Assembly (NCBI GenBank): GCA_017436285.1
Contig: JAFSDL010000024.1
Coordinates: forward strand, 1-55,703
Source of the DNA: Clostridia bacterium
Lineage (GTDB): Bacteria; Bacillota; Clostridia; Oscillospirales; Acutalibacteraceae
Direction: 5' to 3'
Length of the DNA: 55,703 bases
A program made the translations under genes and the position numbers. The notes beneath the pieces are model-generated. The model made no database searches, was not told where the DNA came from, and saw only the letters and a list, made by a program, of their open reading frames with translations. Of the stretch, positions 1-55,703 are shown piece after piece (within the stretch, counting starts at the first letter, position 1; each line of letters opens with the position of its first letter).

Positions 1-63
1 ATTTTCCCAATCAGGAGCATCCATACGATAAGAGGAAATATAAGCCTTATATAATTTACTCAT
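1..63 (-). CDS. N-terminal fragment of an unidentified protein, cut by the window edge
   Basis: An ATG directly downstream of the tyrS stop, with one base between the two genes, opens a frame of 21 codons that runs off the left edge. It begins MSKLYKAYIS. No strong ribosome-binding site is visible, so translation may be coupled to tyrS. Too little is present to assign a family. Confidence 0.4.
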   Translation of the reverse strand, partial: MSKLYKAYISSYRMDAPDWEN

Positions 64-64
64 A

Positions 65-1288
65 TTACTTAACAATCTTGTGGAATACTTTTTTACCCTT
101 TTTGATGATTACATAGCCCTTTTCAAAGTCTGAGAGGGGAATGATATACATAGGGTCAGTAACCTTAGCATCATCAACACTTACGCCACCCTGTTGAATA
201 AGGCGTCTTGCTTCACCACGAGAGGGGCAAAGATTTGCCTTGCACAATGCATCAATAATACCAAGACCATCTGCAGTGAAATCATCTGCGCTAAGCTCTG
301 TTGAGGGCATATTGTCTGCATTACCTGAACCACCGAAAACTGCTTTTGCAGCATCCTGAGCCTTTGTTGCTTCTTCCTCACCGTGAACGAGATTTGTAAG
401 CTCAAAAGCAAGGATTTCTTTTGCTTTATTAAGCTGAGAGCCTTCCCATTTATCCATTTCATCAATCTGCTCGAGGGGAAGGAAGGTGAGCATTCTGATG
501 CATTTGAGAACATCATCGTCTGCAACGTTTCTCCAATACTGATAGAATTCGTAGGGAGATGTTTTGTTGGGGTCAAGCCATACAGCATTGCCTGCAGTTT
601 TACCCATTTTCTTGCCCTGTGAGTCTGTGAGAAGGGTGATTGTCATAGCGTGAGCATCCTCGCCTAATTTACGGCGTATAAGCTCTGTACCGCCAAGCAT
701 ATTACTCCACTGGTCATTACCACCGAACTGCATATTACAGCCATAGTGCTTGAAGAGATAGTAGAAGTCATAGCTCTGCATAATCATATAGTTGAACTCA
801 AGGAAGGAAAGACCGTTTTCCATTCTCTGCTTGTAGCATTCTGCACGAAGCATATTGTTAACAGAGAAGCAAGCACCAACCTCACGAAGAAGCTCAACAT
901 AGTTAAGGTTAAGAAGCCAGTCTGCATTGTTTACCATCTGAGCCTTGCCCTCGCCAAACTCAATGAAGCGTTCCATCTGACGCTTGAAGCACTCTGCGTT
1001 GTGGTCAATATCCTCTTTGGTAAGCATTTTTCTCATATCGCTTCTGCCTGAGGGGTCACCAATCATAGTTGTACCGCCACCAATGAGAGCGATGGGCTTG
1101 TTGCCTGCCATCTGCAATCTCTTCATAAGTGTGAGAGCCATAAAGTGACCTGCTGTGAGGCTGTCTGCAGTACAGTCAAAGCCGATGTAGAATTTTGCCT
1201 TACCTGCATTTATCATTTCGCGGATTTCACTTTCGTTTGTAACCTGTGCAATAAGTCCGCGAGCGACTAATTCTTCATAAATTCCCAT
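65..1288 (-). CDS. tyrS: Tyrosyl-tRNA synthetase
   Basis: Charges tRNA(Tyr) with tyrosine in the cytoplasm. The 407-residue length fits bacterial class I TyrRS. The Rossmann ATP site is near residues 35-55, where the HIGH motif has the form TAGHFMAL. The flexible loop is KMGKT near residue 228. A C-terminal S4-type RNA-binding domain covers about the last 65 residues (RGEARRLIQQGGVSV). The start has AGGAG nine bases upstream. A TTGACT-N17-TATACT promoter lies about 50 bases before the ATG, leaving a short leader; no T-box was seen, although many Firmicute tyrS genes have one. Confidence 0.96.
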   Translation of the reverse strand: MGIYEELVARGLIAQVTNESEIREMINAGKAKFYIGFDCTADSLTAGHFMALTLMKRLQMAGNKPIALIGGGTTMIGDPSGRSDMRKMLTKEDIDHNAECFKRQMERFIEFGEGKAQMVNNADWLLNLNYVELLREVGACFSVNNMLRAECYKQRMENGLSFLEFNYMIMQSYDFYYLFKHYGCNMQFGGNDQWSNMLGGTELIRRKLGEDAHAMTITLLTDSQGKKMGKTAGNAVWLDPNKTSPYEFYQYWRNVADDDVLKCIRMLTFLPLEQIDEMDKWEGSQLNKAKEILAFELTNLVHGEEEATKAQDAAKAVFGGSGNADNMPSTELSADDFTADGLGIIDALCKANLCPSRGEARRLIQQGGVSVDDAKVTDPMYIIPLSDFEKGYVIIKKGKKVFHKIVK

Positions 1289-1340
1289 TTGAAAAAACTC
1301 CTATGTAAATAATGTTTATATATATTTTCATACAAATTAA

Positions 1341-1369
1341 AGTATATTATATTAAACGAAGAAAGTCAA
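1341..1369 (-). promoter_or_regulatory. Promoter of tyrS
   Basis: On the minus strand TTGACT (1364-1369) is followed after exactly 17 bases by TATACT (1341-1346). It points into tyrS with a predicted leader of only about 45 bases, too short for a T-box. Confidence 0.7.
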
Positions 1370-1381
1370 CATTATAATTAG

Positions 1382-1550
1382 GAATTCGAAATTCGAAATT
1401 CGAAATGTCGGGTCTGCGACGCGATTATAATTATAAGCAAACCGCAACTTTTTCTTCTGAATTTATAATCATAAGAAACAATTGATAGAGCGGAAAAATG
1501 TTGTGGTTAGCGAAGCTTCCCATTCATTTCGAATTCCGAATTCCGAATTT
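1382..1550. repeat. Foldback of 7-bp repeats (TTCGAAA / TTCCGAA) around a ~115-bp core
   Basis: Three TTCGAAA heptamers at 1385-1405 face three inverted copies (TTTCGAA, TTCCGAA, TTCCGAA) at 1527-1547. The core holds the 16-mer AGCGAAGCTTCCCATT at 1509-1524, whose reverse complement recurs at 4298-4313 beside a different heptamer array. No open reading frame of note lies inside. It looks like a non-autonomous foldback element. It fills the gap between the tyrS promoter and the ribU promoter. Confidence 0.75.
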
Positions 1551-1554
1551 TATA

Positions 1555-1583
1555 TTGACATCATATAAAAAATGGAATATTAT
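1555..1583 (+). promoter_or_regulatory. Promoter of the FMN riboswitch-ribU transcript
   Basis: TTGACA at 1555-1560 is followed by TATTAT at 1578-1583 with 17-bp spacing; a better TATAAT at 1581-1586 would have 20-bp spacing. It lies about 10 bases before the riboswitch, as expected for transcription starting at the aptamer. Confidence 0.7.
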
Positions 1584-1593
1584 AATAGTACGA

Positions 1594-1700
1594 AACTTCA
1601 GGGCGGGGTGCAATTCCCCACCGGCAGTAAAGTCTGCGAGTCTTATGACTGAACAGGTGAAATTCCTGTACCGACGGTATAGTCCGGATGAGAGAAGATT
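1594..1700 (+). ncRNA. FMN riboswitch (RFN element)
   Basis: The conserved RFN blocks are present in order: AGGGCGGGGTGCAATTCCCC, then CCGGCAGTAA, then TGCGAGTC, then GGTGAAATTCCTGTACCGAC, then GGTATAGTCCGGATGAGAGA. The closing P1 stem pairs CTTC with GAAG. This aptamer binds flavin mononucleotide and turns off riboflavin genes when FMN is abundant. An intrinsic terminator follows before ribU, so control is probably by transcription attenuation. Confidence 0.97.
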
Positions 1701-1734
1701 TCAGATGATTTGTTCATAATTGAAACCTTTAATT

Positions 1735-1766
1735 TTCGCCCTGAGTCTTTCGGGGCGATTTTTTTA
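1735..1766 (+). terminator. Attenuator terminator of the FMN riboswitch
   Basis: CGCCCTGAG and TTTCGGGGCG form a nine-pair stem with two G-T pairs, and a run of seven T follows. It sits between the aptamer and the ribU ATG, the expected place for an FMN-dependent OFF switch. Confidence 0.85.
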
Positions 1767-1783
1767 TTGAAAGGTGTGTTTTT

Positions 1784-2353
1784 ATGAAAAACAAATCAAA
1801 TCTCACAAGCAAACAGAAGCTTCAAAGACTCACAACTGCAGGTGTTTTAGCGGCACTTTCTCTTGTTCTTATGGTAACCATAAGGTTTCCGATTTTTCCC
1901 TCTGCAGCCTTCTATGAAATGGAATTTGCAGATGTGCCTATATTGGTTTGTTCTGCAGTTTTAGGGCCCGTATATGCCCTTGTGAGCCTTTTTGTTGTTT
2001 GCCTTGTGCAAACCCTTACCGTAAGCGCTTCAAGCGGTATAATCGGCTTTCTGATGCATTTCCTGTCATCAGGATTAATGATATTAACCCTTTATTTCAT
2101 AAAAAAGAAAATAAGCGGTATCAAGGGTGCAATTGTTTCAGGCATCTGTGGTGTTATTGTTGTTGTGCTTGTTATGATACCGATGAATATCTGGTTAACA
2201 TCTGTGTTTATGAATCTCGATTTTAGTGCATTTATAAAAGGCTTTTTAGGTGTGTGCGTTGCATTTAATCTGATTAAAGCAGGCGGTAATGTGCTTGTAT
2301 ATAACATTATTGCACCTGTGGTTCTGAAGGAGTACAGGAAGTTATTTAAATAA
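1784..2353 (+). CDS. ribU: Riboflavin ECF transporter substrate-binding subunit RibU
   Basis: A 189-residue membrane protein of the ECF S-component type, with about six hydrophobic segments. The first carries the Ala-rich helix LTTAGVLAALSLVLMV that typically contacts EcfT. With the shared EcfT/EcfA1/EcfA2 energizing module, which is not in this window, such proteins import riboflavin. The FMN riboswitch directly upstream makes riboflavin the expected substrate. AAAGGTG precedes the ATG. No further gene follows in this transcript before the repeat region. Confidence 0.9.
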   Translation: MKNKSNLTSKQKLQRLTTAGVLAALSLVLMVTIRFPIFPSAAFYEMEFADVPILVCSAVLGPVYALVSLFVVCLVQTLTVSASSGIIGFLMHFLSSGLMILTLYFIKKKISGIKGAIVSGICGVIVVVLVMIPMNIWLTSVFMNLDFSAFIKGFLGVCVAFNLIKAGGNVLVYNIIAPVVLKEYRKLFK

Positions 2354-2358
2354 TTTAA

Positions 2359-2494
2359 AGTCGCCAGTCACCAGTCTCCAGTCGCCGGAATTGTAACAAC
2401 TGTTGTATTCTTCTCAATTTATTTCAGATAAAATATTAAGAGGAAATAAGTTGCTGTTACAAAAACTGGTAGCTGGCAGCTGGCGACTGGCAAC
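2359..2494. repeat. Foldback of 7-bp repeats (AGTCGCC type)
   Basis: Four heptamers AGTCGCC, AGTCACC, AGTCTCC, AGTCGCC at 2359-2386 face four inverted heptamers ACTGGTA, GCTGGCA, GCTGGCG, ACTGGCA at 2465-2492. Just inside, TTGTAACA (2391-2398) pairs with TGTTACAA (2455-2462). The whole 136-bp stretch can therefore fold on itself. It starts six bases after the ribU stop, so it may also end ribU transcription. Confidence 0.75.
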
Positions 2495-2511
2495 TATTTT
2501 TATAAACTCCC

Positions 2512-2540
2512 TTGACAAAACCCTATAAAATTAATACAAT
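2512..2540 (+). promoter_or_regulatory. Promoter of the ACP-like gene and proS
   Basis: TTGACA (2512-2517) and TACAAT (2535-2540) with 17-bp spacing, about 40 bases before the ACP-like start. No second promoter is visible before proS, so the two genes probably share this transcript. Confidence 0.75.
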
Positions 2541-2579
2541 TTATAGGTTAAATCTTCAAGTTGCATTTCGGAGGTTATT

Positions 2580-2810
2580 ATGGTTTTTGAAAGACTTAAG
2601 AAAATAATCTGTGAGTATATTGAAATTGAGGATAATGAATTTGTTGCAGAATTATCATTTGTTGAAGATTTCGGTTTTGATGAACTGGATATGGCTGATT
2701 TATCAATGGATGTTGAAGATACTTTTGAGATTGAGGTAACCGAAGAGGCTCTTGAACAACTGGAAACAGTCGGTGATTTGGTAAAATTTATTGAAAATAA
2801 TATAAGATAA
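2580..2810 (+). CDS. Acyl-carrier-protein homologue lacking the phosphopantetheine serine
   Basis: A 76-residue acidic protein that matches ACP along its whole length: helix I ([15 protein letters not shown]), the [12 protein letters not shown] turn, helix II ([14 protein letters not shown]) and the [12 protein letters not shown] end. In ordinary ACPs the turn reads GADSLD and the Ser carries 4'-phosphopantetheine. Here the codons read GGT TTT GAT GAA CTG GAT, giving GFDELD, so Ser is Glu and the protein cannot be loaded in the usual way. It has a strong GGAGG site and lies 16 bases before proS. By inference it is a binding or regulatory protein that has lost carrier function. Its partner is unknown. 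Confidence 0.8.
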
Positions 2811-2826
2811 TAAAGAGGAAGAAAAA

Positions 2827-4266
2827 ATGGCAGAACAGAAAAAAATGGTTGAAGCAATCACCTCTATGGAGGTTGATTTTGCTCAATGGTACACAGATGT
2901 AGTTAAAAAAGCAGACCTTGTTGACTATTCAAGCGTTAAGGGTTGTATGATTATTCGTCCCTATGGCTATGCTATCTGGGAAAATATTCAGAAAATTCTT
3001 GATACAAGATTTAAAGAATTAGGTCACGAAAATGTTTATATGCCTATGTTTATTCCCGAAAGCCTTTTGCAGAAGGAAAAGGACCACGTTGAAGGCTTTG
3101 CACCTGAGGTTGCCTGGGTAACACACGGCGGTAGCGAGGAGCTTGAAGAAAAGCTTTGTGTAAGACCTACCTCTGAAACACTTTTCTGTGAGCATTATGC
3201 AAAAATTATTCAGTCACACAGAGATTTGCCCAAGCTTTATAATCAGTGGTGCAGTGTTGTTCGTTGGGAAAAAACAACCCGTCCCTTCCTCAGAACAAGA
3301 GAGTTCTTGTGGCAGGAGGGTCACACGGTTCATGCAACTGCAGAGGAAGCAATTGCTGAAACTGAGCAGATGCTTAATGTTTATGCAGATTTCTGCGAAA
3401 AATCACTTTGTATGCCTGTTGTTAGAGGTAAAAAGACTGATAGCGATAAATTTGCAGGTGCAGAAGCAACCTATGCTATTGAAGCACTTATGCACGATGG
3501 TAAGGCTCTTCAGGCTGCAACATCTCACTATTTCGGTGATGGCTTTGCAAGAGCATTCAATATGACATATCAGAACAAGGAAAACAAGCTTACTTATGTT
3601 CATCAGACGTCCTGGGGATGCACAACCCGTCTTATCGGTGCGCTTATTATGTCACACGGTGACGATAACGGTCTTGTTCTTCCTCCCGATGTTGCTCCCA
3701 TTCAGGTTGTTATTCTTCCCATTGCTCAGCATAAGCCCGGTGTTCTTGATAAGGCATCTGAGCTTCGTGACAGACTTTCCAAGAGCTTCAGAGTTAAGGT
3801 TGACTCTTCTGATAACTCTCCCGGTTGGAAGTTTGCAGAATATGAGATGAAGGGTGTTCCTGTTCGTCTTGAAATCGGTCCGAAGGACATTGAAAATAAC
3901 CAGTGTGTTCTTGTCAGACGTGATAACAGAGAAAAGCTCTTTGTTTCTCTTGATAATCTTGAAGAAAGCCTCAACGCAGTGCTTAAGGATTATGCAGAGG
4001 GTATTTATAACAAGGCTCTTGCAAACCTTGAAAAACGCACATTTGCTTGCACAACAATTGATGAAATCAATGCAAAGCTCACTGAAAACGGAGATGGCTT
4101 TGTTAAAGCTATGTGGTGCGGTGAAGAAGAATGCCAGGATAAGGTTAAGGAGCTTACAGGCGTTGGCTCACGTTGTATTCCCTTCAATCAGGAAAGCCTT
4201 TCTGATACCTGTGTTTGCTGTGGCAAGCCTGCAAAGCAGATGGTATATTGGGGAAAAGCTTATTAA
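2827..4266 (+). CDS. proS: Prolyl-tRNA synthetase (short, archaeal/eukaryote-like type)
   Basis: Class II synthetase of 479 residues that attaches proline to tRNA(Pro). It lacks the inserted editing domain of the long bacterial type and ends in an aromatic WGKAY-type tail, as in the ProRS type 3 group. Motif 2 is around [20 protein letters not shown]. Motif 3 and the anticodon-binding domain follow ([14 protein letters not shown]). Near the C-terminus a Cys group (CGEEEC, CVCCGK) suggests a zinc site. AGAGGAAG precedes the ATG. The heptamer repeat starts at its stop codon. Confidence 0.96.
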
Positions 4267-4313
4267 GTTGCAAGTTAAAAGTGGCAAGTGGCAAGTTAAT
4301 GGGAAGCTTCGCT
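4265..4313. repeat. Heptamer array (AAGTTGC type) with a shared 16-bp tail
   Basis: Five consecutive 7-bp units, AAGTTGC AAGTTAA AAGTGGC AAGTGGC AAGTTAA, begin inside the proS stop codon (4265-4299). They run into AATGGGAAGCTTCGCT (4298-4313), which occurs in inverted orientation at 1509-1524 inside the first heptamer element. Confidence 0.75.
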
Positions 4314-4366
4314 TCCAAACATTATAATTCCCACGCTCACAAAAAATTTATATTTGATTTTAAAGG

Positions 4367-4395
4367 CTCGGAACGGTAGTTCCGGGTCTTTTTTT
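4367..4395 (+). terminator. Terminator after proS
   Basis: CTCGGAAC and GTTCCGGG form an eight-pair stem around GGTA, followed by TCTTTTTTT. Confidence 0.8.
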
Positions 4396-4489
4396 GTAAA
4401 AAATTCGAAAGTGGGTTGCAAAAAAAATTCTGTGATTTATAATATAAACAGAACAAATGTTTGTGTGCGGAACGATATGTAAGTGTAAC

Positions 4490-4787
4490 GCGAAGCCTTA
4501 TCCCTCTTTTTTCGTGTAACGAAAAAGGAGGGGGGACCACCCTTGGCTTTTATATATATTACTTATAAATAAATTTCGTGGTGTTTGTATTTTATATTGA
4601 TATGTTGCATCGGGGTGGTGGGTGGTACAAAGCTATGGAAGAAATAAAAGAGTACCACCCACCATTCCGTCAGAACTGTTATCAAAGATAAAGTAATCTA
4701 CTCGTAATTTCTATAAATGAGGCTTTACCTATTGAGGAATGGTCCCCCCTCCTTTTTGCTGAAGCAAAAAAGAGGGATAGGCTTCGC
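4490..4787. mobile_element. MITE-like foldback element, ~298 bp, no ORF
   Basis: Terminal inverted repeats of about 48 bp (4490-4538 and 4741-4787) share GCGAAGCC, TATCCCTC and GGAGGGGGGACC. They differ mainly in the small internal hairpin loop. Nested inside is a second inverted repeat, TGGTGGGTGGTAC (4616-4628) against GTACCACCCACCA (4652-4664). No coding frame is evident and no clear target-site duplication was found by eye. A related piece lies at 7274-7395. It fills most of the 593-bp gap between proS and the replication gene pair. Confidence 0.65.
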
Positions 4788-4811
4788 AAAAATTAAGAGA
4801 AAGAAATCGTA

Positions 4812-4831
4812 AGGTACAGGCTTGCCTGTAC
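4812..4831. repeat. Short perfect palindrome before the replication gene pair
   Basis: GGTACAGGC and GCCTGTACC are separated by TT, ending 28 bases before the GTG start at 4860. It could be a protein-binding operator or an mRNA hairpin near the ribosome site; its function is not evident. Confidence 0.5.
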
Positions 4832-4859
4832 CACAGAATAACTAAAAAGGAGGAGTTAA

Positions 4860-5636
4860 GTGAAGGAAAAAAATAGCTTTATTGTCTATTATGAATGGGA
4901 GGAAATGTTTGGCTATATGTCTGATAAGCAAACTGCAGATATGCTGAGGGCAATGTTCGGTTATGCAAAAAGAGGGGATCTGCCTGAATTTTCAAACCCA
5001 TTGTTAAATTCAAATTTCTGTGTTATGAAATATGCTATTGATAGGAATAACGAGAAATACAAATCTAAATGTGATAAGAATAAAGAAAACGCAAAATTAA
5101 GATGGGAAAAGGAAAAATGCAATGGCATAAAAAATATGCGAACGCATAAAATTTATGCCGATAATGATAATGTAAATGATAATGAAAATGATAATGTAAA
5201 TGAAAATGAAAATGATAATGTAAATGAAAATGAAAATGATAATGTAAATGAAAATGAAAAGTATAATATATCAATATCTTCATCACCTGCGGTGACGGAT
5301 AGTAAGCCTTCAAGCACCTATTCTGAAGATTTTTTGGAGTTCTGGAGTGCTTATCCTAAAAAGGTTGGCAAGGGTGCGGCATATAAAATATTCAACAAGC
5401 TTAAATTAACTAAAAAAGAAAAATCCGCTATTCTTACTGCTCTTGACTGGCAGAAGAAAAGCGACCAATGGGTAAGGGATAACGGTCAGTTTATACCATA
5501 TCCTTCAACCTATCTTAATCAAAGGCGTTGGGAGGATGAGCCACAGAGCCTGTTCTGTGGTGATATAACCGACCCCGACAGATACAAAGAGGATGAAGAG
5601 GATTATTTTGATTTCGGAGGTGCTTATGGAGAATAA
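4860..5636 (+). CDS. DUF6291-type phage replication protein with Asn/Asp-rich linker
   Basis: A 258-residue protein. Residues 1-80 (FIVYYEWEEMFGYMSDKQTA onward, then IDRNNEKY) fit the DUF6291 family found in phage and integrated-element replication modules. Residues about 103-133 are four 8-residue units, DNVNDNEN then DNVNENEN, encoded by 24-bp DNA repeats. The C-terminal part (FWSAYPKKVGKGAAYKIFNK, ending YPSTYLNQRRWEDE) is the domain common in phage replisome organizers. It starts with GTG behind AAAAGGAGGAG. It overlaps the DnaC-like gene by 11 bp, so the pair probably loads a helicase at an element origin. This is most likely a prophage or mobile-element remnant. Confidence 0.75.
   Translation: MKEKNSFIVYYEWEEMFGYMSDKQTADMLRAMFGYAKRGDLPEFSNPLLNSNFCVMKYAIDRNNEKYKSKCDKNKENAKLRWEKEKCNGIKNMRTHKIYADNDNVNDNENDNVNENENDNVNENENDNVNENEKYNISISSSPAVTDSKPSSTYSEDFLEFWSAYPKKVGKGAAYKIFNKLKLTKKEKSAILTALDWQKKSDQWVRDNGQFIPYPSTYLNQRRWEDEPQSLFCGDITDPDRYKEDEEDYFDFGGAYGE
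5166..5258 (+). repeat. In-frame 24-bp tandem repeat in the replication protein
   Basis: About four units of GATAATGTAAATGAAAATGA plus four further bases, encoding DNVNENEN. The unit length is a multiple of three, so copy-number change would keep frame and alter only the linker length. Confidence 0.85.
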
Positions 5637-6426
5637 TGTTTGTTCAGTTTGCGGTAAGGAAAAGGAAAGCAGATTAATACCATACATTAATAAGGTGATG
5701 TATATTGACTGCCAATGTGAAACAGAATTAAAGAAAAAAATTGAAACGGAAAAAAGAGAAAAAGCCATTAATACTTACATAAGAAAAAGAATTAAAAAAA
5801 GCGGTGTTTTGTTAAGAGAGGAAAACGCATTTTTTGATAATCTTATTGTTGATGAAAATAACAGCAAAGCAGTTGACGGAGCAAAATATATCTGTTCGTT
5901 AATGTTAAACGGCGATACATCTCAAGATAAAAACGGTTTAATTTTATCGGGCAACAGAGGAAGCGGTAAAACATATATCGGGGCTTCAATTATTAATGAG
6001 TATAACAGAAATGAGAAATTTAACGAGTATGTTATTAATGAAATTATCAAGGCACATGATAACGGATTTATTGAAGATTTGGGAATTGAAATCAATTCAA
6101 ATTGCCGATTTATAAAGGAAAAGGATGCAATAGCTCTGTCTGAAAAATATAATTACAGAGAAAATACATCACCTATCGATGAATTTAAAAATGCAAAAAT
6201 TCTTGTTGTGGATGATGTGGGCTCTTCCTATGGTGACAGCAAAAGAATTATGTCAATTTTATTCGATTTGTTTGATTATCGCTATAGTCAACAGCTTTCA
6301 ACAATAATTACAACTAACCTTTCAAAAGAGGAATTACACGCTTATTTAGGGGAAAGAACCTTTGACAGACTTCGTTGCTGTTGCCATTACATAAAATTAG
6401 CTTCACCAACAAGTCGAAGAAAATAA
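5626..6426 (+). CDS. DnaC/IstB-like AAA+ helicase loader
   Basis: A 266-residue ATPase that should load the replicative helicase. The N-terminus has a Cys group (CSVCGKEKE, then DCQCE) likely to bind zinc, as in DnaC/DnaI loaders. The Walker A motif is GNRGSGKT, Walker B is ILVVDDVGS, and the sensor region is STIITTNLS followed by ERTFDRLR with an arginine finger. An in-frame ATG exists at 5593, but the ATG at 5626 is chosen because GGAGGTG lies four bases before it and the overlap with the upstream gene is short. It forms a two-gene module with the DUF6291-like protein. Confidence 0.85.
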   Translation: MENNVCSVCGKEKESRLIPYINKVMYIDCQCETELKKKIETEKREKAINTYIRKRIKKSGVLLREENAFFDNLIVDENNSKAVDGAKYICSLMLNGDTSQDKNGLILSGNRGSGKTYIGASIINEYNRNEKFNEYVINEIIKAHDNGFIEDLGIEINSNCRFIKEKDAIALSEKYNYRENTSPIDEFKNAKILVVDDVGSSYGDSKRIMSILFDLFDYRYSQQLSTIITTNLSKEELHAYLGERTFDRLRCCCHYIKLASPTSRRK

Positions 6427-6427
6427 A

Positions 6428-6483
6428 GCAGATAGTAAATAGCGGATAGCTAACAGCTATTTGCTATCAGCTATCCGCTAAAT
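6428..6483. repeat. Eight-unit heptamer array forming a hairpin between convergent genes
   Basis: Units GCAGATA GTAAATA GCGGATA GCTAACA GCTATTT GCTATCA GCTATCC GCTAAAT run without a break in the 7-bp period. TAGCGGATAGCT (6440-6451) and AGCTATCCGCTA (6469-6480) pair perfectly. It lies between the DnaC-like stop and the dapB stop, so it may end transcription from both sides, although no clean T run follows. Confidence 0.75.
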
Positions 6484-6485
6484 AA

Positions 6486-7238
6486 TTATGAATTCACAAG
6501 GTCGCTCATATTGTATATTCCGTTTTCTTTTCCATTTAGGAATGCTGCAGCATTAACTGCACCCTGAGCGAAAATTGCTTTTGAACGGGCACTGTGAGAA
6601 AGCGTAACAATTTCGTCATTACCTGCGAAAATAACCTGGTGCTCACCAACAATTGTTCCGCCACGAACTGAGTGAATACCGATTTCATTTGAATGGCGTT
6701 TTTCTCTTTTTGAGAAGCGGTCATATTCAAAATATGCATCAGGCATCATTTCCTTGACTGCGTTGCCAAGCATTATTGCAGTTCCGCTTGGTGCATCAAT
6801 CTTCTGATTGTGGTGTGCTTCAATAATTTCAACATCAAAATCAGAGCCGAGAATTTTAGCGGCAACCTTTGAAAGCTCACAAAGAAGGCTTACTCCTAAT
6901 GACATATTATATGAGAAGAAAACTGCAATTTTCTCTGAAGCCTTTTCAACCTCTTTAATCTGCTCATCGGTAAGACCTGTTGTTGCTAAAACTACTGCAG
7001 TATTGGTACTAATTGCAAAGCTGAGCATATCTGAAAGCAAGGCAGGGTTTGAAAAGTCGATAATAACATCTGCCTTGACATTAACCTCGCCATAATTCTG
7101 AAAAACAGGGAAGCCCAGGCTACTGTCATCAACAATATCAATACCTGCAACAATTTCGCAATCTTTTCTTGTGTTAACAACAGAAATAACATTTCTGCCC
7201 ATTTTGCCACAGCAACCGCTTAAAAGTATTCTTGTCAT
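6486..7238 (-). CDS. dapB: 4-hydroxy-tetrahydrodipicolinate reductase
   Basis: Reduces the DapA product with NAD(P)H in the diaminopimelate/lysine pathway that supplies peptidoglycan cross-links. The N-terminal nucleotide motif is LLSGCCGKMGR. The catalytic signature EAHHNQKIDAPSGTA holds the His pair and Lys. The C-terminal GEHQVIFAG strand is typical. The start at 7238 (MTRILLSG) has AAGG nine bases upstream; an in-frame ATG three codons earlier is less well placed. It is the last gene of asd-dapA-dapB, separated from dapA by a repeat-filled gap. Confidence 0.95.
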   Translation of the reverse strand: MTRILLSGCCGKMGRNVISVVNTRKDCEIVAGIDIVDDSSLGFPVFQNYGEVNVKADVIIDFSNPALLSDMLSFAISTNTAVVLATTGLTDEQIKEVEKASEKIAVFFSYNMSLGVSLLCELSKVAAKILGSDFDVEIIEAHHNQKIDAPSGTAIMLGNAVKEMMPDAYFEYDRFSKREKRHSNEIGIHSVRGGTIVGEHQVIFAGNDEIVTLSHSARSKAIFAQGAVNAAAFLNGKENGIYNMSDLVNS

Positions 7239-7273
7239 TTTGAACATCCTTAAAATTATTTATTTAAACCTAT

Positions 7274-7395
7274 ACTATCCCTCTTTTTTTCGAAGAAAAA
7301 AGGAGGGGGGACCGCGTCAGCGGTGGGTGGTACAACCTCAACATTAAAGTAAAAGTATTGCAACCACGATACCGCGTTAGCGGTGGGTGGTACAA
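7274..7395. repeat. MITE-related repeat in the dapA-dapB gap
   Basis: TATCCCTC, a T-run/A-run hairpin and GGAGGGGGGACC (7277-7313) copy the arm of the 4490-4787 element. They continue into CCGCGTCAGCGGTGGGTGGT ending in ACAA. The same GCGGTGGGTGGTACAA ending recurs at 7380-7395 as a direct repeat. It occupies nearly the whole 159-bp gap inside an apparent operon. Confidence 0.7.
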
Positions 7396-7397
7396 AA

Positions 7398-8288
7398 TTA
7401 TATCATATTATGCTTAACTAAAACATCTCTCAGAAGCTTCTCATTAGCTTCGTTAAGAGGGGAAAGAGGCATTCTGCATCTGCCCACATCAATACCCATC
7501 ATACACATTGCCGCTTTAACGGGTATGGGGTTAACATCGCAGAAAAGAGCATTGCACAAGTCAATATATTTTAACTGTAATTTTGCACTTTCCTTAGTTT
7601 TACCCTCAATACCAAGCATAGCAATATCGTGAGCAAGCCTTGGTGCGATGTTTGAAAGAACAGAAATAACACCCTTTGCGCCCAAGGCAGTGAAAGCGGT
7701 AATCTGGTCATCATTACCCGAATAGAAATTAAGGCTATCACCACAAAGAGCAACTGTTTTAGCGAATTGAGAAATATCACCGCTTGCTTCCTTAGCACCG
7801 TTTATAAGCGGGAGCTTTGATAACTCAAGATATGTTTCAGGCTTGATGTTAACGCCTGTTCTTGAAGGCACATTGTAAAGAATAATGGGTGTTGAAACTC
7901 TCTTTTCAATATATGTGTAGGACTCGATAAGTCCGTCCTGAGATGCTTTGTTGTAATAGGGGGTTACCATTAAAAGTCCGTCAACGCCACAGGCTTCAGC
8001 ATCGTTTGAAAGCTTGACTGCGTGAACAGTATCATTACTGCCTGTTCCTGCAATAACGGGAATTTTGCCATTTGTAACTCGGACTGCAGTGCGGATTGCT
8101 TCAACGTGCTCATCATAAACAAGAGTTGATTTTTCACCTGTTGTACCGCAAACAACAATTGCATCTGTTCCGTTCTGAATCTGGTTTTCGATTATTTCCT
8201 CAAAGAGTGGGAAATTGATTTTTAAATCCTCGTCTTTAAATGGTGTTACAATAGCAACGCCTGCACCTGTGAAAATAGGCTTTTTCAT
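7398..8288 (-). CDS. dapA: 4-hydroxy-tetrahydrodipicolinate synthase
   Basis: Condenses pyruvate with aspartate semialdehyde, the committed step to diaminopimelate and lysine. The 296-residue TIM barrel has GTTGEKSTL (substrate Thr pair), LYNVPSRTGVN (catalytic Tyr) and GAKEASGD (Schiff-base Lys). AAAACCTCCG on the plus strand corresponds to a CGGAGG ribosome site before the ATG. It lies 47 bases after asd and before dapB. Confidence 0.96.
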   Translation of the reverse strand: MKKPIFTGAGVAIVTPFKDEDLKINFPLFEEIIENQIQNGTDAIVVCGTTGEKSTLVYDEHVEAIRTAVRVTNGKIPVIAGTGSNDTVHAVKLSNDAEACGVDGLLMVTPYYNKASQDGLIESYTYIEKRVSTPIILYNVPSRTGVNIKPETYLELSKLPLINGAKEASGDISQFAKTVALCGDSLNFYSGNDDQITAFTALGAKGVISVLSNIAPRLAHDIAMLGIEGKTKESAKLQLKYIDLCNALFCDVNPIPVKAAMCMMGIDVGRCRMPLSPLNEANEKLLRDVLVKHNMI

Positions 8289-8335
8289 AGCGAAAACCTC
8301 CGGAAAAAATATTTAGGAAAATCTCCTATGTATTA

Positions 8336-9418
8336 TTAATCCATATAGCCTTCTGCACAGAGAAGCTCAGCAAGAAGAACTGCGCCACCTGCAGCACCAC
8401 GAAGAGTGTTGTGTGCAAGGCATACGAATTTATAATCATACTGTGTATCCTCACGAAGACGACCGATGGAAACAGCCATACCGTTTTCAAGGTTTCTGTG
8501 AAGCTTTGTCTGAGGCATATTGTCCTCTTCAAAATAATGTAGGAACTGCTTGGGTGCAGAGGGAAGCTCTAATTCCTGAGCTCTGCCCTTGAAGCTCTTC
8601 CACATTTCAATCATATCTTCCTTTTCAGGCTTGTTCTCAAATCTTACAAACACTGCGCCCATGTGACCATCAGAAACAGGAACACGGATGCACTGTGCAG
8701 TGAAATGAGGCTCTGTTGCGGAAACGATTTCGTCACCAACAATTTTACCCCAGAGCTTAAGAGGCTCTTTTTCGCTCTTTTCTTCCTCGCCACCAATGAA
8801 GGGAATTACGTTATCAACCATTTCAGGCCATCTTTCAAAGGTTTTACCTGCACCTGAAATTGCCTGATATGTGCAAACAACAACATCCTTAACAGTGTAT
8901 TTCTCGTGAAGGGGGAAGAGTGCGGGAACATAGCTCTGAAGTGAGCAGTTTGATTTAACTGCAATAAAGCCACGCTTTGTGCCAAGGCGCTTTCTCTGAG
9001 AATGAATAACCTCGATATGCTCGGGGTTAAGCTCAGGAACAACCATAGGAACGTCAGGAGTCATTCTGTGAGCACTGTTGTTGGAAACAACAGGGCATTC
9101 TGCCTTTGCATATTTTTCCTCAAGCTCTTTTGTTTCTGCCTTTGAAAGATTAACTGCGCAGAACACAAAATCAACCTCAGAAGCGATTTTTTCAATATCC
9201 TTTTCTGCATCAAGAACAGTCATATCAAGATATTTTGCAGGTGTGGGCTCTTCCATACACCATCTGTCGCCGAGGGCTTCCTTGTAGCTCTGACCTGCAG
9301 AACGGGAGGATGCAGCAAGAACTGTTACATCATACCAGGGGTGGTCTGCAAGTAAAAGAGCAAATCTCTGGCCAACCATACCTGTTGCGCCGATAATACC
9401 AACTTTGTATTTTTTCAT
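8336..9418 (-). CDS. asd: Aspartate-semialdehyde dehydrogenase
   Basis: Reduces aspartyl phosphate to aspartate semialdehyde, the branch-point metabolite for lysine, threonine and methionine. The N-terminal NADP motif is GIIGATGMVGQRF, the catalytic Cys is in KSNCSLQSYVPAL, and the later SDGHMGAVFVR strand carries the His. At about 360 residues it resembles the archaeal/clostridial form. The start at 9418 (MKKYKVG) has GGAGGTTAG upstream; a longer frame to 9481 lacks such a site. It leads the asd-dapA-dapB group. No lysine riboswitch is visible upstream. Confidence 0.95.
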   Translation of the reverse strand: MKKYKVGIIGATGMVGQRFALLLADHPWYDVTVLAASSRSAGQSYKEALGDRWCMEEPTPAKYLDMTVLDAEKDIEKIASEVDFVFCAVNLSKAETKELEEKYAKAECPVVSNNSAHRMTPDVPMVVPELNPEHIEVIHSQRKRLGTKRGFIAVKSNCSLQSYVPALFPLHEKYTVKDVVVCTYQAISGAGKTFERWPEMVDNVIPFIGGEEEKSEKEPLKLWGKIVGDEIVSATEPHFTAQCIRVPVSDGHMGAVFVRFENKPEKEDMIEMWKSFKGRAQELELPSAPKQFLHYFEEDNMPQTKLHRNLENGMAVSIGRLREDTQYDYKFVCLAHNTLRGAAGGAVLLAELLCAEGYMD

Positions 9419-9571
9419 CTTTCTAACCTCCATATAAAAAAACACTTGTAAATACTTAATAAATGAATTATAATATTTCAACGATTTAATATATTAACAT
9501 AAAGTTATAAGTTAAGTCAATGTTTTTGAGCATTAATTTTATTATATAATACTGCAAATAAAGGAATAATT

Positions 9572-10603
9572 ATGAACAAATCTGATTTTTTCTACCATTT
9601 ACCTGAGGAGCTTATTGCTCAGCATCCTCTTGAGCCTCGTGACAGCTCAAGAATGATGGTGCTTTCTAAGGAAAATACTACTATCGAGCATAAGCATTTT
9701 TATGATATCTGCGATTATTTCAATGCAGGGGACTGCCTTATTCTTAACAATACCCGCGTTCTTCCCGCAAGAGTTTACGGAACAAAAAAGGAAACAGGTG
9801 CAGTTGTTGAATTTTTGTTGTTGAAGCAGATTGAAAATGATTTATGGGAAACTCTTGCAGGTCCCGGTAAAAGAGCAAAAGAGGGCACAGAGTTCACCTT
9901 TGGTAATGGCATCTTAACCGCTAAGGTTGAATCTGTTCTCGAAAACGGCAACAGAGTTGTTCGTTTCTTTTATGATAAAAATGACAATATTTATAACATT
10001 CTTGATAAAATCGGACAAATGCCTTTGCCTCATTATATAACAGAAGAGCTTAAGGATAAAGAGCGGTATCAGACTGTTTATTCAAAGGAGCTTGGTTCTG
10101 CCGCAGCACCAACTGCAGGGCTTCATTTCACTGAGAAAATCCTCGAAAGGTTAAAGAATAAGGGTGTTAATATCGGCTATGTGACCCTTCACGTTGGTTT
10201 AGGTACATTTCGTCCTGTTAAGGCTGAGAAAATCGAAGACCATCAGATGCACTCTGAGCACTACCATTTACCAAAGGAAACAGCCGATTTGATTAACAAA
10301 ACCAAGAAAAACGGAGGCAGAGTAATTGCAGTTGGTACAACAAGCTGCAGAACACTTGAAAGCGTCGGCACATTCTGTGGTGAAATCAGAGAGGACGACA
10401 GAAACACAGATATTTTCATTTATCCCGGTTATAAATTCAAGTGCATTGACGGACTTTTAACTAATTTCCATTTACCCGAAAGCACTTTGATTATGCTCGT
10501 TTCTGCTTTCTATGGCTACGATAAAACACTGACTGCTTACAAAACCGCGGTTGAGGAAAAATACAGATTTTTCTCATTCGGTGATTGTATGTTGATATGT
10601 TAA
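9572..10603 (+). CDS. queA: S-adenosylmethionine:tRNA ribosyltransferase-isomerase
   Basis: Converts preQ1 at tRNA position 34 to epoxyqueuosine using the ribosyl part of SAM. The 343-residue length is standard. Typical blocks are seen: [19 protein letters not shown] at the N-terminus, [35 protein letters not shown] and [24 protein letters not shown] precedes the ATG. Together with tgt it makes queuosine tRNA; a 43-codon gene with its own signals separates the two. Confidence 0.96.
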
Positions 10604-10614
10604 CAGTTATTTTA

Positions 10615-10642
10615 TTGACTTTAAGAAAAAATATGTTAAGAT
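10615..10642 (+). promoter_or_regulatory. Promoter of the 43-residue gene
   Basis: TTGACT (10615-10620) with TAAGAT (10637-10642) at 16-bp spacing; GATAAT (10640-10645) is an alternative at 19 bp. It lies about 30 bases before the small gene. Confidence 0.5.
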
Positions 10643-10674
10643 AATATTAGAAATCTACTTTGTTGGTGAGTATT

Positions 10675-10806
10675 ATGGAGAATTGGGACCCTGATTTTAC
10701 TAAAGTTACCTCTGAAGAAGCGAGCAGAATAGCCAATGCTGAAATCAGTGGTTTTATTGACGATACTGAAATTGATTGGGATAATTTAGAGTCATTTTTG
10801 CAGTAA
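10675..10806 (+). CDS. Small acidic protein of 43 residues, function unknown
   Basis: Begins MENWDPDFTKVTSEEASRIA and ends DWDNLESFLQ. It is very acidic, with no membrane segment and no motif known to me. Support for a real gene: a GGTGAG site five bases before ATG, its own promoter-like sequence at 10615-10642, and an intrinsic terminator right after the stop. Together these make a separate transcription unit between queA and tgt. It could be a small regulator or antitoxin-like protein, but no toxin partner lies beside it. Confidence 0.6.
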   Translation: MENWDPDFTKVTSEEASRIANAEISGFIDDTEIDWDNLESFLQ

Positions 10807-10814
10807 ATTAAAAG

Positions 10815-10844
10815 CGCAGGAGTGAAAAGCTCTTGCGTTTATTT
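10815..10844 (+). terminator. Terminator after the small gene
   Basis: CGCAGGAG and CTCTTGCG form an eight-pair stem (one G-T), followed by TTTATTTAT. It ends 16 bases before the tgt start, and the tgt ribosome site (AGGAG) follows it. Confidence 0.7.
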
Positions 10845-10860
10845 ATATAGGAGTTAATGT

Positions 10861-11991
10861 ATGTTTAAGCTTATTAAAACAGAAGGAACTGCAAGGCGTG
10901 GTGAGTTCACAACAGTCCACGGTACTGTGCAGACACCTGCATTTCAGAATGTTGCAACCTGTGGCGCAATCAAGGGTGGCTTATCCGCCTATGATTTAAA
11001 GGATATTAAATGTCAGGTTCAGCTTTGCAATACCTACCATCTTCATTTAAGACCCGGCGATAAGCTTGTTAAGGAGCTTGGCGGTATTCATAAATTCACA
11101 GGCTGGGATGGTCCCATTCTTACCGATAGTGGCGGATTTCAGGTTTTCTCTCTTGCAAAGTTACGCAAAATCAAGGAAGAGGGTGTAACCTTCAACTCTC
11201 ATATTGACGGAAGAAAAATCTTTATGGGTCCCGAGGAGAGTATGCAGATTCAGTCAAATCTCGGTTCAACTATTGCTATGGCGTTTGATGAATGTGTGAA
11301 AAATCCCGCAGAGTATAAATATGCAAAGGAATCCATTGCAAGAACAACAAGGTGGTTAATCCGTTGCAAAAATGAAATGGAAAGGCTTAATTCACTTTCT
11401 GATACTATTAACCCAAATCAGCTTCTTTTCGGTATCAATCAGGGTGCAACCTTTGATGACTTAAGAGTTGAGCATATGAAGGAAATTGCAGAATTAGACC
11501 TTGATGGTTACGCTATCGGTGGTCTTGCGGTAGGCGAGCCCAAGGAGGATATGTACCGCATTATTTCCGCAGTTGAGCCCTTTGCACCAAAGAACAAAAT
11601 CCGTTATCTTATGGGCGTTGGTACACCGGGTAATATTATTGAGGGTGTAAGCAGGGGAGTTGACCTTTTCGATTGCGTTATGCCAAGCAGAAACGCCCGT
11701 CACGGTCATCTTTTCACATGGGATGGTATAATCAACCTTAATAATGCTAAATATGCTAAGGTTGATACACCTATTGACCCTCAGTGCAATTGTCCCACCT
11801 GTCAGAAGCATTCGAGAGCGTATCTTCATCATCTGTTCAAGGCTAAGGAAATTCTTGCAATGCGCCTTGCGGTTACTCACAACCTTTATTTCTATAATAA
11901 TCTTATGGAAAGAATACGTGATGAGCTTGATAAGGGCACATTTAATGATTTCAAGAACAAATATGTTGATTTGTTAGACACAAGAATATAA
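10861..11991 (+). CDS. tgt: tRNA-guanine transglycosylase
   Basis: Swaps guanine 34 of GUN-anticodon tRNAs for preQ1. The 376-residue protein has the catalytic Asp in LTDSGGFQVFSL, the second active-site block LFDCVMPSRNARHG, and the zinc site CNCPTCQKHSRAYLHHL. AGGAG precedes the ATG. A terminator just upstream suggests partial or separate transcription from queA. Confidence 0.96.
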   Translation: MFKLIKTEGTARRGEFTTVHGTVQTPAFQNVATCGAIKGGLSAYDLKDIKCQVQLCNTYHLHLRPGDKLVKELGGIHKFTGWDGPILTDSGGFQVFSLAKLRKIKEEGVTFNSHIDGRKIFMGPEESMQIQSNLGSTIAMAFDECVKNPAEYKYAKESIARTTRWLIRCKNEMERLNSLSDTINPNQLLFGINQGATFDDLRVEHMKEIAELDLDGYAIGGLAVGEPKEDMYRIISAVEPFAPKNKIRYLMGVGTPGNIIEGVSRGVDLFDCVMPSRNARHGHLFTWDGIINLNNAKYAKVDTPIDPQCNCPTCQKHSRAYLHHLFKAKEILAMRLAVTHNLYFYNNLMERIRDELDKGTFNDFKNKYVDLLDTRI

Positions 11992-12018
11992 ATAAATTGA
12001 AAATTTTGTAAAAAAGGC

Positions 12019-12047
12019 TTGTATATTTCTTTAATCAAAGGTATAAT
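12019..12047 (+). promoter_or_regulatory. Promoter of yajC
   Basis: TTGTAT (12019-12024), 17-bp spacer, TATAAT (12042-12047), about 34 bases before the yajC ATG. Confidence 0.75.
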
Positions 12048-12080
12048 ATGCAGGTATGAAAATTTTGGAGGATTTTATTT

Positions 12081-12608
12081 ATGGATTTTATTACATTATC
12101 TTTTTTAACTAACCTTTTAGGTGGCGGTGCATCTGCTGAAGGCGCTGAAGGCGCAACAGGCGGTAGCCCCATGTCACTTATTCTTATGGTGGGCTTATTC
12201 GCAGTTATGTACTTTGTTATGATTCGCCCTCAGAAGAAAAAACAAAAAGAAGAACAACAGATGCGCGATACTATTCAGATTGGTGATGAAATCACAACAA
12301 TCGGTGGTATTATGGGTAGAGTTGTTACTGTTAAGGAAGATAGCATTGTTCTTGAAACAGGCGCAGACAGAGTTAAATTGAAATTCCAGAGATGGGCTAT
12401 TCAGACTAATAACACTGCTAATGAGCGTATGGCTGCTGAAAGACAGGCTGCTGCAGATGCTAAGAAGGCACAGAGCGAAAAGGCTGCTATCGATAAGGCT
12501 GTTAACGGCAAATCCAAGAAAACCAAAAAGGTTGAAAATGTTGGTGCTGCTGACGAAATGAAGGCCGAAGAAGAAGCTAAAATGGCAGAAGAAAAAACAG
12601 AAGAATAA
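12081..12608 (+). CDS. yajC: Preprotein translocase subunit YajC
   Basis: Accessory component of the Sec translocase at the membrane. One transmembrane segment (SLILMVGLFAVMYFVMI) is followed by the hallmark RPQKKKQKE and the conserved GDEITTIGGIMGRVV and DRVKLKF strands. At 175 residues it is longer than the usual ~100 because of a Lys/Glu/Ala-rich charged tail after residue 115. TTGGAGG precedes the ATG. The queA-tgt-yajC order is common in bacteria. Confidence 0.93.
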   Translation: MDFITLSFLTNLLGGGASAEGAEGATGGSPMSLILMVGLFAVMYFVMIRPQKKKQKEEQQMRDTIQIGDEITTIGGIMGRVVTVKEDSIVLETGADRVKLKFQRWAIQTNNTANERMAAERQAAADAKKAQSEKAAIDKAVNGKSKKTKKVENVGAADEMKAEEEAKMAEEKTEE

Positions 12609-12625
12609 GAATATATAAAAATTTC

Positions 12626-12665
12626 TCCGCATATCTTGTACAAAAAGGTATGCGGAGGTTTTTTT
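12626..12665 (+). terminator. Terminator after yajC whose stem contains the next ribosome site
   Basis: CTCCGCATATC (12626-12636) pairs with GGTATGCGGAG (12649-12659), followed by six T and then directly the ATG of the next gene at 12666. The 3' arm holds GCGGAGG, the only good Shine-Dalgarno for that gene, so termination and ribosome access compete. Confidence 0.8.
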
Positions 12666-13058
12666 ATGCCTGAAAATAAAAAATATAACAATAAGCTTAA
12701 AGTTATTAAGCCTTATATAATTGGCGTTTTAAAGGGCTTTGCGGTATTTTCAATATTGTTTTTATTCACGGCATTATTAATGTATAAATTTAATATTGAT
12801 AACAAAGCGTTATACTATTTAATTTATCTTTTTATTGCCTTAGGTGGATTTATCAGTGCAATTTCGGTTTATAAAAGGGTGAGAGGAAGAGGCTTTTTAA
12901 CAGGTGTTATTGCTTCGTTACCATATTCCTTGCTGGTTTTCCTTTTAATTAGCTTAATAATGGGATTTAATATGTCAGGTAACATTCTTATTGTGTTTTT
13001 GTTAACCCTTTCCGGTGGCTTTTTAGGTGGTGTTACTGCAGCGAATACTAAAATATAG
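12666..13058 (+). CDS. TIGR04086/YrzE-type four-helix membrane protein
   Basis: About 130 residues with four hydrophobic segments (GVLKGFAVFSILFLFTALLM; LYYLIYLFIALGGFISAISV; GFLTGVIASLPYSLLVFLLI; ILIVFLLTLSGGFLGGV), the layout of the TIGR04086 family often found beside yajC in Clostridia. Molecular function unknown. The start at 12666 is preferred over an upstream in-frame ATG at 12636 because GCGGAGG lies correctly before it. The ribosome site lies within the yajC terminator stem. Confidence 0.75.
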   Translation: MPENKKYNNKLKVIKPYIIGVLKGFAVFSILFLFTALLMYKFNIDNKALYYLIYLFIALGGFISAISVYKRVRGRGFLTGVIASLPYSLLVFLLISLIMGFNMSGNILIVFLLTLSGGFLGGVTAANTKI

Positions 13059-13070
13059 GAGAAGTAGATT

Positions 13071-13697
13071 TTGAAAGCAGGCTTTGTTTTAAATAGCAGG
13101 AATTTTAAAAAAATCAAATTTGATTATAGCATAGTAATTCTTTCAACAATTTTTCTGTGCGGTGTTATAATTGGCATATTTTTAATTCATAATTGTGATG
13201 ATGACCTGAAGAATATGCTTTTTAATATTTTGGAAAATTATATTTCAACCAAAAGCAACAGCGGGTTTATTGCTATATTTTCATTTGAGCTTGTTTTGTT
13301 GCTCACATTTGTTATGCTTGAATTTATTTTTGGTTTATCTGCAGTGGGGTCACCGTTTGCAGTGTTGATTTTAGCATTTTTCGGTATTTTTTCAGGTGCA
13401 GGTGCATCCTGCATAATTTTAAATTGGGGTTTAAAGGGGGTTTTCTATTTACTTTTAGTAATTTTGCCTTGTTATGCAATAACAGCAGCAATTTTAGTAA
13501 AATGCTGCTGCCTGAGTATAAGAATTTCTTCAATTTTATTGAACTGCATATTGCAAAGGGACACAATCAAGCGAAGCTTTTGCGATTTTAGGGAATATAC
13601 CTTAAATTATCTGATATTAATTGTTCCCATTTTGATTGGTGTTGTTATAAGCACAGTGCTATTCAAGGTATTTTGCACATTTTTAATCGTCGCCTGA
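13071..13697 (+). CDS. SpoIIM-like membrane protein
   Basis: A 208-residue polytopic protein with five or so hydrophobic segments, resembling stage II sporulation protein M. In Bacillus this acts with SpoIID and SpoIIP in septal peptidoglycan removal during engulfment. The visible family trait is the SAVGSPFAVLILAFFGIFSGAGASC block plus a C-terminal YLILIVPILIGVVIS helix. It starts with TTG behind AGGAGAAG. Its last 15 bases overlap the end of the convergent recombinase gene. In B. subtilis spoIIM also lies next to xerD, which supports the call. Confidence 0.65.
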   Translation: MKAGFVLNSRNFKKIKFDYSIVILSTIFLCGVIIGIFLIHNCDDDLKNMLFNILENYISTKSNSGFIAIFSFELVLLLTFVMLEFIFGLSAVGSPFAVLILAFFGIFSGAGASCIILNWGLKGVFYLLLVILPCYAITAAILVKCCCLSIRISSILLNCILQRDTIKRSFCDFREYTLNYLILIVPILIGVVISTVLFKVFCTFLIVA

Positions 13698-14708
13698 TTC
13701 CTCGGGTAAATCAAGAACAGGTCTTTTAGGTGCTTTTACTGCGCTTAAAGGGTTTGAAGCGGCAGCCTTTTGCAATTGTTCATCCATTATATGCGTATAA
13801 ATCTGTGTTGTGCTGAGACTTTCGTGGCCAAGCATTTCTTTGATAGCAAGAACATCAACATTTCCGTGTTGATACATAAGAGTGGCAGCCGTATGCCTTA
13901 ATTTGTGAGTAGATAAATCTCTATCCTGAAGACCTGCTTTTTCAAGTGTGCTTTTAACAATAAACTGCACTGTTTTAGGGCTTATACGACTCTTCTGGCG
14001 ACTGATGAAAAGCGCATCCTTATCCTTTGCCTTAACACCATCAACAGGGCGAAAGGGGAGATAGGCGTTAATAGCATCAATACAGGCATCATTAAGATAT
14101 ATTGTTCTTTCCTTGTTACCTTTACCTGTAACTACCATTGTGTTATTTGAGCGGATATCACTTAAATTTAATGAAACAAGCTCAGATAAACGCATACCAC
14201 AGTTTAAAAACAAGGTAAGAATACAGTAATCACGTTCTTTGAATTTACCGTCAACTGCTTTTAAAAGGTTAAGGCTCTCGTCAAGGGTTAAATACTTGGG
14301 GAGAGTTTTTTTGATTTTAGGTGAATCTAATTCCTGCAGAGGATTTTCTGCAAGCAACCTTTTCTGAACGGTAAGGTATTTATAAAACATACGAAGGGTA
14401 GTGGCTTTTCTTGCTCTTGTTTTCTCATTATTATCACGTTCATCCTTGCAATAAACAAGAAACATATATGCATCATTCAGGGTTACTGAAGCTACCTCAT
14501 CAATGCTTAAATCATTGATTTTAATTTCCTCAAAGGGTACATCATCAGGAACAAGCCCGCGAATTTGCTTGAGAAACCTGAAAAAAGTGTATAAATCGTT
14601 TGCATATTCCTTAACAGTTAAATCAGAACGATTTTTAATTACACTGTTATAATTAAGATATTCATATATAAAGGATGGGAAGATATGAGCAAAATCTTCT
14701 TTCTTCAA
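13683..14708 (-). CDS. XerC/XerD-type tyrosine recombinase
   Basis: A 341-residue site-specific recombinase. The N-terminal SAM-like core-binding domain covers about residues 15-130. The C-terminal catalytic domain has Arg in NCGMRLSELVSL, Lys in TGKGNKERTIYL, His/Arg in HKLRHTAATL, and HES with the nucleophile Tyr in LGHESLSTTQIYTH. The start is TTG with GAAGG eight bases upstream. Only one recombinase is present. A perfect 13-6-13 palindrome lies 127 bp before the start, as in single-recombinase systems such as XerS/difSL. It could serve chromosome dimer resolution or be a domesticated integrase. Confidence 0.9.
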   Translation of the reverse strand: MKKEDFAHIFPSFIYEYLNYNSVIKNRSDLTVKEYANDLYTFFRFLKQIRGLVPDDVPFEEIKINDLSIDEVASVTLNDAYMFLVYCKDERDNNEKTRARKATTLRMFYKYLTVQKRLLAENPLQELDSPKIKKTLPKYLTLDESLNLLKAVDGKFKERDYCILTLFLNCGMRLSELVSLNLSDIRSNNTMVVTGKGNKERTIYLNDACIDAINAYLPFRPVDGVKAKDKDALFISRQKSRISPKTVQFIVKSTLEKAGLQDRDLSTHKLRHTAATLMYQHGNVDVLAIKEMLGHESLSTTQIYTHIMDEQLQKAAASNPLSAVKAPKRPVLDLPEESGDD

Positions 14709-14834
14709 AGCAAAAACCTTCTTTATAAAAATTTAAGAATAACAATCAGCCGATAAAATCAACCCTCATAAAAAGCAGGAGAGAGGAATTTCACCAACAA
14801 AACCATTATATACTCATCTCTTTTTCTTGTCAAC

Positions 14835-14866
14835 CACTTATACAAAATTAAAGTTTTGTATAAGTG
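14835..14866. other. Perfect 13-6-13 palindrome, candidate dif-like recombination site
   Basis: CACTTATACAAAA, spacer TTAAAG, TTTTGTATAAGTG. Dif sites are two ~11-bp recombinase arms around a 6-bp centre; here the arms are perfectly symmetric and the asymmetric spacer is exactly 6 bp. The TTxTGTxxAA pattern of the right arm recalls XerD arms. It lies upstream of the recombinase gene. No T run follows on the minus strand; on the plus strand it is followed by AGAGGAG, so a simple terminator is less likely. Confidence 0.5.
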
Positions 14867-14894
14867 AGAGGAGAAGAAATGGCATAAAAAGATT

Positions 14895-14956
14895 AAAATA
14901 AGCTTCGCTGATGTTTTTGGAATATTAGCGCTCAGGACCTTTTGGTCGCTTATTTT
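14895..14956. other. Possible structured RNA or hairpin in the recombinase upstream region
   Basis: AAAATAAGC (14895-14903) pairs with GCTTATTTT (14948-14956) and encloses an inner GGACCTTTTGGTC hairpin. It lies in the 541-bp gap between the recombinase and the pentein-fold gene. That gap otherwise holds the dif-like palindrome and a 35-codon reading frame; I see no promoter there that I would defend. It may be the terminator of that small frame on the minus strand. Confidence 0.35.
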
Positions 14957-14985
14957 GTATGCCTTTTCTTTATTAGTGCCTATAT

Positions 14986-15093
14986 TTATTGTTCTTTATA
15001 TTTTTTCATACAAATTAAAATTGCGGATGCTACTACAACCATTGTTATTGTGTAACCTAATTTTGCTACTGCATTTTTTTCTGAATTTTTCAT
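14986..15093 (-). CDS. Possible 35-residue single-pass membrane peptide
   Basis: Begins MKNSEKNAVAKLGYTITMVV and ends CMKKYKEQ. A polar N-terminus, one hydrophobic stretch of about 17 residues and a positive C-terminus form a plausible membrane miniprotein. GAAAGG lies 12 bases before the ATG, slightly far. It fills part of the otherwise empty gap between the recombinase and the pentein-fold gene. It might be a small toxin, a signalling peptide or chance. Confidence 0.45.
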   Translation of the reverse strand: MKNSEKNAVAKLGYTITMVVVASAILICMKKYKEQ

Positions 15094-15249
15094 TTTATTA
15101 AAATTCCTTTCAGATTTTTACTTTTTATAAAAAATAACTCCTTGATAGATTTAATAGAAATTTTTCAATTGATACTTTACTCATTCTGAAAAAACTGATT
15201 AAACGGGATTTTTTGATTTTTTCTTTAATTTAATAAAAACGGTGTTTAT

Positions 15250-16002
15250 TTAGTAAGTTTTTTCTGTTAATTGAATAATTCCGCCAAAATCAGTTAATCT
15301 ACGGGATTTGTTATAAACAGGCTTAATATTATAAAGGTCTAAAAAGCTTACAATGGATTTATAATCTCTATGACTGCTCAAATCCCCACTGAAATACATT
15401 TTATCATTTGCTATTTTACAGGAAGCTCCACCGATAAAGCCATAGTGCTTGTCAGAAAGGTAAATATCGCCACTTGAAATTAATAAAACATCATATTGAT
15501 ATTTTTTTAACAAACGGGCGAGACCTTTGTCCTCGGTAATTACGGCGGTTTCATTTACAATACATAAATTGCATTTTGAATAGCCTTGCTTTGTATTGAT
15601 GATCTCAATATTATTTTTCTGTGTAAATTCCTTAATTTCAGTTGCAGTATAGCTTGAATTACATATAATGTGTCTGCCGGTGAAAGCAACATTCAATGCT
15701 ATATCATTGGGGTATGGTGAACAGATTTTATTCTTATAATAAACAGGTGTTACACCTATACTTTTCAGTTCCTCCTCCCCTATTGAGTCATCATTTAAAA
15801 GGATTTGTCCGTCGCCAAAATTAAAGGCTAAAATATCTGAATGACTGTTAATCTCGTCTTCTAATAAGGGATTTGCCTTAAGGGTAAAGCATTCAATTCC
15901 AAGCTCATTTAACTCTTTTATTTCATCTGTATATTTTTTACCAATTAAGCAATGCTTAACAACTTTCTGAGGCAGATTCGGGATTTTTATATGCCTAATC
16001 AT
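15250..16002 (-). CDS. DUF6873-type pentein (GME-fold) protein coupled to radA
   Basis: A 250-residue cytoplasmic protein that resembles the DUF6873 family of guanidine-modifying-enzyme folds. Repeated beta-strand units with His/Asn/Cys positions are visible (FTGRHIICNSSYTA; GYSKCNLCIVNETAVIT; KHYGFIGGASCK; MYFSGDLSSHRDY). Family enzymes act on guanidino substrates, but the reaction of this one is unknown. Its ATG overlaps the radA stop in an ATGA arrangement, so the two are translationally coupled. That hints at a shared stress or repair setting without proving it. Confidence 0.55.
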   Translation of the reverse strand: MIRHIKIPNLPQKVVKHCLIGKKYTDEIKELNELGIECFTLKANPLLEDEINSHSDILAFNFGDGQILLNDDSIGEEELKSIGVTPVYYKNKICSPYPNDIALNVAFTGRHIICNSSYTATEIKEFTQKNNIEIINTKQGYSKCNLCIVNETAVITEDKGLARLLKKYQYDVLLISSGDIYLSDKHYGFIGGASCKIANDKMYFSGDLSSHRDYKSIVSFLDLYNIKPVYNKSRRLTDFGGIIQLTEKTY

Positions 16003-17378
16003 ATATTATCAACCGCACATTCAAAGGCTTCTCTTACATTTCGAACACCGAATATTTCTATGTCCTCAAAATCAGATTTTGATAGCTTTTTCAGGTTCTG
16101 CCTTGGAACAATACATTTTTTAAAGCCAAGTCTTTGGCATTCTCTTATGCGTTGCTCGCAGTTATTAACTGTTCTGATTTCGCCACCAAGACCAATTTCA
16201 CCGAATACAATTGTAGAGCTGTCAATTACAACATCCTTAAGGCTTGAAATAAGTGATAATGCAACTGCCAAATCGCTTGCAGGCTCGTCCGCACGAAGTC
16301 CACCAACTATATTAACATAGCAATCCATATTTGCAAAAAAGTACCCGGAGCGTTTTTCTAAAATCGCGATAAGCATCGCCATTCGGTTATAATCAAAGCC
16401 TGTTGCCATTCTTCTTGGGTTTCCGTAGCCTGAGCTTGTAGCAAGACCCTGAACCTCTGCTAAAATGGGTCTGGAGCCTTCAATAAGGCAAGTTACGCAC
16501 GTACCCGATATATTTAAGGGTCTTCCTGAAATCATCGCTAAAGATGGATTTTCGATTTCTGAAAGGCCCTTGTCAGTCATTTCAAAAACACCGATTTCAT
16601 TTGTAGAGCCAAAACGATTTTTCACAGCTCTGAGAATTCTGTATGAGAGATTTCTTTCACCCTCAAAATATAGAACAGTATCAACAATATGCTCCAGAAC
16701 CTTTGGTCCTGCAATGTTACCGTCTTTATTTACGTGACCCACAAGAATTATTGAAGCATCATAGTTTTTTGCAGTTCGCATAAATAAATTGGTGCATTCA
16801 CGCACCTGAGTTATACTGCCTGCAGTTGAGCTAATTTCAGAAATGCTCATAGTCTGAATAGAGTCTATCATAACAATATCGGGCTTTTCGGTTTTTATGT
16901 ATTCACATATAAGCTCTGCATCGGTTTCACACATTATTGCCAAATCTTCACTTGTTACACCAAGCCTTTTTGCTCTCATTTTAATCTGATATGCAGATTC
17001 TTCACCTGAAACATATAAAACAGAAAGCTTATTGGCAAGAATTTCGCAAATCTGCAAAAGGATGGTTGATTTACCGATACCGGGGTCACCTGAGAGTAAC
17101 ACAAGCGAGCCCTTAACAAGACCGCCGCCTAAAACTCTGTTTAACTCCCCTATTCCCGTGTTATAACGAAGCTCTGTGCTTGAATCAATTTTAGATAATG
17201 AAAGAACCTTATTTGCATAGCTTGTGTTTTTATTAATTATACCTTTTTTAGATGTTTCGGTTATGATTTGCTCCTCATTCATTGTGTCCCATTCGTTGCA
17301 GGATGGACATTTACCATACCATTTGGGAGATTCATAACCGCATTGGTTACATATAAAAACTGTTTTAGTTTTTGCCAT
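15999..17378 (-). CDS. radA: DNA repair protein RadA/Sms
   Basis: RecA-like branch-migration ATPase that helps recombinational repair. An N-terminal zinc finger (CNQCGYESPKWYGKCPSC) is followed by Walker A GDPGIGKST, the RadA-specific KNRFGSTNE motif, and a Lon-like C-terminal domain (ADEPASDLAVALSLISS). The start is placed at the ATG of MAKTK, with AAAGG nine bases upstream; a TTG three codons earlier is possible. It lies five bases after the amidase gene and overlaps the downstream pentein-fold gene by four bases, so the three form an operon. Confidence 0.95.
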   Translation of the reverse strand: MAKTKTVFICNQCGYESPKWYGKCPSCNEWDTMNEEQIITETSKKGIINKNTSYANKVLSLSKIDSSTELRYNTGIGELNRVLGGGLVKGSLVLLSGDPGIGKSTILLQICEILANKLSVLYVSGEESAYQIKMRAKRLGVTSEDLAIMCETDAELICEYIKTEKPDIVMIDSIQTMSISEISSTAGSITQVRECTNLFMRTAKNYDASIILVGHVNKDGNIAGPKVLEHIVDTVLYFEGERNLSYRILRAVKNRFGSTNEIGVFEMTDKGLSEIENPSLAMISGRPLNISGTCVTCLIEGSRPILAEVQGLATSSGYGNPRRMATGFDYNRMAMLIAILEKRSGYFFANMDCYVNIVGGLRADEPASDLAVALSLISSLKDVVIDSSTIVFGEIGLGGEIRTVNNCEQRIRECQRLGFKKCIVPRQNLKKLSKSDFEDIEIFGVRNVREAFECAVDNI

Positions 17379-17383
17379 AATTC

Positions 17384-18088
17384 TCAACCTTTACAAATAT
17401 AATTCTGTATTCCCATTGCTATGCAAAATGCAATTTTCTTTTGATATTCCGGAGTATTTAATAGCTTTGTTTCTTCATAATTTGATAAAAAGCCACATTC
17501 CACCAATACAGCAGGCTTAACAGCATTATACATCAGATATACGGAGGTTCCGCATTCCTTAATTTGCCTTGTATTGTCTTTTTGAAGGGTGTTTACAATG
17601 CTATCCTGAATAGATTGGGCAAGTAATGAGCTTTCCTCCTTAGTTTTGGGAGAATAAAACACCTGTGTGCCACTGTATTTTTCTACTGAGTATTTGTTCT
17701 GATGAATACTGATAAACAGTGCATTGTCTGTTTCTTGCATTATCTTCATTCTGTTATGTAAATCTGAGGATTTTCTTTCTCTTATTGTCTGAAGTCCTTC
17801 ATCCTCGATTGAAGCATCGTTTTCGCGGGTCATAATAGTCTTAAATCCGAAAAACGTCAGATATTCCTTAAGGTATTTGGAGATTGAAAGATTAATATCC
17901 TTTTCTACTGTGCCGTCTTCAGCAACTGCACCACCATCAAAGCCACCGTGACCTGCATCTATAATGATTATAGGTTGATTGGTGGTCGGATTTTTACTTG
18001 TGGAAACACTGCTGTTAATTGAAAAAGAGTAAATAAAAATTACAGAACAAATAAAAAGCGGAATCAGAACAATTAAAAGCTTTTTCAT
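17384..18088 (-). CDS. cwlD: CwlD-like N-acetylmuramoyl-L-alanine amidase
   Basis: Zinc amidase of the Amidase_3 family, 234 residues. An N-terminal membrane anchor (MKKLLIVLIPLFICSVIFIY) precedes the catalytic domain. Zinc and catalytic residues are visible: His in DAGHGGFDGGAV, Glu in GTVEKDINL, His in FISIHQNKY, Glu in VLVECGFLSN. Size and anchor match CwlD, which helps form muramic-delta-lactam in spore cortex. The start at 18088 has GGTG upstream; a GTG at 18097 is the alternative. It heads the radA operon. Confidence 0.8.
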   Translation of the reverse strand: MKKLLIVLIPLFICSVIFIYSFSINSSVSTSKNPTTNQPIIIIDAGHGGFDGGAVAEDGTVEKDINLSISKYLKEYLTFFGFKTIMTRENDASIEDEGLQTIRERKSSDLHNRMKIMQETDNALFISIHQNKYSVEKYSGTQVFYSPKTKEESSLLAQSIQDSIVNTLQKDNTRQIKECGTSVYLMYNAVKPAVLVECGFLSNYEETKLLNTPEYQKKIAFCIAMGIQNYICKG

Positions 18089-18169
18089 TATAATCACCGC
18101 TTAATTATATGAAAAAATTTTTTAGTTTACTCAATAATTATATTCTAAAACAAGCTTTTTTTCAATATA

Positions 18170-18213
18170 TAAATAAAATAATCACCCTTAATCAAGTACG
18201 ATTAAAGGTGATT
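18170..18213 (-). terminator. Terminator of the dlt-like operon
   Basis: AATCACCCTTAATC (18180-18193) pairs with GATTAAAGGTGATT (18200-18213) with one G-T pair. On the minus strand it is followed by TATTTTATTT. It lies 18 bases after the ligase stop. Confidence 0.8.
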
Positions 18214-18231
18214 TAAAGCTGTATTTTTAAC

Positions 18232-19707
18232 TTAAGCGTATTTAGAAATCATTTGCTTTCTGTCAATTTTGCCATTGAAGGTCTTAATGATTTCATCAAT
18301 AACCTCAATCTTCTTGGGAAGCTTGTAGGGCTCGAGGTTTTCTGTAATCAGCTTGCGGATTTCTGCCTCGTCAAGCTCCTTACCTTCTTCAAGAACAACT
18401 AACAATTTCAATGAAATGTTATCACCCTTGATTGTGGGAATAAGAAGACATTCATCAACACATTCTGCGCGCATAACAACCTCTTCAACCTCAACGGGAG
18501 CAACCTTTAAGCCACCAAGGTTAATTGTATCATTGCTACGACCAACAAGAATGATTTCGCCGTTGGGAGCAAAATAACAGAGGTCACTCATAACAAGCAT
18601 ACCGTTTTTGATAGCCTGAGCAGTTAATTCGGGTTCATTCCAATAACCCTGCATAACAGATTTACTGCGGATTGCAATAAGACCGGGCTTTTCTGCAGAA
18701 GCATCCTTCATTTCGTTACCATCTTCATCAAGAATAACGATTTCGCTGTAAGAGTTGGGCTTACCAACGCTTGAAGCATACTGAGAGCCACCTGAAACAC
18801 AGAATTCATCTGTGCAAACAACACCTGCTTCTGAGCATCCGAAACAGTTATACATGTATACATTTGGCATTAATTTGCGCATTTTTTCTTTATCTGTTTC
18901 GGGATATGCAGTTGAGCTTGAATAAACAAATCTTAACTGATCATTAAGAGCTGCAAAGTTCTTGCTCGCAAAAGCGAGAAGAAGATGAATTGCTGATGGT
19001 GGTAAATAAAGTGAAGTAACCTTATGGTCTTCAATTGTCTGGAAATACTGCTTGAAGTTTCTGAAGCCGTCAAGAAGGCAGGTTGTACTACCGACTGCCA
19101 TTGCAATATGAACCTTTCTCAAAGCAGCAGCGTGGTTCATTGGTGTGGGAATAAGCCAGATGTTATCTGACTGAATATTAGTTGTTTCAATACCTGCAAG
19201 AGCAATATTAACCTGATTTCCGAAGGAAACCATAACACCCTTGGATTTACCGGTTGTTCCGGTTGTGAAAAGAATTTCTGCAAGGCTGTTTTCATCAGGG
19301 TCAGCTGCAACATAATCATCAGAGGTTGCTTCGATTTCCTTGATAATTTCTGCAAGGCTCCATGCTTCCTGAAGGTCATCTCTCTTCTCAAGAGTAACCA
19401 TTTTTACTGCATCGAGCTCTTCTGCAATTTCAATAATTCTTTTACTGGGTGAGCTTTTTTCAACAGGCACAAAGGTTGCACCGAGAAGCTGAATGCCATA
19501 CCAAAAATATACATAGGACATTATATGGTCTGCTTCAACAACTATTCTGTCCCCTGCTTTTATGCCTTTTGCCTCTAAAAACTTTGCAGTTTTTCTGTTG
19601 TATTCTGCAAGGTCCTTATAGTTGCATTTATCATTATTGATGATTAAAGCAATTTGTTCAGGGGTGGTTTTTGCGAATTCCTGAATTTTTAATGCAATTG
19701 ATTTCAT
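18232..19707 (-). CDS. AMP-forming acyl/amino-acid ligase of a dlt-like operon
   Basis: A 491-residue adenylating enzyme that should activate an acid with ATP and load it on the carrier protein at the head of the operon. Core motifs: TTGTTGKSKG (P-loop), YNCFGCSEAG (A5), MSDLCYF (A7), GRSNDTINLGGLKVAPVEVE (A8) and the C-terminal catalytic Lys in FNGKIDRKQM. The hinge reads more like an acyl-CoA/fatty-acid ligase than textbook DltA. It is last in the operon rather than first. D-alanine is one candidate substrate; another small acid is equally open. Good AGAGG site. Confidence 0.8.
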   Translation of the reverse strand: MKSIALKIQEFAKTTPEQIALIINNDKCNYKDLAEYNRKTAKFLEAKGIKAGDRIVVEADHIMSYVYFWYGIQLLGATFVPVEKSSPSKRIIEIAEELDAVKMVTLEKRDDLQEAWSLAEIIKEIEATSDDYVAADPDENSLAEILFTTGTTGKSKGVMVSFGNQVNIALAGIETTNIQSDNIWLIPTPMNHAAALRKVHIAMAVGSTTCLLDGFRNFKQYFQTIEDHKVTSLYLPPSAIHLLLAFASKNFAALNDQLRFVYSSSTAYPETDKEKMRKLMPNVYMYNCFGCSEAGVVCTDEFCVSGGSQYASSVGKPNSYSEIVILDEDGNEMKDASAEKPGLIAIRSKSVMQGYWNEPELTAQAIKNGMLVMSDLCYFAPNGEIILVGRSNDTINLGGLKVAPVEVEEVVMRAECVDECLLIPTIKGDNISLKLLVVLEEGKELDEAEIRKLITENLEPYKLPKKIEVIDEIIKTFNGKIDRKQMISKYA

Positions 19708-19728
19708 AATATAACCTCTGTAAATATA

Positions 19729-20844
19729 TTAGCTTTTAGCAGCGTCTAATTTATTTTTTCTTGCTTCTTCCAATTCTGCAATTTTGTTAAGAAGCTTATC
19801 GTGAACGCCATCCCAATGCTTTTGAACCTTGGGGTCATCTCTGCGGTCCTTTAAATCATAGTTATCAATAAGATACTTGGAAAAAATTGTTGTGAATTTC
19901 TGACCACCATAGAAATTGGTGTGACCTTCATTATAGAAGTCTGTATTCAAATCCAAATCAATTGAGAATGTAGTTTCAGAGTTTTCATCATAGTAATGAA
20001 CACACTCAAAGCCTTCTTCTTCTATGATTTTATAGATTTTGTTTGATATACCCATTTCAACATCAAGACGAACCTGAGGTGTATCAATAAACAAAACCTC
20101 AATGTCACTTGATGCTTGTAATTCCTTTATATAATCAAGGAACTCATAGAAATATGTTTCGATGTATGGATTTAAATCAACATAATAATCTGCATCATAC
20201 GGATAAATCTCCTGTGGTCTGGGGCGCACAGTAGCATTATCAATAATGTTATAACCTAAATATTCGTGAGGCACGCTACTCCAGTTGTTTGCAATTGAAT
20301 AATCATCATCAGCCCATTTACCGTGAAATTTGATAATGGGGAATAGATATGACAAATCAAGGCGTGAAGCGGATTTATCAACATCATCACGGATTTTCAT
20401 GGTTTCAAAGCAACCTTTAATTCGATTTATGGAGAATGGGGTTAATGCATCAAGGAATCTACGAGCACGTATATCCATATCATTGATGTTACATTCCTCT
20501 AAAGTAAAAGGTCTGATATCTAAAATCAACAAGTCAACATCCTGAAACCTGAGTGCTTCGTCAACAGCATATTTATATAGCCAGGCAGGGAAAGCATCGG
20601 TTGAAAGCGGATAAACTGTAATACCATATTCTTCATAAGCCTGTGAAGGAATCCAATATCTGTCAACACCGCTTGTACCTAATATAACTGCATCAACAGT
20701 ATCCTTAGGGAAGTTTCTGTAAGTGCAATAACGCTGATTATAGTTGTATGTGTTATCCATATCAAATAAATCGCATAGTGCAAGAACCATAACTGCAACT
20801 GCCATAAAGAATGCTATGCTTCGAATAAATTGTTTTTTGGTCAT
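19729..20844 (-). CDS. DltD-like SGNH-fold membrane-anchored protein
   Basis: A 371-residue protein with an N-terminal signal anchor (SIAFFMAVAVMVLALCDL) and an extracellular SGNH-type domain. The nucleophile block is VILGTSGVDRYW near residue 54, and a C-terminal DFYNEGHTNFYG supplies the Asp/His pair. In dlt and alginate-acetylation systems such proteins take the acyl group delivered by the MBOAT partner and place it on the polymer. A Lys/Glu-rich helical tail ends the protein. AAAGGAGGA precedes the start. It lies 19 bases after the MBOAT gene. Confidence 0.75.
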   Translation of the reverse strand: MTKKQFIRSIAFFMAVAVMVLALCDLFDMDNTYNYNQRYCTYRNFPKDTVDAVILGTSGVDRYWIPSQAYEEYGITVYPLSTDAFPAWLYKYAVDEALRFQDVDLLILDIRPFTLEECNINDMDIRARRFLDALTPFSINRIKGCFETMKIRDDVDKSASRLDLSYLFPIIKFHGKWADDDYSIANNWSSVPHEYLGYNIIDNATVRPRPQEIYPYDADYYVDLNPYIETYFYEFLDYIKELQASSDIEVLFIDTPQVRLDVEMGISNKIYKIIEEEGFECVHYYDENSETTFSIDLDLNTDFYNEGHTNFYGGQKFTTIFSKYLIDNYDLKDRRDDPKVQKHWDGVHDKLLNKIAELEEARKNKLDAAKS

Positions 20845-20863
20845 TTACAGAAATCCTCCTTTC

Positions 20864-22477
20864 TTAGAAATTACCGTAAATGAAGCTGCTTGAGTTATAA
20901 TCGGGTCCGTAAACGCCAAAAATAAGAATAAAAGCAACAAATGCTAAAACTAATGCCCAACGGAAAACAATATTCTGTTTAGCAAGAGTTTCTCTGATTT
21001 TCATTCCGTTTTCCTGAAGTACACCAACAACCAATAAAATCAAAACGGAGAAAATGATAAGTGACATTTCCTTTTGGCTAACGCCCATTTTATAAATTTC
21101 ACCATTGAAACCTAAAAGGAAATCAAAGTCAACAGAAGTAAATAAGGCTTTAATCATTAAGCCTGCATCGTGAAGGCTTGGTGCCTTAACAATGATTCTT
21201 GAAATAAAAAGAAGAACAGTTGTTCTTAAAATCTGGAAAACCCTATAGCTGAATGCTTCGGTATTGATATGCAATTTTTCAATAAGCTTGTTGTAAACAG
21301 GAACCATTGCAACGCTTGCTGAAATTAATGTCGCATTATATAAACCGTTAACAACATACTGTGATGTTACGCCGTGCCATATACCTATAAGGAAGAAAAC
21401 AACCATTGGTGCCGCAACGGAAGGAACCATTTTACCTGCATAAGAACCGTGTTTTTTACGCATTTTCTTACTCAAATTGGAGACAGGTCTGCAAAGCATA
21501 ACAGGATAGAAAACATATTCTCTCATCCACGCACCAAGCGACATATGCCAACGCTTCCAGAAATCTCCCAGAGAGGTTGAGAAGAATGGTCTTTCGAAGT
21601 TTAAGGGGAGCTCGATTCCCATCATCTGAGCAGCACCGCGGGTAATGTCGGTACCACCGGAGAAGTCACCGTAAATCTGGAATGAGTATGCAATAACACC
21701 AAACAGAATTTGTGAGCCGTTGTATTCCCCTGCTGCAAAACTGCTTGAAAAAACAGTTGACGCAATGGCAGAAACTCTATCGGCAATAACAAGCTTTTTG
21801 AAAAGGCCCCATAAAATAAGAAGGGCACCGTTTTTCAAGTTATCATACTCTAATTTATGTGGCTGTTGAAGCTGAATGCCAACATCAGCGAATCTGTTCA
21901 ACGGACCTTGAACAACCGATGGGAAGAAGGAAACGAACAAAGCAAACTTACCCAGGTGCTTCTCTGCGGCATATTTACCGCGTCCGATATCAATAAGATA
22001 ACCGATACTGTTAAAAGTATAGTAAGAAAGACCTAACGGAACGATTAAGTTCACAAAGGGCACAGATGCATCCCAACGGAAAAGCATAAACATATCGTTT
22101 ACGGAACCTAATAACAGATTCAAGTATTTAAGAGACGCAAGAGTACCTAAATTGATTAAAACAGTAATAACCTGAACTGTATGAATTTTTTTAGCTACCT
22201 CTTTTTTTAATTCTCTCTTTTTATCAACGGTTAAATCTTCACCGAGAGCCTCAATCTTCTTTTGATTTTTGTTGCGCATGCTTTGCATTAACAATCCTGA
22301 AAAATAAGTGAATAGAGTTGTTGCAACAATAAAGAAAACATTTTCCACGCCGCTATAAAGGTAAAAAGCATAGCTCGATACCAAGAGAACAAACCATTGG
22401 AATTTTTTGGGAACAACGTAATAAGCAAATATTACAAACGCCAAAAAGAAAAAGAATCTGAATGATGTAAATGGCAT
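20864..22477 (-). CDS. MBOAT acyltransferase (DltB/AlgI/PatA type)
   Basis: A 537-residue polytopic O-acyltransferase with about 11-12 membrane segments that should carry acyl groups across the membrane for surface polymers. Typical blocks: FFFLAFVIFAYYVVPKK near the N-terminus, FSGGTDITRGAAQMMGI, FWKRWHMSLGAWMREYVFYP, and the catalytic His in FFLIGIWHGVTSQYV. The dlt context (carrier protein upstream, SGNH protein and ligase downstream) favours carrier-protein-dependent transfer over acetyl-CoA-dependent acetylation. GAGGAG lies before the ATG. Confidence 0.88.
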   Translation of the reverse strand: MPFTSFRFFFFLAFVIFAYYVVPKKFQWFVLLVSSYAFYLYSGVENVFFIVATTLFTYFSGLLMQSMRNKNQKKIEALGEDLTVDKKRELKKEVAKKIHTVQVITVLINLGTLASLKYLNLLLGSVNDMFMLFRWDASVPFVNLIVPLGLSYYTFNSIGYLIDIGRGKYAAEKHLGKFALFVSFFPSVVQGPLNRFADVGIQLQQPHKLEYDNLKNGALLILWGLFKKLVIADRVSAIASTVFSSSFAAGEYNGSQILFGVIAYSFQIYGDFSGGTDITRGAAQMMGIELPLNFERPFFSTSLGDFWKRWHMSLGAWMREYVFYPVMLCRPVSNLSKKMRKKHGSYAGKMVPSVAAPMVVFFLIGIWHGVTSQYVVNGLYNATLISASVAMVPVYNKLIEKLHINTEAFSYRVFQILRTTVLLFISRIIVKAPSLHDAGLMIKALFTSVDFDFLLGFNGEIYKMGVSQKEMSLIIFSVLILLVVGVLQENGMKIRETLAKQNIVFRWALVLAFVAFILIFGVYGPDYNSSSFIYGNF

Positions 22478-22526
22478 ATAAATCTCCTCAAATAACAGTA
22501 AAAAATATAGTCATATTACAGAATAA

Positions 22527-22560
22527 CAAAGCTTATCTGACCAAGGTCAGTTAAGCTTTG
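22527..22560 (-). other. Strong hairpin between the carrier-protein and MBOAT genes
   Basis: CAAAGCTTA-T-CTGACC pairs with GGTCAG-T-TAAGCTTTG around AA, giving about 15 pairs with one T-T mismatch. No clean T run follows on the minus strand. It could slow polymerase, protect the upstream mRNA, or be a processing site, raising carrier-protein output over the membrane proteins. Confidence 0.65.
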
Positions 22561-22570
22561 CATCCTAAGA

Positions 22571-22801
22571 TTACATTTCGTCAATAAGGCGTTCAACCAA
22601 AGCAAGAATTGCTTTTGCACTGTTGAAATTTTCAGGTTCCATATCATCAACAGTGATTGTGATATCATAAGCATCACATAATTCGCCAACGATTGATACG
22701 ATATCGAAGCTATCAAGAATTTCGTTATCAATGAGCTTGTCCTCATTTTCAAAATCGATATCATCTCTGACAGATTTAAGAATCTCTAAAAGCTTTTCCA
22801 T
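22571..22801 (-). CDS. DltC-like carrier protein
   Basis: A 76-residue acidic acyl-carrier-type protein. The attachment motif is NEILDSFDIVSIVGEL, with Ser in DSF, the form typical of D-alanyl carrier protein DltC rather than fatty-acid ACP (DSL). The Ser would receive 4'-phosphopantetheine from a holo-ACP synthase. It is first in the operon behind a strong promoter and an AGGAG site, whereas in the usual dltABCD order it is third. It contrasts with the ACP homologue at 2580-2810, which lacks the Ser. Confidence 0.85.
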   Translation of the reverse strand: MEKLLEILKSVRDDIDFENEDKLIDNEILDSFDIVSIVGELCDAYDITITVDDMEPENFNSAKAILALVERLIDEM

Positions 22802-22851
22802 AAATAATTTCTCCTAAAGTTATTTTGGTTAACACATAGTTTAACGAATAC

Positions 22852-22880
22852 AATATAACATAATTTTCGACTTATGTCAA
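22852..22880 (-). promoter_or_regulatory. Promoter of the dlt-like operon
   Basis: On the minus strand TTGACA (22875-22880), 17-bp spacer, TATATT (22852-22857), about 50 bases before the carrier-protein ATG. It is a near-consensus housekeeping promoter. Confidence 0.8.
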
Positions 22881-22910
22881 CAAATAAGCATTATTAAAAC
22901 ATACAATAAA

Positions 22911-23573
22911 TTACTTGAATTCCAGTAAATTTTTAGTAAGTAATTTATGCCTTACGATTCTGTGAAGGGGTGTTTCCTCCCCTACCATACTGAATAAAGC
23001 GTTACAAAACGAAACAGGATTGACGGTAAAATCATTACCGGCAGGTAAAATAAAGGACATATTAATTATGTTATTATCAAAGGAACAATTAAAATCGGTT
23101 AAATGCTCACAAACATTGATTTCTTTTATACCGCCTTTTTTGGTTTTCTTTTCTATAATAATTTCGCCTTTTTCAACCGTTTCCTTGATTTTGGAATAAA
23201 AAAGCTTTGAGTCAGCAACATCCGGTACGGAAACAGTATATTTAGCCTTGTTGATAGCAAGATTTTTTTCAATGGGCTCTGCTACCTCTAAGAACTCAAT
23301 ACCGGGAACTGTTACACGATTCAATTCAGATAAAACCCTTTCATTTGTGTAGCTGTCATCAGTTAAACGAATATCAAGCACCTCTCTCAATCCCTCAACT
23401 CCTAAAGGAAGAGGCAACCCAAAAACAAGATAGGGATGAGGGTTGAAGCCCTCGGTGTACCAAAGAGGTATATCAGTTCTGCGGAAGGCTCTGATAAGAC
23501 AACGGGTTAAATCAAGGTGGGAGATATATTTTGAAGCGTCCTTTTTAGTGAACCATATTCTTATTGAGCGCAT
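22911..23573 (-). CDS. TIGR03936-type radical-SAM-linked protein (DUF2344)
   Basis: A 220-residue protein that begins MRSIRIWFTKKDASKYISHL and has the family block WYTEGFNPHPYLVFGLPLPLGV. Its function is unknown, but in Clostridia it regularly follows a TIGR03960 radical SAM gene, as here. The start at 23573 is supported by GGAGG eight bases upstream; an ATG at 23588 overlaps that site. It overlaps the radical SAM gene by 29 bp. The ribonuclease G and L21 genes that often follow are absent here. Confidence 0.85.
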   Translation of the reverse strand: MRSIRIWFTKKDASKYISHLDLTRCLIRAFRRTDIPLWYTEGFNPHPYLVFGLPLPLGVEGLREVLDIRLTDDSYTNERVLSELNRVTVPGIEFLEVAEPIEKNLAINKAKYTVSVPDVADSKLFYSKIKETVEKGEIIIEKKTKKGGIKEINVCEHLTDFNCSFDNNIINMSFILPAGNDFTVNPVSFCNALFSMVGEETPLHRIVRHKLLTKNLLEFK

Positions 23574-25410
23574 CACATTTACCTCCATTTAACGAGTTTG
23601 AACCGCAAGAAGCACATTGCTGACGACAATGACCTGTTGTCTGGGCTTTTTTTGCCTTTTCATTTTCTGCAATAAGAAAAGATTTTTTAATACCAGAGTT
23701 AATATGGTCCCAAGGTAAAATCTCCTCATAGCTTCTTCTGCGGTTAGCATAAAATTGGGTTGAAATACCACATTCATCAAATGCCTTCATCCAACCATCG
23801 TAATTGAATTTGTCATCCCAGCTGTCAAAGGTACAGCCGTTATTGTAAGCAGCCTCGATAACATTACAAAGCTTTCTGTCACCACGGGCAAAAACACCCT
23901 CAAGGAAGGTTAAATCTGTATTATGGAAGCGGAAAGTGATTTTTTTTGTGGTACAGGTTTCAAGAAGAAGCTGTTGCTTTCTGTGAAGCTCTTCTTTAGT
24001 GTCCTGAGGCTCCCATTGAAAAGGTGTGCAGGGCTTGGGAACAAATGATGAAACACCTGCACTCACACTCACCCCCTTGCCCTTCGGCTTATCAGGGTTA
24101 TTATAAAACTCATTAACCACCTTTTGAGAAAGCTCATTTATACCGATAACATCTGCATCAGTTTCTGTGGGAAGACCAACCATAAAATACAGCTTAACTG
24201 CAGTCCAACCACCTGTAAATGCTTTTCTGCAGGTGGAAAGAATTTCATCTTCGGTAATGTTTTTGTTGATAACATTTCTCATTCTCTGGGTACCTGCTTC
24301 TGCAGCAAAGGTAAGACCCGAACGACGAACAAGGGCAAGCTTTTCTTTAAGCTCGTCCGAGAAATTATCAATTCTCAATGAGGGCAATGCAATATTGATT
24401 TTCTGCGGACTTGCCCAACCCAATAATTCTTCAAGAAGCTCGGTAATTTTTGTATAGTCGCTACTTGAAAGTGAACAAAGTGAAAGCTCGTCATAGCCTG
24501 TTGTGCAGGCAAGGCGTTGGCTTTGTTTGCTTATGGTTTCAACGCTTTTTTCACGAATCGGTCTGTACCAGAAGCCTGCCTGACAGAAGCGGCAGCCTCT
24601 TATACAGCCTCTGAATATTTCGTGAACAACTCTGTCGTGAACAACCTCAACAAAAGGAACAACAAAATTTTCGGGATAGAATATATTATCTAAATCAGAA
24701 ACAACTCTTTTATTAACCCTTTCAGGTGCGCCACACCGGGCGGTAACGGATTTAATTGTTCCGTCATCGTTATATTCAACATCATACAAGGAAGGAACAT
24801 ATATGCCCTCAATTTTTGAAGCGGCAATCAAAAACTCTTTTCTTGGTTTGCCTTGTTTTTTATAATCATTAAGTAAGTCGAGGAATTCGAGCATCATTTC
24901 CTCGCCCTCACCTATCTGAAAAGCATCAATAAAATCTGCTAAAGGCTCAGGATTACAAACACAAGGACCACCTGCAACAATAATGGGTAAATCAAGAGTA
25001 TCTCCCCTATCCTGTGAACGAAGAGGAATTTTGCCCAAATCGAGCATATTGAGAACATTGGTAAAAGACAATTCGTACTGAAGAGTGAAGCCTACTGCAT
25101 CAAAATCAGTCAATGCATCTCTGCTTTCAAGTCCGAAAAGCGGAATATCGCGCTCGCGCATTATTTTTTCCATATCGGTATCTGGGGCAAAAACTCTCTC
25201 TCCCCAATAATTTTCACGTGAATTAATAAGACTGTATAAAATCTTTATTCCAAGATGGGACATACCGATTTCGTAGGTATCAGGAAAGCAAAAGGCGAAG
25301 CGGATATCAACTGTTTTCTTATCCTTTACAACTGAGTTCAATTCACCACCTGTATATCTCGCAGGCTTTTGGACCAATGGTAAAATTCTTTCAATTTTTT
25401 CTTTCAACAT
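23545..25410 (-). CDS. TIGR03960-type B12-binding radical SAM protein
   Basis: A 621-residue enzyme. The N-terminal third resembles a cobalamin-binding fold (FAFCFPDTYEIGMSHLGIKI), and the radical SAM core has the [4Fe-4S] cysteines in FRGCIRGCRFCQAGFWYRP. A further Cys cluster at the C-terminus (GHCRQQCASCGSN) may hold another cluster. The substrate is not known; the pairing with TIGR03936 suggests tRNA or ribosome-related chemistry, but this is inference. GGAG lies nine bases before the ATG at 25410; a TTG five codons upstream is less likely. Confidence 0.88.
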   Translation of the reverse strand: MLKEKIERILPLVQKPARYTGGELNSVVKDKKTVDIRFAFCFPDTYEIGMSHLGIKILYSLINSRENYWGERVFAPDTDMEKIMRERDIPLFGLESRDALTDFDAVGFTLQYELSFTNVLNMLDLGKIPLRSQDRGDTLDLPIIVAGGPCVCNPEPLADFIDAFQIGEGEEMMLEFLDLLNDYKKQGKPRKEFLIAASKIEGIYVPSLYDVEYNDDGTIKSVTARCGAPERVNKRVVSDLDNIFYPENFVVPFVEVVHDRVVHEIFRGCIRGCRFCQAGFWYRPIREKSVETISKQSQRLACTTGYDELSLCSLSSSDYTKITELLEELLGWASPQKINIALPSLRIDNFSDELKEKLALVRRSGLTFAAEAGTQRMRNVINKNITEDEILSTCRKAFTGGWTAVKLYFMVGLPTETDADVIGINELSQKVVNEFYNNPDKPKGKGVSVSAGVSSFVPKPCTPFQWEPQDTKEELHRKQQLLLETCTTKKITFRFHNTDLTFLEGVFARGDRKLCNVIEAAYNNGCTFDSWDDKFNYDGWMKAFDECGISTQFYANRRRSYEEILPWDHINSGIKKSFLIAENEKAKKAQTTGHCRQQCASCGSNSLNGGKCDALNKNMVH

Positions 25411-25476
25411 AGCAATATACTCCAAAAAAATTATGAAGATATTTTACTATATTTTCAACTAATAATCAAGTAAGAT

Positions 25477-26070
25477 TTACTTTTTTAATATTAAACTGAA
25501 AATCATATAAAAGCTGATAAATAATAAAGAAAAATTGTTTTTAAATTTAATAAAAACTAAAACCGCTAAAGCTGAAAAAACTATGGTAATAATCACAGAT
25601 ATACAAGTTATTATGATATTGCTTGTTCTGTTAGTGAAATATTTTAAAAAGAAATAATATAAAGCATTACCACCATCAAAATTATAAAACGGAATCAGAT
25701 TAAAAATGCCTAAAGCCAAATTTATATTTGTAAAAAAAAGAAATAACCTGTATTTTATTAAAACATAAAGCACATAGAATATACCGCTTAAAAATAAATT
25801 GAATATAGGGGCAGACAGATGTATTATGATTTCGGCATTATTACTTGTGGTTGCATTACTTTCTCTTAAAATATCAGCACCGAAAAGAGTAAAAGAAACC
25901 TTTTTCGGTGCTACTGAAAACATATTAATAAAAATCAAGTGAATTACTTCATGAGCAAGAGCAAAAACGAAAACAAAAATATAGCTTATATCTGTTGTTA
26001 AAAATAATAGAAGCAAGGCAAAAAAACTAAAGCTGATTCTGAACTCAGTATTTCTTATTTTAAACCGCAT
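25477..26070 (-). CDS. Site-2-protease-type M50 metallopeptidase, SpoIVFB-like
   Basis: A 197-residue membrane protein with about five or six hydrophobic segments. The zinc motif is HEVIH (FALAHEVIHLIF), and the distal ligand Asp lies in NLIPFYNFDGGNALY. SpoIVFB cleaves pro-sigma K in the mother cell of sporulating Bacillus. The upstream gene is an M23 protein in the position of SpoIVFA, its regulator, so the pair is read as spoIVFA-spoIVFB. The start at 26070 is supported by AAGGGGG; it overlaps the upstream gene by 11 bp. Confidence 0.8.
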   Translation of the reverse strand: MRFKIRNTEFRISFSFFALLLLFLTTDISYIFVFVFALAHEVIHLIFINMFSVAPKKVSFTLFGADILRESNATTSNNAEIIIHLSAPIFNLFLSGIFYVLYVLIKYRLFLFFTNINLALGIFNLIPFYNFDGGNALYYFFLKYFTNRTSNIIITCISVIITIVFSALAVLVFIKFKNNFSLLFISFYMIFSLILKK

Positions 26071-26839
26071 TAACAGCCCCCTTGAGAGCATTTTCAGGGT
26101 TATATGAAATGTTGTTAAATCTCAATTCAAAATGCAAATGCGGACCTGTTGAGCTACCGGTTGAGCCAACAGTTGCAATAACCTCACCTGCTCTTATTTT
26201 CTGCCCTTCAGAAACATTCAACTTTTCACAATGACAATAAACGGTCATAATATTGTTATCGTGTTGTATTTTGATGTAATTCCCGTTCCATTGATCATAG
26301 TCGGCTTCAATAACTCTTCCGTCAAAAGCAGAATAAATATTTTCACCTTTTTCGGCTGCTATATCAATACCCGCGTGAAAGCGTAAATCGCCACTTATGG
26401 GATGAGTTCTTATACCAAACTCCGATGTAGTTTTTCCCTTTAGAGGCAAAACCATTTTTTGACTAAGCTTATAATCATCAACGGAAACATTTTCGGGTAT
26501 TTCTTCACTTGATGAAACCTCAATATCTCTGCCACCGGTTGCAATAATTTCAGCACTTAGGGAGGGCTCTTCAAGGGGAACATAAACTGTTTCGGACTCT
26601 TTTGCTTCTGTTTCATTGGTGTTTTTCTCGGTTTTCTTATCAGTCACAATTGAAAAAACTGATTTTGCTTCATCAACACTCAGATTTTCTTCGAGCTTTT
26701 CTGAAAAGCTTCTCTGAATTTGGGTAAACAGCTTATTGTTGCCGGTTTTCAAGGCGAAAAGAATGCCAAACAGAACAAGACATACTATAAACTGCAAAAG
26801 TAAAGCTTTTGATAAATAATCCTTATTATTTTTATTCAT
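26060..26839 (-). CDS. Membrane-anchored M23 (LytM) peptidase, SpoIVFA/SpoIIQ-like
   Basis: A 259-residue protein with an N-terminal membrane helix (LLLQFIVCLVLFGILFAL), an acidic low-complexity linker, and a C-terminal M23 domain from about residue 145. The zinc and catalytic residues look intact: RFHAGIDIA (His, Asp), VYCHCEKL (His), GPHLHFEL (HxH). Intact residues are more like SpoIIQ-type LytM proteins than a purely structural SpoIVFA, yet the location before the M50 protease fits SpoIVFA. Its ribosome site AGGTGAT lies in the stem of the preceding gene's terminator. Confidence 0.82.
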   Translation of the reverse strand: MNKNNKDYLSKALLLQFIVCLVLFGILFALKTGNNKLFTQIQRSFSEKLEENLSVDEAKSVFSIVTDKKTEKNTNETEAKESETVYVPLEEPSLSAEIIATGGRDIEVSSSEEIPENVSVDDYKLSQKMVLPLKGKTTSEFGIRTHPISGDLRFHAGIDIAAEKGENIYSAFDGRVIEADYDQWNGNYIKIQHDNNIMTVYCHCEKLNVSEGQKIRAGEVIATVGSTGSSTGPHLHFELRFNNISYNPENALKGAVNAV

Positions 26840-26872
26840 AAAAAATCACCTGCAAAAATATATGCAGGTGAT
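26840..26872 (-). terminator. Terminator after the ABC-F gene, overlapping the next ribosome site
   Basis: ATCACCTGCA (26845-26854) pairs with TGCAGGTGAT (26863-26872). On the minus strand the T run is followed at once by the ATG of the M23 gene at 26839. The 3' arm GCAGGTGAT is the only visible Shine-Dalgarno for that gene. Confidence 0.8.
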
Positions 26873-26879
26873 ATCTTTT

Positions 26880-28772
26880 TTATTCCTCGGACTGAAGCTC
26901 CTCCCATTCTGAATACATTGCCTCAAGATTTGTTCTTAATTCATTCAGAATATTAGTATGTTCAAGAAGCTTTTCATAGCTTGCAGAAATTTCAGGCGTT
27001 GAAATTTTTTCTTCAAGAACAGATATACTGTTTTCGGTCTCTTCAATTTCAACCTCTAATTTAGCTATTCTTGTTTTTCTTTTGCGCTCGTTGCTTGCTT
27101 TTTCCTTGCGAAGCTTATAATCATTAACAACAGGCTTTTTCGTGGCTTCTTCAGCCTTTTCAACTGTCATATTCTGTCTATAAGCAAGATAATTATCGTA
27201 ATTGCCGTCAATGTTTACTGCGCCATCGTGAGTTAAATACACAGTTTTTGTGGCAAGCTTGTTGATAAAGTATCTGTCGTGAGACACAACAAGCATTGTT
27301 CCGTCAAAATCAAGGAGCGCATTTTCAAGAACCTCTCTTGATGTAATATCAAGGTGGTTAGTGGGCTCGTCAAGAATAAGAAAATTTGGTTTTGAAAGCA
27401 TTATTTTGAGAAGTGAGATTTTTGCTCTTTCGCCACCACTTAACAGAGAGACCTTTTTAAACACATCCTCACCACAGAACAAAAACATAGCAAGTGCAGA
27501 GCGGATTTCCGTTTCTGTCATAAAACGGTACATATCCCATACCTCGTCAAGAACGGTTTTATCTGAATGAAGCTTGTCAATATTCTGGTCAAAATAGCCG
27601 ATTTTAACGTTAGAGCCAAAACGGAAGGTGCCATAATCCTGAGTGACTTCTTTGTTGATAATCTTTAAAAATGTTGATTTACCACAACCATTGGGACCTA
27701 ATAAAAATACCCGGTCCTCTCTGTAAACAGATAAATCAAAATTACTGAACAGCCTTTTATCAGGAAAGCTTTTTGAAAGACCCTTAACCTTGACTACCTC
27801 GTCCCCTGTTCTGACATCTGTTTTAAAGCTGAAATGAACGCTTTTCAAGGCTTTATCAGGAACTACAAGGTCTGCCTTAAGCCTTTCAATCTGCTTTTCT
27901 TTGCTTGCGATTGTTATATAGTTACGAGCCTGATTAAATCGCTTCTGCTGCTCGATTATGCCTTCAATTCTCTTGATTTCAGTTATGGTTTTCTCATACT
28001 CACGCTCGATAGTCAGCTCTCTTTCTGCCTTAAGCTTCTGAAATACTGTATAATTACCCATTGTAAGAGTAAGCTTTTTATGAGAAATTTCCATTGTTGA
28101 GGTTGTTATTTTATCAAGGAAATATCTGTCGTGAGATACAACAATAACTGCACCCTTGTATTTTATCAGAAAGTCCTCAAGCCAGTTAATTGCATCAACA
28201 TCAAGGTTATTTGTGGGCTCGTCCAGCAATAACAGATTTGTGTTTGACAAGAGCAGCTTACATAACGAAAGCTTTGAGCGTTGACCACCGCTTAAGGAGT
28301 TGACCTTTAAATCCAAATCATTTTCAGAAAAGCCGAGTCCGATTAATGCGGATCTTGTTTTTGCCTTATAAACAAGTCCGTCACGGCGTTCAATTTCTTC
28401 AGTCAGCTTAACCTGTCTCTCAATAAGCTCTATACTGCTTTCATTTAAAAGCCTTTCGTTAATTTCTTCAAGCTCAATTTCCATTTCTGCAACATCATTG
28501 AATACAGTGAGAGCTTCGTTATAAAGAGTCTGATTATCATCACATTCAAGGTACTGCTCCATATAACCTATGCGAACATCCTTACCGCGAACAATTCCGC
28601 CCTCGTTGGCTGAATACTCACCTATTATAAGCTTGAAAAGCGAGGTTTTACCGCATCCGTTTGCACCGATTAAACCGATTTTATCGTTTTCCTCAACTTT
28701 AAAAGCGGCGCCTTTGAATAAGACGCCGTCAAGAAAACCGAATGTTAAGTTTTGTGCCGTTAATAGAGACAT
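26880..28772 (-). CDS. ABC-F family ATPase
   Basis: A 630-residue soluble protein with two ABC domains and no membrane segment. Walker A motifs are GANGCGKTS and GPNGCGKST; signatures are LSGGQRSKL and LSGGERAKI; Walker B ends LLLDEPTNNLD and LILDEPTNHLD. The two halves are joined by the charged linker near residues 235-320, which reaches the ribosomal P site in this family. A coiled-coil C-terminus (LEVEIEETENSISVLEEKI) follows. Such proteins act on stalled ribosomes or confer antibiotic protection; the subtype cannot be told by eye. GGTGG precedes the ATG at 28772. Confidence 0.92.
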   Translation of the reverse strand: MSLLTAQNLTFGFLDGVLFKGAAFKVEENDKIGLIGANGCGKTSLFKLIIGEYSANEGGIVRGKDVRIGYMEQYLECDDNQTLYNEALTVFNDVAEMEIELEEINERLLNESSIELIERQVKLTEEIERRDGLVYKAKTRSALIGLGFSENDLDLKVNSLSGGQRSKLSLCKLLLSNTNLLLLDEPTNNLDVDAINWLEDFLIKYKGAVIVVSHDRYFLDKITTSTMEISHKKLTLTMGNYTVFQKLKAERELTIEREYEKTITEIKRIEGIIEQQKRFNQARNYITIASKEKQIERLKADLVVPDKALKSVHFSFKTDVRTGDEVVKVKGLSKSFPDKRLFSNFDLSVYREDRVFLLGPNGCGKSTFLKIINKEVTQDYGTFRFGSNVKIGYFDQNIDKLHSDKTVLDEVWDMYRFMTETEIRSALAMFLFCGEDVFKKVSLLSGGERAKISLLKIMLSKPNFLILDEPTNHLDITSREVLENALLDFDGTMLVVSHDRYFINKLATKTVYLTHDGAVNIDGNYDNYLAYRQNMTVEKAEEATKKPVVNDYKLRKEKASNERKRKTRIAKLEVEIEETENSISVLEEKISTPEISASYEKLLEHTNILNELRTNLEAMYSEWEELQSEE

Positions 28773-28798
28773 AAAACCACCAAAATACAATTAAATTA

Positions 28799-29758
28799 TT
28801 ATAATGTGCTAACCAATACCTCAAAATTACCATTGAGAACAGTTTTACCTGCATTTGCAGGAACAAAAATACTGTCACCTGATGCAATTTCAACAACGGT
28901 GCCGTTGCATTTAACAGTGCCCTCGCCCTTTGTTACAAGAAGTGAAACAAAGCTTTCGTTGTCAACATCAAAGGTATATTCTCCGTCAACCTCAAGTGTT
29001 GACATTTTAAAGAATTCGCAAGAGCAAAGCTCCTGAGAAACTGCGCCCTCAAGAGTGATTTTTTCACCATCTGCATCTCCCGAACGGGTTGGCGGCACAG
29101 TATCCGTTACATCAAGTGCTTTTTCAACGTGCAGCTCGCGAGGCTTACCGCCAACAAGTCTGCCATAGTCATAAACGCGATATGTTGTATTGCAGTTCTG
29201 CTGAACCTCTGCAAGAAGAATACCGCCACCAATTGCATGAAGTGTTCCTGCATTAATGAAGAAAACATCACCCTTCTTCACATTAACCTTATTAACATAG
29301 TCAAGGAAAGTGTTATCTTCAATTGATTTTTTGAATTCATCACGGGTTAATTCTTTATTGAAGCCATAAATAAGCTGAGCACCCTCGTCACAATCAAGAA
29401 TATACCAGGCCTCTGTTTTGCCATAGCTGTTTTCATATTTTTTTGCATATTCATCATCAGGATGAACCTGAACAGATAAATCTGCTTTTGCATCAATAAA
29501 CTTTATCAAGAGAGGGAATTCTTCATACTTCTCACCTTTATTGCCGAGAAAAGCTTTGTTTTCTTTAACAAGCTCTGTAAAGGACTTGCCTTCAAACTCG
29601 CCATTTACAACAATATTGTCCCCGTCATTTCTTGCACAAAGCATCCAAGCCTCTGCAATATTATTAAGCTCTGATTTAAAGCCATAATCATTTTTTAAAC
29701 GATTACCGCCCCAAACGATTTCTTTAAAAACAGGTTGTAATTTTATCGGATAGCTCAT
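28799..29758 (-). CDS. manA: Mannose-6-phosphate isomerase, class I
   Basis: Interconverts fructose-6-phosphate and mannose-6-phosphate. The 319-residue short bacterial type has cupin-fold zinc ligands in VQVHPDDEYAKK and GKTEAWYIL, and His in NAGTLHAIGGG. The conserved Arg block is NTTYRVYDYGR. It supplies GDP-mannose precursors or feeds mannose into glycolysis. It lies two bases after the exonuclease gene, so the two are probably co-transcribed. Confidence 0.92.
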   Translation of the reverse strand: MSYPIKLQPVFKEIVWGGNRLKNDYGFKSELNNIAEAWMLCARNDGDNIVVNGEFEGKSFTELVKENKAFLGNKGEKYEEFPLLIKFIDAKADLSVQVHPDDEYAKKYENSYGKTEAWYILDCDEGAQLIYGFNKELTRDEFKKSIEDNTFLDYVNKVNVKKGDVFFINAGTLHAIGGGILLAEVQQNCNTTYRVYDYGRLVGGKPRELHVEKALDVTDTVPPTRSGDADGEKITLEGAVSQELCSCEFFKMSTLEVDGEYTFDVDNESFVSLLVTKGEGTVKCNGTVVEIASGDSIFVPANAGKTVLNGNFEVLVSTL

Positions 29759-29760
29759 AT

Positions 29761-30669
29761 TTATTCCTCCGTTTTATTTTGTTGATTTGTGCCCGCTTCA
29801 ACGGCAACAACATTTTTAATTTCTTTCTTTTCTATAAACGGAACAGATGATGATTTAATATCAATTCTGTCATAGTATTCTTTAAATCTTATGGTAAATC
29901 TTATTTTCCTTTTACATTTCTTACAAAGGAAAATTGCCCTGAAGGACTGATTTATAACACGCCAGTCCGATATTCTTTCGCAGGTTGAACCGCATACATC
30001 ACAAAGGCTTACCATTTTTGTTTTATCAATAAGAGGGCTATTGATATCTGTAATAACCTTTGGCTTGAATGTGATTTTTGAATAGAAGGAATTATCGCAC
30101 ACAAGAGTGTAGGATTTCAACATATTCTCATTGAAAATCTTTTTGAACAAATCCGCAGTAAGCTTGCTGTCGTCCAAGGCTCTGTGAAGTGAATAGTCAT
30201 CAAAGTTAATGCCAAGCTTTTCTGCAGCAGCAGAAAGACCAATCTGGTCTGCTTTGGAAATATTCATAAATGCCTGAGCATATTTCTGTAAATTAACATA
30301 GTTACTCAAAAAAGGAATAAAGGAAATTCCGTTGAAATACTTGAAATTTTCAATAAGAACTCTGATATCGGTATCACCCCAGGTGAGAATAACATTCTCC
30401 TCATGGGAAACCCATTTTCTGAAATTGGACATAGCCTGAGAGAAAGGTGTGCCACTGCTTATATCATCATTAGTGATATTTGTAAGCTCCTTAACCCTTG
30501 CGTGTAGCTTTTTACCTAACTGGGCTTTTATGAAAACAGAGTATGTGTCAACAATATCGAGATTACTGTTAAGCTTAACAGCACCAATCTCAATAATTTC
30601 ATTCATAAAGCCTTTTTTCTTTTTGCAATAAGTGTTATTCCACTCAAGGTCCATTATGATATAATTCAC
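29761..30669 (-). CDS. DEDDh-family 3'-5' exonuclease with C-terminal zinc ribbon
   Basis: A 302-residue protein. The exonuclease domain (residues 1-180) shows the metal residues in IIMDLEWN (Asp, Glu), WGDTDIRVL (Asp) and HRALDDSKLT (His, Asp). A zinc ribbon follows (LCDVCGSTCER, then LCKKCKRKI) with a basic stretch suited to RNA or DNA binding. Similar proteins are sporulation or RNA-turnover exonucleases, but the substrate is uncertain. It starts the exonuclease-manA unit. Confidence 0.85.
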   Translation of the reverse strand: MNYIIMDLEWNNTYCKKKKGFMNEIIEIGAVKLNSNLDIVDTYSVFIKAQLGKKLHARVKELTNITNDDISSGTPFSQAMSNFRKWVSHEENVILTWGDTDIRVLIENFKYFNGISFIPFLSNYVNLQKYAQAFMNISKADQIGLSAAAEKLGINFDDYSLHRALDDSKLTADLFKKIFNENMLKSYTLVCDNSFYSKITFKPKVITDINSPLIDKTKMVSLCDVCGSTCERISDWRVINQSFRAIFLCKKCKRKIRFTIRFKEYYDRIDIKSSSVPFIEKKEIKNVVAVEAGTNQQNKTEE

Positions 30670-30690
30670 GGTAAAAAAACTCCTACATCC

Positions 30691-30729
30691 AAAAAAACTG
30701 AACCTTGACCGCCTGAAAAGACGGTCAAG
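30691..30729 (-). terminator. Terminator of the M28 peptidase gene
   Basis: CTTGACCG (30704-30711) pairs with CGGTCAAG (30722-30729). On the minus strand GTTCAGTTTTTTT follows the hairpin. Confidence 0.85.
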
Positions 30730-30743
30730 TCAATAAACAATAA

Positions 30744-31991
30744 TTATTTCAAGCCCTCTGCATCATATAAGAATGCAGTTTCAAGAAGAATCTCTGCACC
30801 TGCCTTAAGAGCCTCGGGAACGAGCATCTCCGGGGTATCAAGCCTTGTATGATAGTATCTTGGTGGTGTGGGGTCCATAGCGGCAAAGCCTGTTGCCTTA
30901 ATGCCCTTCTGAGTAAATGCAGCCGCATCACAAGCACCAAGATAAATCGAAGCATAAGGGATATCAAAGCCACAGTTAAGAGCCGCCTGCTTAACAAGAG
31001 CCTTAACCTGCTTATCGTGCTTTAAGGTACCGCTTAAATCTCTGTCGTAAACTGCCATATCCTTAAGGTCACGCATTGTGTCACAAGCAACAACAATTGT
31101 TTCGATTTCCTTAAGCTCATTTTCGTGAGCCTTAGCATAAGCCTTTGCACCACGAAGACCTGCTTCCTCTGAGCCTGAAAGAATAACTCGAACCTCTGTG
31201 TTTCCAAAACGAACATCCGCTTCATCCATTAATTTGAGAACAGACATAACTGAAAGGCAGCCTGAAAGGTTATCATTTGCACCGGGAACGCTTTTGGTGT
31301 AGCTCTGGAAGAAAAGAAAGCCTATGTAGGGCACAATGAAAACACAAAGAACTATACCAACAATAAAGAAGAAGTTTGCCTGTGCCTCTGAGTTAGCGCC
31401 ATGAAGACCTATTGTAAGGTGCTTGATAAGGCTCGCTGCACAACAGGCAATCAAGCCAACGACTGCAGGAATAAGGAAAAGCTTCATTCCTGTGCCGCCA
31501 AGCTTATAGTTGAGAATCCATTCATACTGAGAGTCAGAGTGACCAACGAAAATAATTCTCTTTTTTGTTTCCCCTGTTGGCTTACGGGTTGCGATAAGGT
31601 TATGTGATGTGTGACCCTTGAAAAGCGGGTCAATGAATCTTCTGTACATTAAAAACTCAAGTACAAGAGGAATAAATCCGAGAACTGTAAGCAAAAATGC
31701 TACAAGTGGATAATTGAAATAAAGAATTGTTGCAATTATTGCCATAGCAACAGTAAAGGGAATAAAGCCCATAAATGCCTGACGATGAACAATAAACTCC
31801 TCAAAGGAAACATTATCTGACCATTTCTTTAAATCCTCACCCATTGATTGTTGGGCCGCAAACTCCTCCTTGCTTCCGGGAGCACGTGGTCCGATTTTTT
31901 CACAGATTTCAGTGATTTTTTTCACCATATAGTCTGTATTGGCGTCAAGGTTAATTTTTGCCGCATCAAGTTTACTTAAAACCGTTTTCAT
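30744..31991 (-). CDS. Membrane-embedded M28-family zinc aminopeptidase-like protein
   Basis: A 415-residue protein with two hydrophobic segments near residues 85-135 (FMGFIPFTVAMAIIATILYF; AFLLTVLGFIPLVLEF) and two more inserted inside the peptidase domain (FLIPAVVGLIACCAASLI; FFFIVGIVLCVFIVPYIGFLFF). M28 metal ligands appear as FVGHSDSQYEW (His), GANDNLSGC (Asp), SGSEEAGLRGA (Glu pair), VVACDTM (Asp) and YYHTRLDTPEM (His). The substrate is unknown. The start at 31991 has AAGGTG; a much longer frame upstream lacks a start signal. It is divergent from the GH95 gene. Confidence 0.85.
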   Translation of the reverse strand: MKTVLSKLDAAKINLDANTDYMVKKITEICEKIGPRAPGSKEEFAAQQSMGEDLKKWSDNVSFEEFIVHRQAFMGFIPFTVAMAIIATILYFNYPLVAFLLTVLGFIPLVLEFLMYRRFIDPLFKGHTSHNLIATRKPTGETKKRIIFVGHSDSQYEWILNYKLGGTGMKLFLIPAVVGLIACCAASLIKHLTIGLHGANSEAQANFFFIVGIVLCVFIVPYIGFLFFQSYTKSVPGANDNLSGCLSVMSVLKLMDEADVRFGNTEVRVILSGSEEAGLRGAKAYAKAHENELKEIETIVVACDTMRDLKDMAVYDRDLSGTLKHDKQVKALVKQAALNCGFDIPYASIYLGACDAAAFTQKGIKATGFAAMDPTPPRYYHTRLDTPEMLVPEALKAGAEILLETAFLYDAEGLK

Positions 31992-32076
31992 TGAAATCAC
32001 CTTCAATTTCCAAAATACACAGTTAATATAACATATAAAATGACCATTTACAACAGTTAATGTGAAATTAAATCTA

Positions 32077-32105
32077 TTGATTTTATGTAATTTATACTGT
32101 AAAAT
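32077..32105 (+). promoter_or_regulatory. Promoter of the GH95 gene
   Basis: TTGATT (32077-32082), 17-bp spacer, TAAAAT (32100-32105), about 30 bases before the ATG. Confidence 0.65.
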
Positions 32106-32134
32106 ACAATTATTATCACAAGGTGGTGTTTTCA

Positions 32135-34420
32135 ATGGTAAATGATTCAAAAGTATTATTTTATAAATCTGCTGCGAGGGAATGGCTTCAGGCGATGCCC
32201 TTGGGTAACGGTTTTCTTGGTGCTATGGTCTATGGCAGAACCGATACAGAGACAATTGCAATGAACTCTGACACCCTCTGGACAGGCTTCCCCCGTCCCT
32301 CTCAGGTAAAGGAAGGTGCAAATGAGGCTTTTATCAAGGCGAGAGATTTAGCATTAAAGGGCGAATACAGAAAGGCACAGGACATTATTGAGGACAAGGT
32401 TCTTGCCCATTGCTCTCAGGCATATATGCCTCTTTGCCACATTAAATATAAATTCAAAAACACCTGTCTTTTAAAGGATTATGAAAGACAGCTTGATTTA
32501 GAAACAGGTATTAATACTGTTACATATTCCCGAGGAAACGCAAAATTTAAAAGAGAAGCCTTTGTTTCTGCTCCTGAGGATGCATATATTGAGAATATTT
32601 CTTGTAATAAAAACGCTCTTAGTTTTGAAATATCTCTTACTACTCAGTTAAAGGGTACATCATTTTGTGAAAATGGTGTAATTATTCTTGATGGCAGAGC
32701 ACCATCGGATTCACCATATAACCAGGATACATACGCACGTCTTGATGCGCCTCAATATCCCGATGACCCTGCTCTTCAGGGAACTCATTTCCGTTGCGCA
32801 TTAAAGGTTGCAACAGATGGTAAGGTTGAATATAAAACTAAATCAATTGTTATTTCAAATGCTAAAAATGCAACTGTTGTATTCTGTACTGAAAACTCTT
32901 TTAATGGTTATGATAAACATCCCGTTTTAGAGGGTAAGGAATTCAAGAACGCTTGTCTTAAAAAACTCGGTAAAGTTAATGAGAATGATTTTGAGGGTAT
33001 GAAAACTGCTCATATTGACGATTTCTCAAGCTATTTCAATAGAGTAAGTCTCAATATCGGTTCTGACAAAAAAGGCGATATTCCTACAGATAAACGTCTT
33101 ATAAAGCATAATAAAGGCGAAAGCGATATTGCTCTTTATGCCCTTATCTTCAATTTCGGCAGATATTTGGTTATTTCGGGCTCAAGGGCCGGCTCGCAGG
33201 CAACAAACCTCCAGGGCATCTGGAACGATAAGGTTGCTCCCCCCTGGAGCTCAAACTACACAGTTAATATTAACACAGAAATGAACTATTGGCCCGTTCT
33301 CCCCTGTAATCTTGCAGAATTCAATCAGCCTGTTATTGATTTGGTTAAGGATTTATCTGTTAAGGGTGAAAGAACCGCCAAAGAGATTTATGGTGCAAGA
33401 GGCTTCTGCGCTCACCACAATGTTGATATATGGCGCTATTGCGATCCTGCCGCAGGTGATGCTCAATGGGGCTTCTGGAATATGTCGGGCGCTTGGTTCT
33501 GTCAGCACGTTTTCAATCACTATTTATATACCAATGATAAGGCATACCTGAAAGAAACTGCATACCCGATTATGAAAAAATGTATTCAGTTTATTCTTGA
33601 TTTGCTTGTTGAAGATAAAGACGGTTATCTTATTATGGCACCCTCAACCTCTCCTGAAAATGAATTCCTTATTGATGGTGTTGCAATGAGTCTCAGCGAA
33701 ACCACAACAATGACAATGAGCCTTGTTAAAGAGGTGTTCGCAAACACAGTCAAGGCTGCAGATATTCTCGGTGAAAATGACGAGGATATTGAGGCTGTGA
33801 GAAAGGCTTTACCGAGACTGTTACCATTTAAAATCGGTAGCAGAGGTGAGCTTCTTGAATGGTACAAGGAGCTTAAGGAGCACGAGCCTGACCACAGACA
33901 TAAATCTCACCTTTACGGACTTCACCCAGGTAACCTTATCACTCCTGATGAAACACCTGATTTGGTAAAGGCTTGCATCCGTTCTCTTGAGCTTCGTGGT
34001 GATAACGGAACAGGCTGGAGCTTAGGCTGGAAAATCAATATGTGGGCTCGCCTTTGGGATGGTGACCACGCATTGAAGCTTCTTGATATGCAGTTACGCC
34101 CGGTTCCTGCAGTAAGGAATGTAAGATATCGCGGTGGCGGTACTTACCCCAACCTCTTTGATGCTCATCCCCCATTCCAGATTGATGGTAACTACGGTTG
34201 CACCGCAGGTATTGCAGAAATGCTTCTCCAGTCAAGAGAAGGCAAAATCTTCCTTCTCCCTGCTCTTCCAAGCACTTGGGAAAACGGTAAGGTAACAGGA
34301 CTTAAGGCAATCGGCAACATCACAGTAGATATCGAATGGAAAAACGGTAAAATGGTCAACTACAACCTTGACGGTAACACTGACGGTATTGAAATATATT
34401 GCCAAGGCAAAAGAATATAA
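32135..34420 (+). CDS. GH95-family alpha-L-fucosidase
   Basis: A 761-residue glycosidase. The GH95 N-terminal signature is [21 protein letters not shown]. The (alpha/alpha)6 catalytic domain holds the conserved [14 protein letters not shown] (the two Asn), PSTSPENEF (Glu) and [16 protein letters not shown] (Asp). The family removes alpha-1,2-fucose or galactose from host and plant glycans. No signal peptide is present, so it acts inside the cell on imported oligosaccharides. The start at 32135 has AGGTGG; a GTG four codons earlier overlaps that site. It is a single-gene unit. Confidence 0.93.
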
Positions 34421-34429
34421 ACATAAACA

Positions 34430-34464
34430 AAGGAGTGGCGTAAAAACCACTCCTTGCTTTTTTA
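34430..34464 (+). terminator. Terminator after the GH95 gene
   Basis: AAGGAGTGG (34430-34438) pairs with CCACTCCTT (34447-34455), followed by GCTTTTTT. It lies between the convergent GH95 and leucine-rich-repeat genes. Confidence 0.9.
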
Positions 34465-37400
34465 TTAATATTTATCTTTAATTGTCAAGCCCTTTGTGTT
34501 GTAATAGCTGTTTGTTGTGCCCTTAAATGCCCTGACTGTATACTTATAAGTTGTACCCTTCTTTGCGGTTTTATCGGTATAATACAAGGTTGTGCTATCA
34601 TTAACAGTTCCGATTTTCTTCCAATCTCCCGAGCCTGTTTTTCTGTATACATAATACCCTTCTGCACCGGTTACCTTACCCCATGTAAGCTTAACACCCT
34701 TTGTTGTTGAGGTTACAGATTTCAATGCAGGTACTGCAAGATAACGAAGGTAGATACCATCAGAAGAAATTGAAGATTTACCTGTACCGTCATAAGCTTT
34801 TACTGTATAAACATAAACCTTACCCTTTGATACCTTCGTATCTTTATAGGAAACGGTTGAACCATTCTTGATAGTTGCAACTCTCGTCCAGGCGTCTGCA
34901 CCATAAAGCTTGCGGTAAACATAGTAGCCATCCGCACCACTTACCTTACTCCAAGTGATTTTTAAACCACCTGTTGCATTAGCGATTTTTTTAAGCTTGG
35001 GTGTTTCAACATATTTTACACTTAAGCCTGTTTTATTGTAGCCACTCAGCCCTGCTTCATTTTTTGCTTTTACTGTGTAGTAATATGTTGTGCCCGATTT
35101 TGCGGTTTTATCTGTAAAATAGCTGTTCTTTGTGGAATCAAGATATTCAAAGCTACCACCCTTGACCTTGCGATAAACTCTGTATGCATCTGCACCTTTA
35201 ACTCTGCGCCAGGTAATTTTAACGCCATCGGTTGTGTTGTAAACCTTTTTCAGAACAATATTATCGCATTTAAGCTGAGGTATTGTCTCTGATTTGAAAT
35301 ATTTATAGCAATATGAACATCTTTGATATTTATGACCGGCTCTGTAAACGGTTGCCTCCTGACTGACAACCCATTCTGTATTATTATGCTTACATTCAAT
35401 TTCAAATTTGAAGCTATTAGCATCAGCGTAATTCTGCGCTTCGGTATTTTTATCACCAATTATTTTGAAATTTGAAATTCGGGAATGCTCAAGACCATAA
35501 TAGGTAGAGTAATAACCAAAAGCACGAGTGCCGATTTCAGTAACATTTTCACCAATTCTTACTGATTTCAGATTTTCGCAATGATAAAAAGCCTCATCAC
35601 CAACATTTTTTACACCATTACCCAACTCCACAGTTGATAAATTCAGGCATTTCTTGAAGGCAGATTTGCCAATGCTTTCAACATTATCGTGCAATTTTAC
35701 TGAATTAATATTTATTTGATAAAAGGCATAATTATTAATTTTTGTAACACTTTTCGGAATAACAACATCTGTTACCAAAGAATTACCAACATATAAATTG
35801 GCAGAGCAGGATAACATAGCGCTCCTGAAATCAATATTGCACCAGGTTGTTAAATCGGGAATAAAAACCTCTGAAAGCTTAGTACATGATGAAAGTGCAC
35901 TTGTTCCTATTGTTCTGATAGTTTGGGGAAGAATAAGAATTGTTAAACCATAGCAATCATAAAAAGCACTGTCGGCGATTGCTTTAGTGCCTGCCTTTAC
36001 CTCAAACGGACCTGTTAATGCCTTAACTCTGATAAGGTGGCTACCAATATAAAGACCTTCACCATCCCAATTCGCCTCATTGTTATAGTAAGCTGTACCG
36101 CTTATCAACCCTGAGCCGATTTTCGTAACAGAATCAGGAATAAATATTTCTGCAAGGGCTTCACAATATACTAAAGCACCGGATTCCAATTTTGTTACTG
36201 AATCAGGTATTTGGATTGAGGTGAGGCTTGTGCAATAGGCAAATGCATAGCTATTTATATCTGTAACACCATCAGGAATATCAATTGTAGCTAATTTACT
36301 ACAACCATAAAATGCATAAGAGTCAATTATTTTAAGATTATTACTTAATTTAACTGATGTAAGCCCTGTGCAACCCTTGAACGCATCCTCCCCGATTTCT
36401 GTTACTGAATCGGGCATTGTGTAGGTTGAGCCACTTTTGTTAATAGGATAATCTATCAATAATGATTTATCTGCATTAAACAATACTCCGTCAACAGAGC
36501 TGTATGTGTTGTTATCTTCTGCCACAGTATATGCCATAAGATTCAAACAACCACGGAAAGCAGCTTCGCCTATGCTTTCAACATTTTCGGAAAGATATAC
36601 AGATTCAAGCTTTTCACAATTCTCAAAGGCTTGCCTGCCGATAGATGATACTTCTTCAGGTATTTCAATTGTAACAATGTTCGTGCAACCCAGGAAAGAG
36701 TAATCACCTATTGATTTTACATTTTTACCGATTTTTACTGACTCAAAGCTTGAGCATTTATAAAAAACATAGCTATTGATTTTTGTTGCGGTATCCGGAA
36801 CAACCAAGTCCTTGATTTCACTGCCGTTCAGGTATAGTTTCGCACCGTTGTTCAATGGATTTGAGGTATTGTAAATAAAGGTTGACTCACACCAAGCCTT
36901 TAAATCAGTAATATTAACCTCTTTGATGCTTTGGCATTTTTCAAATGAACGATACCCCCATTTTTTCAAGGAAGCAGGTACATATATTTCAGAAACAGAA
37001 GTACAACCCAAAAACGCGCCTTCCCCTATTTCTGTTAAACCATCAGGAAGCTTGATTGATGTCAGATTGCTACACTCTGCAAAGGTCCAATTACCGATTG
37101 CAGATATTCCCTGCGGTATTTCCAATGAATTGATTCCCGAGCAATAACGGAATGCGCTGTTACCTATATAAGTAACTCCTTCGGGAATAGAAAGAGAACT
37201 GAGCTTGCTACAATTATAAAAGGCGTTGTTTCCGATATATGTTACACCATCAGGTATATTTATTGATGTAAGTGACTTGCAATTACTGAAGGCATAATTT
37301 CCTATTGTTTCAACAGAATCGGGAAGCTTTATTGTCTTTATATGACTAAAGCTTAATCTTCCGCTATTTATACTTGTAACACCATCAGGTACAACAACAT

Positions 37401-38457
37401 CCTCAACTAAAGCATCATTCAGATATAAGCTGCCACCCGTGGGCGTGCCACCTTCAATATTAAACCATGCATTTAAATCGCTTATATAAACCTTACTGAC
37501 ATCGGAAAGAGTAAAAGCACCGGTGCCAATTCTTTTAACACTTGCAGGAATTCTTACTGAGGTCATAAACTCACAATTATAAAAAGCCTGGTCTGCAACA
37601 AGCGTTGTGCCATCCTTAATACTACAAGAGCCTTCAAACTCAATATTCAGTCTTATAAGGAATTTACCGATATAAAGTGCGCCGTTTTTCCAGTTGCTTT
37701 GATTGGAGTAATAACCTGTACCTCGAAAAGCTCTATACCCAATATGCTCAACACTGTCAGGAATATTGATTAAAACAAGATTAGGACAGCCTGAAAAAGC
37801 ATATTCTGCAATAACCTTGGTTCCATCCTTTATTGTATAAGCACCTGTTAATTGATTAGCTTTGATAAGATATTCACCATAATAGAGAACCTCATTCTCC
37901 CAATTTAATGAATCATTATAAAAGCCGGTGTTGTTAAATGCGTTTTCTTCTATACGGGTAATACCCTTCGGTAGCTTGATTTCATTAAGACTTGTGCAAT
38001 TGCGAAAAGCAGTCTGACCGATTACCCTTAAGCCTGCAGGCAATATAACATTTTTAAGGCTACAGCAATCATAAAAGATGCTTGCACTCAGAGTGGTTAT
38101 GCCATTACCCAAATCAACAGAAACAAGATTTTTGCACTTGTTGAATACACGATAACCTGTGCTTGTAACACTATCAGGAATAACAACTGACGTAATATTG
38201 TTACACCCCTCAAAAGCATAGCCCTTAATCTGAGTTACGGGAAGACCATTATATGTTTCAGGAATAATAATTTCCCCTGTTGCAGTTGGTTTACAATCAG
38301 CAACTGAATAACCTACTGTTTCCTGATAACCGCCACCAGAAGTAACCTTTTCAAATGTCAGATATTCTGTGTCGGTAGCAGCAACATTAACAGGTGCAAC
38401 CGTTAACACGCCTGCAACAATAACTAAAGCCAAAAAAAGACTGATTATTTTTTTCAT
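34465..38457 (-). CDS. Exported BspA-type leucine-rich-repeat protein with FnIII-like C-terminus
   Basis: A 1330-residue protein with a signal peptide (MKKIISLFLALVIVAGVLTV, cleavage near Ala-Ala). Residues about 40-1000 are LRR_5 repeats of ~23 residues with the pattern IGxxAFxxCxxLxxVxIPDSV. Some repeats are replaced by longer LYxxxxLI-type inserts. A CxxH...CxxC segment follows (ECKHNNTEW, QRCSYCYK). The end has three ~85-residue FnIII-like units, each with KITWxxVxGADxYxVYRK. No LPXTG, dockerin or S-layer motif is visible, so it is secreted or attached by other means. Such proteins often bind host or fibre surfaces. The start has AGAGG. Confidence 0.9.
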   Translation of the reverse strand: MKKIISLFLALVIVAGVLTVAPVNVAATDTEYLTFEKVTSGGGYQETVGYSVADCKPTATGEIIIPETYNGLPVTQIKGYAFEGCNNITSVVIPDSVTSTGYRVFNKCKNLVSVDLGNGITTLSASIFYDCCSLKNVILPAGLRVIGQTAFRNCTSLNEIKLPKGITRIEENAFNNTGFYNDSLNWENEVLYYGEYLIKANQLTGAYTIKDGTKVIAEYAFSGCPNLVLINIPDSVEHIGYRAFRGTGYYSNQSNWKNGALYIGKFLIRLNIEFEGSCSIKDGTTLVADQAFYNCEFMTSVRIPASVKRIGTGAFTLSDVSKVYISDLNAWFNIEGGTPTGGSLYLNDALVEDVVVPDGVTSINSGRLSFSHIKTIKLPDSVETIGNYAFSNCKSLTSINIPDGVTYIGNNAFYNCSKLSSLSIPEGVTYIGNSAFRYCSGINSLEIPQGISAIGNWTFAECSNLTSIKLPDGLTEIGEGAFLGCTSVSEIYVPASLKKWGYRSFEKCQSIKEVNITDLKAWCESTFIYNTSNPLNNGAKLYLNGSEIKDLVVPDTATKINSYVFYKCSSFESVKIGKNVKSIGDYSFLGCTNIVTIEIPEEVSSIGRQAFENCEKLESVYLSENVESIGEAAFRGCLNLMAYTVAEDNNTYSSVDGVLFNADKSLLIDYPINKSGSTYTMPDSVTEIGEDAFKGCTGLTSVKLSNNLKIIDSYAFYGCSKLATIDIPDGVTDINSYAFAYCTSLTSIQIPDSVTKLESGALVYCEALAEIFIPDSVTKIGSGLISGTAYYNNEANWDGEGLYIGSHLIRVKALTGPFEVKAGTKAIADSAFYDCYGLTILILPQTIRTIGTSALSSCTKLSEVFIPDLTTWCNIDFRSAMLSCSANLYVGNSLVTDVVIPKSVTKINNYAFYQININSVKLHDNVESIGKSAFKKCLNLSTVELGNGVKNVGDEAFYHCENLKSVRIGENVTEIGTRAFGYYSTYYGLEHSRISNFKIIGDKNTEAQNYADANSFKFEIECKHNNTEWVVSQEATVYRAGHKYQRCSYCYKYFKSETIPQLKCDNIVLKKVYNTTDGVKITWRRVKGADAYRVYRKVKGGSFEYLDSTKNSYFTDKTAKSGTTYYYTVKAKNEAGLSGYNKTGLSVKYVETPKLKKIANATGGLKITWSKVSGADGYYVYRKLYGADAWTRVATIKNGSTVSYKDTKVSKGKVYVYTVKAYDGTGKSSISSDGIYLRYLAVPALKSVTSTTKGVKLTWGKVTGAEGYYVYRKTGSGDWKKIGTVNDSTTLYYTDKTAKKGTTYKYTVRAFKGTTNSYYNTKGLTIKDKY

Positions 38458-38509
38458 ACACTTGCCTCTTTTCATTGTTAAATGCAAATTTTAAAATATC
38501 TTTAAATTT

Positions 38510-38538
38510 ATATTACCATATTCAGTCCATCTTTTCAA
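38510..38538 (-). promoter_or_regulatory. Promoter of the leucine-rich-repeat gene
   Basis: On the minus strand TTGAAA (38533-38538), 17-bp spacer, TAATAT (38510-38515), about 53 bases before the ATG. Confidence 0.65.
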
Positions 38539-38590
38539 TTTAAATTCTATAGTTAAATGTAACAATATATTTTGTAGCTGTTTGTAAATT

Positions 38591-38620
38591 AAAAACCGCA
38601 CCCAAAATTTGAGTACGGTT
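38591..38620 (-). terminator. Terminator after the YdbC-like gene
   Basis: AACCGTACTC and GGGTGCGGTT on the minus strand pair with two mismatches, followed by TTTAATTT. It separates this gene from the leucine-rich-repeat promoter. Confidence 0.55.
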
Positions 38621-38644
38621 GAAAATATCAAATTATGTATTATT

Positions 38645-38869
38645 TTATTTTGCTAAAACTTCACCAATGATGTTGTAAAGTGCTTCAAGCTCTTCCTTGG
38701 TTAAAGAAATACCCTTACCCATTTTTTCGTGGTCGGGTGCCCAGTCACGAATGTCGTATTTGGGCTTGCCACCATTCCATGAAATAAGGTTAAGCTCTCT
38801 TGTCCAGCCCTTACCTGTTTCTGAAATTTCACCTAAATTTTCCTGAATTTCGTATTTGAATTCTGCCAT
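38645..38869 (-). CDS. PC4/YdbC-family single-stranded DNA-binding protein
   Basis: A 74-residue protein that matches the bacterial PC4-like YdbC family along its length: GEISETGKGWTRELNLISWN, then KYDIRDWAPDHEKMGKGISL. Family members bind single-stranded DNA or RNA as dimers; the physiological role in Firmicutes is unclear. A GGAGAAAAG-type site precedes the start. It is 23 bases downstream of the aldolase gene and probably shares its transcript. Confidence 0.85.
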   Translation of the reverse strand: MAEFKYEIQENLGEISETGKGWTRELNLISWNGGKPKYDIRDWAPDHEKMGKGISLTKEELEALYNIIGEVLAK

Positions 38870-38892
38870 TATTCTTTTCTCCTTTTTAATAA

Positions 38893-39816
38893 TTATTGAA
38901 TATTGAATTTTTCTTTAACTGCCTGAGTGAAAGCATACATCTGCTCAATTTCAAGCCTTCTGCTTTCTGTAAGCTCTGCGGGGTTTCTTGTTCTTGTATT
39001 GATACCGATATCAACACCATCAAGGCTTACATAGTATTTTGCATTTACAGGGTAGCACTGACACTCTGTAACAGAAAAATAACCAATCATATCCTGCAAG
39101 AACTTTGCCTTCTCTTCATCGCCATCTTTATGAGCCTTAAAAAGCTCAACATAAAGCTCGGGGTGGAAATTAGCCATAACACCCGAGTAGCCTAAAGCCC
39201 CCATTTTAATGCTTTCAGAAAGAGTTGCAGCATTAGCATTGAAAAGCTTAACAGATGTTCCGTTAATAATATCAAGCTTTTCCTTAAGCTCAGCAAGGCA
39301 GCAACATGTATCCTTAATAAACTGATATTTTCCGCTTTCAACCATTTTCTTCAAAACATATGGTGAAATTTTGCGTTTATAGGGATAGGGACATTCATAA
39401 ACGCCTAAAGGAATTTCGGGAAGCTGTGATGTTACATATTCCATATTTTTTAAATAAACATCATCATCCTCGTCCTCTTTTGCAAATCTGTTGGAAATGA
39501 AAACATAAGCATCAATGCCACATTCAATAAATGCCTTTGCTTCCTTAATCTGAGTATCTAAATCATTTGCAGTATGACCTGAGGCCACAATAGACATACC
39601 CTCAGGCTTGTTTGCCATAATGAATTTTAAAAGCTCAAGGCGTTCCTCAAAGCTTAAAAAGAAAATTTCACTGCTCTGGCAGATAGCAAAAATACCGTCA
39701 ACGCCTTTTTTTGCATACCAGTCAATTAAAGCCTTAACACCGGCATAGTCAATTTTATTATCGTCAGTAAAGGGTGTTATCATCGTTGGATAAACGCCAT
39801 TGTTGATTTCTTTCAT
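38893..39816 (-). CDS. DapA/N-acetylneuraminate-lyase superfamily aldolase
   Basis: A 307-residue Schiff-base TIM-barrel protein, distinct from the true dapA at 7398-8288. The N-terminus (GVYPTMITPFTDDNKIDYAG) and the Lys in YQFIKDTCC are typical. The usual YNxP motif is YECPYP and the GTTGE loop is CQSSEIFF, so the substrate is probably neither aspartate semialdehyde nor clearly sialic acid. Likely a pyruvate-type aldolase or lyase of sugar acids. The start at 39816 has AGGAAG upstream; an ATG three codons earlier also exists. Confidence 0.8.
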   Translation of the reverse strand: MKEINNGVYPTMITPFTDDNKIDYAGVKALIDWYAKKGVDGIFAICQSSEIFFLSFEERLELLKFIMANKPEGMSIVASGHTANDLDTQIKEAKAFIECGIDAYVFISNRFAKEDEDDDVYLKNMEYVTSQLPEIPLGVYECPYPYKRKISPYVLKKMVESGKYQFIKDTCCCLAELKEKLDIINGTSVKLFNANAATLSESIKMGALGYSGVMANFHPELYVELFKAHKDGDEEKAKFLQDMIGYFSVTECQCYPVNAKYYVSLDGVDIGINTRTRNPAELTESRRLEIEQMYAFTQAVKEKFNIQ

Positions 39817-39878
39817 AAGTATCACTTCCTAAATTTTTACATTAATTTAATAATACCACATATTTCTTTTAAAATAAA

Positions 39879-39907
39879 TAGACTTTTTATATTTTTATTG
39901 ATATAAT
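39879..39907 (+). promoter_or_regulatory. Promoter of the GNAT gene
   Basis: TAGACT (39879-39884), 17-bp spacer, TATAAT (39902-39907), about 41 bases before the ATG. Confidence 0.6.
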
Positions 39908-39948
39908 GTTGTAAAAATTATTTAAATTTACGTTTTCGGGAGATAACA

Positions 39949-40503
39949 ATGAATATAAGAAAATATCAGGAAAAAGATTTTGAAGCAACAAAATATGTTT
40001 GCCTTAACGATATGCTCGGTAAAGAGGGTTATGAAAAGGTTATTGAATATGTTGAGGTAATGTTCTGCAGATATTATCTTGAACAAGAACCCCAAAATTG
40101 CTTTGTTGCAGTTGATGAAAACGACAAGGTAATCGGCTATACATACGGCGCGGCTGATTATGACAATTATCAGAACAACTTTTCAGAATATATCAATGCA
40201 GTCGCAGAAATCGAAAACAGAAAATTCCTTAATGACGCGCTTACAGAAATGTTTGACCACGCAATTTATAAAAAGGACTACCCTGCTCACCTTCATATTG
40301 ATATTCTTCCGGATTATCAGTCAAAGGGCATCGGTTCAAAGCTCATTAAAGCCTTCTGCGACAATCTCAGAGAGCAGAAGGTTAAAGGGGTTATGTTAAT
40401 CGTCGGAACTGAAAACGAGGGCGCAAGGCGATTTTATGAGCGAAACGGATTCACGCTTCTTCAGGATATGCCCACCGGCGCAGCTTATGGTATGAAATTA
40501 TAA
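39949..40503 (+). CDS. GNAT-family N-acetyltransferase
   Basis: A 184-residue acetyl-CoA-dependent acetyltransferase. The core shows the beta4 strand LHIDILPDYQSKGIGSKLI with the acetyl-CoA pyrophosphate loop QSKGIG, and the C-terminal NEGARRFYERNGF motif. It resembles the acetyltransferase domain of O-GlcNAcase-type and small-molecule GNATs; the substrate cannot be told. It is a single-gene unit bounded by a promoter and a strong terminator. Confidence 0.88.
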   Translation: MNIRKYQEKDFEATKYVCLNDMLGKEGYEKVIEYVEVMFCRYYLEQEPQNCFVAVDENDKVIGYTYGAADYDNYQNNFSEYINAVAEIENRKFLNDALTEMFDHAIYKKDYPAHLHIDILPDYQSKGIGSKLIKAFCDNLREQKVKGVMLIVGTENEGARRFYERNGFTLLQDMPTGAAYGMKL

Positions 40504-40513
40504 TAAAACAGAT

Positions 40514-40552
40514 ATAAAAAATGCAGTAGGTTCATCGCCTACTGCATTTTTG
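40514..40552. terminator. Bidirectional terminator between convergent genes
   Basis: AAAATGCAGTAGG (40518-40530) pairs perfectly with CCTACTGCATTTT (40538-40550). A and T runs on both sides let it serve the GNAT gene and the small gene at 40562. Confidence 0.92.
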
Positions 40553-40561
40553 TGTGTTTAG

Positions 40562-40789
40562 TTATTTTGCGAGCCATTCTTCAGCTTTTGCTGCGGACAT
40601 TCTCTTGATGTTTTCTTCCTTATATGGTGATTCCTCGCCACCATTTACATAAAGGAAGAATTTGCCGTCTGCAGTTTTATAAAGGCTTTCTTCGTAGCCT
40701 GCAGGGTCACCAAACTCACCAAAAGTATTCTTTTTTACAAGCTCTGCTGTGGCAGTATCGTACTCAACCTTACAAATAACTTTTTTCAT
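40562..40789 (-). CDS. Small protein of 75 residues, function unknown
   Basis: Begins MKKVICKVEYDTATAELVKK and ends SAAKAEEWLAK, with the middle block YKTADGKFFLYVNGGEESPY. It is soluble and predicted mainly beta-strand plus a C-terminal helix. I recall similar short proteins from gut Clostridia and mobile elements but cannot give a function. The start at 40789 has GAGGTG; an ATG three codons earlier lacks a clear site. It lies alone between a bidirectional terminator and the citrate synthase 3' end. Confidence 0.75.
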   Translation of the reverse strand: MKKVICKVEYDTATAELVKKNTFGEFGDPAGYEESLYKTADGKFFLYVNGGEESPYKEENIKRMSAAKAEEWLAK

Positions 40790-40868
40790 AATTTTCACCT
40801 CGAAATTTAGTTTTGTTTCACACCAAAGGTATTATATATTAAAAAATAATAAATTTCAACAAGAAATA

Positions 40869-42203
40869 TTAGACAATTTTCTCTTCCATAATGCTCTTAT
40901 ATGCAGGGCGGATTATCTTATCAACGCAGATAAGCTCTTCAATTCTGTGAGCACTCCAACCAACAATACGAGCAATTGCAAACATCGCTGTATAAAGCTC
41001 CTGAGGAATACCGAGCATATCATAAACAAAACCGCTATAGAAATCCACATTAGGACTTACACCCTTATAGATTTTTCTTTTCTGTGCGATAAGAATTGGT
41101 GCAAGCTCTTCAATATTTTCATAGAGCATCAAATCTCTTTCCCTGCCCTTTTCCTTTGCTAAATCCTCAACATAGCTTCTGAAAACTCTTTCACGAGGGT
41201 CAGAAAGTGAATAAATTGCATGACCCATACCATAAACAAGACCTTTTTTATCAAATGCTTGTTTATCAATGATTTTGGTAAGATACGCGCTTAATTTTTC
41301 CTTATCATCAAAATCAGGAACATTGGTTTTTATATCATCAATCATTTCCATTACCTTGATATTTGCACCACCGTGCTTCGGTCCCTTGAGAGAGGACATT
41401 GCAGCAGCAATTGTTGAATATGTATCAGAGCCTGAAGATGTAACAACGCGGGTTGTGAAGGTTGAGTTATTACCGCCACCGTGCTCCATATGAAGAATTA
41501 AAGCAGTATCAAGAACCTTTGCTTCGGTTTTGGTATATTTCTTATCAGGGCGAAGCATCATAAGAATATTTTCAGCAGTAGAAAGCTTAGGGTCGGGTCT
41601 GTGAATAATCATACTTTCCTGCTTTTCTGAGTAGTTGTATGCGTGGTAAGCATAAACCGCAAGAAGCGGAAAAGTGCTTATAAGCTGAATGCACTGTCTT
41701 AAAGCATTGGGAATTGTTGTATCAATAGCATTTTTATCATAAGAAGCAAGTGTGAGAATGCTTCTGGTCATTGAATTCATTATATCTGAGCTTGGCGCCT
41801 TCATAATTACATCACGAGTGAAGTTATTTGGAAGTGTTCTGCAGTCCCGAAGGTATTTTTTGAATTCTTTCAGCTCGCTTTTATCAGGCAATTCACCGAG
41901 TAAAAGAAGATAAGCAATTTTTTCAAAACCAAATTCATCGTCCCCAAGGTCATTAATCAAATCCTGAACTCTGTAGCCTCTGTACCAAAGCTCACCATCG
42001 CACTGAACCTTTTCTCCGTCAACCATTTTTGATGAAATGATTTTAGAAATGTTTGTAAGTCCTGTTACAACACCATTACCGTTAATATCTCGCAGACCTT
42101 TATTTACTTGATGTTCTGTATAAAGCTCCGGATCGATTTTATCATTTTTGCGACAGATTTCCTCTTTAATTGTTGTGTAATTATTCAATTTTTCAAAATT
42201 CAT
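40869..42203 (-). CDS. gltA: Citrate synthase
   Basis: Condenses acetyl-CoA with oxaloacetate; in anaerobes it supplies 2-oxoglutarate for glutamate. The 444-residue protein has the signature GMGHAIYSLSDPRERVFRSY with catalytic His, the earlier LILHMEHGGGNNSTFTTRV block, and DFYSGFVYDMLGIP with the catalytic Asp region. The ATG at 42203 has AGGTGAA upstream, and a TTG immediately precedes it. It has its own TTGACT-N17-TATATT promoter. Confidence 0.93.
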   Translation of the reverse strand: MNFEKLNNYTTIKEEICRKNDKIDPELYTEHQVNKGLRDINGNGVVTGLTNISKIISSKMVDGEKVQCDGELWYRGYRVQDLINDLGDDEFGFEKIAYLLLLGELPDKSELKEFKKYLRDCRTLPNNFTRDVIMKAPSSDIMNSMTRSILTLASYDKNAIDTTIPNALRQCIQLISTFPLLAVYAYHAYNYSEKQESMIIHRPDPKLSTAENILMMLRPDKKYTKTEAKVLDTALILHMEHGGGNNSTFTTRVVTSSGSDTYSTIAAAMSSLKGPKHGGANIKVMEMIDDIKTNVPDFDDKEKLSAYLTKIIDKQAFDKKGLVYGMGHAIYSLSDPRERVFRSYVEDLAKEKGRERDLMLYENIEELAPILIAQKRKIYKGVSPNVDFYSGFVYDMLGIPQELYTAMFAIARIVGWSAHRIEELICVDKIIRPAYKSIMEEKIV

Positions 42204-42239
42204 CAATTCACCTACTTATATCCTTCTGACTATAAATTA

Positions 42240-42268
42240 AATATACAAAATTTTTACAATTCAGTCAA
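42240..42268 (-). promoter_or_regulatory. Promoter of citrate synthase
   Basis: On the minus strand TTGACT (42263-42268), 17-bp spacer, TATATT (42240-42245), 37 bases before the ATG. Confidence 0.75.
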
Positions 42269-42356
42269 TAAACCGCAACAAACCTTAACGGAAAATTAAT
42301 AAATAAAAGTCACCTGACTATATAATAACTATATAATAATCAAGCAACTTTTTTTA

Positions 42357-43835
42357 TTATCTTAAGCTTTTATACAGCTCTTTTACCGTTGGATAAATAA
42401 GCCTGAATTTCCTGTATTTTTCCTCATAAAGAGCAACAAGCTCTTCTTCGGGAATAATATTTTCTTTGATTTCAACAAGCCTTTCTGCAGCCTCTGAAAC
42501 AGATTCGTATTCCCCTGCACCAACCATTGCAAGAATTGCAGTTCCGTAGCCGGGACCTTCCTCTGCAACGGGTATGTTAAGCTTAATATTAAGAACATTT
42601 GCTAAAATTTTGCGCCAGAGCCTGCTTTTTGCTCCACCACCGCAAAGACAGCTTTCCTTTACAACAATACCGAGGGATTTTGCAATTTCGATATTATCTC
42701 TGATAGCGAAGCTAACGCCCTCTAAAACCGCTAAAAGCATATCGGAACGGGTTGTATCGGGTCTGAGACCGATAAACATACCTGTTGCATCAGTATCGTT
42801 TATGGGGCTTCTCTCACCCATAAGATATGGTAAAAAGAAAAGCTCGTTTTTGCCTAAAAGAGCTGTATCAATTTCACTTTCGAGAAGAGCATAATCCTTT
42901 TCGCATAATACTTTATCACATAACCATTTATGGCAGGAAGCGGCAGAAAGAATACAGCCCATTAAATGAAAGCCACCGTCTGCGTGAGCAAAGGAATGAA
43001 GTGCATTGTATTTATCAACACCAAATTTCTCTGATGAAACAAATATCGTTCCTGATGTACCGAGAGAAATGTTGCATTTACCCTCGCCTGTTGTGGCGGT
43101 TCCTATGGCTGCTGCGGCGTTATCGCCTGCACCCGCTACAACTATTGCCTTACTGCTTATTCCCAGTTCTGAGGCAATTTCAGGTAAAACTGTGCCAATT
43201 ACATCATAGCTTTCAAAGAGCTTTGGCATCTGCTCTTCTTTAACAGAGCAGATATCAAGCATTTTCTTTGACCAGCACTTATTTTTAACATCTAAAAGAA
43301 GCATTCCTGAGGCATCTGAATAATCGCAAGCGTGAACACCAGTGAGTAGATAATTCAGGTAGTCCTTAGGAAGCATAATTTTACTGATTTTCTCAAAGTT
43401 ATCGGGTTCATTTTCCTTAACCCAAAGAATTTTCGGTGCAGTAAAGCCTGCAAAGGCAATATTTGCAGTGTTTTCAGAAAGAACCTCCTTACCGATAACT
43501 GTGTTAAGATATTCTGTTTCCTTCCAGGTTCTGCCATCATTCCAGAGAATAACGGGACGAATTACATTATCATCTTTATCAAGTATAACAAGACCGTGCA
43601 TCTGCCCTGCAACGCCTAAGCCTGCAACCTCTTCACCATTAATATCCTTAATAAGCTCGGGTAAGCCCAGCTTTAATGCAGACCACCAATCCTCGGCATT
43701 CTGCTCACTCCAGCCTGATTTGGGATAAGATACAGAATAATCCCTTGTAACAGAATTAATAACCTTACCATCAGCATCAGTTAGCAATAATTTTAATGAG
43801 GATGTGCCTAAATCCACACCGATAAAATATTTCAT
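42357..43835 (-). CDS. xylB: Xylulokinase
   Basis: FGGY-family sugar kinase of 492 residues that phosphorylates D-xylulose for the pentose phosphate pathway. The N-terminal phosphate motif is GVDLGTSSLKLLL. The substrate region includes GWSEQNAEDWW and VAGQMHGLV, and the C-terminal ATP block is CGGGAKSRLWRKILAN. No xylose isomerase or transporter is beside it. AGAGGTC precedes the ATG at 43835. It is divergent from the GH110-like gene. Confidence 0.92.
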   Translation of the reverse strand: MKYFIGVDLGTSSLKLLLTDADGKVINSVTRDYSVSYPKSGWSEQNAEDWWSALKLGLPELIKDINGEEVAGLGVAGQMHGLVILDKDDNVIRPVILWNDGRTWKETEYLNTVIGKEVLSENTANIAFAGFTAPKILWVKENEPDNFEKISKIMLPKDYLNYLLTGVHACDYSDASGMLLLDVKNKCWSKKMLDICSVKEEQMPKLFESYDVIGTVLPEIASELGISSKAIVVAGAGDNAAAAIGTATTGEGKCNISLGTSGTIFVSSEKFGVDKYNALHSFAHADGGFHLMGCILSAASCHKWLCDKVLCEKDYALLESEIDTALLGKNELFFLPYLMGERSPINDTDATGMFIGLRPDTTRSDMLLAVLEGVSFAIRDNIEIAKSLGIVVKESCLCGGGAKSRLWRKILANVLNIKLNIPVAEEGPGYGTAILAMVGAGEYESVSEAAERLVEIKENIIPEEELVALYEEKYRKFRLIYPTVKELYKSLR

Positions 43836-43907
43836 AAAAAGACCTCTTTTGTAATGCATTTGTTCTATTTTAACATATTTGTATAAAAATATCTACCATA
43901 AATACCA

Positions 43908-43936
43908 TTGTATTTTTCTATTATTGAAAGTATAAT
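43908..43936 (+). promoter_or_regulatory. Promoter of the GH110-like gene
   Basis: TTGTAT (43908-43913), 17-bp spacer, TATAAT (43931-43936), about 37 bases before the start. Confidence 0.7.
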
Positions 43937-43972
43937 TGTTTTATAAAGTTTTTTATTTGAAAGCGGTATTTT

Positions 43973-45613
43973 ATGAATGATTTTTGCAATTTGGTTTTGA
44001 ATATAAAGGATAACGATACTGTTGTTTTGGAAAAGGACAAACTTTATGATGTGCGTCAGGATGATTCCTTCATTTTAAAGGGATTTTTCTGTTCTAACAC
44101 CGCAAAAAAGCACGAAAATCCTGACGGTACTCGTTTTTCTGCTATTTATTTAAACGGTAAAAAAAATATCACAATTGACGGGAACGGAGCAACCTTGCTT
44201 ATCCACGGAAAAATGACACCCATTTTACTGAATAATTGCGAAAATATCACCATAAAAAACCTGACTATCGACTATGCTTGTCCCACAATGGCAGAATTCA
44301 AGGTGCTTTCAAACGAAAATGGTGCTTTTGTAATTGAAATCAATAAAGACTGCCTTTACAGAGTTGAGGGTAACAACCTAATATGGCAGGGTGAAAATGA
44401 TTTGAATGGTGTTCCCTATTGGGAGGATTCCTATATCGGTAATCGCAGACATATTAAGCTTATTGACCCTGAAACAGATATTCCGAGAGATTTCAGGCGA
44501 GCTGATTTGAATTTTGAAGCAATTGAGGATTTAGGAAACAATCAATTAAAGGTAACTTTAGTTAAAAAGGATGCAGATTTCCCCGTTGGTGCGGTTTTAC
44601 AGACAAGAAATATTGTAAGAGATCAGACCGGAAGCCTTTTCCAAAGATGCAAAAATCTTAATTTTGAGAATTTAAGAGTTAAGTTTATGCACGGCTTAGG
44701 TATGGTTTCGCAATTCTGCGAAAATGTTACATATAAAAGCTGTGACTTTACCCCTGCCGACCACAGAACAATCACAAGCACCGCAGATTTCTTTCAGTTT
44801 TCAGGTTGTAAGGGTGATATAATTATAGAAAACTGCAAGGCTAACGGCGCTCACGATGATTACATCAATGTTCATGGTACTCATTTAAGAATTATTGAGG
44901 CAGATTATGAAAACAACTCAATGATTGTTCGCTTTATGCACGATGAAAGCTGGGGCTTTCAGGCTTTTGAGGTTGGCGATGAGCTTGAGTTTATTAAATG
45001 GAACAATCTTCAGCCATATGCACAAACAAAAGTTAAAGCTTATAAAAAGCTGAATGATAGCGATATTTTATTATGCCTTGACAGAGCATTGCCTGAAATA
45101 GAAATCGGTAAGGATGTTGTTGAAAATGCAACCTGGACACCGAATTTGTATGTAAGGAACTGCGATTTCGGAAGAACAAGCGGACGAGGTATTCTATGCA
45201 CAACTCGTGGTGAGGTTATAATTGAAAACAACAGATTTTATAAATTATGGGGTCCAGCTCTTCTGATGGAGGATGACTGCAATTTCTGGTTTGAATCAGG
45301 CTATTCAAAAAGGGTTGTTTTCAGAAACAATGTAATTGACACCTGTGACCACGGTACCACCTACCCCAATGCACCTGTTATTCGCTACACACCAAAAATA
45401 ATGGATGAAAATTTCAAGGGCTATGTTCACGGAAGATTAATTGTTGAAAACAATGTATTTATAAATCCAATTTGCAAAAAACATTGCTTACACCTTGAAT
45501 ATCTTAATGAAGCAGAAATCAGAAATAATATTTTTGATGCAGATTTCATAATCAATATTAAAAATGTTGAGTCAATAATTGAAGAAAATAACACTATTAA
45601 AGGTAGTCCTTGA
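43973..45613 (+). CDS. Right-handed beta-helix protein, GH110-like (alpha-1,3-galactosidase candidate)
   Basis: A 546-residue cytoplasmic protein without signal peptide. Beta-helix rungs run throughout (ITIDGNGATL; ITIKNLTIDY; VTYKSCDFTP; IIIENCKANG; VIIENNRFYK; VVFRNNVIDT). The blocks LIHGKMTPILLNNCENITIK and HDDYINVHGTHLRI, then IVRFMHDESWGFQAFEVGD, resemble GH110 enzymes, which remove alpha-1,3-galactose such as the blood-group B sugar. A pectate-lyase-like role cannot be ruled out. Its terminator overlaps the stop codon. It is a single-gene unit near xylB. Confidence 0.65.
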   Translation: MNDFCNLVLNIKDNDTVVLEKDKLYDVRQDDSFILKGFFCSNTAKKHENPDGTRFSAIYLNGKKNITIDGNGATLLIHGKMTPILLNNCENITIKNLTIDYACPTMAEFKVLSNENGAFVIEINKDCLYRVEGNNLIWQGENDLNGVPYWEDSYIGNRRHIKLIDPETDIPRDFRRADLNFEAIEDLGNNQLKVTLVKKDADFPVGAVLQTRNIVRDQTGSLFQRCKNLNFENLRVKFMHGLGMVSQFCENVTYKSCDFTPADHRTITSTADFFQFSGCKGDIIIENCKANGAHDDYINVHGTHLRIIEADYENNSMIVRFMHDESWGFQAFEVGDELEFIKWNNLQPYAQTKVKAYKKLNDSDILLCLDRALPEIEIGKDVVENATWTPNLYVRNCDFGRTSGRGILCTTRGEVIIENNRFYKLWGPALLMEDDCNFWFESGYSKRVVFRNNVIDTCDHGTTYPNAPVIRYTPKIMDENFKGYVHGRLIVENNVFINPICKKHCLHLEYLNEAEIRNNIFDADFIINIKNVESIIEENNTIKGSP

Positions 45614-45631
45614 GGCTACCTTTTATTTTTT
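45598..45631 (+). terminator. Terminator overlapping the stop of the GH110-like gene
   Basis: TAAAGGTAG (45598-45606) pairs with CTACCTTTT (45616-45624), then TATTTTTTTG. The last codons and the TGA lie in the 5' arm and loop. Confidence 0.85.
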
Positions 45632-45633
45632 TG

Positions 45634-45662
45634 TTGACAAAGTTAAACAAGTGGTGTACTAT
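45634..45662 (+). promoter_or_regulatory. Promoter of the GntR-ABC operon
   Basis: TTGACA (45634-45639), 17-bp spacer, TACTAT (45657-45662). The regulator's likely operator begins at the last base of the -10 box. Confidence 0.8.
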
Positions 45663-45683
45663 TGTATTAACACAATAATACAA
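45662..45683. promoter_or_regulatory. Candidate operator of the YtrA-type GntR regulator
   Basis: Perfect inverted repeat TTGTATTA-ACACAA-TAATACAA, lying between the -10 box and the ribosome site AAGGAGG of the regulator gene. Spacing and sequence resemble YtrA-subfamily GntR operators, and binding here would block transcription start, so autorepression is likely. Confidence 0.75.
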
Positions 45684-45696
45684 GGAGGCGATTTTA

Positions 45697-46056
45697 TTGG
45701 CTTGGAAATTCACTTCAGATAAACCTGTGTATCTTCAGATTGCAGACAGATTAACAAAAGCTGTGCTATCGGGCGAATTTAAGCCCGGTGAACAAATACC
45801 GAGTGTGAGGCAGCTCGCTTTAGATGCTGCAGTTAATCCCAATACAGTTCAACACGCTTTCACAGAGCTTGAAAACAATGGCTTGATTATTTCAAGAAAC
45901 ACTGTTGGCAGATTTGTTACGGAAAACACTGCAATTATTGAAGAATGCAGAAACGAAATGGCAAAAAATATTGCCAAAGCTTTCATTAAAAATATGTCTC
46001 AACTTTCTATCTCTCCCGAGCAAGCAATTAAAATTATTGAGGAGGAAAAGCTATGA
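45697..46056 (+). CDS. GntR-family regulator, YtrA subfamily
   Basis: A 119-residue repressor. The N-terminal winged helix reads PVYLQIADRLTKAVLSGEFK, then PGEQIPSVRQLALDAAVNPN with the recognition helix, then TVGRFVTEN. It has only a short C-terminal helical tail and no ligand domain, as in YtrA types that control ABC exporters and respond to cell-wall antibiotics. It starts with TTG behind AAGGAGG. The end overlaps the ATPase gene (ATGA), and a palindromic operator lies just upstream. Confidence 0.92.
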   Translation: MAWKFTSDKPVYLQIADRLTKAVLSGEFKPGEQIPSVRQLALDAAVNPNTVQHAFTELENNGLIISRNTVGRFVTENTAIIEECRNEMAKNIAKAFIKNMSQLSISPEQAIKIIEEEKL

Positions 46057-46754
46057 ATGTTTTAGAGTTCAAAAATGTTTCAAAGGCATATACAAAGGGC
46101 GTATATGTTATTAACAATCTGAATTTAGAAATACCACAAGGCAAAATTATCGGTCTTTTAGGTCCTAACGGATGTGGTAAATCCACCTTAATCAAAATGG
46201 TTGCAGGTCTTTTACAACCATCAAATGGCGAAATTTTAGTTAATGGCACACCTGTTGGTGACGAAACCTGTGCTCTTATTTCCTACCTTCCCGAAAGAAC
46301 ATATTTCACCGCTTCAATGAAGGTAATTGATATAATTGATTACTTTGCAGATTTCTATAAGGATTTTGATAAGGTAAGAGCTTTGAATCTTTTAAAAGAC
46401 CTTAATGTTGATACTAACGCAAGGTTGAAAAAGCTTTCTAAGGGTACAAAGGAAAAGGTTCAGCTTGTTCTTGTTATGAGTCGTCAGGCAAAGCTTTATC
46501 TTCTTGATGAGCCAATTGCGGGCGTTGACCCGGCAACAAGAGAATACATATTAAGCACAATTGTAAGTAACTATAACCCTGAAGCTACAATTATCATAAC
46601 AACCCACCTTATAACTGATGTTGAGCCTGTTCTTGATGACTTTATTTTCATTAGCTACGGTGGTCAGATAGTTATGGGTGGCAATGCCGAGGAAGCAAGA
46701 AATGCCACAGGCAAATCCCTTGACGAGCTGTTTAAGGAGGTATTCAGATGCTGA
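46053..46754 (+). CDS. ABC transporter ATP-binding protein of the GntR operon
   Basis: A 233-residue ATPase: Walker A GPNGCGKST, signature LSKGTKEKVQ (a variant of LSGGQ), Walker B LYLLDEPIAG, switch His in ITTHL. It should pair with the following membrane gene. GAGGAGG precedes the ATG, which overlaps the gntR stop. The YtrA/BcrA-like layout suggests export or sensing of a peptide antibiotic or other envelope stress. Confidence 0.92.
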   Translation: MNVLEFKNVSKAYTKGVYVINNLNLEIPQGKIIGLLGPNGCGKSTLIKMVAGLLQPSNGEILVNGTPVGDETCALISYLPERTYFTASMKVIDIIDYFADFYKDFDKVRALNLLKDLNVDTNARLKKLSKGTKEKVQLVLVMSRQAKLYLLDEPIAGVDPATREYILSTIVSNYNPEATIIITTHLITDVEPVLDDFIFISYGGQIVMGGNAEEARNATGKSLDELFKEVFRC

Positions 46755-47581
46755 AGAAATTACTAAAATATGATTTTAATGCAATATTCAAATATTGGTG
46801 GATTGGCGCATTAACAACATTGGCTCTTTCGTTTGTTGGCGCAGGTTGTGGCACAATTCTTGAAACAGAAAAGGAACTACCCCCAAGCGTTATAATTTTT
46901 GCAACTATCGGTATGGTTTTGGTTGTTTTAGGCATTTTTGCTTTTATAATCTTCGCTGAATTATTGGTTTATGTAAGATTTTATAAGCATTTGTTCACAG
47001 ATGAGGGGTATCTCACCTTTACCCTACCCGTTAAACGCCATCAGATACTTTCTTCAAAGCTTATCAGTGGCTTTGTTTGCGGTTTATTGACATTTATCGT
47101 TGCAGCCGCTGATGCTGCTATAATCATTTTAACAACCTTCAGAAAAGATATTTTTTACGATGGCTGGTATTATGATTTAGTTACATTTCTTAAGGAAATG
47201 GTTGAAGAAAGTGGCATACCCTACTTGACAGCCTTCTTCGGTCAGCTTTTGATAATTTGCCTGCTTGTGCTTATATTAGGCGTTCTCTTTACATACCTTT
47301 GCATAACATTTGCAGGTGCGATTTCAAAAAAATCCAAATTAGCAAGTGCAATTCTTATTTATTATGGTGCAAGCTCTGTTTCAAGTATATTTATGTATAT
47401 GTTCTATTTCTTCGGTGCAAGCTCTATTTTTAATTGGATTGACTCACTTTCAAGCAGCAACACGCAGGACAACATATTGTTAATTATAATGCTATTAGTA
47501 ATTTTATTTATCACAATGCTTTGCACAGTTGCATACACCTTCAACTACCGTCTTTTAGACCGTAAGCTTAATTTGAATTAA
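46748..47581 (+). CDS. ABC transporter permease-like membrane protein
   Basis: A 277-residue protein with about six hydrophobic segments (YWWIGALTTLALSFVGAGCG; VIIFATIGMVLVVLGIFAFI; ISGFVCGLLTFIVAAADAAI; LLIICLLVLILGVLFTYLCI; SAILIYYGASSVSSIFMYMF; ILLIIMLLVILFITMLCTVA). It overlaps the ATPase gene by seven bases, so tight coupling and complex formation are expected. The substrate is unknown. Confidence 0.85.
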   Translation: MLKKLLKYDFNAIFKYWWIGALTTLALSFVGAGCGTILETEKELPPSVIIFATIGMVLVVLGIFAFIIFAELLVYVRFYKHLFTDEGYLTFTLPVKRHQILSSKLISGFVCGLLTFIVAAADAAIIILTTFRKDIFYDGWYYDLVTFLKEMVEESGIPYLTAFFGQLLIICLLVLILGVLFTYLCITFAGAISKKSKLASAILIYYGASSVSSIFMYMFYFFGASSIFNWIDSLSSSNTQDNILLIIMLLVILFITMLCTVAYTFNYRLLDRKLNLN

Positions 47582-47594
47582 GGAGGGAACAGAA

Positions 47595-48620
47595 ATGAAA
47601 AAATATTTAGTATTATTTATTAGTGTTATTATCCTTTCATTAAGCTTATGTATCCCCTCTTTTGCTTCAAATAAGAGAGTTATAACCTTATCGGATGATT
47701 ACAAATATATGTATTATAACGGTGCAACTTATGTGCGAGCAGATGCCTCGATGCTAAGATTCACTGATCGTGACCTATTTGAATTTGAAGAGAGCGAAAA
47801 TGTTACAGATAGCATAGTTGAAAGCTCTGAAGGCGTATATACATATACTGCCTATGATAATTATCAGGATTATTATAAAATCATGCTGACCGAAGAACAG
47901 AACAAAGCCATTAAAATGGTGGAGGTTACAAATTCCAGCCACGATGAAGTTATCTTTTTTATAATTATTTATTTTTGTGATGGTTCTGAATTGCATTTAG
48001 ATTTTATCCTAGAGGATTCAATTGATGACTATAATATGGTTATCAGCGGTAATACAAAGGAATACCAAATTGATTTTATGTGGCCTGATGACAATAACAT
48101 CACTGTAGATAAAGATAAATTTTATATAGGAAATAAAACAACAATTAATTCTTGGGATTATGAATATAATTACTCTATTTATGCAAGCTCACCAACAGAT
48201 AGCTTTGATGCCGAAATCGGTATGATACTGAAAATAGAAAACTCTTATTATTTTTATAGCTTCATCGAATCTGATATAAAATCATCACTTGATTTTTATA
48301 ATATGAACAGTAACAAAAAAATAAAAGTTATAGAGCTTGCTGATGAAGAGTTAATTAACAAAATTAAAATTGGTGAAGAAAAGCGTTTGAACGATAAATT
48401 CGGTTACCTTTATAACGATGAATTAACGGAAACAGTATCAAAAATATTCTTTATTCTTGTTTTTGCAATATTCCCCCTTGCAATTGCTGTAACAACACTT
48501 GTTATTGCAATAAAAGCTAAAAAAGGCGTTTATAAAAAGCTTTTAATTGCAACAAGCGGACTTTCTCTCGCTTCCCTTGCAGTATTCATTTATATTGCAT
48601 TTACACTCTTCAATAAATAA
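47595..48620 (+). CDS. Signal-peptide protein with C-terminal membrane helices, function unknown
   Basis: A 341-residue protein: signal peptide (KYLVLFISVIILSLSLCIPS, cleavage near SFA-SN), about 240 residues of acidic, Tyr/Asp-rich extracytoplasmic domain, and two membrane helices near the C-terminus (ILVFAIFPLAIAVTTLVIAI; LLIATSGLSLASLAVFIYIA). It is last in the GntR-ABC operon with a strong AAGGAGGGAA site. It may be an extracellular sensing or accessory domain of the transporter. No known family is recognised. Confidence 0.8.
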   Translation: MKKYLVLFISVIILSLSLCIPSFASNKRVITLSDDYKYMYYNGATYVRADASMLRFTDRDLFEFEESENVTDSIVESSEGVYTYTAYDNYQDYYKIMLTEEQNKAIKMVEVTNSSHDEVIFFIIIYFCDGSELHLDFILEDSIDDYNMVISGNTKEYQIDFMWPDDNNITVDKDKFYIGNKTTINSWDYEYNYSIYASSPTDSFDAEIGMILKIENSYYFYSFIESDIKSSLDFYNMNSNKKIKVIELADEELINKIKIGEEKRLNDKFGYLYNDELTETVSKIFFILVFAIFPLAIAVTTLVIAIKAKKGVYKKLLIATSGLSLASLAVFIYIAFTLFNK

Positions 48621-48630
48621 ACCACAAGAA

Positions 48631-48668
48631 AAAGCAGTTGGTAGTCACTAAACTATCAACTGCTTTTA
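48631..48668 (+). terminator. Terminator of the GntR-ABC operon
   Basis: AAAAGCAGTTGGTAGT (48631-48646) pairs with ACTATCAACTGCTTTT (48653-48668), 16 pairs with one G-T. It lies between this operon and the convergent GH3 gene and can serve both. Confidence 0.88.
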
Positions 48669-48676
48669 TATTTATA

Positions 48677-51292
48677 TCAGAAATTCCAATCAATAAACTT
48701 TCTGAATATCATAACAATTTGATTAATAAGATTTGAAAACTCAAGGTTCAGAGCAGAAAGGATATATGGCTCCGTGTATTCCCAATTCTCTTCCTTAATT
48801 GTAAGGTCTTCGTTATCAACAAAGTAACCGGGTTCAAGGAATGCCTTTGTTTTCATTTTTACCTTCATAATGTTTCTGCAGCACTCTCTCATAGCATTAC
48901 CAAAGCCTATGGGGTCTGCATAATACTGCATCTGAATCGCTGCAACATGGGAGGGCATATTAAGGAACCAGACACCTGTAAGCATTGTGTCATTACCATT
49001 ATAAATTGCGAGAACCGGGCTCATATGACCATTACCGATAAAGTTGTTTGAATAGTCAGAAACAACAAAGCCATCGAATCCCCACTCATTACGAAGTAAA
49101 TCCTTCAGAAGCTCTGAACAACCACCACACCAATCAGTACCGATTCTGTTATATGCTGACATAACACCGTAGCAAGCAGATTTCTTAACGGGAATTTCAA
49201 ATGCTTTAAGGTAAATTTCACGCATAGTCTGTTCATCTGCCCAGGTGAAAACACCTGCCCTGTTTGTTTCCTGATCATTCATAGCAAAATGCTTAATTGT
49301 TGTAACAAGACCTTGTCCCCAGGCACCGTTGATAATTTCGGCACCCATTGTACCTGAAAGCACCGGGTCCTCAGAGAAATATTCAAAGTTTCTGCCGCCC
49401 ATGGGATTTCTGTGAATGTTAACACCGGGAGCATACCAGATATCAGTACCAATGCATCTTGCCTCAATACCTACACTATCGCCCATTTTGTTAGCGAGGT
49501 CTTTATTCCAAGTACATGCAATTGCAGTAGCACAAGGATAAGCAGTACCGCTATCAGTATAAGCAATACCATGAGCACCCTTAATGCTTGAAGGACCGTC
49601 GTTATCCCAGGTCTGAGGAACACCGAGCCTTTCAATTCCGTAGGTCTGATAACCACCGCGGGCAACAAGATTTGTCATCTCATCAAGTGTAAGCTGGTCG
49701 AGGAACATATCCATAAGCTCTTCGTTTTCATAAACATCCTGAAGAGTTATAACACCGGTTTCATAAGTTACGCCCATTAAAGGTGCAACCCCCTCTTCGG
49801 TAGCCTCGGGGTATTTATCTGCATTTTTTATTTCATCTGTTTTAACAAGATATCTTGATGCAGGATAAGTACCATTACGGTCTGCTCTTGAAAGAATTGT
49901 AAAGCCTGAATAAGCTTCATCAAAGAGATTATTTATTTCAGTTCCGGTAACATCATCATTTTTTATAACAATGTCTTCATTGACTGTATAAGTAAATGAA
50001 TCAATATGCTCACGTACATTCTCACCGAGAATAATCTGATAATCGCCTTTTTCAAGTACCCAGGCTTCATTATTGAATCTATCATAAGAAGCCATATCGT
50101 TTATATCAAATTCAACTGTAACAACTTCGCTTTCAGAGGGTGCAAGAAGCTTTGTCTTTTCATACCCACCCAAAGCAATTGCACTCTTTTCTATTTTGCC
50201 GGTATAAGGCGCACTGTAATAAATCTGAACAGTGTCCTTACCGCTGACATCACCTGTGTTTGTAACATTTACATCAACAATTATTTTACCATTTTCAGTG
50301 CTTGTTGATACAATATCTTTAGTGAAGGTTGTGTAAGAGAGACCGTGACCGAAGGGATACTGAACCTTGTCTTTTGCAAAGGTTTCAAAATAACGATAGC
50401 CAACATAGATACCTTCCTGGTATTCAACATAATATTCTCCACCGTCATATTCAAAATTACCGAAATTCTGTGTTGACGGATGGTCATAAATACTGTAAGC
50501 AATGGTATCTGCAAGTCTGCCTGATGGGTTTACTTCACCCTTAAGCATCTGCCCCACAGCTCTCATACCAAATTCACCCGGAATCCAGATTAAAGCTGCA
50601 GACTTTATGCTTTCATATTCATCAAGGAAGCCCATTTCCATAACATTACCAATATTAAAAAGCACAATAACCTCAGAGAATGTTGAAGTAACCTTTTCAA
50701 CCATTGCTTTTTCATTATCACTCAACCTGAGTGTTTCAGGGGCAAGGTCGGTATTTTCTGCACTCGTTCTGCCTATAACAATGATTGCAGTATCAGAAAA
50801 GGCTTTTGCGTTTTGCATAACCTCATCAGTAAGCTTTTCGGGGTCCATTTCATTGAGTGCGCTTTTTGTAAGCAAAAGCTGAGTGAGGTTATTAAATACC
50901 GTACTACCCGTTTTAAGAATTTCATTCGAACCGCAATACTCATCATAAAGCTCCATAAGCTCAGTATTATAAGTAATTCCTGCTTCGTCCAATGCCTCAT
51001 AAAAATAAACAGGATTATGAGTAGTGATAGCACCTGAGCCTGCACCACCTAAAAGCGGAACAACTGATGCCGCACCAAAAACATTAACCTTTTTATCAGT
51101 AAGAGGTAAAGCATTATCTTCATTTTTAAGAAGAACTATGCCCTCCTGCTCGATTTCGACAGCAACCTGACTTGACATTGCAACAACATCAGCAGGAATG
51201 TTTCCGCTTACTGCAAACGCCGGAACCGCAAGTAAGGCTGTTAAAAATGACAGAACGAGAATTACCGCAGTTATCTTATTAAACTTTTTCAT
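48677..51292 (-). CDS. Secreted GH3 beta-glucosidase with reversed domain order
   Basis: An 871-residue protein with a signal peptide (KITAVILVLSFLTALLAVPA, cleavage near AFA-VS). The usual C-terminal GH3 domain comes first (EQEGIVLLKNEDNALPL, residues 45-290), then the FnIII-like domain (about 310-440). The catalytic N-type barrel comes last (about 510-800) with KHFAMNDQETNR and the nucleophile Asp in GFVVSDYSNN. This order is known from Ruminococcus and Butyrivibrio beta-glucosidases. A hydrophobic tail (FSNLINQIVMIF) may associate with the membrane. GGAG precedes the start. Confidence 0.93.
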   Translation of the reverse strand: MKKFNKITAVILVLSFLTALLAVPAFAVSGNIPADVVAMSSQVAVEIEQEGIVLLKNEDNALPLTDKKVNVFGAASVVPLLGGAGSGAITTHNPVYFYEALDEAGITYNTELMELYDEYCGSNEILKTGSTVFNNLTQLLLTKSALNEMDPEKLTDEVMQNAKAFSDTAIIVIGRTSAENTDLAPETLRLSDNEKAMVEKVTSTFSEVIVLFNIGNVMEMGFLDEYESIKSAALIWIPGEFGMRAVGQMLKGEVNPSGRLADTIAYSIYDHPSTQNFGNFEYDGGEYYVEYQEGIYVGYRYFETFAKDKVQYPFGHGLSYTTFTKDIVSTSTENGKIIVDVNVTNTGDVSGKDTVQIYYSAPYTGKIEKSAIALGGYEKTKLLAPSESEVVTVEFDINDMASYDRFNNEAWVLEKGDYQIILGENVREHIDSFTYTVNEDIVIKNDDVTGTEINNLFDEAYSGFTILSRADRNGTYPASRYLVKTDEIKNADKYPEATEEGVAPLMGVTYETGVITLQDVYENEELMDMFLDQLTLDEMTNLVARGGYQTYGIERLGVPQTWDNDGPSSIKGAHGIAYTDSGTAYPCATAIACTWNKDLANKMGDSVGIEARCIGTDIWYAPGVNIHRNPMGGRNFEYFSEDPVLSGTMGAEIINGAWGQGLVTTIKHFAMNDQETNRAGVFTWADEQTMREIYLKAFEIPVKKSACYGVMSAYNRIGTDWCGGCSELLKDLLRNEWGFDGFVVSDYSNNFIGNGHMSPVLAIYNGNDTMLTGVWFLNMPSHVAAIQMQYYADPIGFGNAMRECCRNIMKVKMKTKAFLEPGYFVDNEDLTIKEENWEYTEPYILSALNLEFSNLINQIVMIFRKFIDWNF

Positions 51293-51333
51293 ATTGCCAT
51301 CTCCTTTTTATATAAAACAATAACTTTAATTAC

Positions 51334-51362
51334 AATATAACAAAAAAATATATTAAAATCAA
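51334..51362 (-). promoter_or_regulatory. Promoter of the GH3 gene
   Basis: On the minus strand TTGATT (51357-51362), 17-bp spacer, TATATT (51334-51339), about 42 bases before the ATG. Confidence 0.7.
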
Positions 51363-51380
51363 TATTTTTTGTGGGAGTTG

Positions 51381-51417
51381 ACAAAAGAAAAAAGCTTTCT
51401 TATTTTAAGAAAGCTTT
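51381..51417 (-). terminator. Terminator overlapping the end of the CBM9-like gene
   Basis: AAAGCTTTCTT (51391-51401) pairs perfectly with AAGAAAGCTTT (51407-51417). On the minus strand TTTCTTTTG follows. The 5' arm on that strand encodes the last residues (KAFLK), so the terminator is built into the gene. Confidence 0.85.
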
Positions 51418-51945
51418 AAGCCATAAGAAATGGGAGGGTCTGTGAAATTTCGGCTTCATAGTTGGATTTAAAGCAAATAAGTGCTTGTCCATTTCTCCCC
51501 CATCGGTTTCCAATCTATATGCATTAAAATAGATTTCACCATCACCTGACAGAATTTTCTCCTTTGGGAAGCTTACGGTTGCTTCATAGGAATTCTCTGT
51601 ACGGGTTACTCTGCTCTCTACAAAGCAGTCCTCAACGAAATTAATTTCCAATATAGGCTCATTATTTTCGTCATCACCCTTGTTTTCCATAAGTGCACAC
51701 ATAAGCTTGTTTTCGGGGCTGATTTCAATTTCATAATAAAATCTTCTTTCGGGGTCAGAGCCTATAAGAACCTCACAGGCATCACCCTCTGAATGAATAT
51801 CGTTATAATTACTGTGAGGGCAATAAAACTTAGTATTCTCAGCAACAAATTTAAAGATTAAAATACCGTCATTTTCGTTGATATCAACAGTTGTTTTATA
51901 TGTTGCAGGAGAACCGTCCCTGCAATTTTTTAATTCATAAATCAT
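51400..51945 (-). CDS. CBM9-like (DOMON-fold) carbohydrate-binding protein
   Basis: A 181-residue beta-sandwich protein without signal peptide. It has the CBM9-like pattern of a diagnostic GDACEVLIGSD strand followed by RRFYYEIEISPEN and the C-terminal GEIYFNAYRLETDGG ending in ALNPTMKPKFHRPSHF. Such stand-alone domains are found beside glycosidases and may bind a sugar product in the cytoplasm. It starts one base after the GH43-like stop, so the two are co-translated. Confidence 0.72.
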   Translation of the reverse strand: MIYELKNCRDGSPATYKTTVDINENDGILIFKFVAENTKFYCPHSNYNDIHSEGDACEVLIGSDPERRFYYEIEISPENKLMCALMENKGDDENNEPILEINFVEDCFVESRVTRTENSYEATVSFPKEKILSGDGEIYFNAYRLETDGGEMDKHLFALNPTMKPKFHRPSHFLWLKAFLK

Positions 51946-51946
51946 T

Positions 51947-52906
51947 TCACTTTACCTGACTTTCAAAAATTCCGATACTTTCCCTGCCTGAAAGGTTGTT
52001 TGAAACATTACGGGCATTAAAATAAAGTCTGAATTTATTATCATAATATGTAAGGCAACAAGCATAAACATACTGTGCCATCCAATTACTGTTCCCGCAT
52101 TTCTGAGGGACTAAAAAATATTTAACAAATTCAAAATCAATGCCATCATCTGATTTTAGAAGAACAATTGCAGAATGGCTTTTTCCTGCCTTTTCAAAAA
52201 GACCATTCTGAAGACCTATATAGCAATCCTTTAATTTATAAACCTTTAAGCAACCTGAACAAAGATTGAGATATTCAATATTTTTATCAGGCTTAATTAT
52301 CGGTTCATCAATTGCAATATAACTTTTTGTAATACTGTCACTTTCAGCGTAACTGATATAACGAGGCTCACAGAAGCCACAATCCTTGATAAAGGTCTGC
52401 CCACAGGAATAATAGAGTCTGTTTTTACCGTTAATTTTCAGTAAAAACGGATTTGAAAGAGCCTGACCATTTTCATCAACCTCATAAGCTCTTGTGTTAC
52501 CTAAAACTAAATATGGCTCAGACCAAGTAATTAAATCAACACTTTCTGTGCAGTAAATTTCTGATTTCCATTTGCCACCGAACATCGCAAATAGATTTTC
52601 GATAGGTGTTTTTGTTTTTTCATAAAAAAGATAATATGTTCCGTCAATGTAATTAACATTTGGGCGCATTGCATTTTTGACAATTCTTCTCTGCTTTTTA
52701 AAGCTGATACCATCAACACTATCATACATATAAACACCAAAAAAAGTGTGGCAGAACAAATGCCATTTACCATCGTGTGAAACATCGGGCGTTAAAACAC
52801 TTGGGTCTGCAACAACAAAACTGTTAAGAGGATTTTTAATTATTGGATTATTTTCATATAATCTGAAATCCAGACTATTGAATTTTTCAAAAGTAATATT
52901 TTGCAT
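51947..52906 (-). CDS. Five-bladed propeller glycosidase, GH43-like
   Basis: A 319-residue protein without signal peptide. Propeller strands are seen as FVVADPSVLTPDVSHDGKWH (the ADPSV Asp is the usual base), MRPNVNYIDGTYYLFYEKTK, ALSNPFLLKINGKNRLYYSC and CCLTYYDNKFRLYFNARNVS. GH43 enzymes release arabinose or xylose. The family is inferred from fold pattern only; GH117 or GH130-like relatives remain possible. It is the second gene of the radical-SAM operon, 19 bases after it. Confidence 0.7.
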   Translation of the reverse strand: MQNITFEKFNSLDFRLYENNPIIKNPLNSFVVADPSVLTPDVSHDGKWHLFCHTFFGVYMYDSVDGISFKKQRRIVKNAMRPNVNYIDGTYYLFYEKTKTPIENLFAMFGGKWKSEIYCTESVDLITWSEPYLVLGNTRAYEVDENGQALSNPFLLKINGKNRLYYSCGQTFIKDCGFCEPRYISYAESDSITKSYIAIDEPIIKPDKNIEYLNLCSGCLKVYKLKDCYIGLQNGLFEKAGKSHSAIVLLKSDDGIDFEFVKYFLVPQKCGNSNWMAQYVYACCLTYYDNKFRLYFNARNVSNNLSGRESIGIFESQVK

Positions 52907-52925
52907 AATGCACCTCTGAAAAAGC

Positions 52926-53759
52926 TTATTTTAACTTAAATCTTTGAGCATAACCACATTTTTGGCATAATTCTTCAACAGCTTTTCTGCAATCAAATCC
53001 ATATTTAATTGCCTTTGCTCTTTCAGAATTTAGAATATCAGAAAGGTTATCGGTAAATATATTACCTAAATTTATAATACCATTACTGTCAAGGCAACAA
53101 GGAACAACCGTTCCGTCAGAAAGTATGCCGAAATGGTCACGCAGACCATAGCAAAAAATATCACTACCCTGCTCTTTAGCATTTAAATCAGGCCACTCGA
53201 AGCGTTCACCGTACTCAAGAAACATTTTCTCTTTGATTTTAAAGCCCTTTAAATTAACAGACCAGTCAGTATTAAATTTGTTTTTCAGAAAATCAATAAT
53301 CTTTTCATTTCTTCCGTTATCATATCCGTTATTCCACAACCTGAAAACTACTATAACACCTTTTCTATTGGCTTTTTCAGAAAAATCAACAATGTTATTC
53401 AGATATTCCTCAAATTTTTCTTCTGTGCCCTCTTCAAAGCTATGTACAGAAATATTTACCTTATGAATTCCGGCTTCAAGGATTGCCTCACCCCGCTTAT
53501 TAAGAAGCGTTCCGTTGGTTGTAATAATGGAGTTAAAGCCTCTTTTACCGGCAAACTTAAGAAAATCAGGTAATTCAGAATGACTCAAAGGCTCACCCAT
53601 TAAATGATAATAAATAAATTTAGTATAACCCTCAATTTTATCAAGAACGGACAAAAACTCTTCCCTGCTCATTTTCTTAGGTGCACGACTGTGCCCGTGA
53701 CAAAACGAGCAGTTCATATTACAAATATTCGTGATTTCAACATAAATTTTGTTATACAT
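52926..53759 (-). CDS. Radical SAM/SPASM-domain enzyme
   Basis: A 277-residue enzyme. The SAM cluster cysteines are in ITNICNMNCSFCHGHSRAPK, with the GE-type loop MGEPLSHSELP. The C-terminal SPASM-like part has FCYGLRDHF, VVPCCLDSNGIINLGN and EELCQKCGYA for auxiliary clusters. Typical SPASM enzymes mature peptides, modify a sulfatase residue or act on small molecules. Here no peptide gene is seen, and it heads an operon with two glycosidase-type genes, so its substrate may be sugar-related. It has its own promoter. Confidence 0.85.
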   Translation of the reverse strand: MYNKIYVEITNICNMNCSFCHGHSRAPKKMSREEFLSVLDKIEGYTKFIYYHLMGEPLSHSELPDFLKFAGKRGFNSIITTNGTLLNKRGEAILEAGIHKVNISVHSFEEGTEEKFEEYLNNIVDFSEKANRKGVIVVFRLWNNGYDNGRNEKIIDFLKNKFNTDWSVNLKGFKIKEKMFLEYGERFEWPDLNAKEQGSDIFCYGLRDHFGILSDGTVVPCCLDSNGIINLGNIFTDNLSDILNSERAKAIKYGFDCRKAVEELCQKCGYAQRFKLK

Positions 53760-53789
53760 TTAATTTCACCTTAATTAAAAACTATCTGC

Positions 53790-53818
53790 ATTATATAGTA
53801 AAAAACAGATTAATACAA
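53790..53818 (-). promoter_or_regulatory. Promoter of the radical SAM-glycosidase operon
   Basis: On the minus strand TTGTAT (53813-53818), 17-bp spacer, TATAAT (53790-53795), about 31 bases before the ATG. Confidence 0.75.
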
Positions 53819-53863
53819 TAAATTGAATAAAAAACCTTTGCCGTTTTTTGCCAAAATGTTTCA

Positions 53864-53903
53864 AAAAAACAAAGAAAACCCTTGATATACAAGGGCTTTC
53901 TTT
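53864..53903 (-). terminator. Terminator after UDP-glucose dehydrogenase
   Basis: AAAGAAAACCCTTG (53871-53884) pairs with CAAGGGCTTTCTTT (53890-53903) with one mismatch. On the minus strand GTTTTTTTG follows. It ends the possible capsule transcript. Confidence 0.85.
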
Positions 53904-53940
53904 ATTTTAATATTGTTTTAAGTTAATTTCTTAGCTGGTT

Positions 53941-55176
53941 TTAGTCTCTGCAGAACAGATCACGTGTATAAACCTTTTCCTGCACATCATCTAAACACGT
54001 ATCGTAACGGTTGGCGATAATAGCGTTACAAGTTTTTTTGAAATTATCCAAATCATTAATTACCTGGCTTCCGAAAAAAGTAGAACCATCTTCCAAAGCA
54101 GGCTCATAAATTACCACAGTAGCGCCCTTGGCTTTTATGCGCTTCATAACGCCCTGAATAGAGCTTTGACGGAAATTGTCAGACCCAGATTTCATGGTCA
54201 ATCGGTACACACCGATTACCACAACCTTTTCCTGACTCGGATCGTAGACATTTTTTGCGTTGCTGTAATAACCAGCCGTCTGCAGAACCTGGTCTGCAAT
54301 AAAATCTTTACGAGTACGGTTGGCATCTACGATTGCTTGAATTAAATTTTCAGGTACATCCTGATAGTTTGCGAGCAATTGCTTGGTATCTTTTGGCAGG
54401 CAATAACCACCATAACCAAAAGAGGGATTATTATAATGGCTTCCAATACGTGGATCCAAACAAACACCATCAATAATATGGCGAGTATCAAGACCCTTTA
54501 TTTCTGCATAGGTATCAAGTTCATTGAAAAAGGATACACGCATAGCAAGATATGTATTAGCGAACAACTTTACAGCCTCGGCTTCTGTAAATCCCATAAA
54601 CATAGTGTCAATATTTTCTTTAATAGCACCTTCTTGTAAAAGCGCAGCAAAGGTATGAGCTGCCTCTACCATCTCGGGATCAGAAAGATCAGTGCCTACA
54701 ATAATACGAGAAGGATAAAGATTGTCATACAGTGCCTTACTCTCCCGTAAAAACTCCGGACTGAACAAGATGTTTCGGCTACCGGTCTTTTCTCGAACAG
54801 AAGCAGTATATCCTACAGGGATAGTTGATTTGATAACCATAATAGCATTGGGGTTTTGGGCAATAACCATCTCAATTACATTATCTACATTAGAAGTATC
54901 GAAGTAATTCTTTTGGGAATCGTAATTGGTAGGTACGGCAATTATAACAAACTCTGCATCTGCATATGCTTTATGAGAATCTAAAGTGGCAGTTAAATCA
55001 AGTTCTTTTGTTGCCAGATATTCCTCAATCTCTTTATCTGCAATAGGGCTAAGACGATTATTGATCATCTCTACCTTTTCCGGAACAATATCCGTGGCGA
55101 TTACAGTGTGATGCTGTGCTAACAGCACCGCCATTGAAAGTCCCACGTATCCGGTACCTGCAACTGCAATTTTCAT
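53941..55176 (-). CDS. ugd: UDP-glucose 6-dehydrogenase
   Basis: Oxidises UDP-glucose to UDP-glucuronate, a precursor for capsule or exopolysaccharide. The 411-residue length is normal. The NAD motif is [20 protein letters not shown], the substrate block is [13 protein letters not shown], the middle-domain helix is [17 protein letters not shown], and the catalytic Cys lies in [20 protein letters not shown]-type bases precede the ATG. The upstream, cut gene is probably a UDP-glucuronate epimerase, so both act on the same sugar nucleotide. Confidence 0.95.
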
Positions 55177-55241
55177 AGAATAACTCCTCCTGGGTAGTAC
55201 ATTAACATTTTTTCTGAATTTTTAACGAGAGTGGTAGTGCT

Positions 55242-55703
55242 TTACATATAAAAGGATTTATACCACTGTGCAAATTGGCGCAGCCCTTGGCGCAGAGAGG
55301 TATTAGGTCTGAAACCGAAATCACGTTCTAAGGGATCAGTATCCGCATATGTCACCGGTACATCGCCCGGCTGCATAGGTACAAGCTCCTTATGTGACTC
55401 AAAATCATAATCCTCCGGTAATACGCCGGCGGTGACTAATTCCTGCTGTAGTATATCTACAAATTCTAAAAGATTTTCCGGATTAGAGTTACCGATATTA
55501 TATACTCGGTAAGGTGGCATAGGCAATCCATCCTCACCTGTCACCTTTTCAGGAGCATTGCACATTACAAGCTTGACACCGGTAACAATATCATCAACAT
55601 AGGTAAAATCGCGTTTGCAATTTCCATAGTTAAAGATTTTAATGCTTTCGCCATTTCTTAGCTTGTTAGTAAAACCAAAGTATGCCATGTCAGGACGGCC
55701 GGC
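55242..55703 (-). CDS. UDP-glucuronate 4-epimerase, C-terminal part (cut by window edge)
   Basis: The reading frame is open to the right edge: the last 15 bases add AGRPD before MAYFGF, giving the GRPDMAYF motif of UDP-glucuronate 4-epimerases. About 154 C-terminal residues are visible, with DFTYVDDIVTGV, VYNIGNSNPENLLEFV, MQPGDVPVTYADTDPL and GFRPNTSLRQGL. The enzyme would convert UDP-glucuronate, the product of the next gene, to UDP-galacturonate. The Rossmann part and active site lie outside the window. Confidence 0.88.
   Translation of the reverse strand, partial: AGRPDMAYFGFTNKLRNGESIKIFNYGNCKRDFTYVDDIVTGVKLVMCNAPEKVTGEDGLPMPPYRVYNIGNSNPENLLEFVDILQQELVTAGVLPEDYDFESHKELVPMQPGDVPVTYADTDPLERDFGFRPNTSLRQGLRQFAQWYKSFYM

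Follow-up and report, generated by a model that had tools for sequence, protein, structure and literature searches.

Heptameric arrays between the genes of the window

The window, a stretch of 55,703 nucleotides from a Clostridia bacterium of the Acutalibacteraceae, contains tyrS, ribU with its FMN riboswitch, proS, and dapB near its left end, and tandem repeats with a 7-bp period lie between these genes. TRF and a lag scan placed the repeats at 1376-1406, 1526-1549, 2359-2386, 2466-2495, 4265-4296, and 6427-6480, which showed that the strict arrays reported at four loci by an earlier sequence-only reading are real. These six lag-7 segments fall within 6 kb of the window, and the lag scan found one weak lag-7 segment (38873-38911) in the remainder. 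A separate array with lags of 6 and 12 was seen within a coding region (5160-5267). In an Rfam search of the window, the FMN riboswitch alone reached the gathering score and no RNA family was found for the arrays.

The first two segments form an element of 181 nt (1376-1556, no strand assigned) between tyrS and the ribU FMN riboswitch, and belong to a group of arrays that we denoted class 1. Its left end, on the plus strand (1376-1410, 35 nt), consists of five heptads (AATTAGG, three copies of AATTCGA, and AATGTCG) followed by the hairpin GGTCTGCGACGC. The right end, on the minus strand (1522-1556), reads AATTCGG twice, AATTCGA, and AATGAAT, followed by GGGAAGCTTCGCT. Array 3 is a single class-1 end on the plus strand (4266-4326), composed of AGTTGCA, AGTTAAA, AGTGGCA twice, and AGTTAAT, then the hairpin GGGAAGCTTCGCTTCC and AACATTATAAT; no partner end was recognised downstream. 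The class-1 profile, whose 42 building sequences include both 1376-1434 and 4266-4326, matched these two places (E = 3.1e-8 and 1.9e-14) as well as 1509-1550 on the minus strand (E = 0.0038).

Arrays 2 and 4 are of other kinds. Array 2 (2359-2495, no strand assigned) has AGTCGCC-type ends around an interior of AATTGTAACAAC ... GTTGCTGTTACAA, and resembling copies were found at L097:11790-11929 and L015:10676-10819. Array 4 (6427-6480, no strand assigned) is an inverted array of AGCAAAT-like words that lacks a core, forms a hairpin, and lies between dapB and the stop of gene 5593-6426. Fold z-scores against shuffles were -4.84 for the element at 1376-1556, -4.13 for 2352-2495, and -4.91 for 6420-6486. 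The proximity of arrays to stop codons, also noted earlier, was borne out for three loci: the class-1 end at 4266-4326 overlaps the proS stop codon by one base (its first base being the codon's last), array 2 begins five bases past the ribU stop, and array 4 abuts the stop of gene 5593-6426. No stop codon adjoins array 1.

The seven-base period and the anatomy of class-1 ends

The excess at lag 7 proposed as a check by the sequence-only reading was present in the genome and in relatives of the same genus. In 335,591 bp of the genome, made up of the window and 19 stretches selected by contig number, 38 lag-7 segments were found, six of them the window's own; since three all-N contigs score 3 at every lag and also in the shuffle, this amounts to 35 versus 0 in shuffled sequence. 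A larger set of 696,714 bp, enriched because its 20 additional stretches were picked for arrays already listed, gave 94 array segments at lag 7, 45 at the harmonic lag 14, and 1-20 at lags 4-6 and 8-13. The same-genus relatives yielded 17 lag-7 segments and 0-10 at the other lags from 4 to 13 in 331,245 bp, comprising 20 stretches of which five were picked near known matches.

A looser array finder returned 221 arrays versus 159 in reversed sequence, and strict filtering reduced them to 105, of which 11 had their midpoint inside an open reading frame of at least 110 amino acids. A regular expression for whole elements gave only two matches and was replaced by another search. An A-R-Y skeleton fitted 90 of 108 arrays; we set it aside as a feature common to all arrays and regard it as weak evidence outside class 1, because roughly 60% of random heptamers fit it (our estimate over 14 phase and strand choices).

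Class 1 comprised 35 of the 105 strict arrays, including arrays 1 and 3 of the window. A class-1 end normally has five heptads (35 nt) that fit the consensus A-R-T-K-n-n-R. A hairpin of 3-6 bp comes next, and two ends meet at a ATTATAAT-like centre. Within each unit, positions 1 and 3 are held, positions 2 and 4 toggle, and positions 5-7 form a word common to the array. Exactly five units were present in 29 of the 35 arrays, and minimal copies at unrelated places measured 112, 112, 112, 113, 113, and 118 nt. When we searched by the core alone, with no array information, 49 of 64 core matches passed the lag-7 filter; their first four units had A at position 1 in 179/196 and T at position 3 in 176/196, and mismatches between adjacent units at positions 1-7 were 0.05, 0.47, 0.10, 0.44, 0.16, 0.29, and 0.16. 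A stricter lag-7 filter retained 44 ends, of which 36 had five units that each began with A[AG][TC] and two had a sixth outer unit. The alignment of 42 class-1 ends spans 62 columns, with one row shifted. Across 88 ends we counted 26 distinct perfect hairpins (three ends had none), and changes in the stems were compensated across the two sides. The sequence-only reading had called the words of the four loci unrelated. For arrays 1 and 3 this is ruled out by the positions held within the units and by a common heptad phase relative to related cores, both arrays being covered by one profile.

The other 70 strict arrays are less uniform, with 4-13 units, five being the commonest; no single profile covers them, and they are tied to the class-1 elements through orientation and position. 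In one pair of copies, three units show parallel changes and the unit numbers are 5 and 10.

Class 1 is nearly restricted to the genus. The profile had 52 matches in 46 sources searched, all in those from the source genome, and the whole genome carries at least 91 class-1 ends in 2 Mb, a lower bound since only 90 candidates were scored. The 46 ends that scored 20 bits or more in other genomes had A in 179/184 units, T in 181/184, and G or T at position 4 in 183/184; a lower threshold gave 52 ends versus two in a Markov null. A genome from another family of the order (G056) had 46 profile matches (best E = 3.9e-6). However, in 94 kb of it we found one weak end, which lacked the class-1 hairpin, and we therefore did not count it as class 1.

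Pairing, placement, and candidate enzymes

Among neighbouring arrays less than 700 bp apart, 23 pairs pointed inward, one pointed outward, and 18 shared a direction. The word class was equal at both ends in 11 of the 23 inward pairs (3.6 expected) and differed in 12. Inward pairs were up to 554 nt long, some being nested or composite copies. Stacking of ends in one direction (18 pairs; for example, L294:12087-12230) is not explained by simple insertion.

The elements were missing from corresponding places in relatives. Neither G007 nor G009 had an array at the junction matching that of the element at 1376-1556, the element at 2359-2495 was missing after ribU in G007, G009, G006, and G018, and an array followed proS in three (G000, G002, G005) of the nine readable plus-strand loci. 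A prophage-like contig (L015) carried 12 strict arrays, whereas its three nearest phage relatives had none and all 25 phage loci together (205,716 bp) had one lag-7 segment. One gene junction measured 11 nt in two loci (L181 and L182) versus ~165 nt in L015, where it contains an element (hand count). Phages as carriers of the core were rejected, as two core patterns gave no match in IMG/VR.

A terminator lay directly at the outer edge of 19 of the 105 arrays, whereas terminators adjoined 39 of 5000 randomly chosen places and 5 of 735 located further out; the corresponding values in other genomes were 7/46 and 36/5000. Of 89 arrays that could be classified, 57 had their outer edge towards the 3' end of a gene and 32 towards a 5' end. 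A clear target-site duplication (15 bp) was found in one of 39 elements, at L083:7054-7190, and the remainder were at control level.

Inward arrays 0.7-4.5 kb apart were considered as autonomous copies and rejected, since they surround ordinary genes. No transposase was found among eight proteins encoded between such distant arrays together with window genes 4860-5636 and 5593-6426; the proteins included phage portal and capsid proteins, a tRNA synthetase, a nuclease, and DUFs. In searches for three families in 22 genomes, Y1_Tnp, RVT_1, and DDE_Tnp_1 did not track the elements. Y1_Tnp had a match in seven of the 16 genus genomes with at least 15 class-1 ends and none in nine (G001, G003, G005, G006, G008, G009, G014, G019, and G021), several of which are incomplete. 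An IS200-type Y1 transposase next to an array (L088:5440-5958) was set aside as the mobiliser, since its family does not track the elements and by eye it has palindromic ends of its own. REP elements are abundant short intergenic palindromes that occur with RAYT (Y1) transposases; the Clostridial elements differ from them in this lack of association (9/16 element-rich genus genomes without a match). RVT_1 was missing from the source genome (83.7% complete) and from 18 of the 22 genus genomes searched, and was present in three of the 16 that carry 15 or more class-1 ends. Since neither RVT_1 nor DDE_Tnp_1 is distributed like the elements, we set aside reverse transcriptase and IS4/IS5-type transposase as mobilisers.

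Interpretation and known systems

We propose, with a probability of roughly 75%, that the genus harbours short MITE-like insertion elements, non-autonomous and dispersed across its intergenic DNA, and that the arrays form their outer ends. Their dispersal, inward orientation, variable words, compensated hairpins, and adjacency to terminators, the fixed phase and near-fixed length of class 1, and the absence of elements at the same junctions in relatives are all observed. Mobility would be provided by a trans-acting enzyme. Such a protein might read the ends unit by unit, using the conserved A and T in every heptad, and recognise the hairpin by its shape; word and stem letters could then drift freely, provided that changes are matched among the units of an end and between both sides of a stem. 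Stem-loops with T-rich DNA after them, terminators in particular, would be the targets, with insertion immediately behind them.

The sequence-only reading had suggested a shared mechanism of creation such as slippage. A common cause is supported, and the period is genuine and far above chance. Growth in place, with polymerase slippage at a 7-nt step producing each array from its own seed, we consider unlikely. A step set by the polymerase is an idea of Mrazek and co-workers, and heptamers are over-represented in many bacteria (both in passages of PMC4692102); the word shared by an array's units, the 4-13 units of the 70 arrays outside class 1, and the copy pair with parallel changes and 5 versus 10 units would also fit. 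However, slippage would leave the unit number free to vary, while class 1 has five units in most arrays, a phase and length set by the core, and near-invariant positions 1 and 3. Together with inward-pointing dispersed ends, which surround interiors recurring at other sites and are missing from related phages and from the same junctions of relatives, these features leave slippage in place unsupported. Slippage or unequal exchange may nevertheless explain the other 70 arrays and the sharing of words within an array.

The arrays could instead be functional RNA or DNA structures at gene 3' ends (for transcript stabilisation, bidirectional termination, or protein binding) in which pairing and not sequence is conserved, a possibility to which we give somewhat more weight than to slippage, although we doubt it. 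It would account for the preference for gene 3' ends, the compensated stem changes, and the folding of six elements better than shuffles (z from -2.8 to -4.9). But other species lack elements at the same genes, copies are inserted into a prophage and beside one another, the arms of 12 of the 23 inward pairs differ in word class, and placement between a stop and the next gene is equally expected of survivors of random insertion. Group IIC introns target terminators, and a mode of movement in which terminators or the 3' ends of transcripts prime reverse transcription, with the copying creating the heptads, would be in line with outer edges directly behind terminator T-tracts and with the single 15-bp flank duplication. 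The absence of RVT_1 from the source genome and from 13 of the 16 element-rich genomes makes this very improbable.

The insertion-element reading thus yields a MITE-like family with unusual ends. Bacterial MITEs, including RUP, BOX, and QMITE, have terminal inverted repeats of 4-30 bp in the available passages of a review (PMC10969869). As described there, MITEs are likewise short, dispersed, and intergenic, with inverted ends and non-coding minimal copies, and insert next to and into each other. Sizes of 112-118 nt for minimal copies and 181 nt for the window element lie below the ~500 bp of MITEs, the ends are inverted (23 inward pairs versus one outward), and at least 91 class-1 ends are dispersed genome-wide. 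In contrast to MITEs in those passages, the ends are five seven-base units (35 nt, exceeding 4-30 bp) with interchangeable words and adjoining hairpins of changing sequence, target duplications are mostly missing, and no parent transposase was found among the proteins and families searched. The BrickBuilt MITE of Porphyromonas gingivalis, as far as the cited text describes it, also contains tandem repeats (internal, 23 nt), and one copy lies behind a Rho-independent terminator; its terminal repeats are ~12 nt, whereas the class-1 repeats themselves form the ends (PMC4596501).

Literature searches, covering open-licence literature, agreed with the earlier statement that no Clostridial equivalent has been described. 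The intergenic heptamers GGGAATC in Xanthomonas and GGGGA(C/T)T in Nostoc occur as 2 to 26 units, most often four, with some convergent pairs, and are discussed as quadruplexes; unlike the Clostridial class, they use one G-rich word, and the passages concerned show no core, hairpin, or insertion (PMC4692102). TAACTGA repeats in Beggiatoaceae, Cyanobacteria, and Bacteroidetes, which a translational regulator has been proposed to bind, similarly form short intergenic sets that are lacking from relatives' shorter intergenic regions, but in the text available they are one word and lie mostly just upstream of start codons (PMC4679880).

Heptamer arrays have long been listed as simple repeats of unknown origin, and in one genus they now have a concrete anatomy, so that element-end status becomes testable for others. 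The ends pose a recognition puzzle in that the period and two letters of each unit are retained and the other letters change. A less probable reading is a mobile system in which hairpin shape and a repeated minimal code, rather than one fixed sequence, identify the ends; the code would be an A and a T at set positions of every seven-base unit, five units per end. If so, words and stems would be freely replaceable, one enzyme could move many seemingly unrelated elements, stem-loops with T-rich DNA behind them would direct insertion, and comparable elements might end in the heptamer arrays known from Cyanobacteria, Bacteroidetes, Xanthomonas, and Beggiatoaceae. The density of at least 91 class-1 ends in 2 Mb is enough to shape gene ends and the upstream flanks of promoters.

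We also scanned six 50-kb stretches of plasmids from the cyanobacterium Trichormus variabilis. The class-1 profile had no match there, and the resemblance of the array words to Clostridial ones was within chance. A BLAST search of plasmids with a 41-nt heptamer query returned nothing, perhaps owing to the low-complexity filter. The six stretches contained nine lag-7 segments and 0-3 at the other lags from 4 to 13, and some of the lag-7 segments lay at stop codons.

Heptamer arrays in the window and the draft genome

The window carries tyrS, ribU, an acyl-carrier-like gene, proS, and dapB, some of these names being presumptive assignments from the sequence, and TRF and a lag scan confirmed the heptamer arrays between these genes. 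According to both methods, lag 7 alone showed array behavior in this region. The source draft genome comprised 2.05 Mb in 63 contigs and was 83.7% complete, with the window as contig C17. In the window and 19 stretches picked by contig number (three all-N contigs removed), we found 35 lag-7 segments, i.e., stretches with 7-bp autocorrelation, compared with none in the shuffle. After adding twenty stretches, which were picked at already listed arrays, 94 lag-7 segments were found in 696,714 bp, while lags 4, 5, 6, 8, 9, 10, 11, 12, and 13 gave 1, 2, 14, 4, 19, 5, 4, 20, and 2 segments, respectively. Since the lag-7 counts exceeded those of the shuffle and of the other lags (94 segments vs 1–20 at lags 4–6 and 8–13), the excess proposed in the sequence-only reading, which genome-wide autocorrelation could have refuted, was upheld. 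Nor were the arrays identical fixed sequences everywhere, the other outcome that would have counted against that reading, as units and words varied in a comparison across species.

The best account of the window arrays at 1376–1556 (a pair) and 4266–4326, with a probability of about three in four, is that they belong to a real family of MITE-like elements, denoted class 1, which is spread across the genus and bears ends of a new kind. The arrays at 2359–2495 (a pair) and 6427–6480 are related kinds that are less well defined. An excess of heptamers in bacteria is already known, and Xanthomonas heptamers occur as convergent pairs with four as the commonest unit number (PMC4692102). No description of heptad-ended elements was found in the open-licence literature searched on repeats and MITEs, and the absence of a described Clostridial equivalent, as previously supposed, was borne out to that extent.

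Structure and orientation of the element ends

Many arrays lead into the related cores GGGAAGCTTCGCTTCCAAACATT, GGTCTGCGACGC, GGACCTGCGGTC, GGTGCTGCGCAC, GGGCAAAGCC, and others, followed downstream by ATTATAAT-like DNA. The heptad phase was anchored on these cores alone and was therefore not chosen from the repeats. When the 35 nt preceding each core were filtered at lag 7, 49 of 64 core hits passed; the remaining hits are mostly chance matches of the shortest core pattern, and a few of them, e.g., one GGGCAAAGCC-type hit with 12 matches, resemble weak members. The core-anchored units had A at position 1 (179/196) and T at position 3 (176/196). Positions 2 (G/A) and 4 (G/T) toggled even between adjacent units (mismatch 0.47 and 0.44), whereas positions 5 and 7 changed little within an array (mismatch 0.16) and much between arrays. 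When the filter was tightened, A[AG][TC] occurred in each of the five units of 36 out of 44 ends, and a sixth unit lay outside the array in two of the 44. The alignment of 42 own ends spanned 62 columns, with one row shifted. In 46 ends from other species of the genus, A was found in 179/184 and T in 181/184, position 4 was G or T in 183/184, and the words included AATTGAA, AGTGCTG, AATGCAG, and AATTAAA. Class 1 accounted for 35 of the 105 strict arrays, the filtered set of the own genome, and the unit number was five in 29, four in 4, six in 1, and seven in 1.

Of 88 class-1 ends, 85 had a perfectly paired stem, 3 bp or longer, close behind the array, in 26 distinct forms; the 42 own ends among them are biased towards hairpins, some having been collected via known hairpins, and the 46 from other genomes were collected by a profile of the array plus the first three bases. 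The forms include GTC-TGC-GAC, GACC-TGC-GGTC, GTGC-TGC-GCAC, GACT-TGC-AGTC, AAC-TGC-GTT, AAGTCC-TGC-GGACTT, GGC-AAA-GCC, and GGAAGC-TTC-GCTTCC. With no selection for hairpins, an inner-side stem of at least 4 bp was found in 30 of the 105 strict arrays, compared with 5.3% in shuffles.

Array direction was taken as the strand on which the array begins A-R-Y, and neighbors less than 700 bp apart were paired. Among the 105 strict arrays, 23 neighboring pairs pointed inward and one outward, and in 18 both arrays ran the same way. For the most part, the arrays thus form the outer ends of some larger unit. The word class was common to both ends in 11 of the 23 inward pairs (3.6 expected; permutation p about 1e-4), so the two ends of a pair are related, although the words differ in half of these pairs. 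Stacking in one direction was seen for three left ends spaced by about 53 nt in genome G012 (L294:12087–12230) and for two right ends at L083:10975–11085. Minimal class-1 copies measured 112 nt (L015:10302–10413, L093:15475–15586, L162:4075–4186), 113 nt (L079 and L160), and 118 nt (L090:11745–11862). The predicted fold places the two arrays in an outer stem enclosing two or three inner hairpins, with z-scores from -2.8 to -4.9 for six pieces from the window and own genome.

The other 70 strict arrays had 4 to 13 units, five being commonest (32), and their reading as elements carries less certainty. They lead into AGCTTCGCAAG, AATTGTAACAAC (window 2359–2495), or a TAAGGTACAGGCTTGCCTGTACC palindrome, and some, as at window 6427–6480, lack a core. 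Long, mixed arrays may be the abutting ends of several elements. In stretch L082, AATGCGG-type units give way to AGTCGCC-type units in a different phase, and this arrangement occurs four times in tandem; L082:9862–10256 consists of four copies of a roughly 116-bp unit with two heptad arrays and a palindrome.

Genomic position, probable insertion, and turnover

In 89 arrays outside ORFs with genes on both sides, the outer edge faced the 3' end of a gene 57 times, at a median distance of 34 bp, and the 5' end 32 times, at a median of 80 bp; the array midpoint fell within an ORF of at least 110 aa in 11 of the 105 strict arrays. The location between a stop and the next gene can be explained by survivorship. 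A hairpin plus T-tract stood directly before 19/105 arrays, compared with 39/5000 random positions and 5/735 positions 20–140 nt further out, and a run of at least four T ended within 3 nt of 31/105 arrays (210/5000 at random). Terminators were found at 7/46 ends in other species (36/5000 at random), one of the seven being the hairpin of a neighboring element. The sharp peak of array edges at the T-tract end suggests targeting to that site. In the window, element 1376–1556 ends directly before the TTGACA promoter box of the FMN riboswitch (1590–1703) that precedes ribU.

The prophage-like contig L015 encodes a phage portal and capsid and contains 12 strict arrays, whereas its three nearest phage relatives in IMG/VR (91, 90, and 83% protein identity) had no lag-7 segment, and 25 related IMG/VR loci together had one of score 14 or more (L197). 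By hand count, one junction from stop to ATG measured 11 nt in the related loci L181 and L182 and about 165 nt in L015, where it contains an element whose first base is also the final base of the stop codon. Heptad arrays at L015:8684–8757 lie within an open reading frame. No array was found at the tyrS-ribU junction of same-genus genomes G007 and G009, nor at the ribU-acp junction of G007, G009, G006, and G018. Among 39 paired elements, one (L083:7054–7190) had a clear flank duplication, 15 bp and direct; in the others, flanks matched no better than those of different elements.

Elements L085:7139–7288 and L097:10142–10289 had interiors 90.7% identical, parts of them common to L096 and L082, and differed in outer word classes and end types. 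Similarly, L015:6678–6871 and L097:15881–16074 were about 90% identical, but the left array repeats AATTCGA three times in one copy and reads AATTCGG/AATGCGG in its counterpart, with 5 vs 10 units. The ends thus change more rapidly than the interiors. Words may be replaced through nested insertion or through unequal exchange between ends, the simplest guesses.

Distribution, candidate enzymes, and neighboring repeats

A class-1 profile, whose counts are lower bounds with about 90 candidates scored per genome, found 15 or more ends in 15 of the 21 same-genus relatives, one to three in three, and none in G004, G011, and G016. Matches numbered 0–11 in 15 same-family genomes and 0–3 in 23 genomes of other families in the order, except G056 with 46 weak matches; among 299 phylum genomes including the own, three others had 1–3 weak, mostly partial matches. 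One exact core matched 17 stretches. These belong to five MAG assemblies that carry the labels Clostridia, Clostridiaceae, Clostridiales, or Oscillospiraceae; judging by the names, four of the five come visibly from the gut or rumen of cow or yak. Some matches had no heptads before the core. In two other Clostridial MAGs (L158, L159, L165, L169, L172), the GGGAAGCTTCGCTTCC core is preceded by a short-hairpin run such as TTGCCTTCGGCAA, not by heptads.

As candidate movers, Y1_Tnp, RVT_1, and DDE_Tnp_1 were present in 9, 4, and 2 of 22 genus genomes and in 7, 3, and 2 of the 16 genomes bearing 15 or more ends, respectively; none of the three tracked the elements across the 22 genomes.

Plasmids of Trichormus variabilis carry short heptamer arrays (L175:16482–16507, L177:41613–41645, L178:40679–40708, L177:43054–43145), several at stop codons and one a core-less inverted pair. 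In the window, an intergenic module TATCCCTCTTTTTT...AAAAAGGAGGGGGGACC... with GGTGGTGGGTGGTACAA lies at 4499–4780 and 7275–7400 and also occurs within longer heptad-ended elements (e.g., L097:12917–13334). GTAAGGTACAGGCTTGCCTGTACCACA, a palindromic module that frequently lies between heptad ends, was found at 4826–4853 and at many loci (e.g., L004, L007, L082, L085). Genes for a DUF6291 protein and an IstB/DnaC-like ATPase occupy 4860–6426, between the third and fourth arrays; a similar pair is placed differently relative to tyrS, ribU, and proS in G020, G017, and G014. Within the DUF6291 gene, AATGAA-type sequence repeats in tandem and in frame at periods of 6, 12, and 24 bp (5160–5267). Diverged repeats at 35518–38205 lie inside a minus-strand 1340-aa ORF (34465–38487), probably encoding a putative repeat-rich surface protein. 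Another repeat of up to about 280 bp, ~94–98% identical, probably causes assembly breaks, because its copies sit at contig ends (L020:1680–1972, L014:1–278, L087:1–243, L009:1–197, L012:1–200, L008:1–157).
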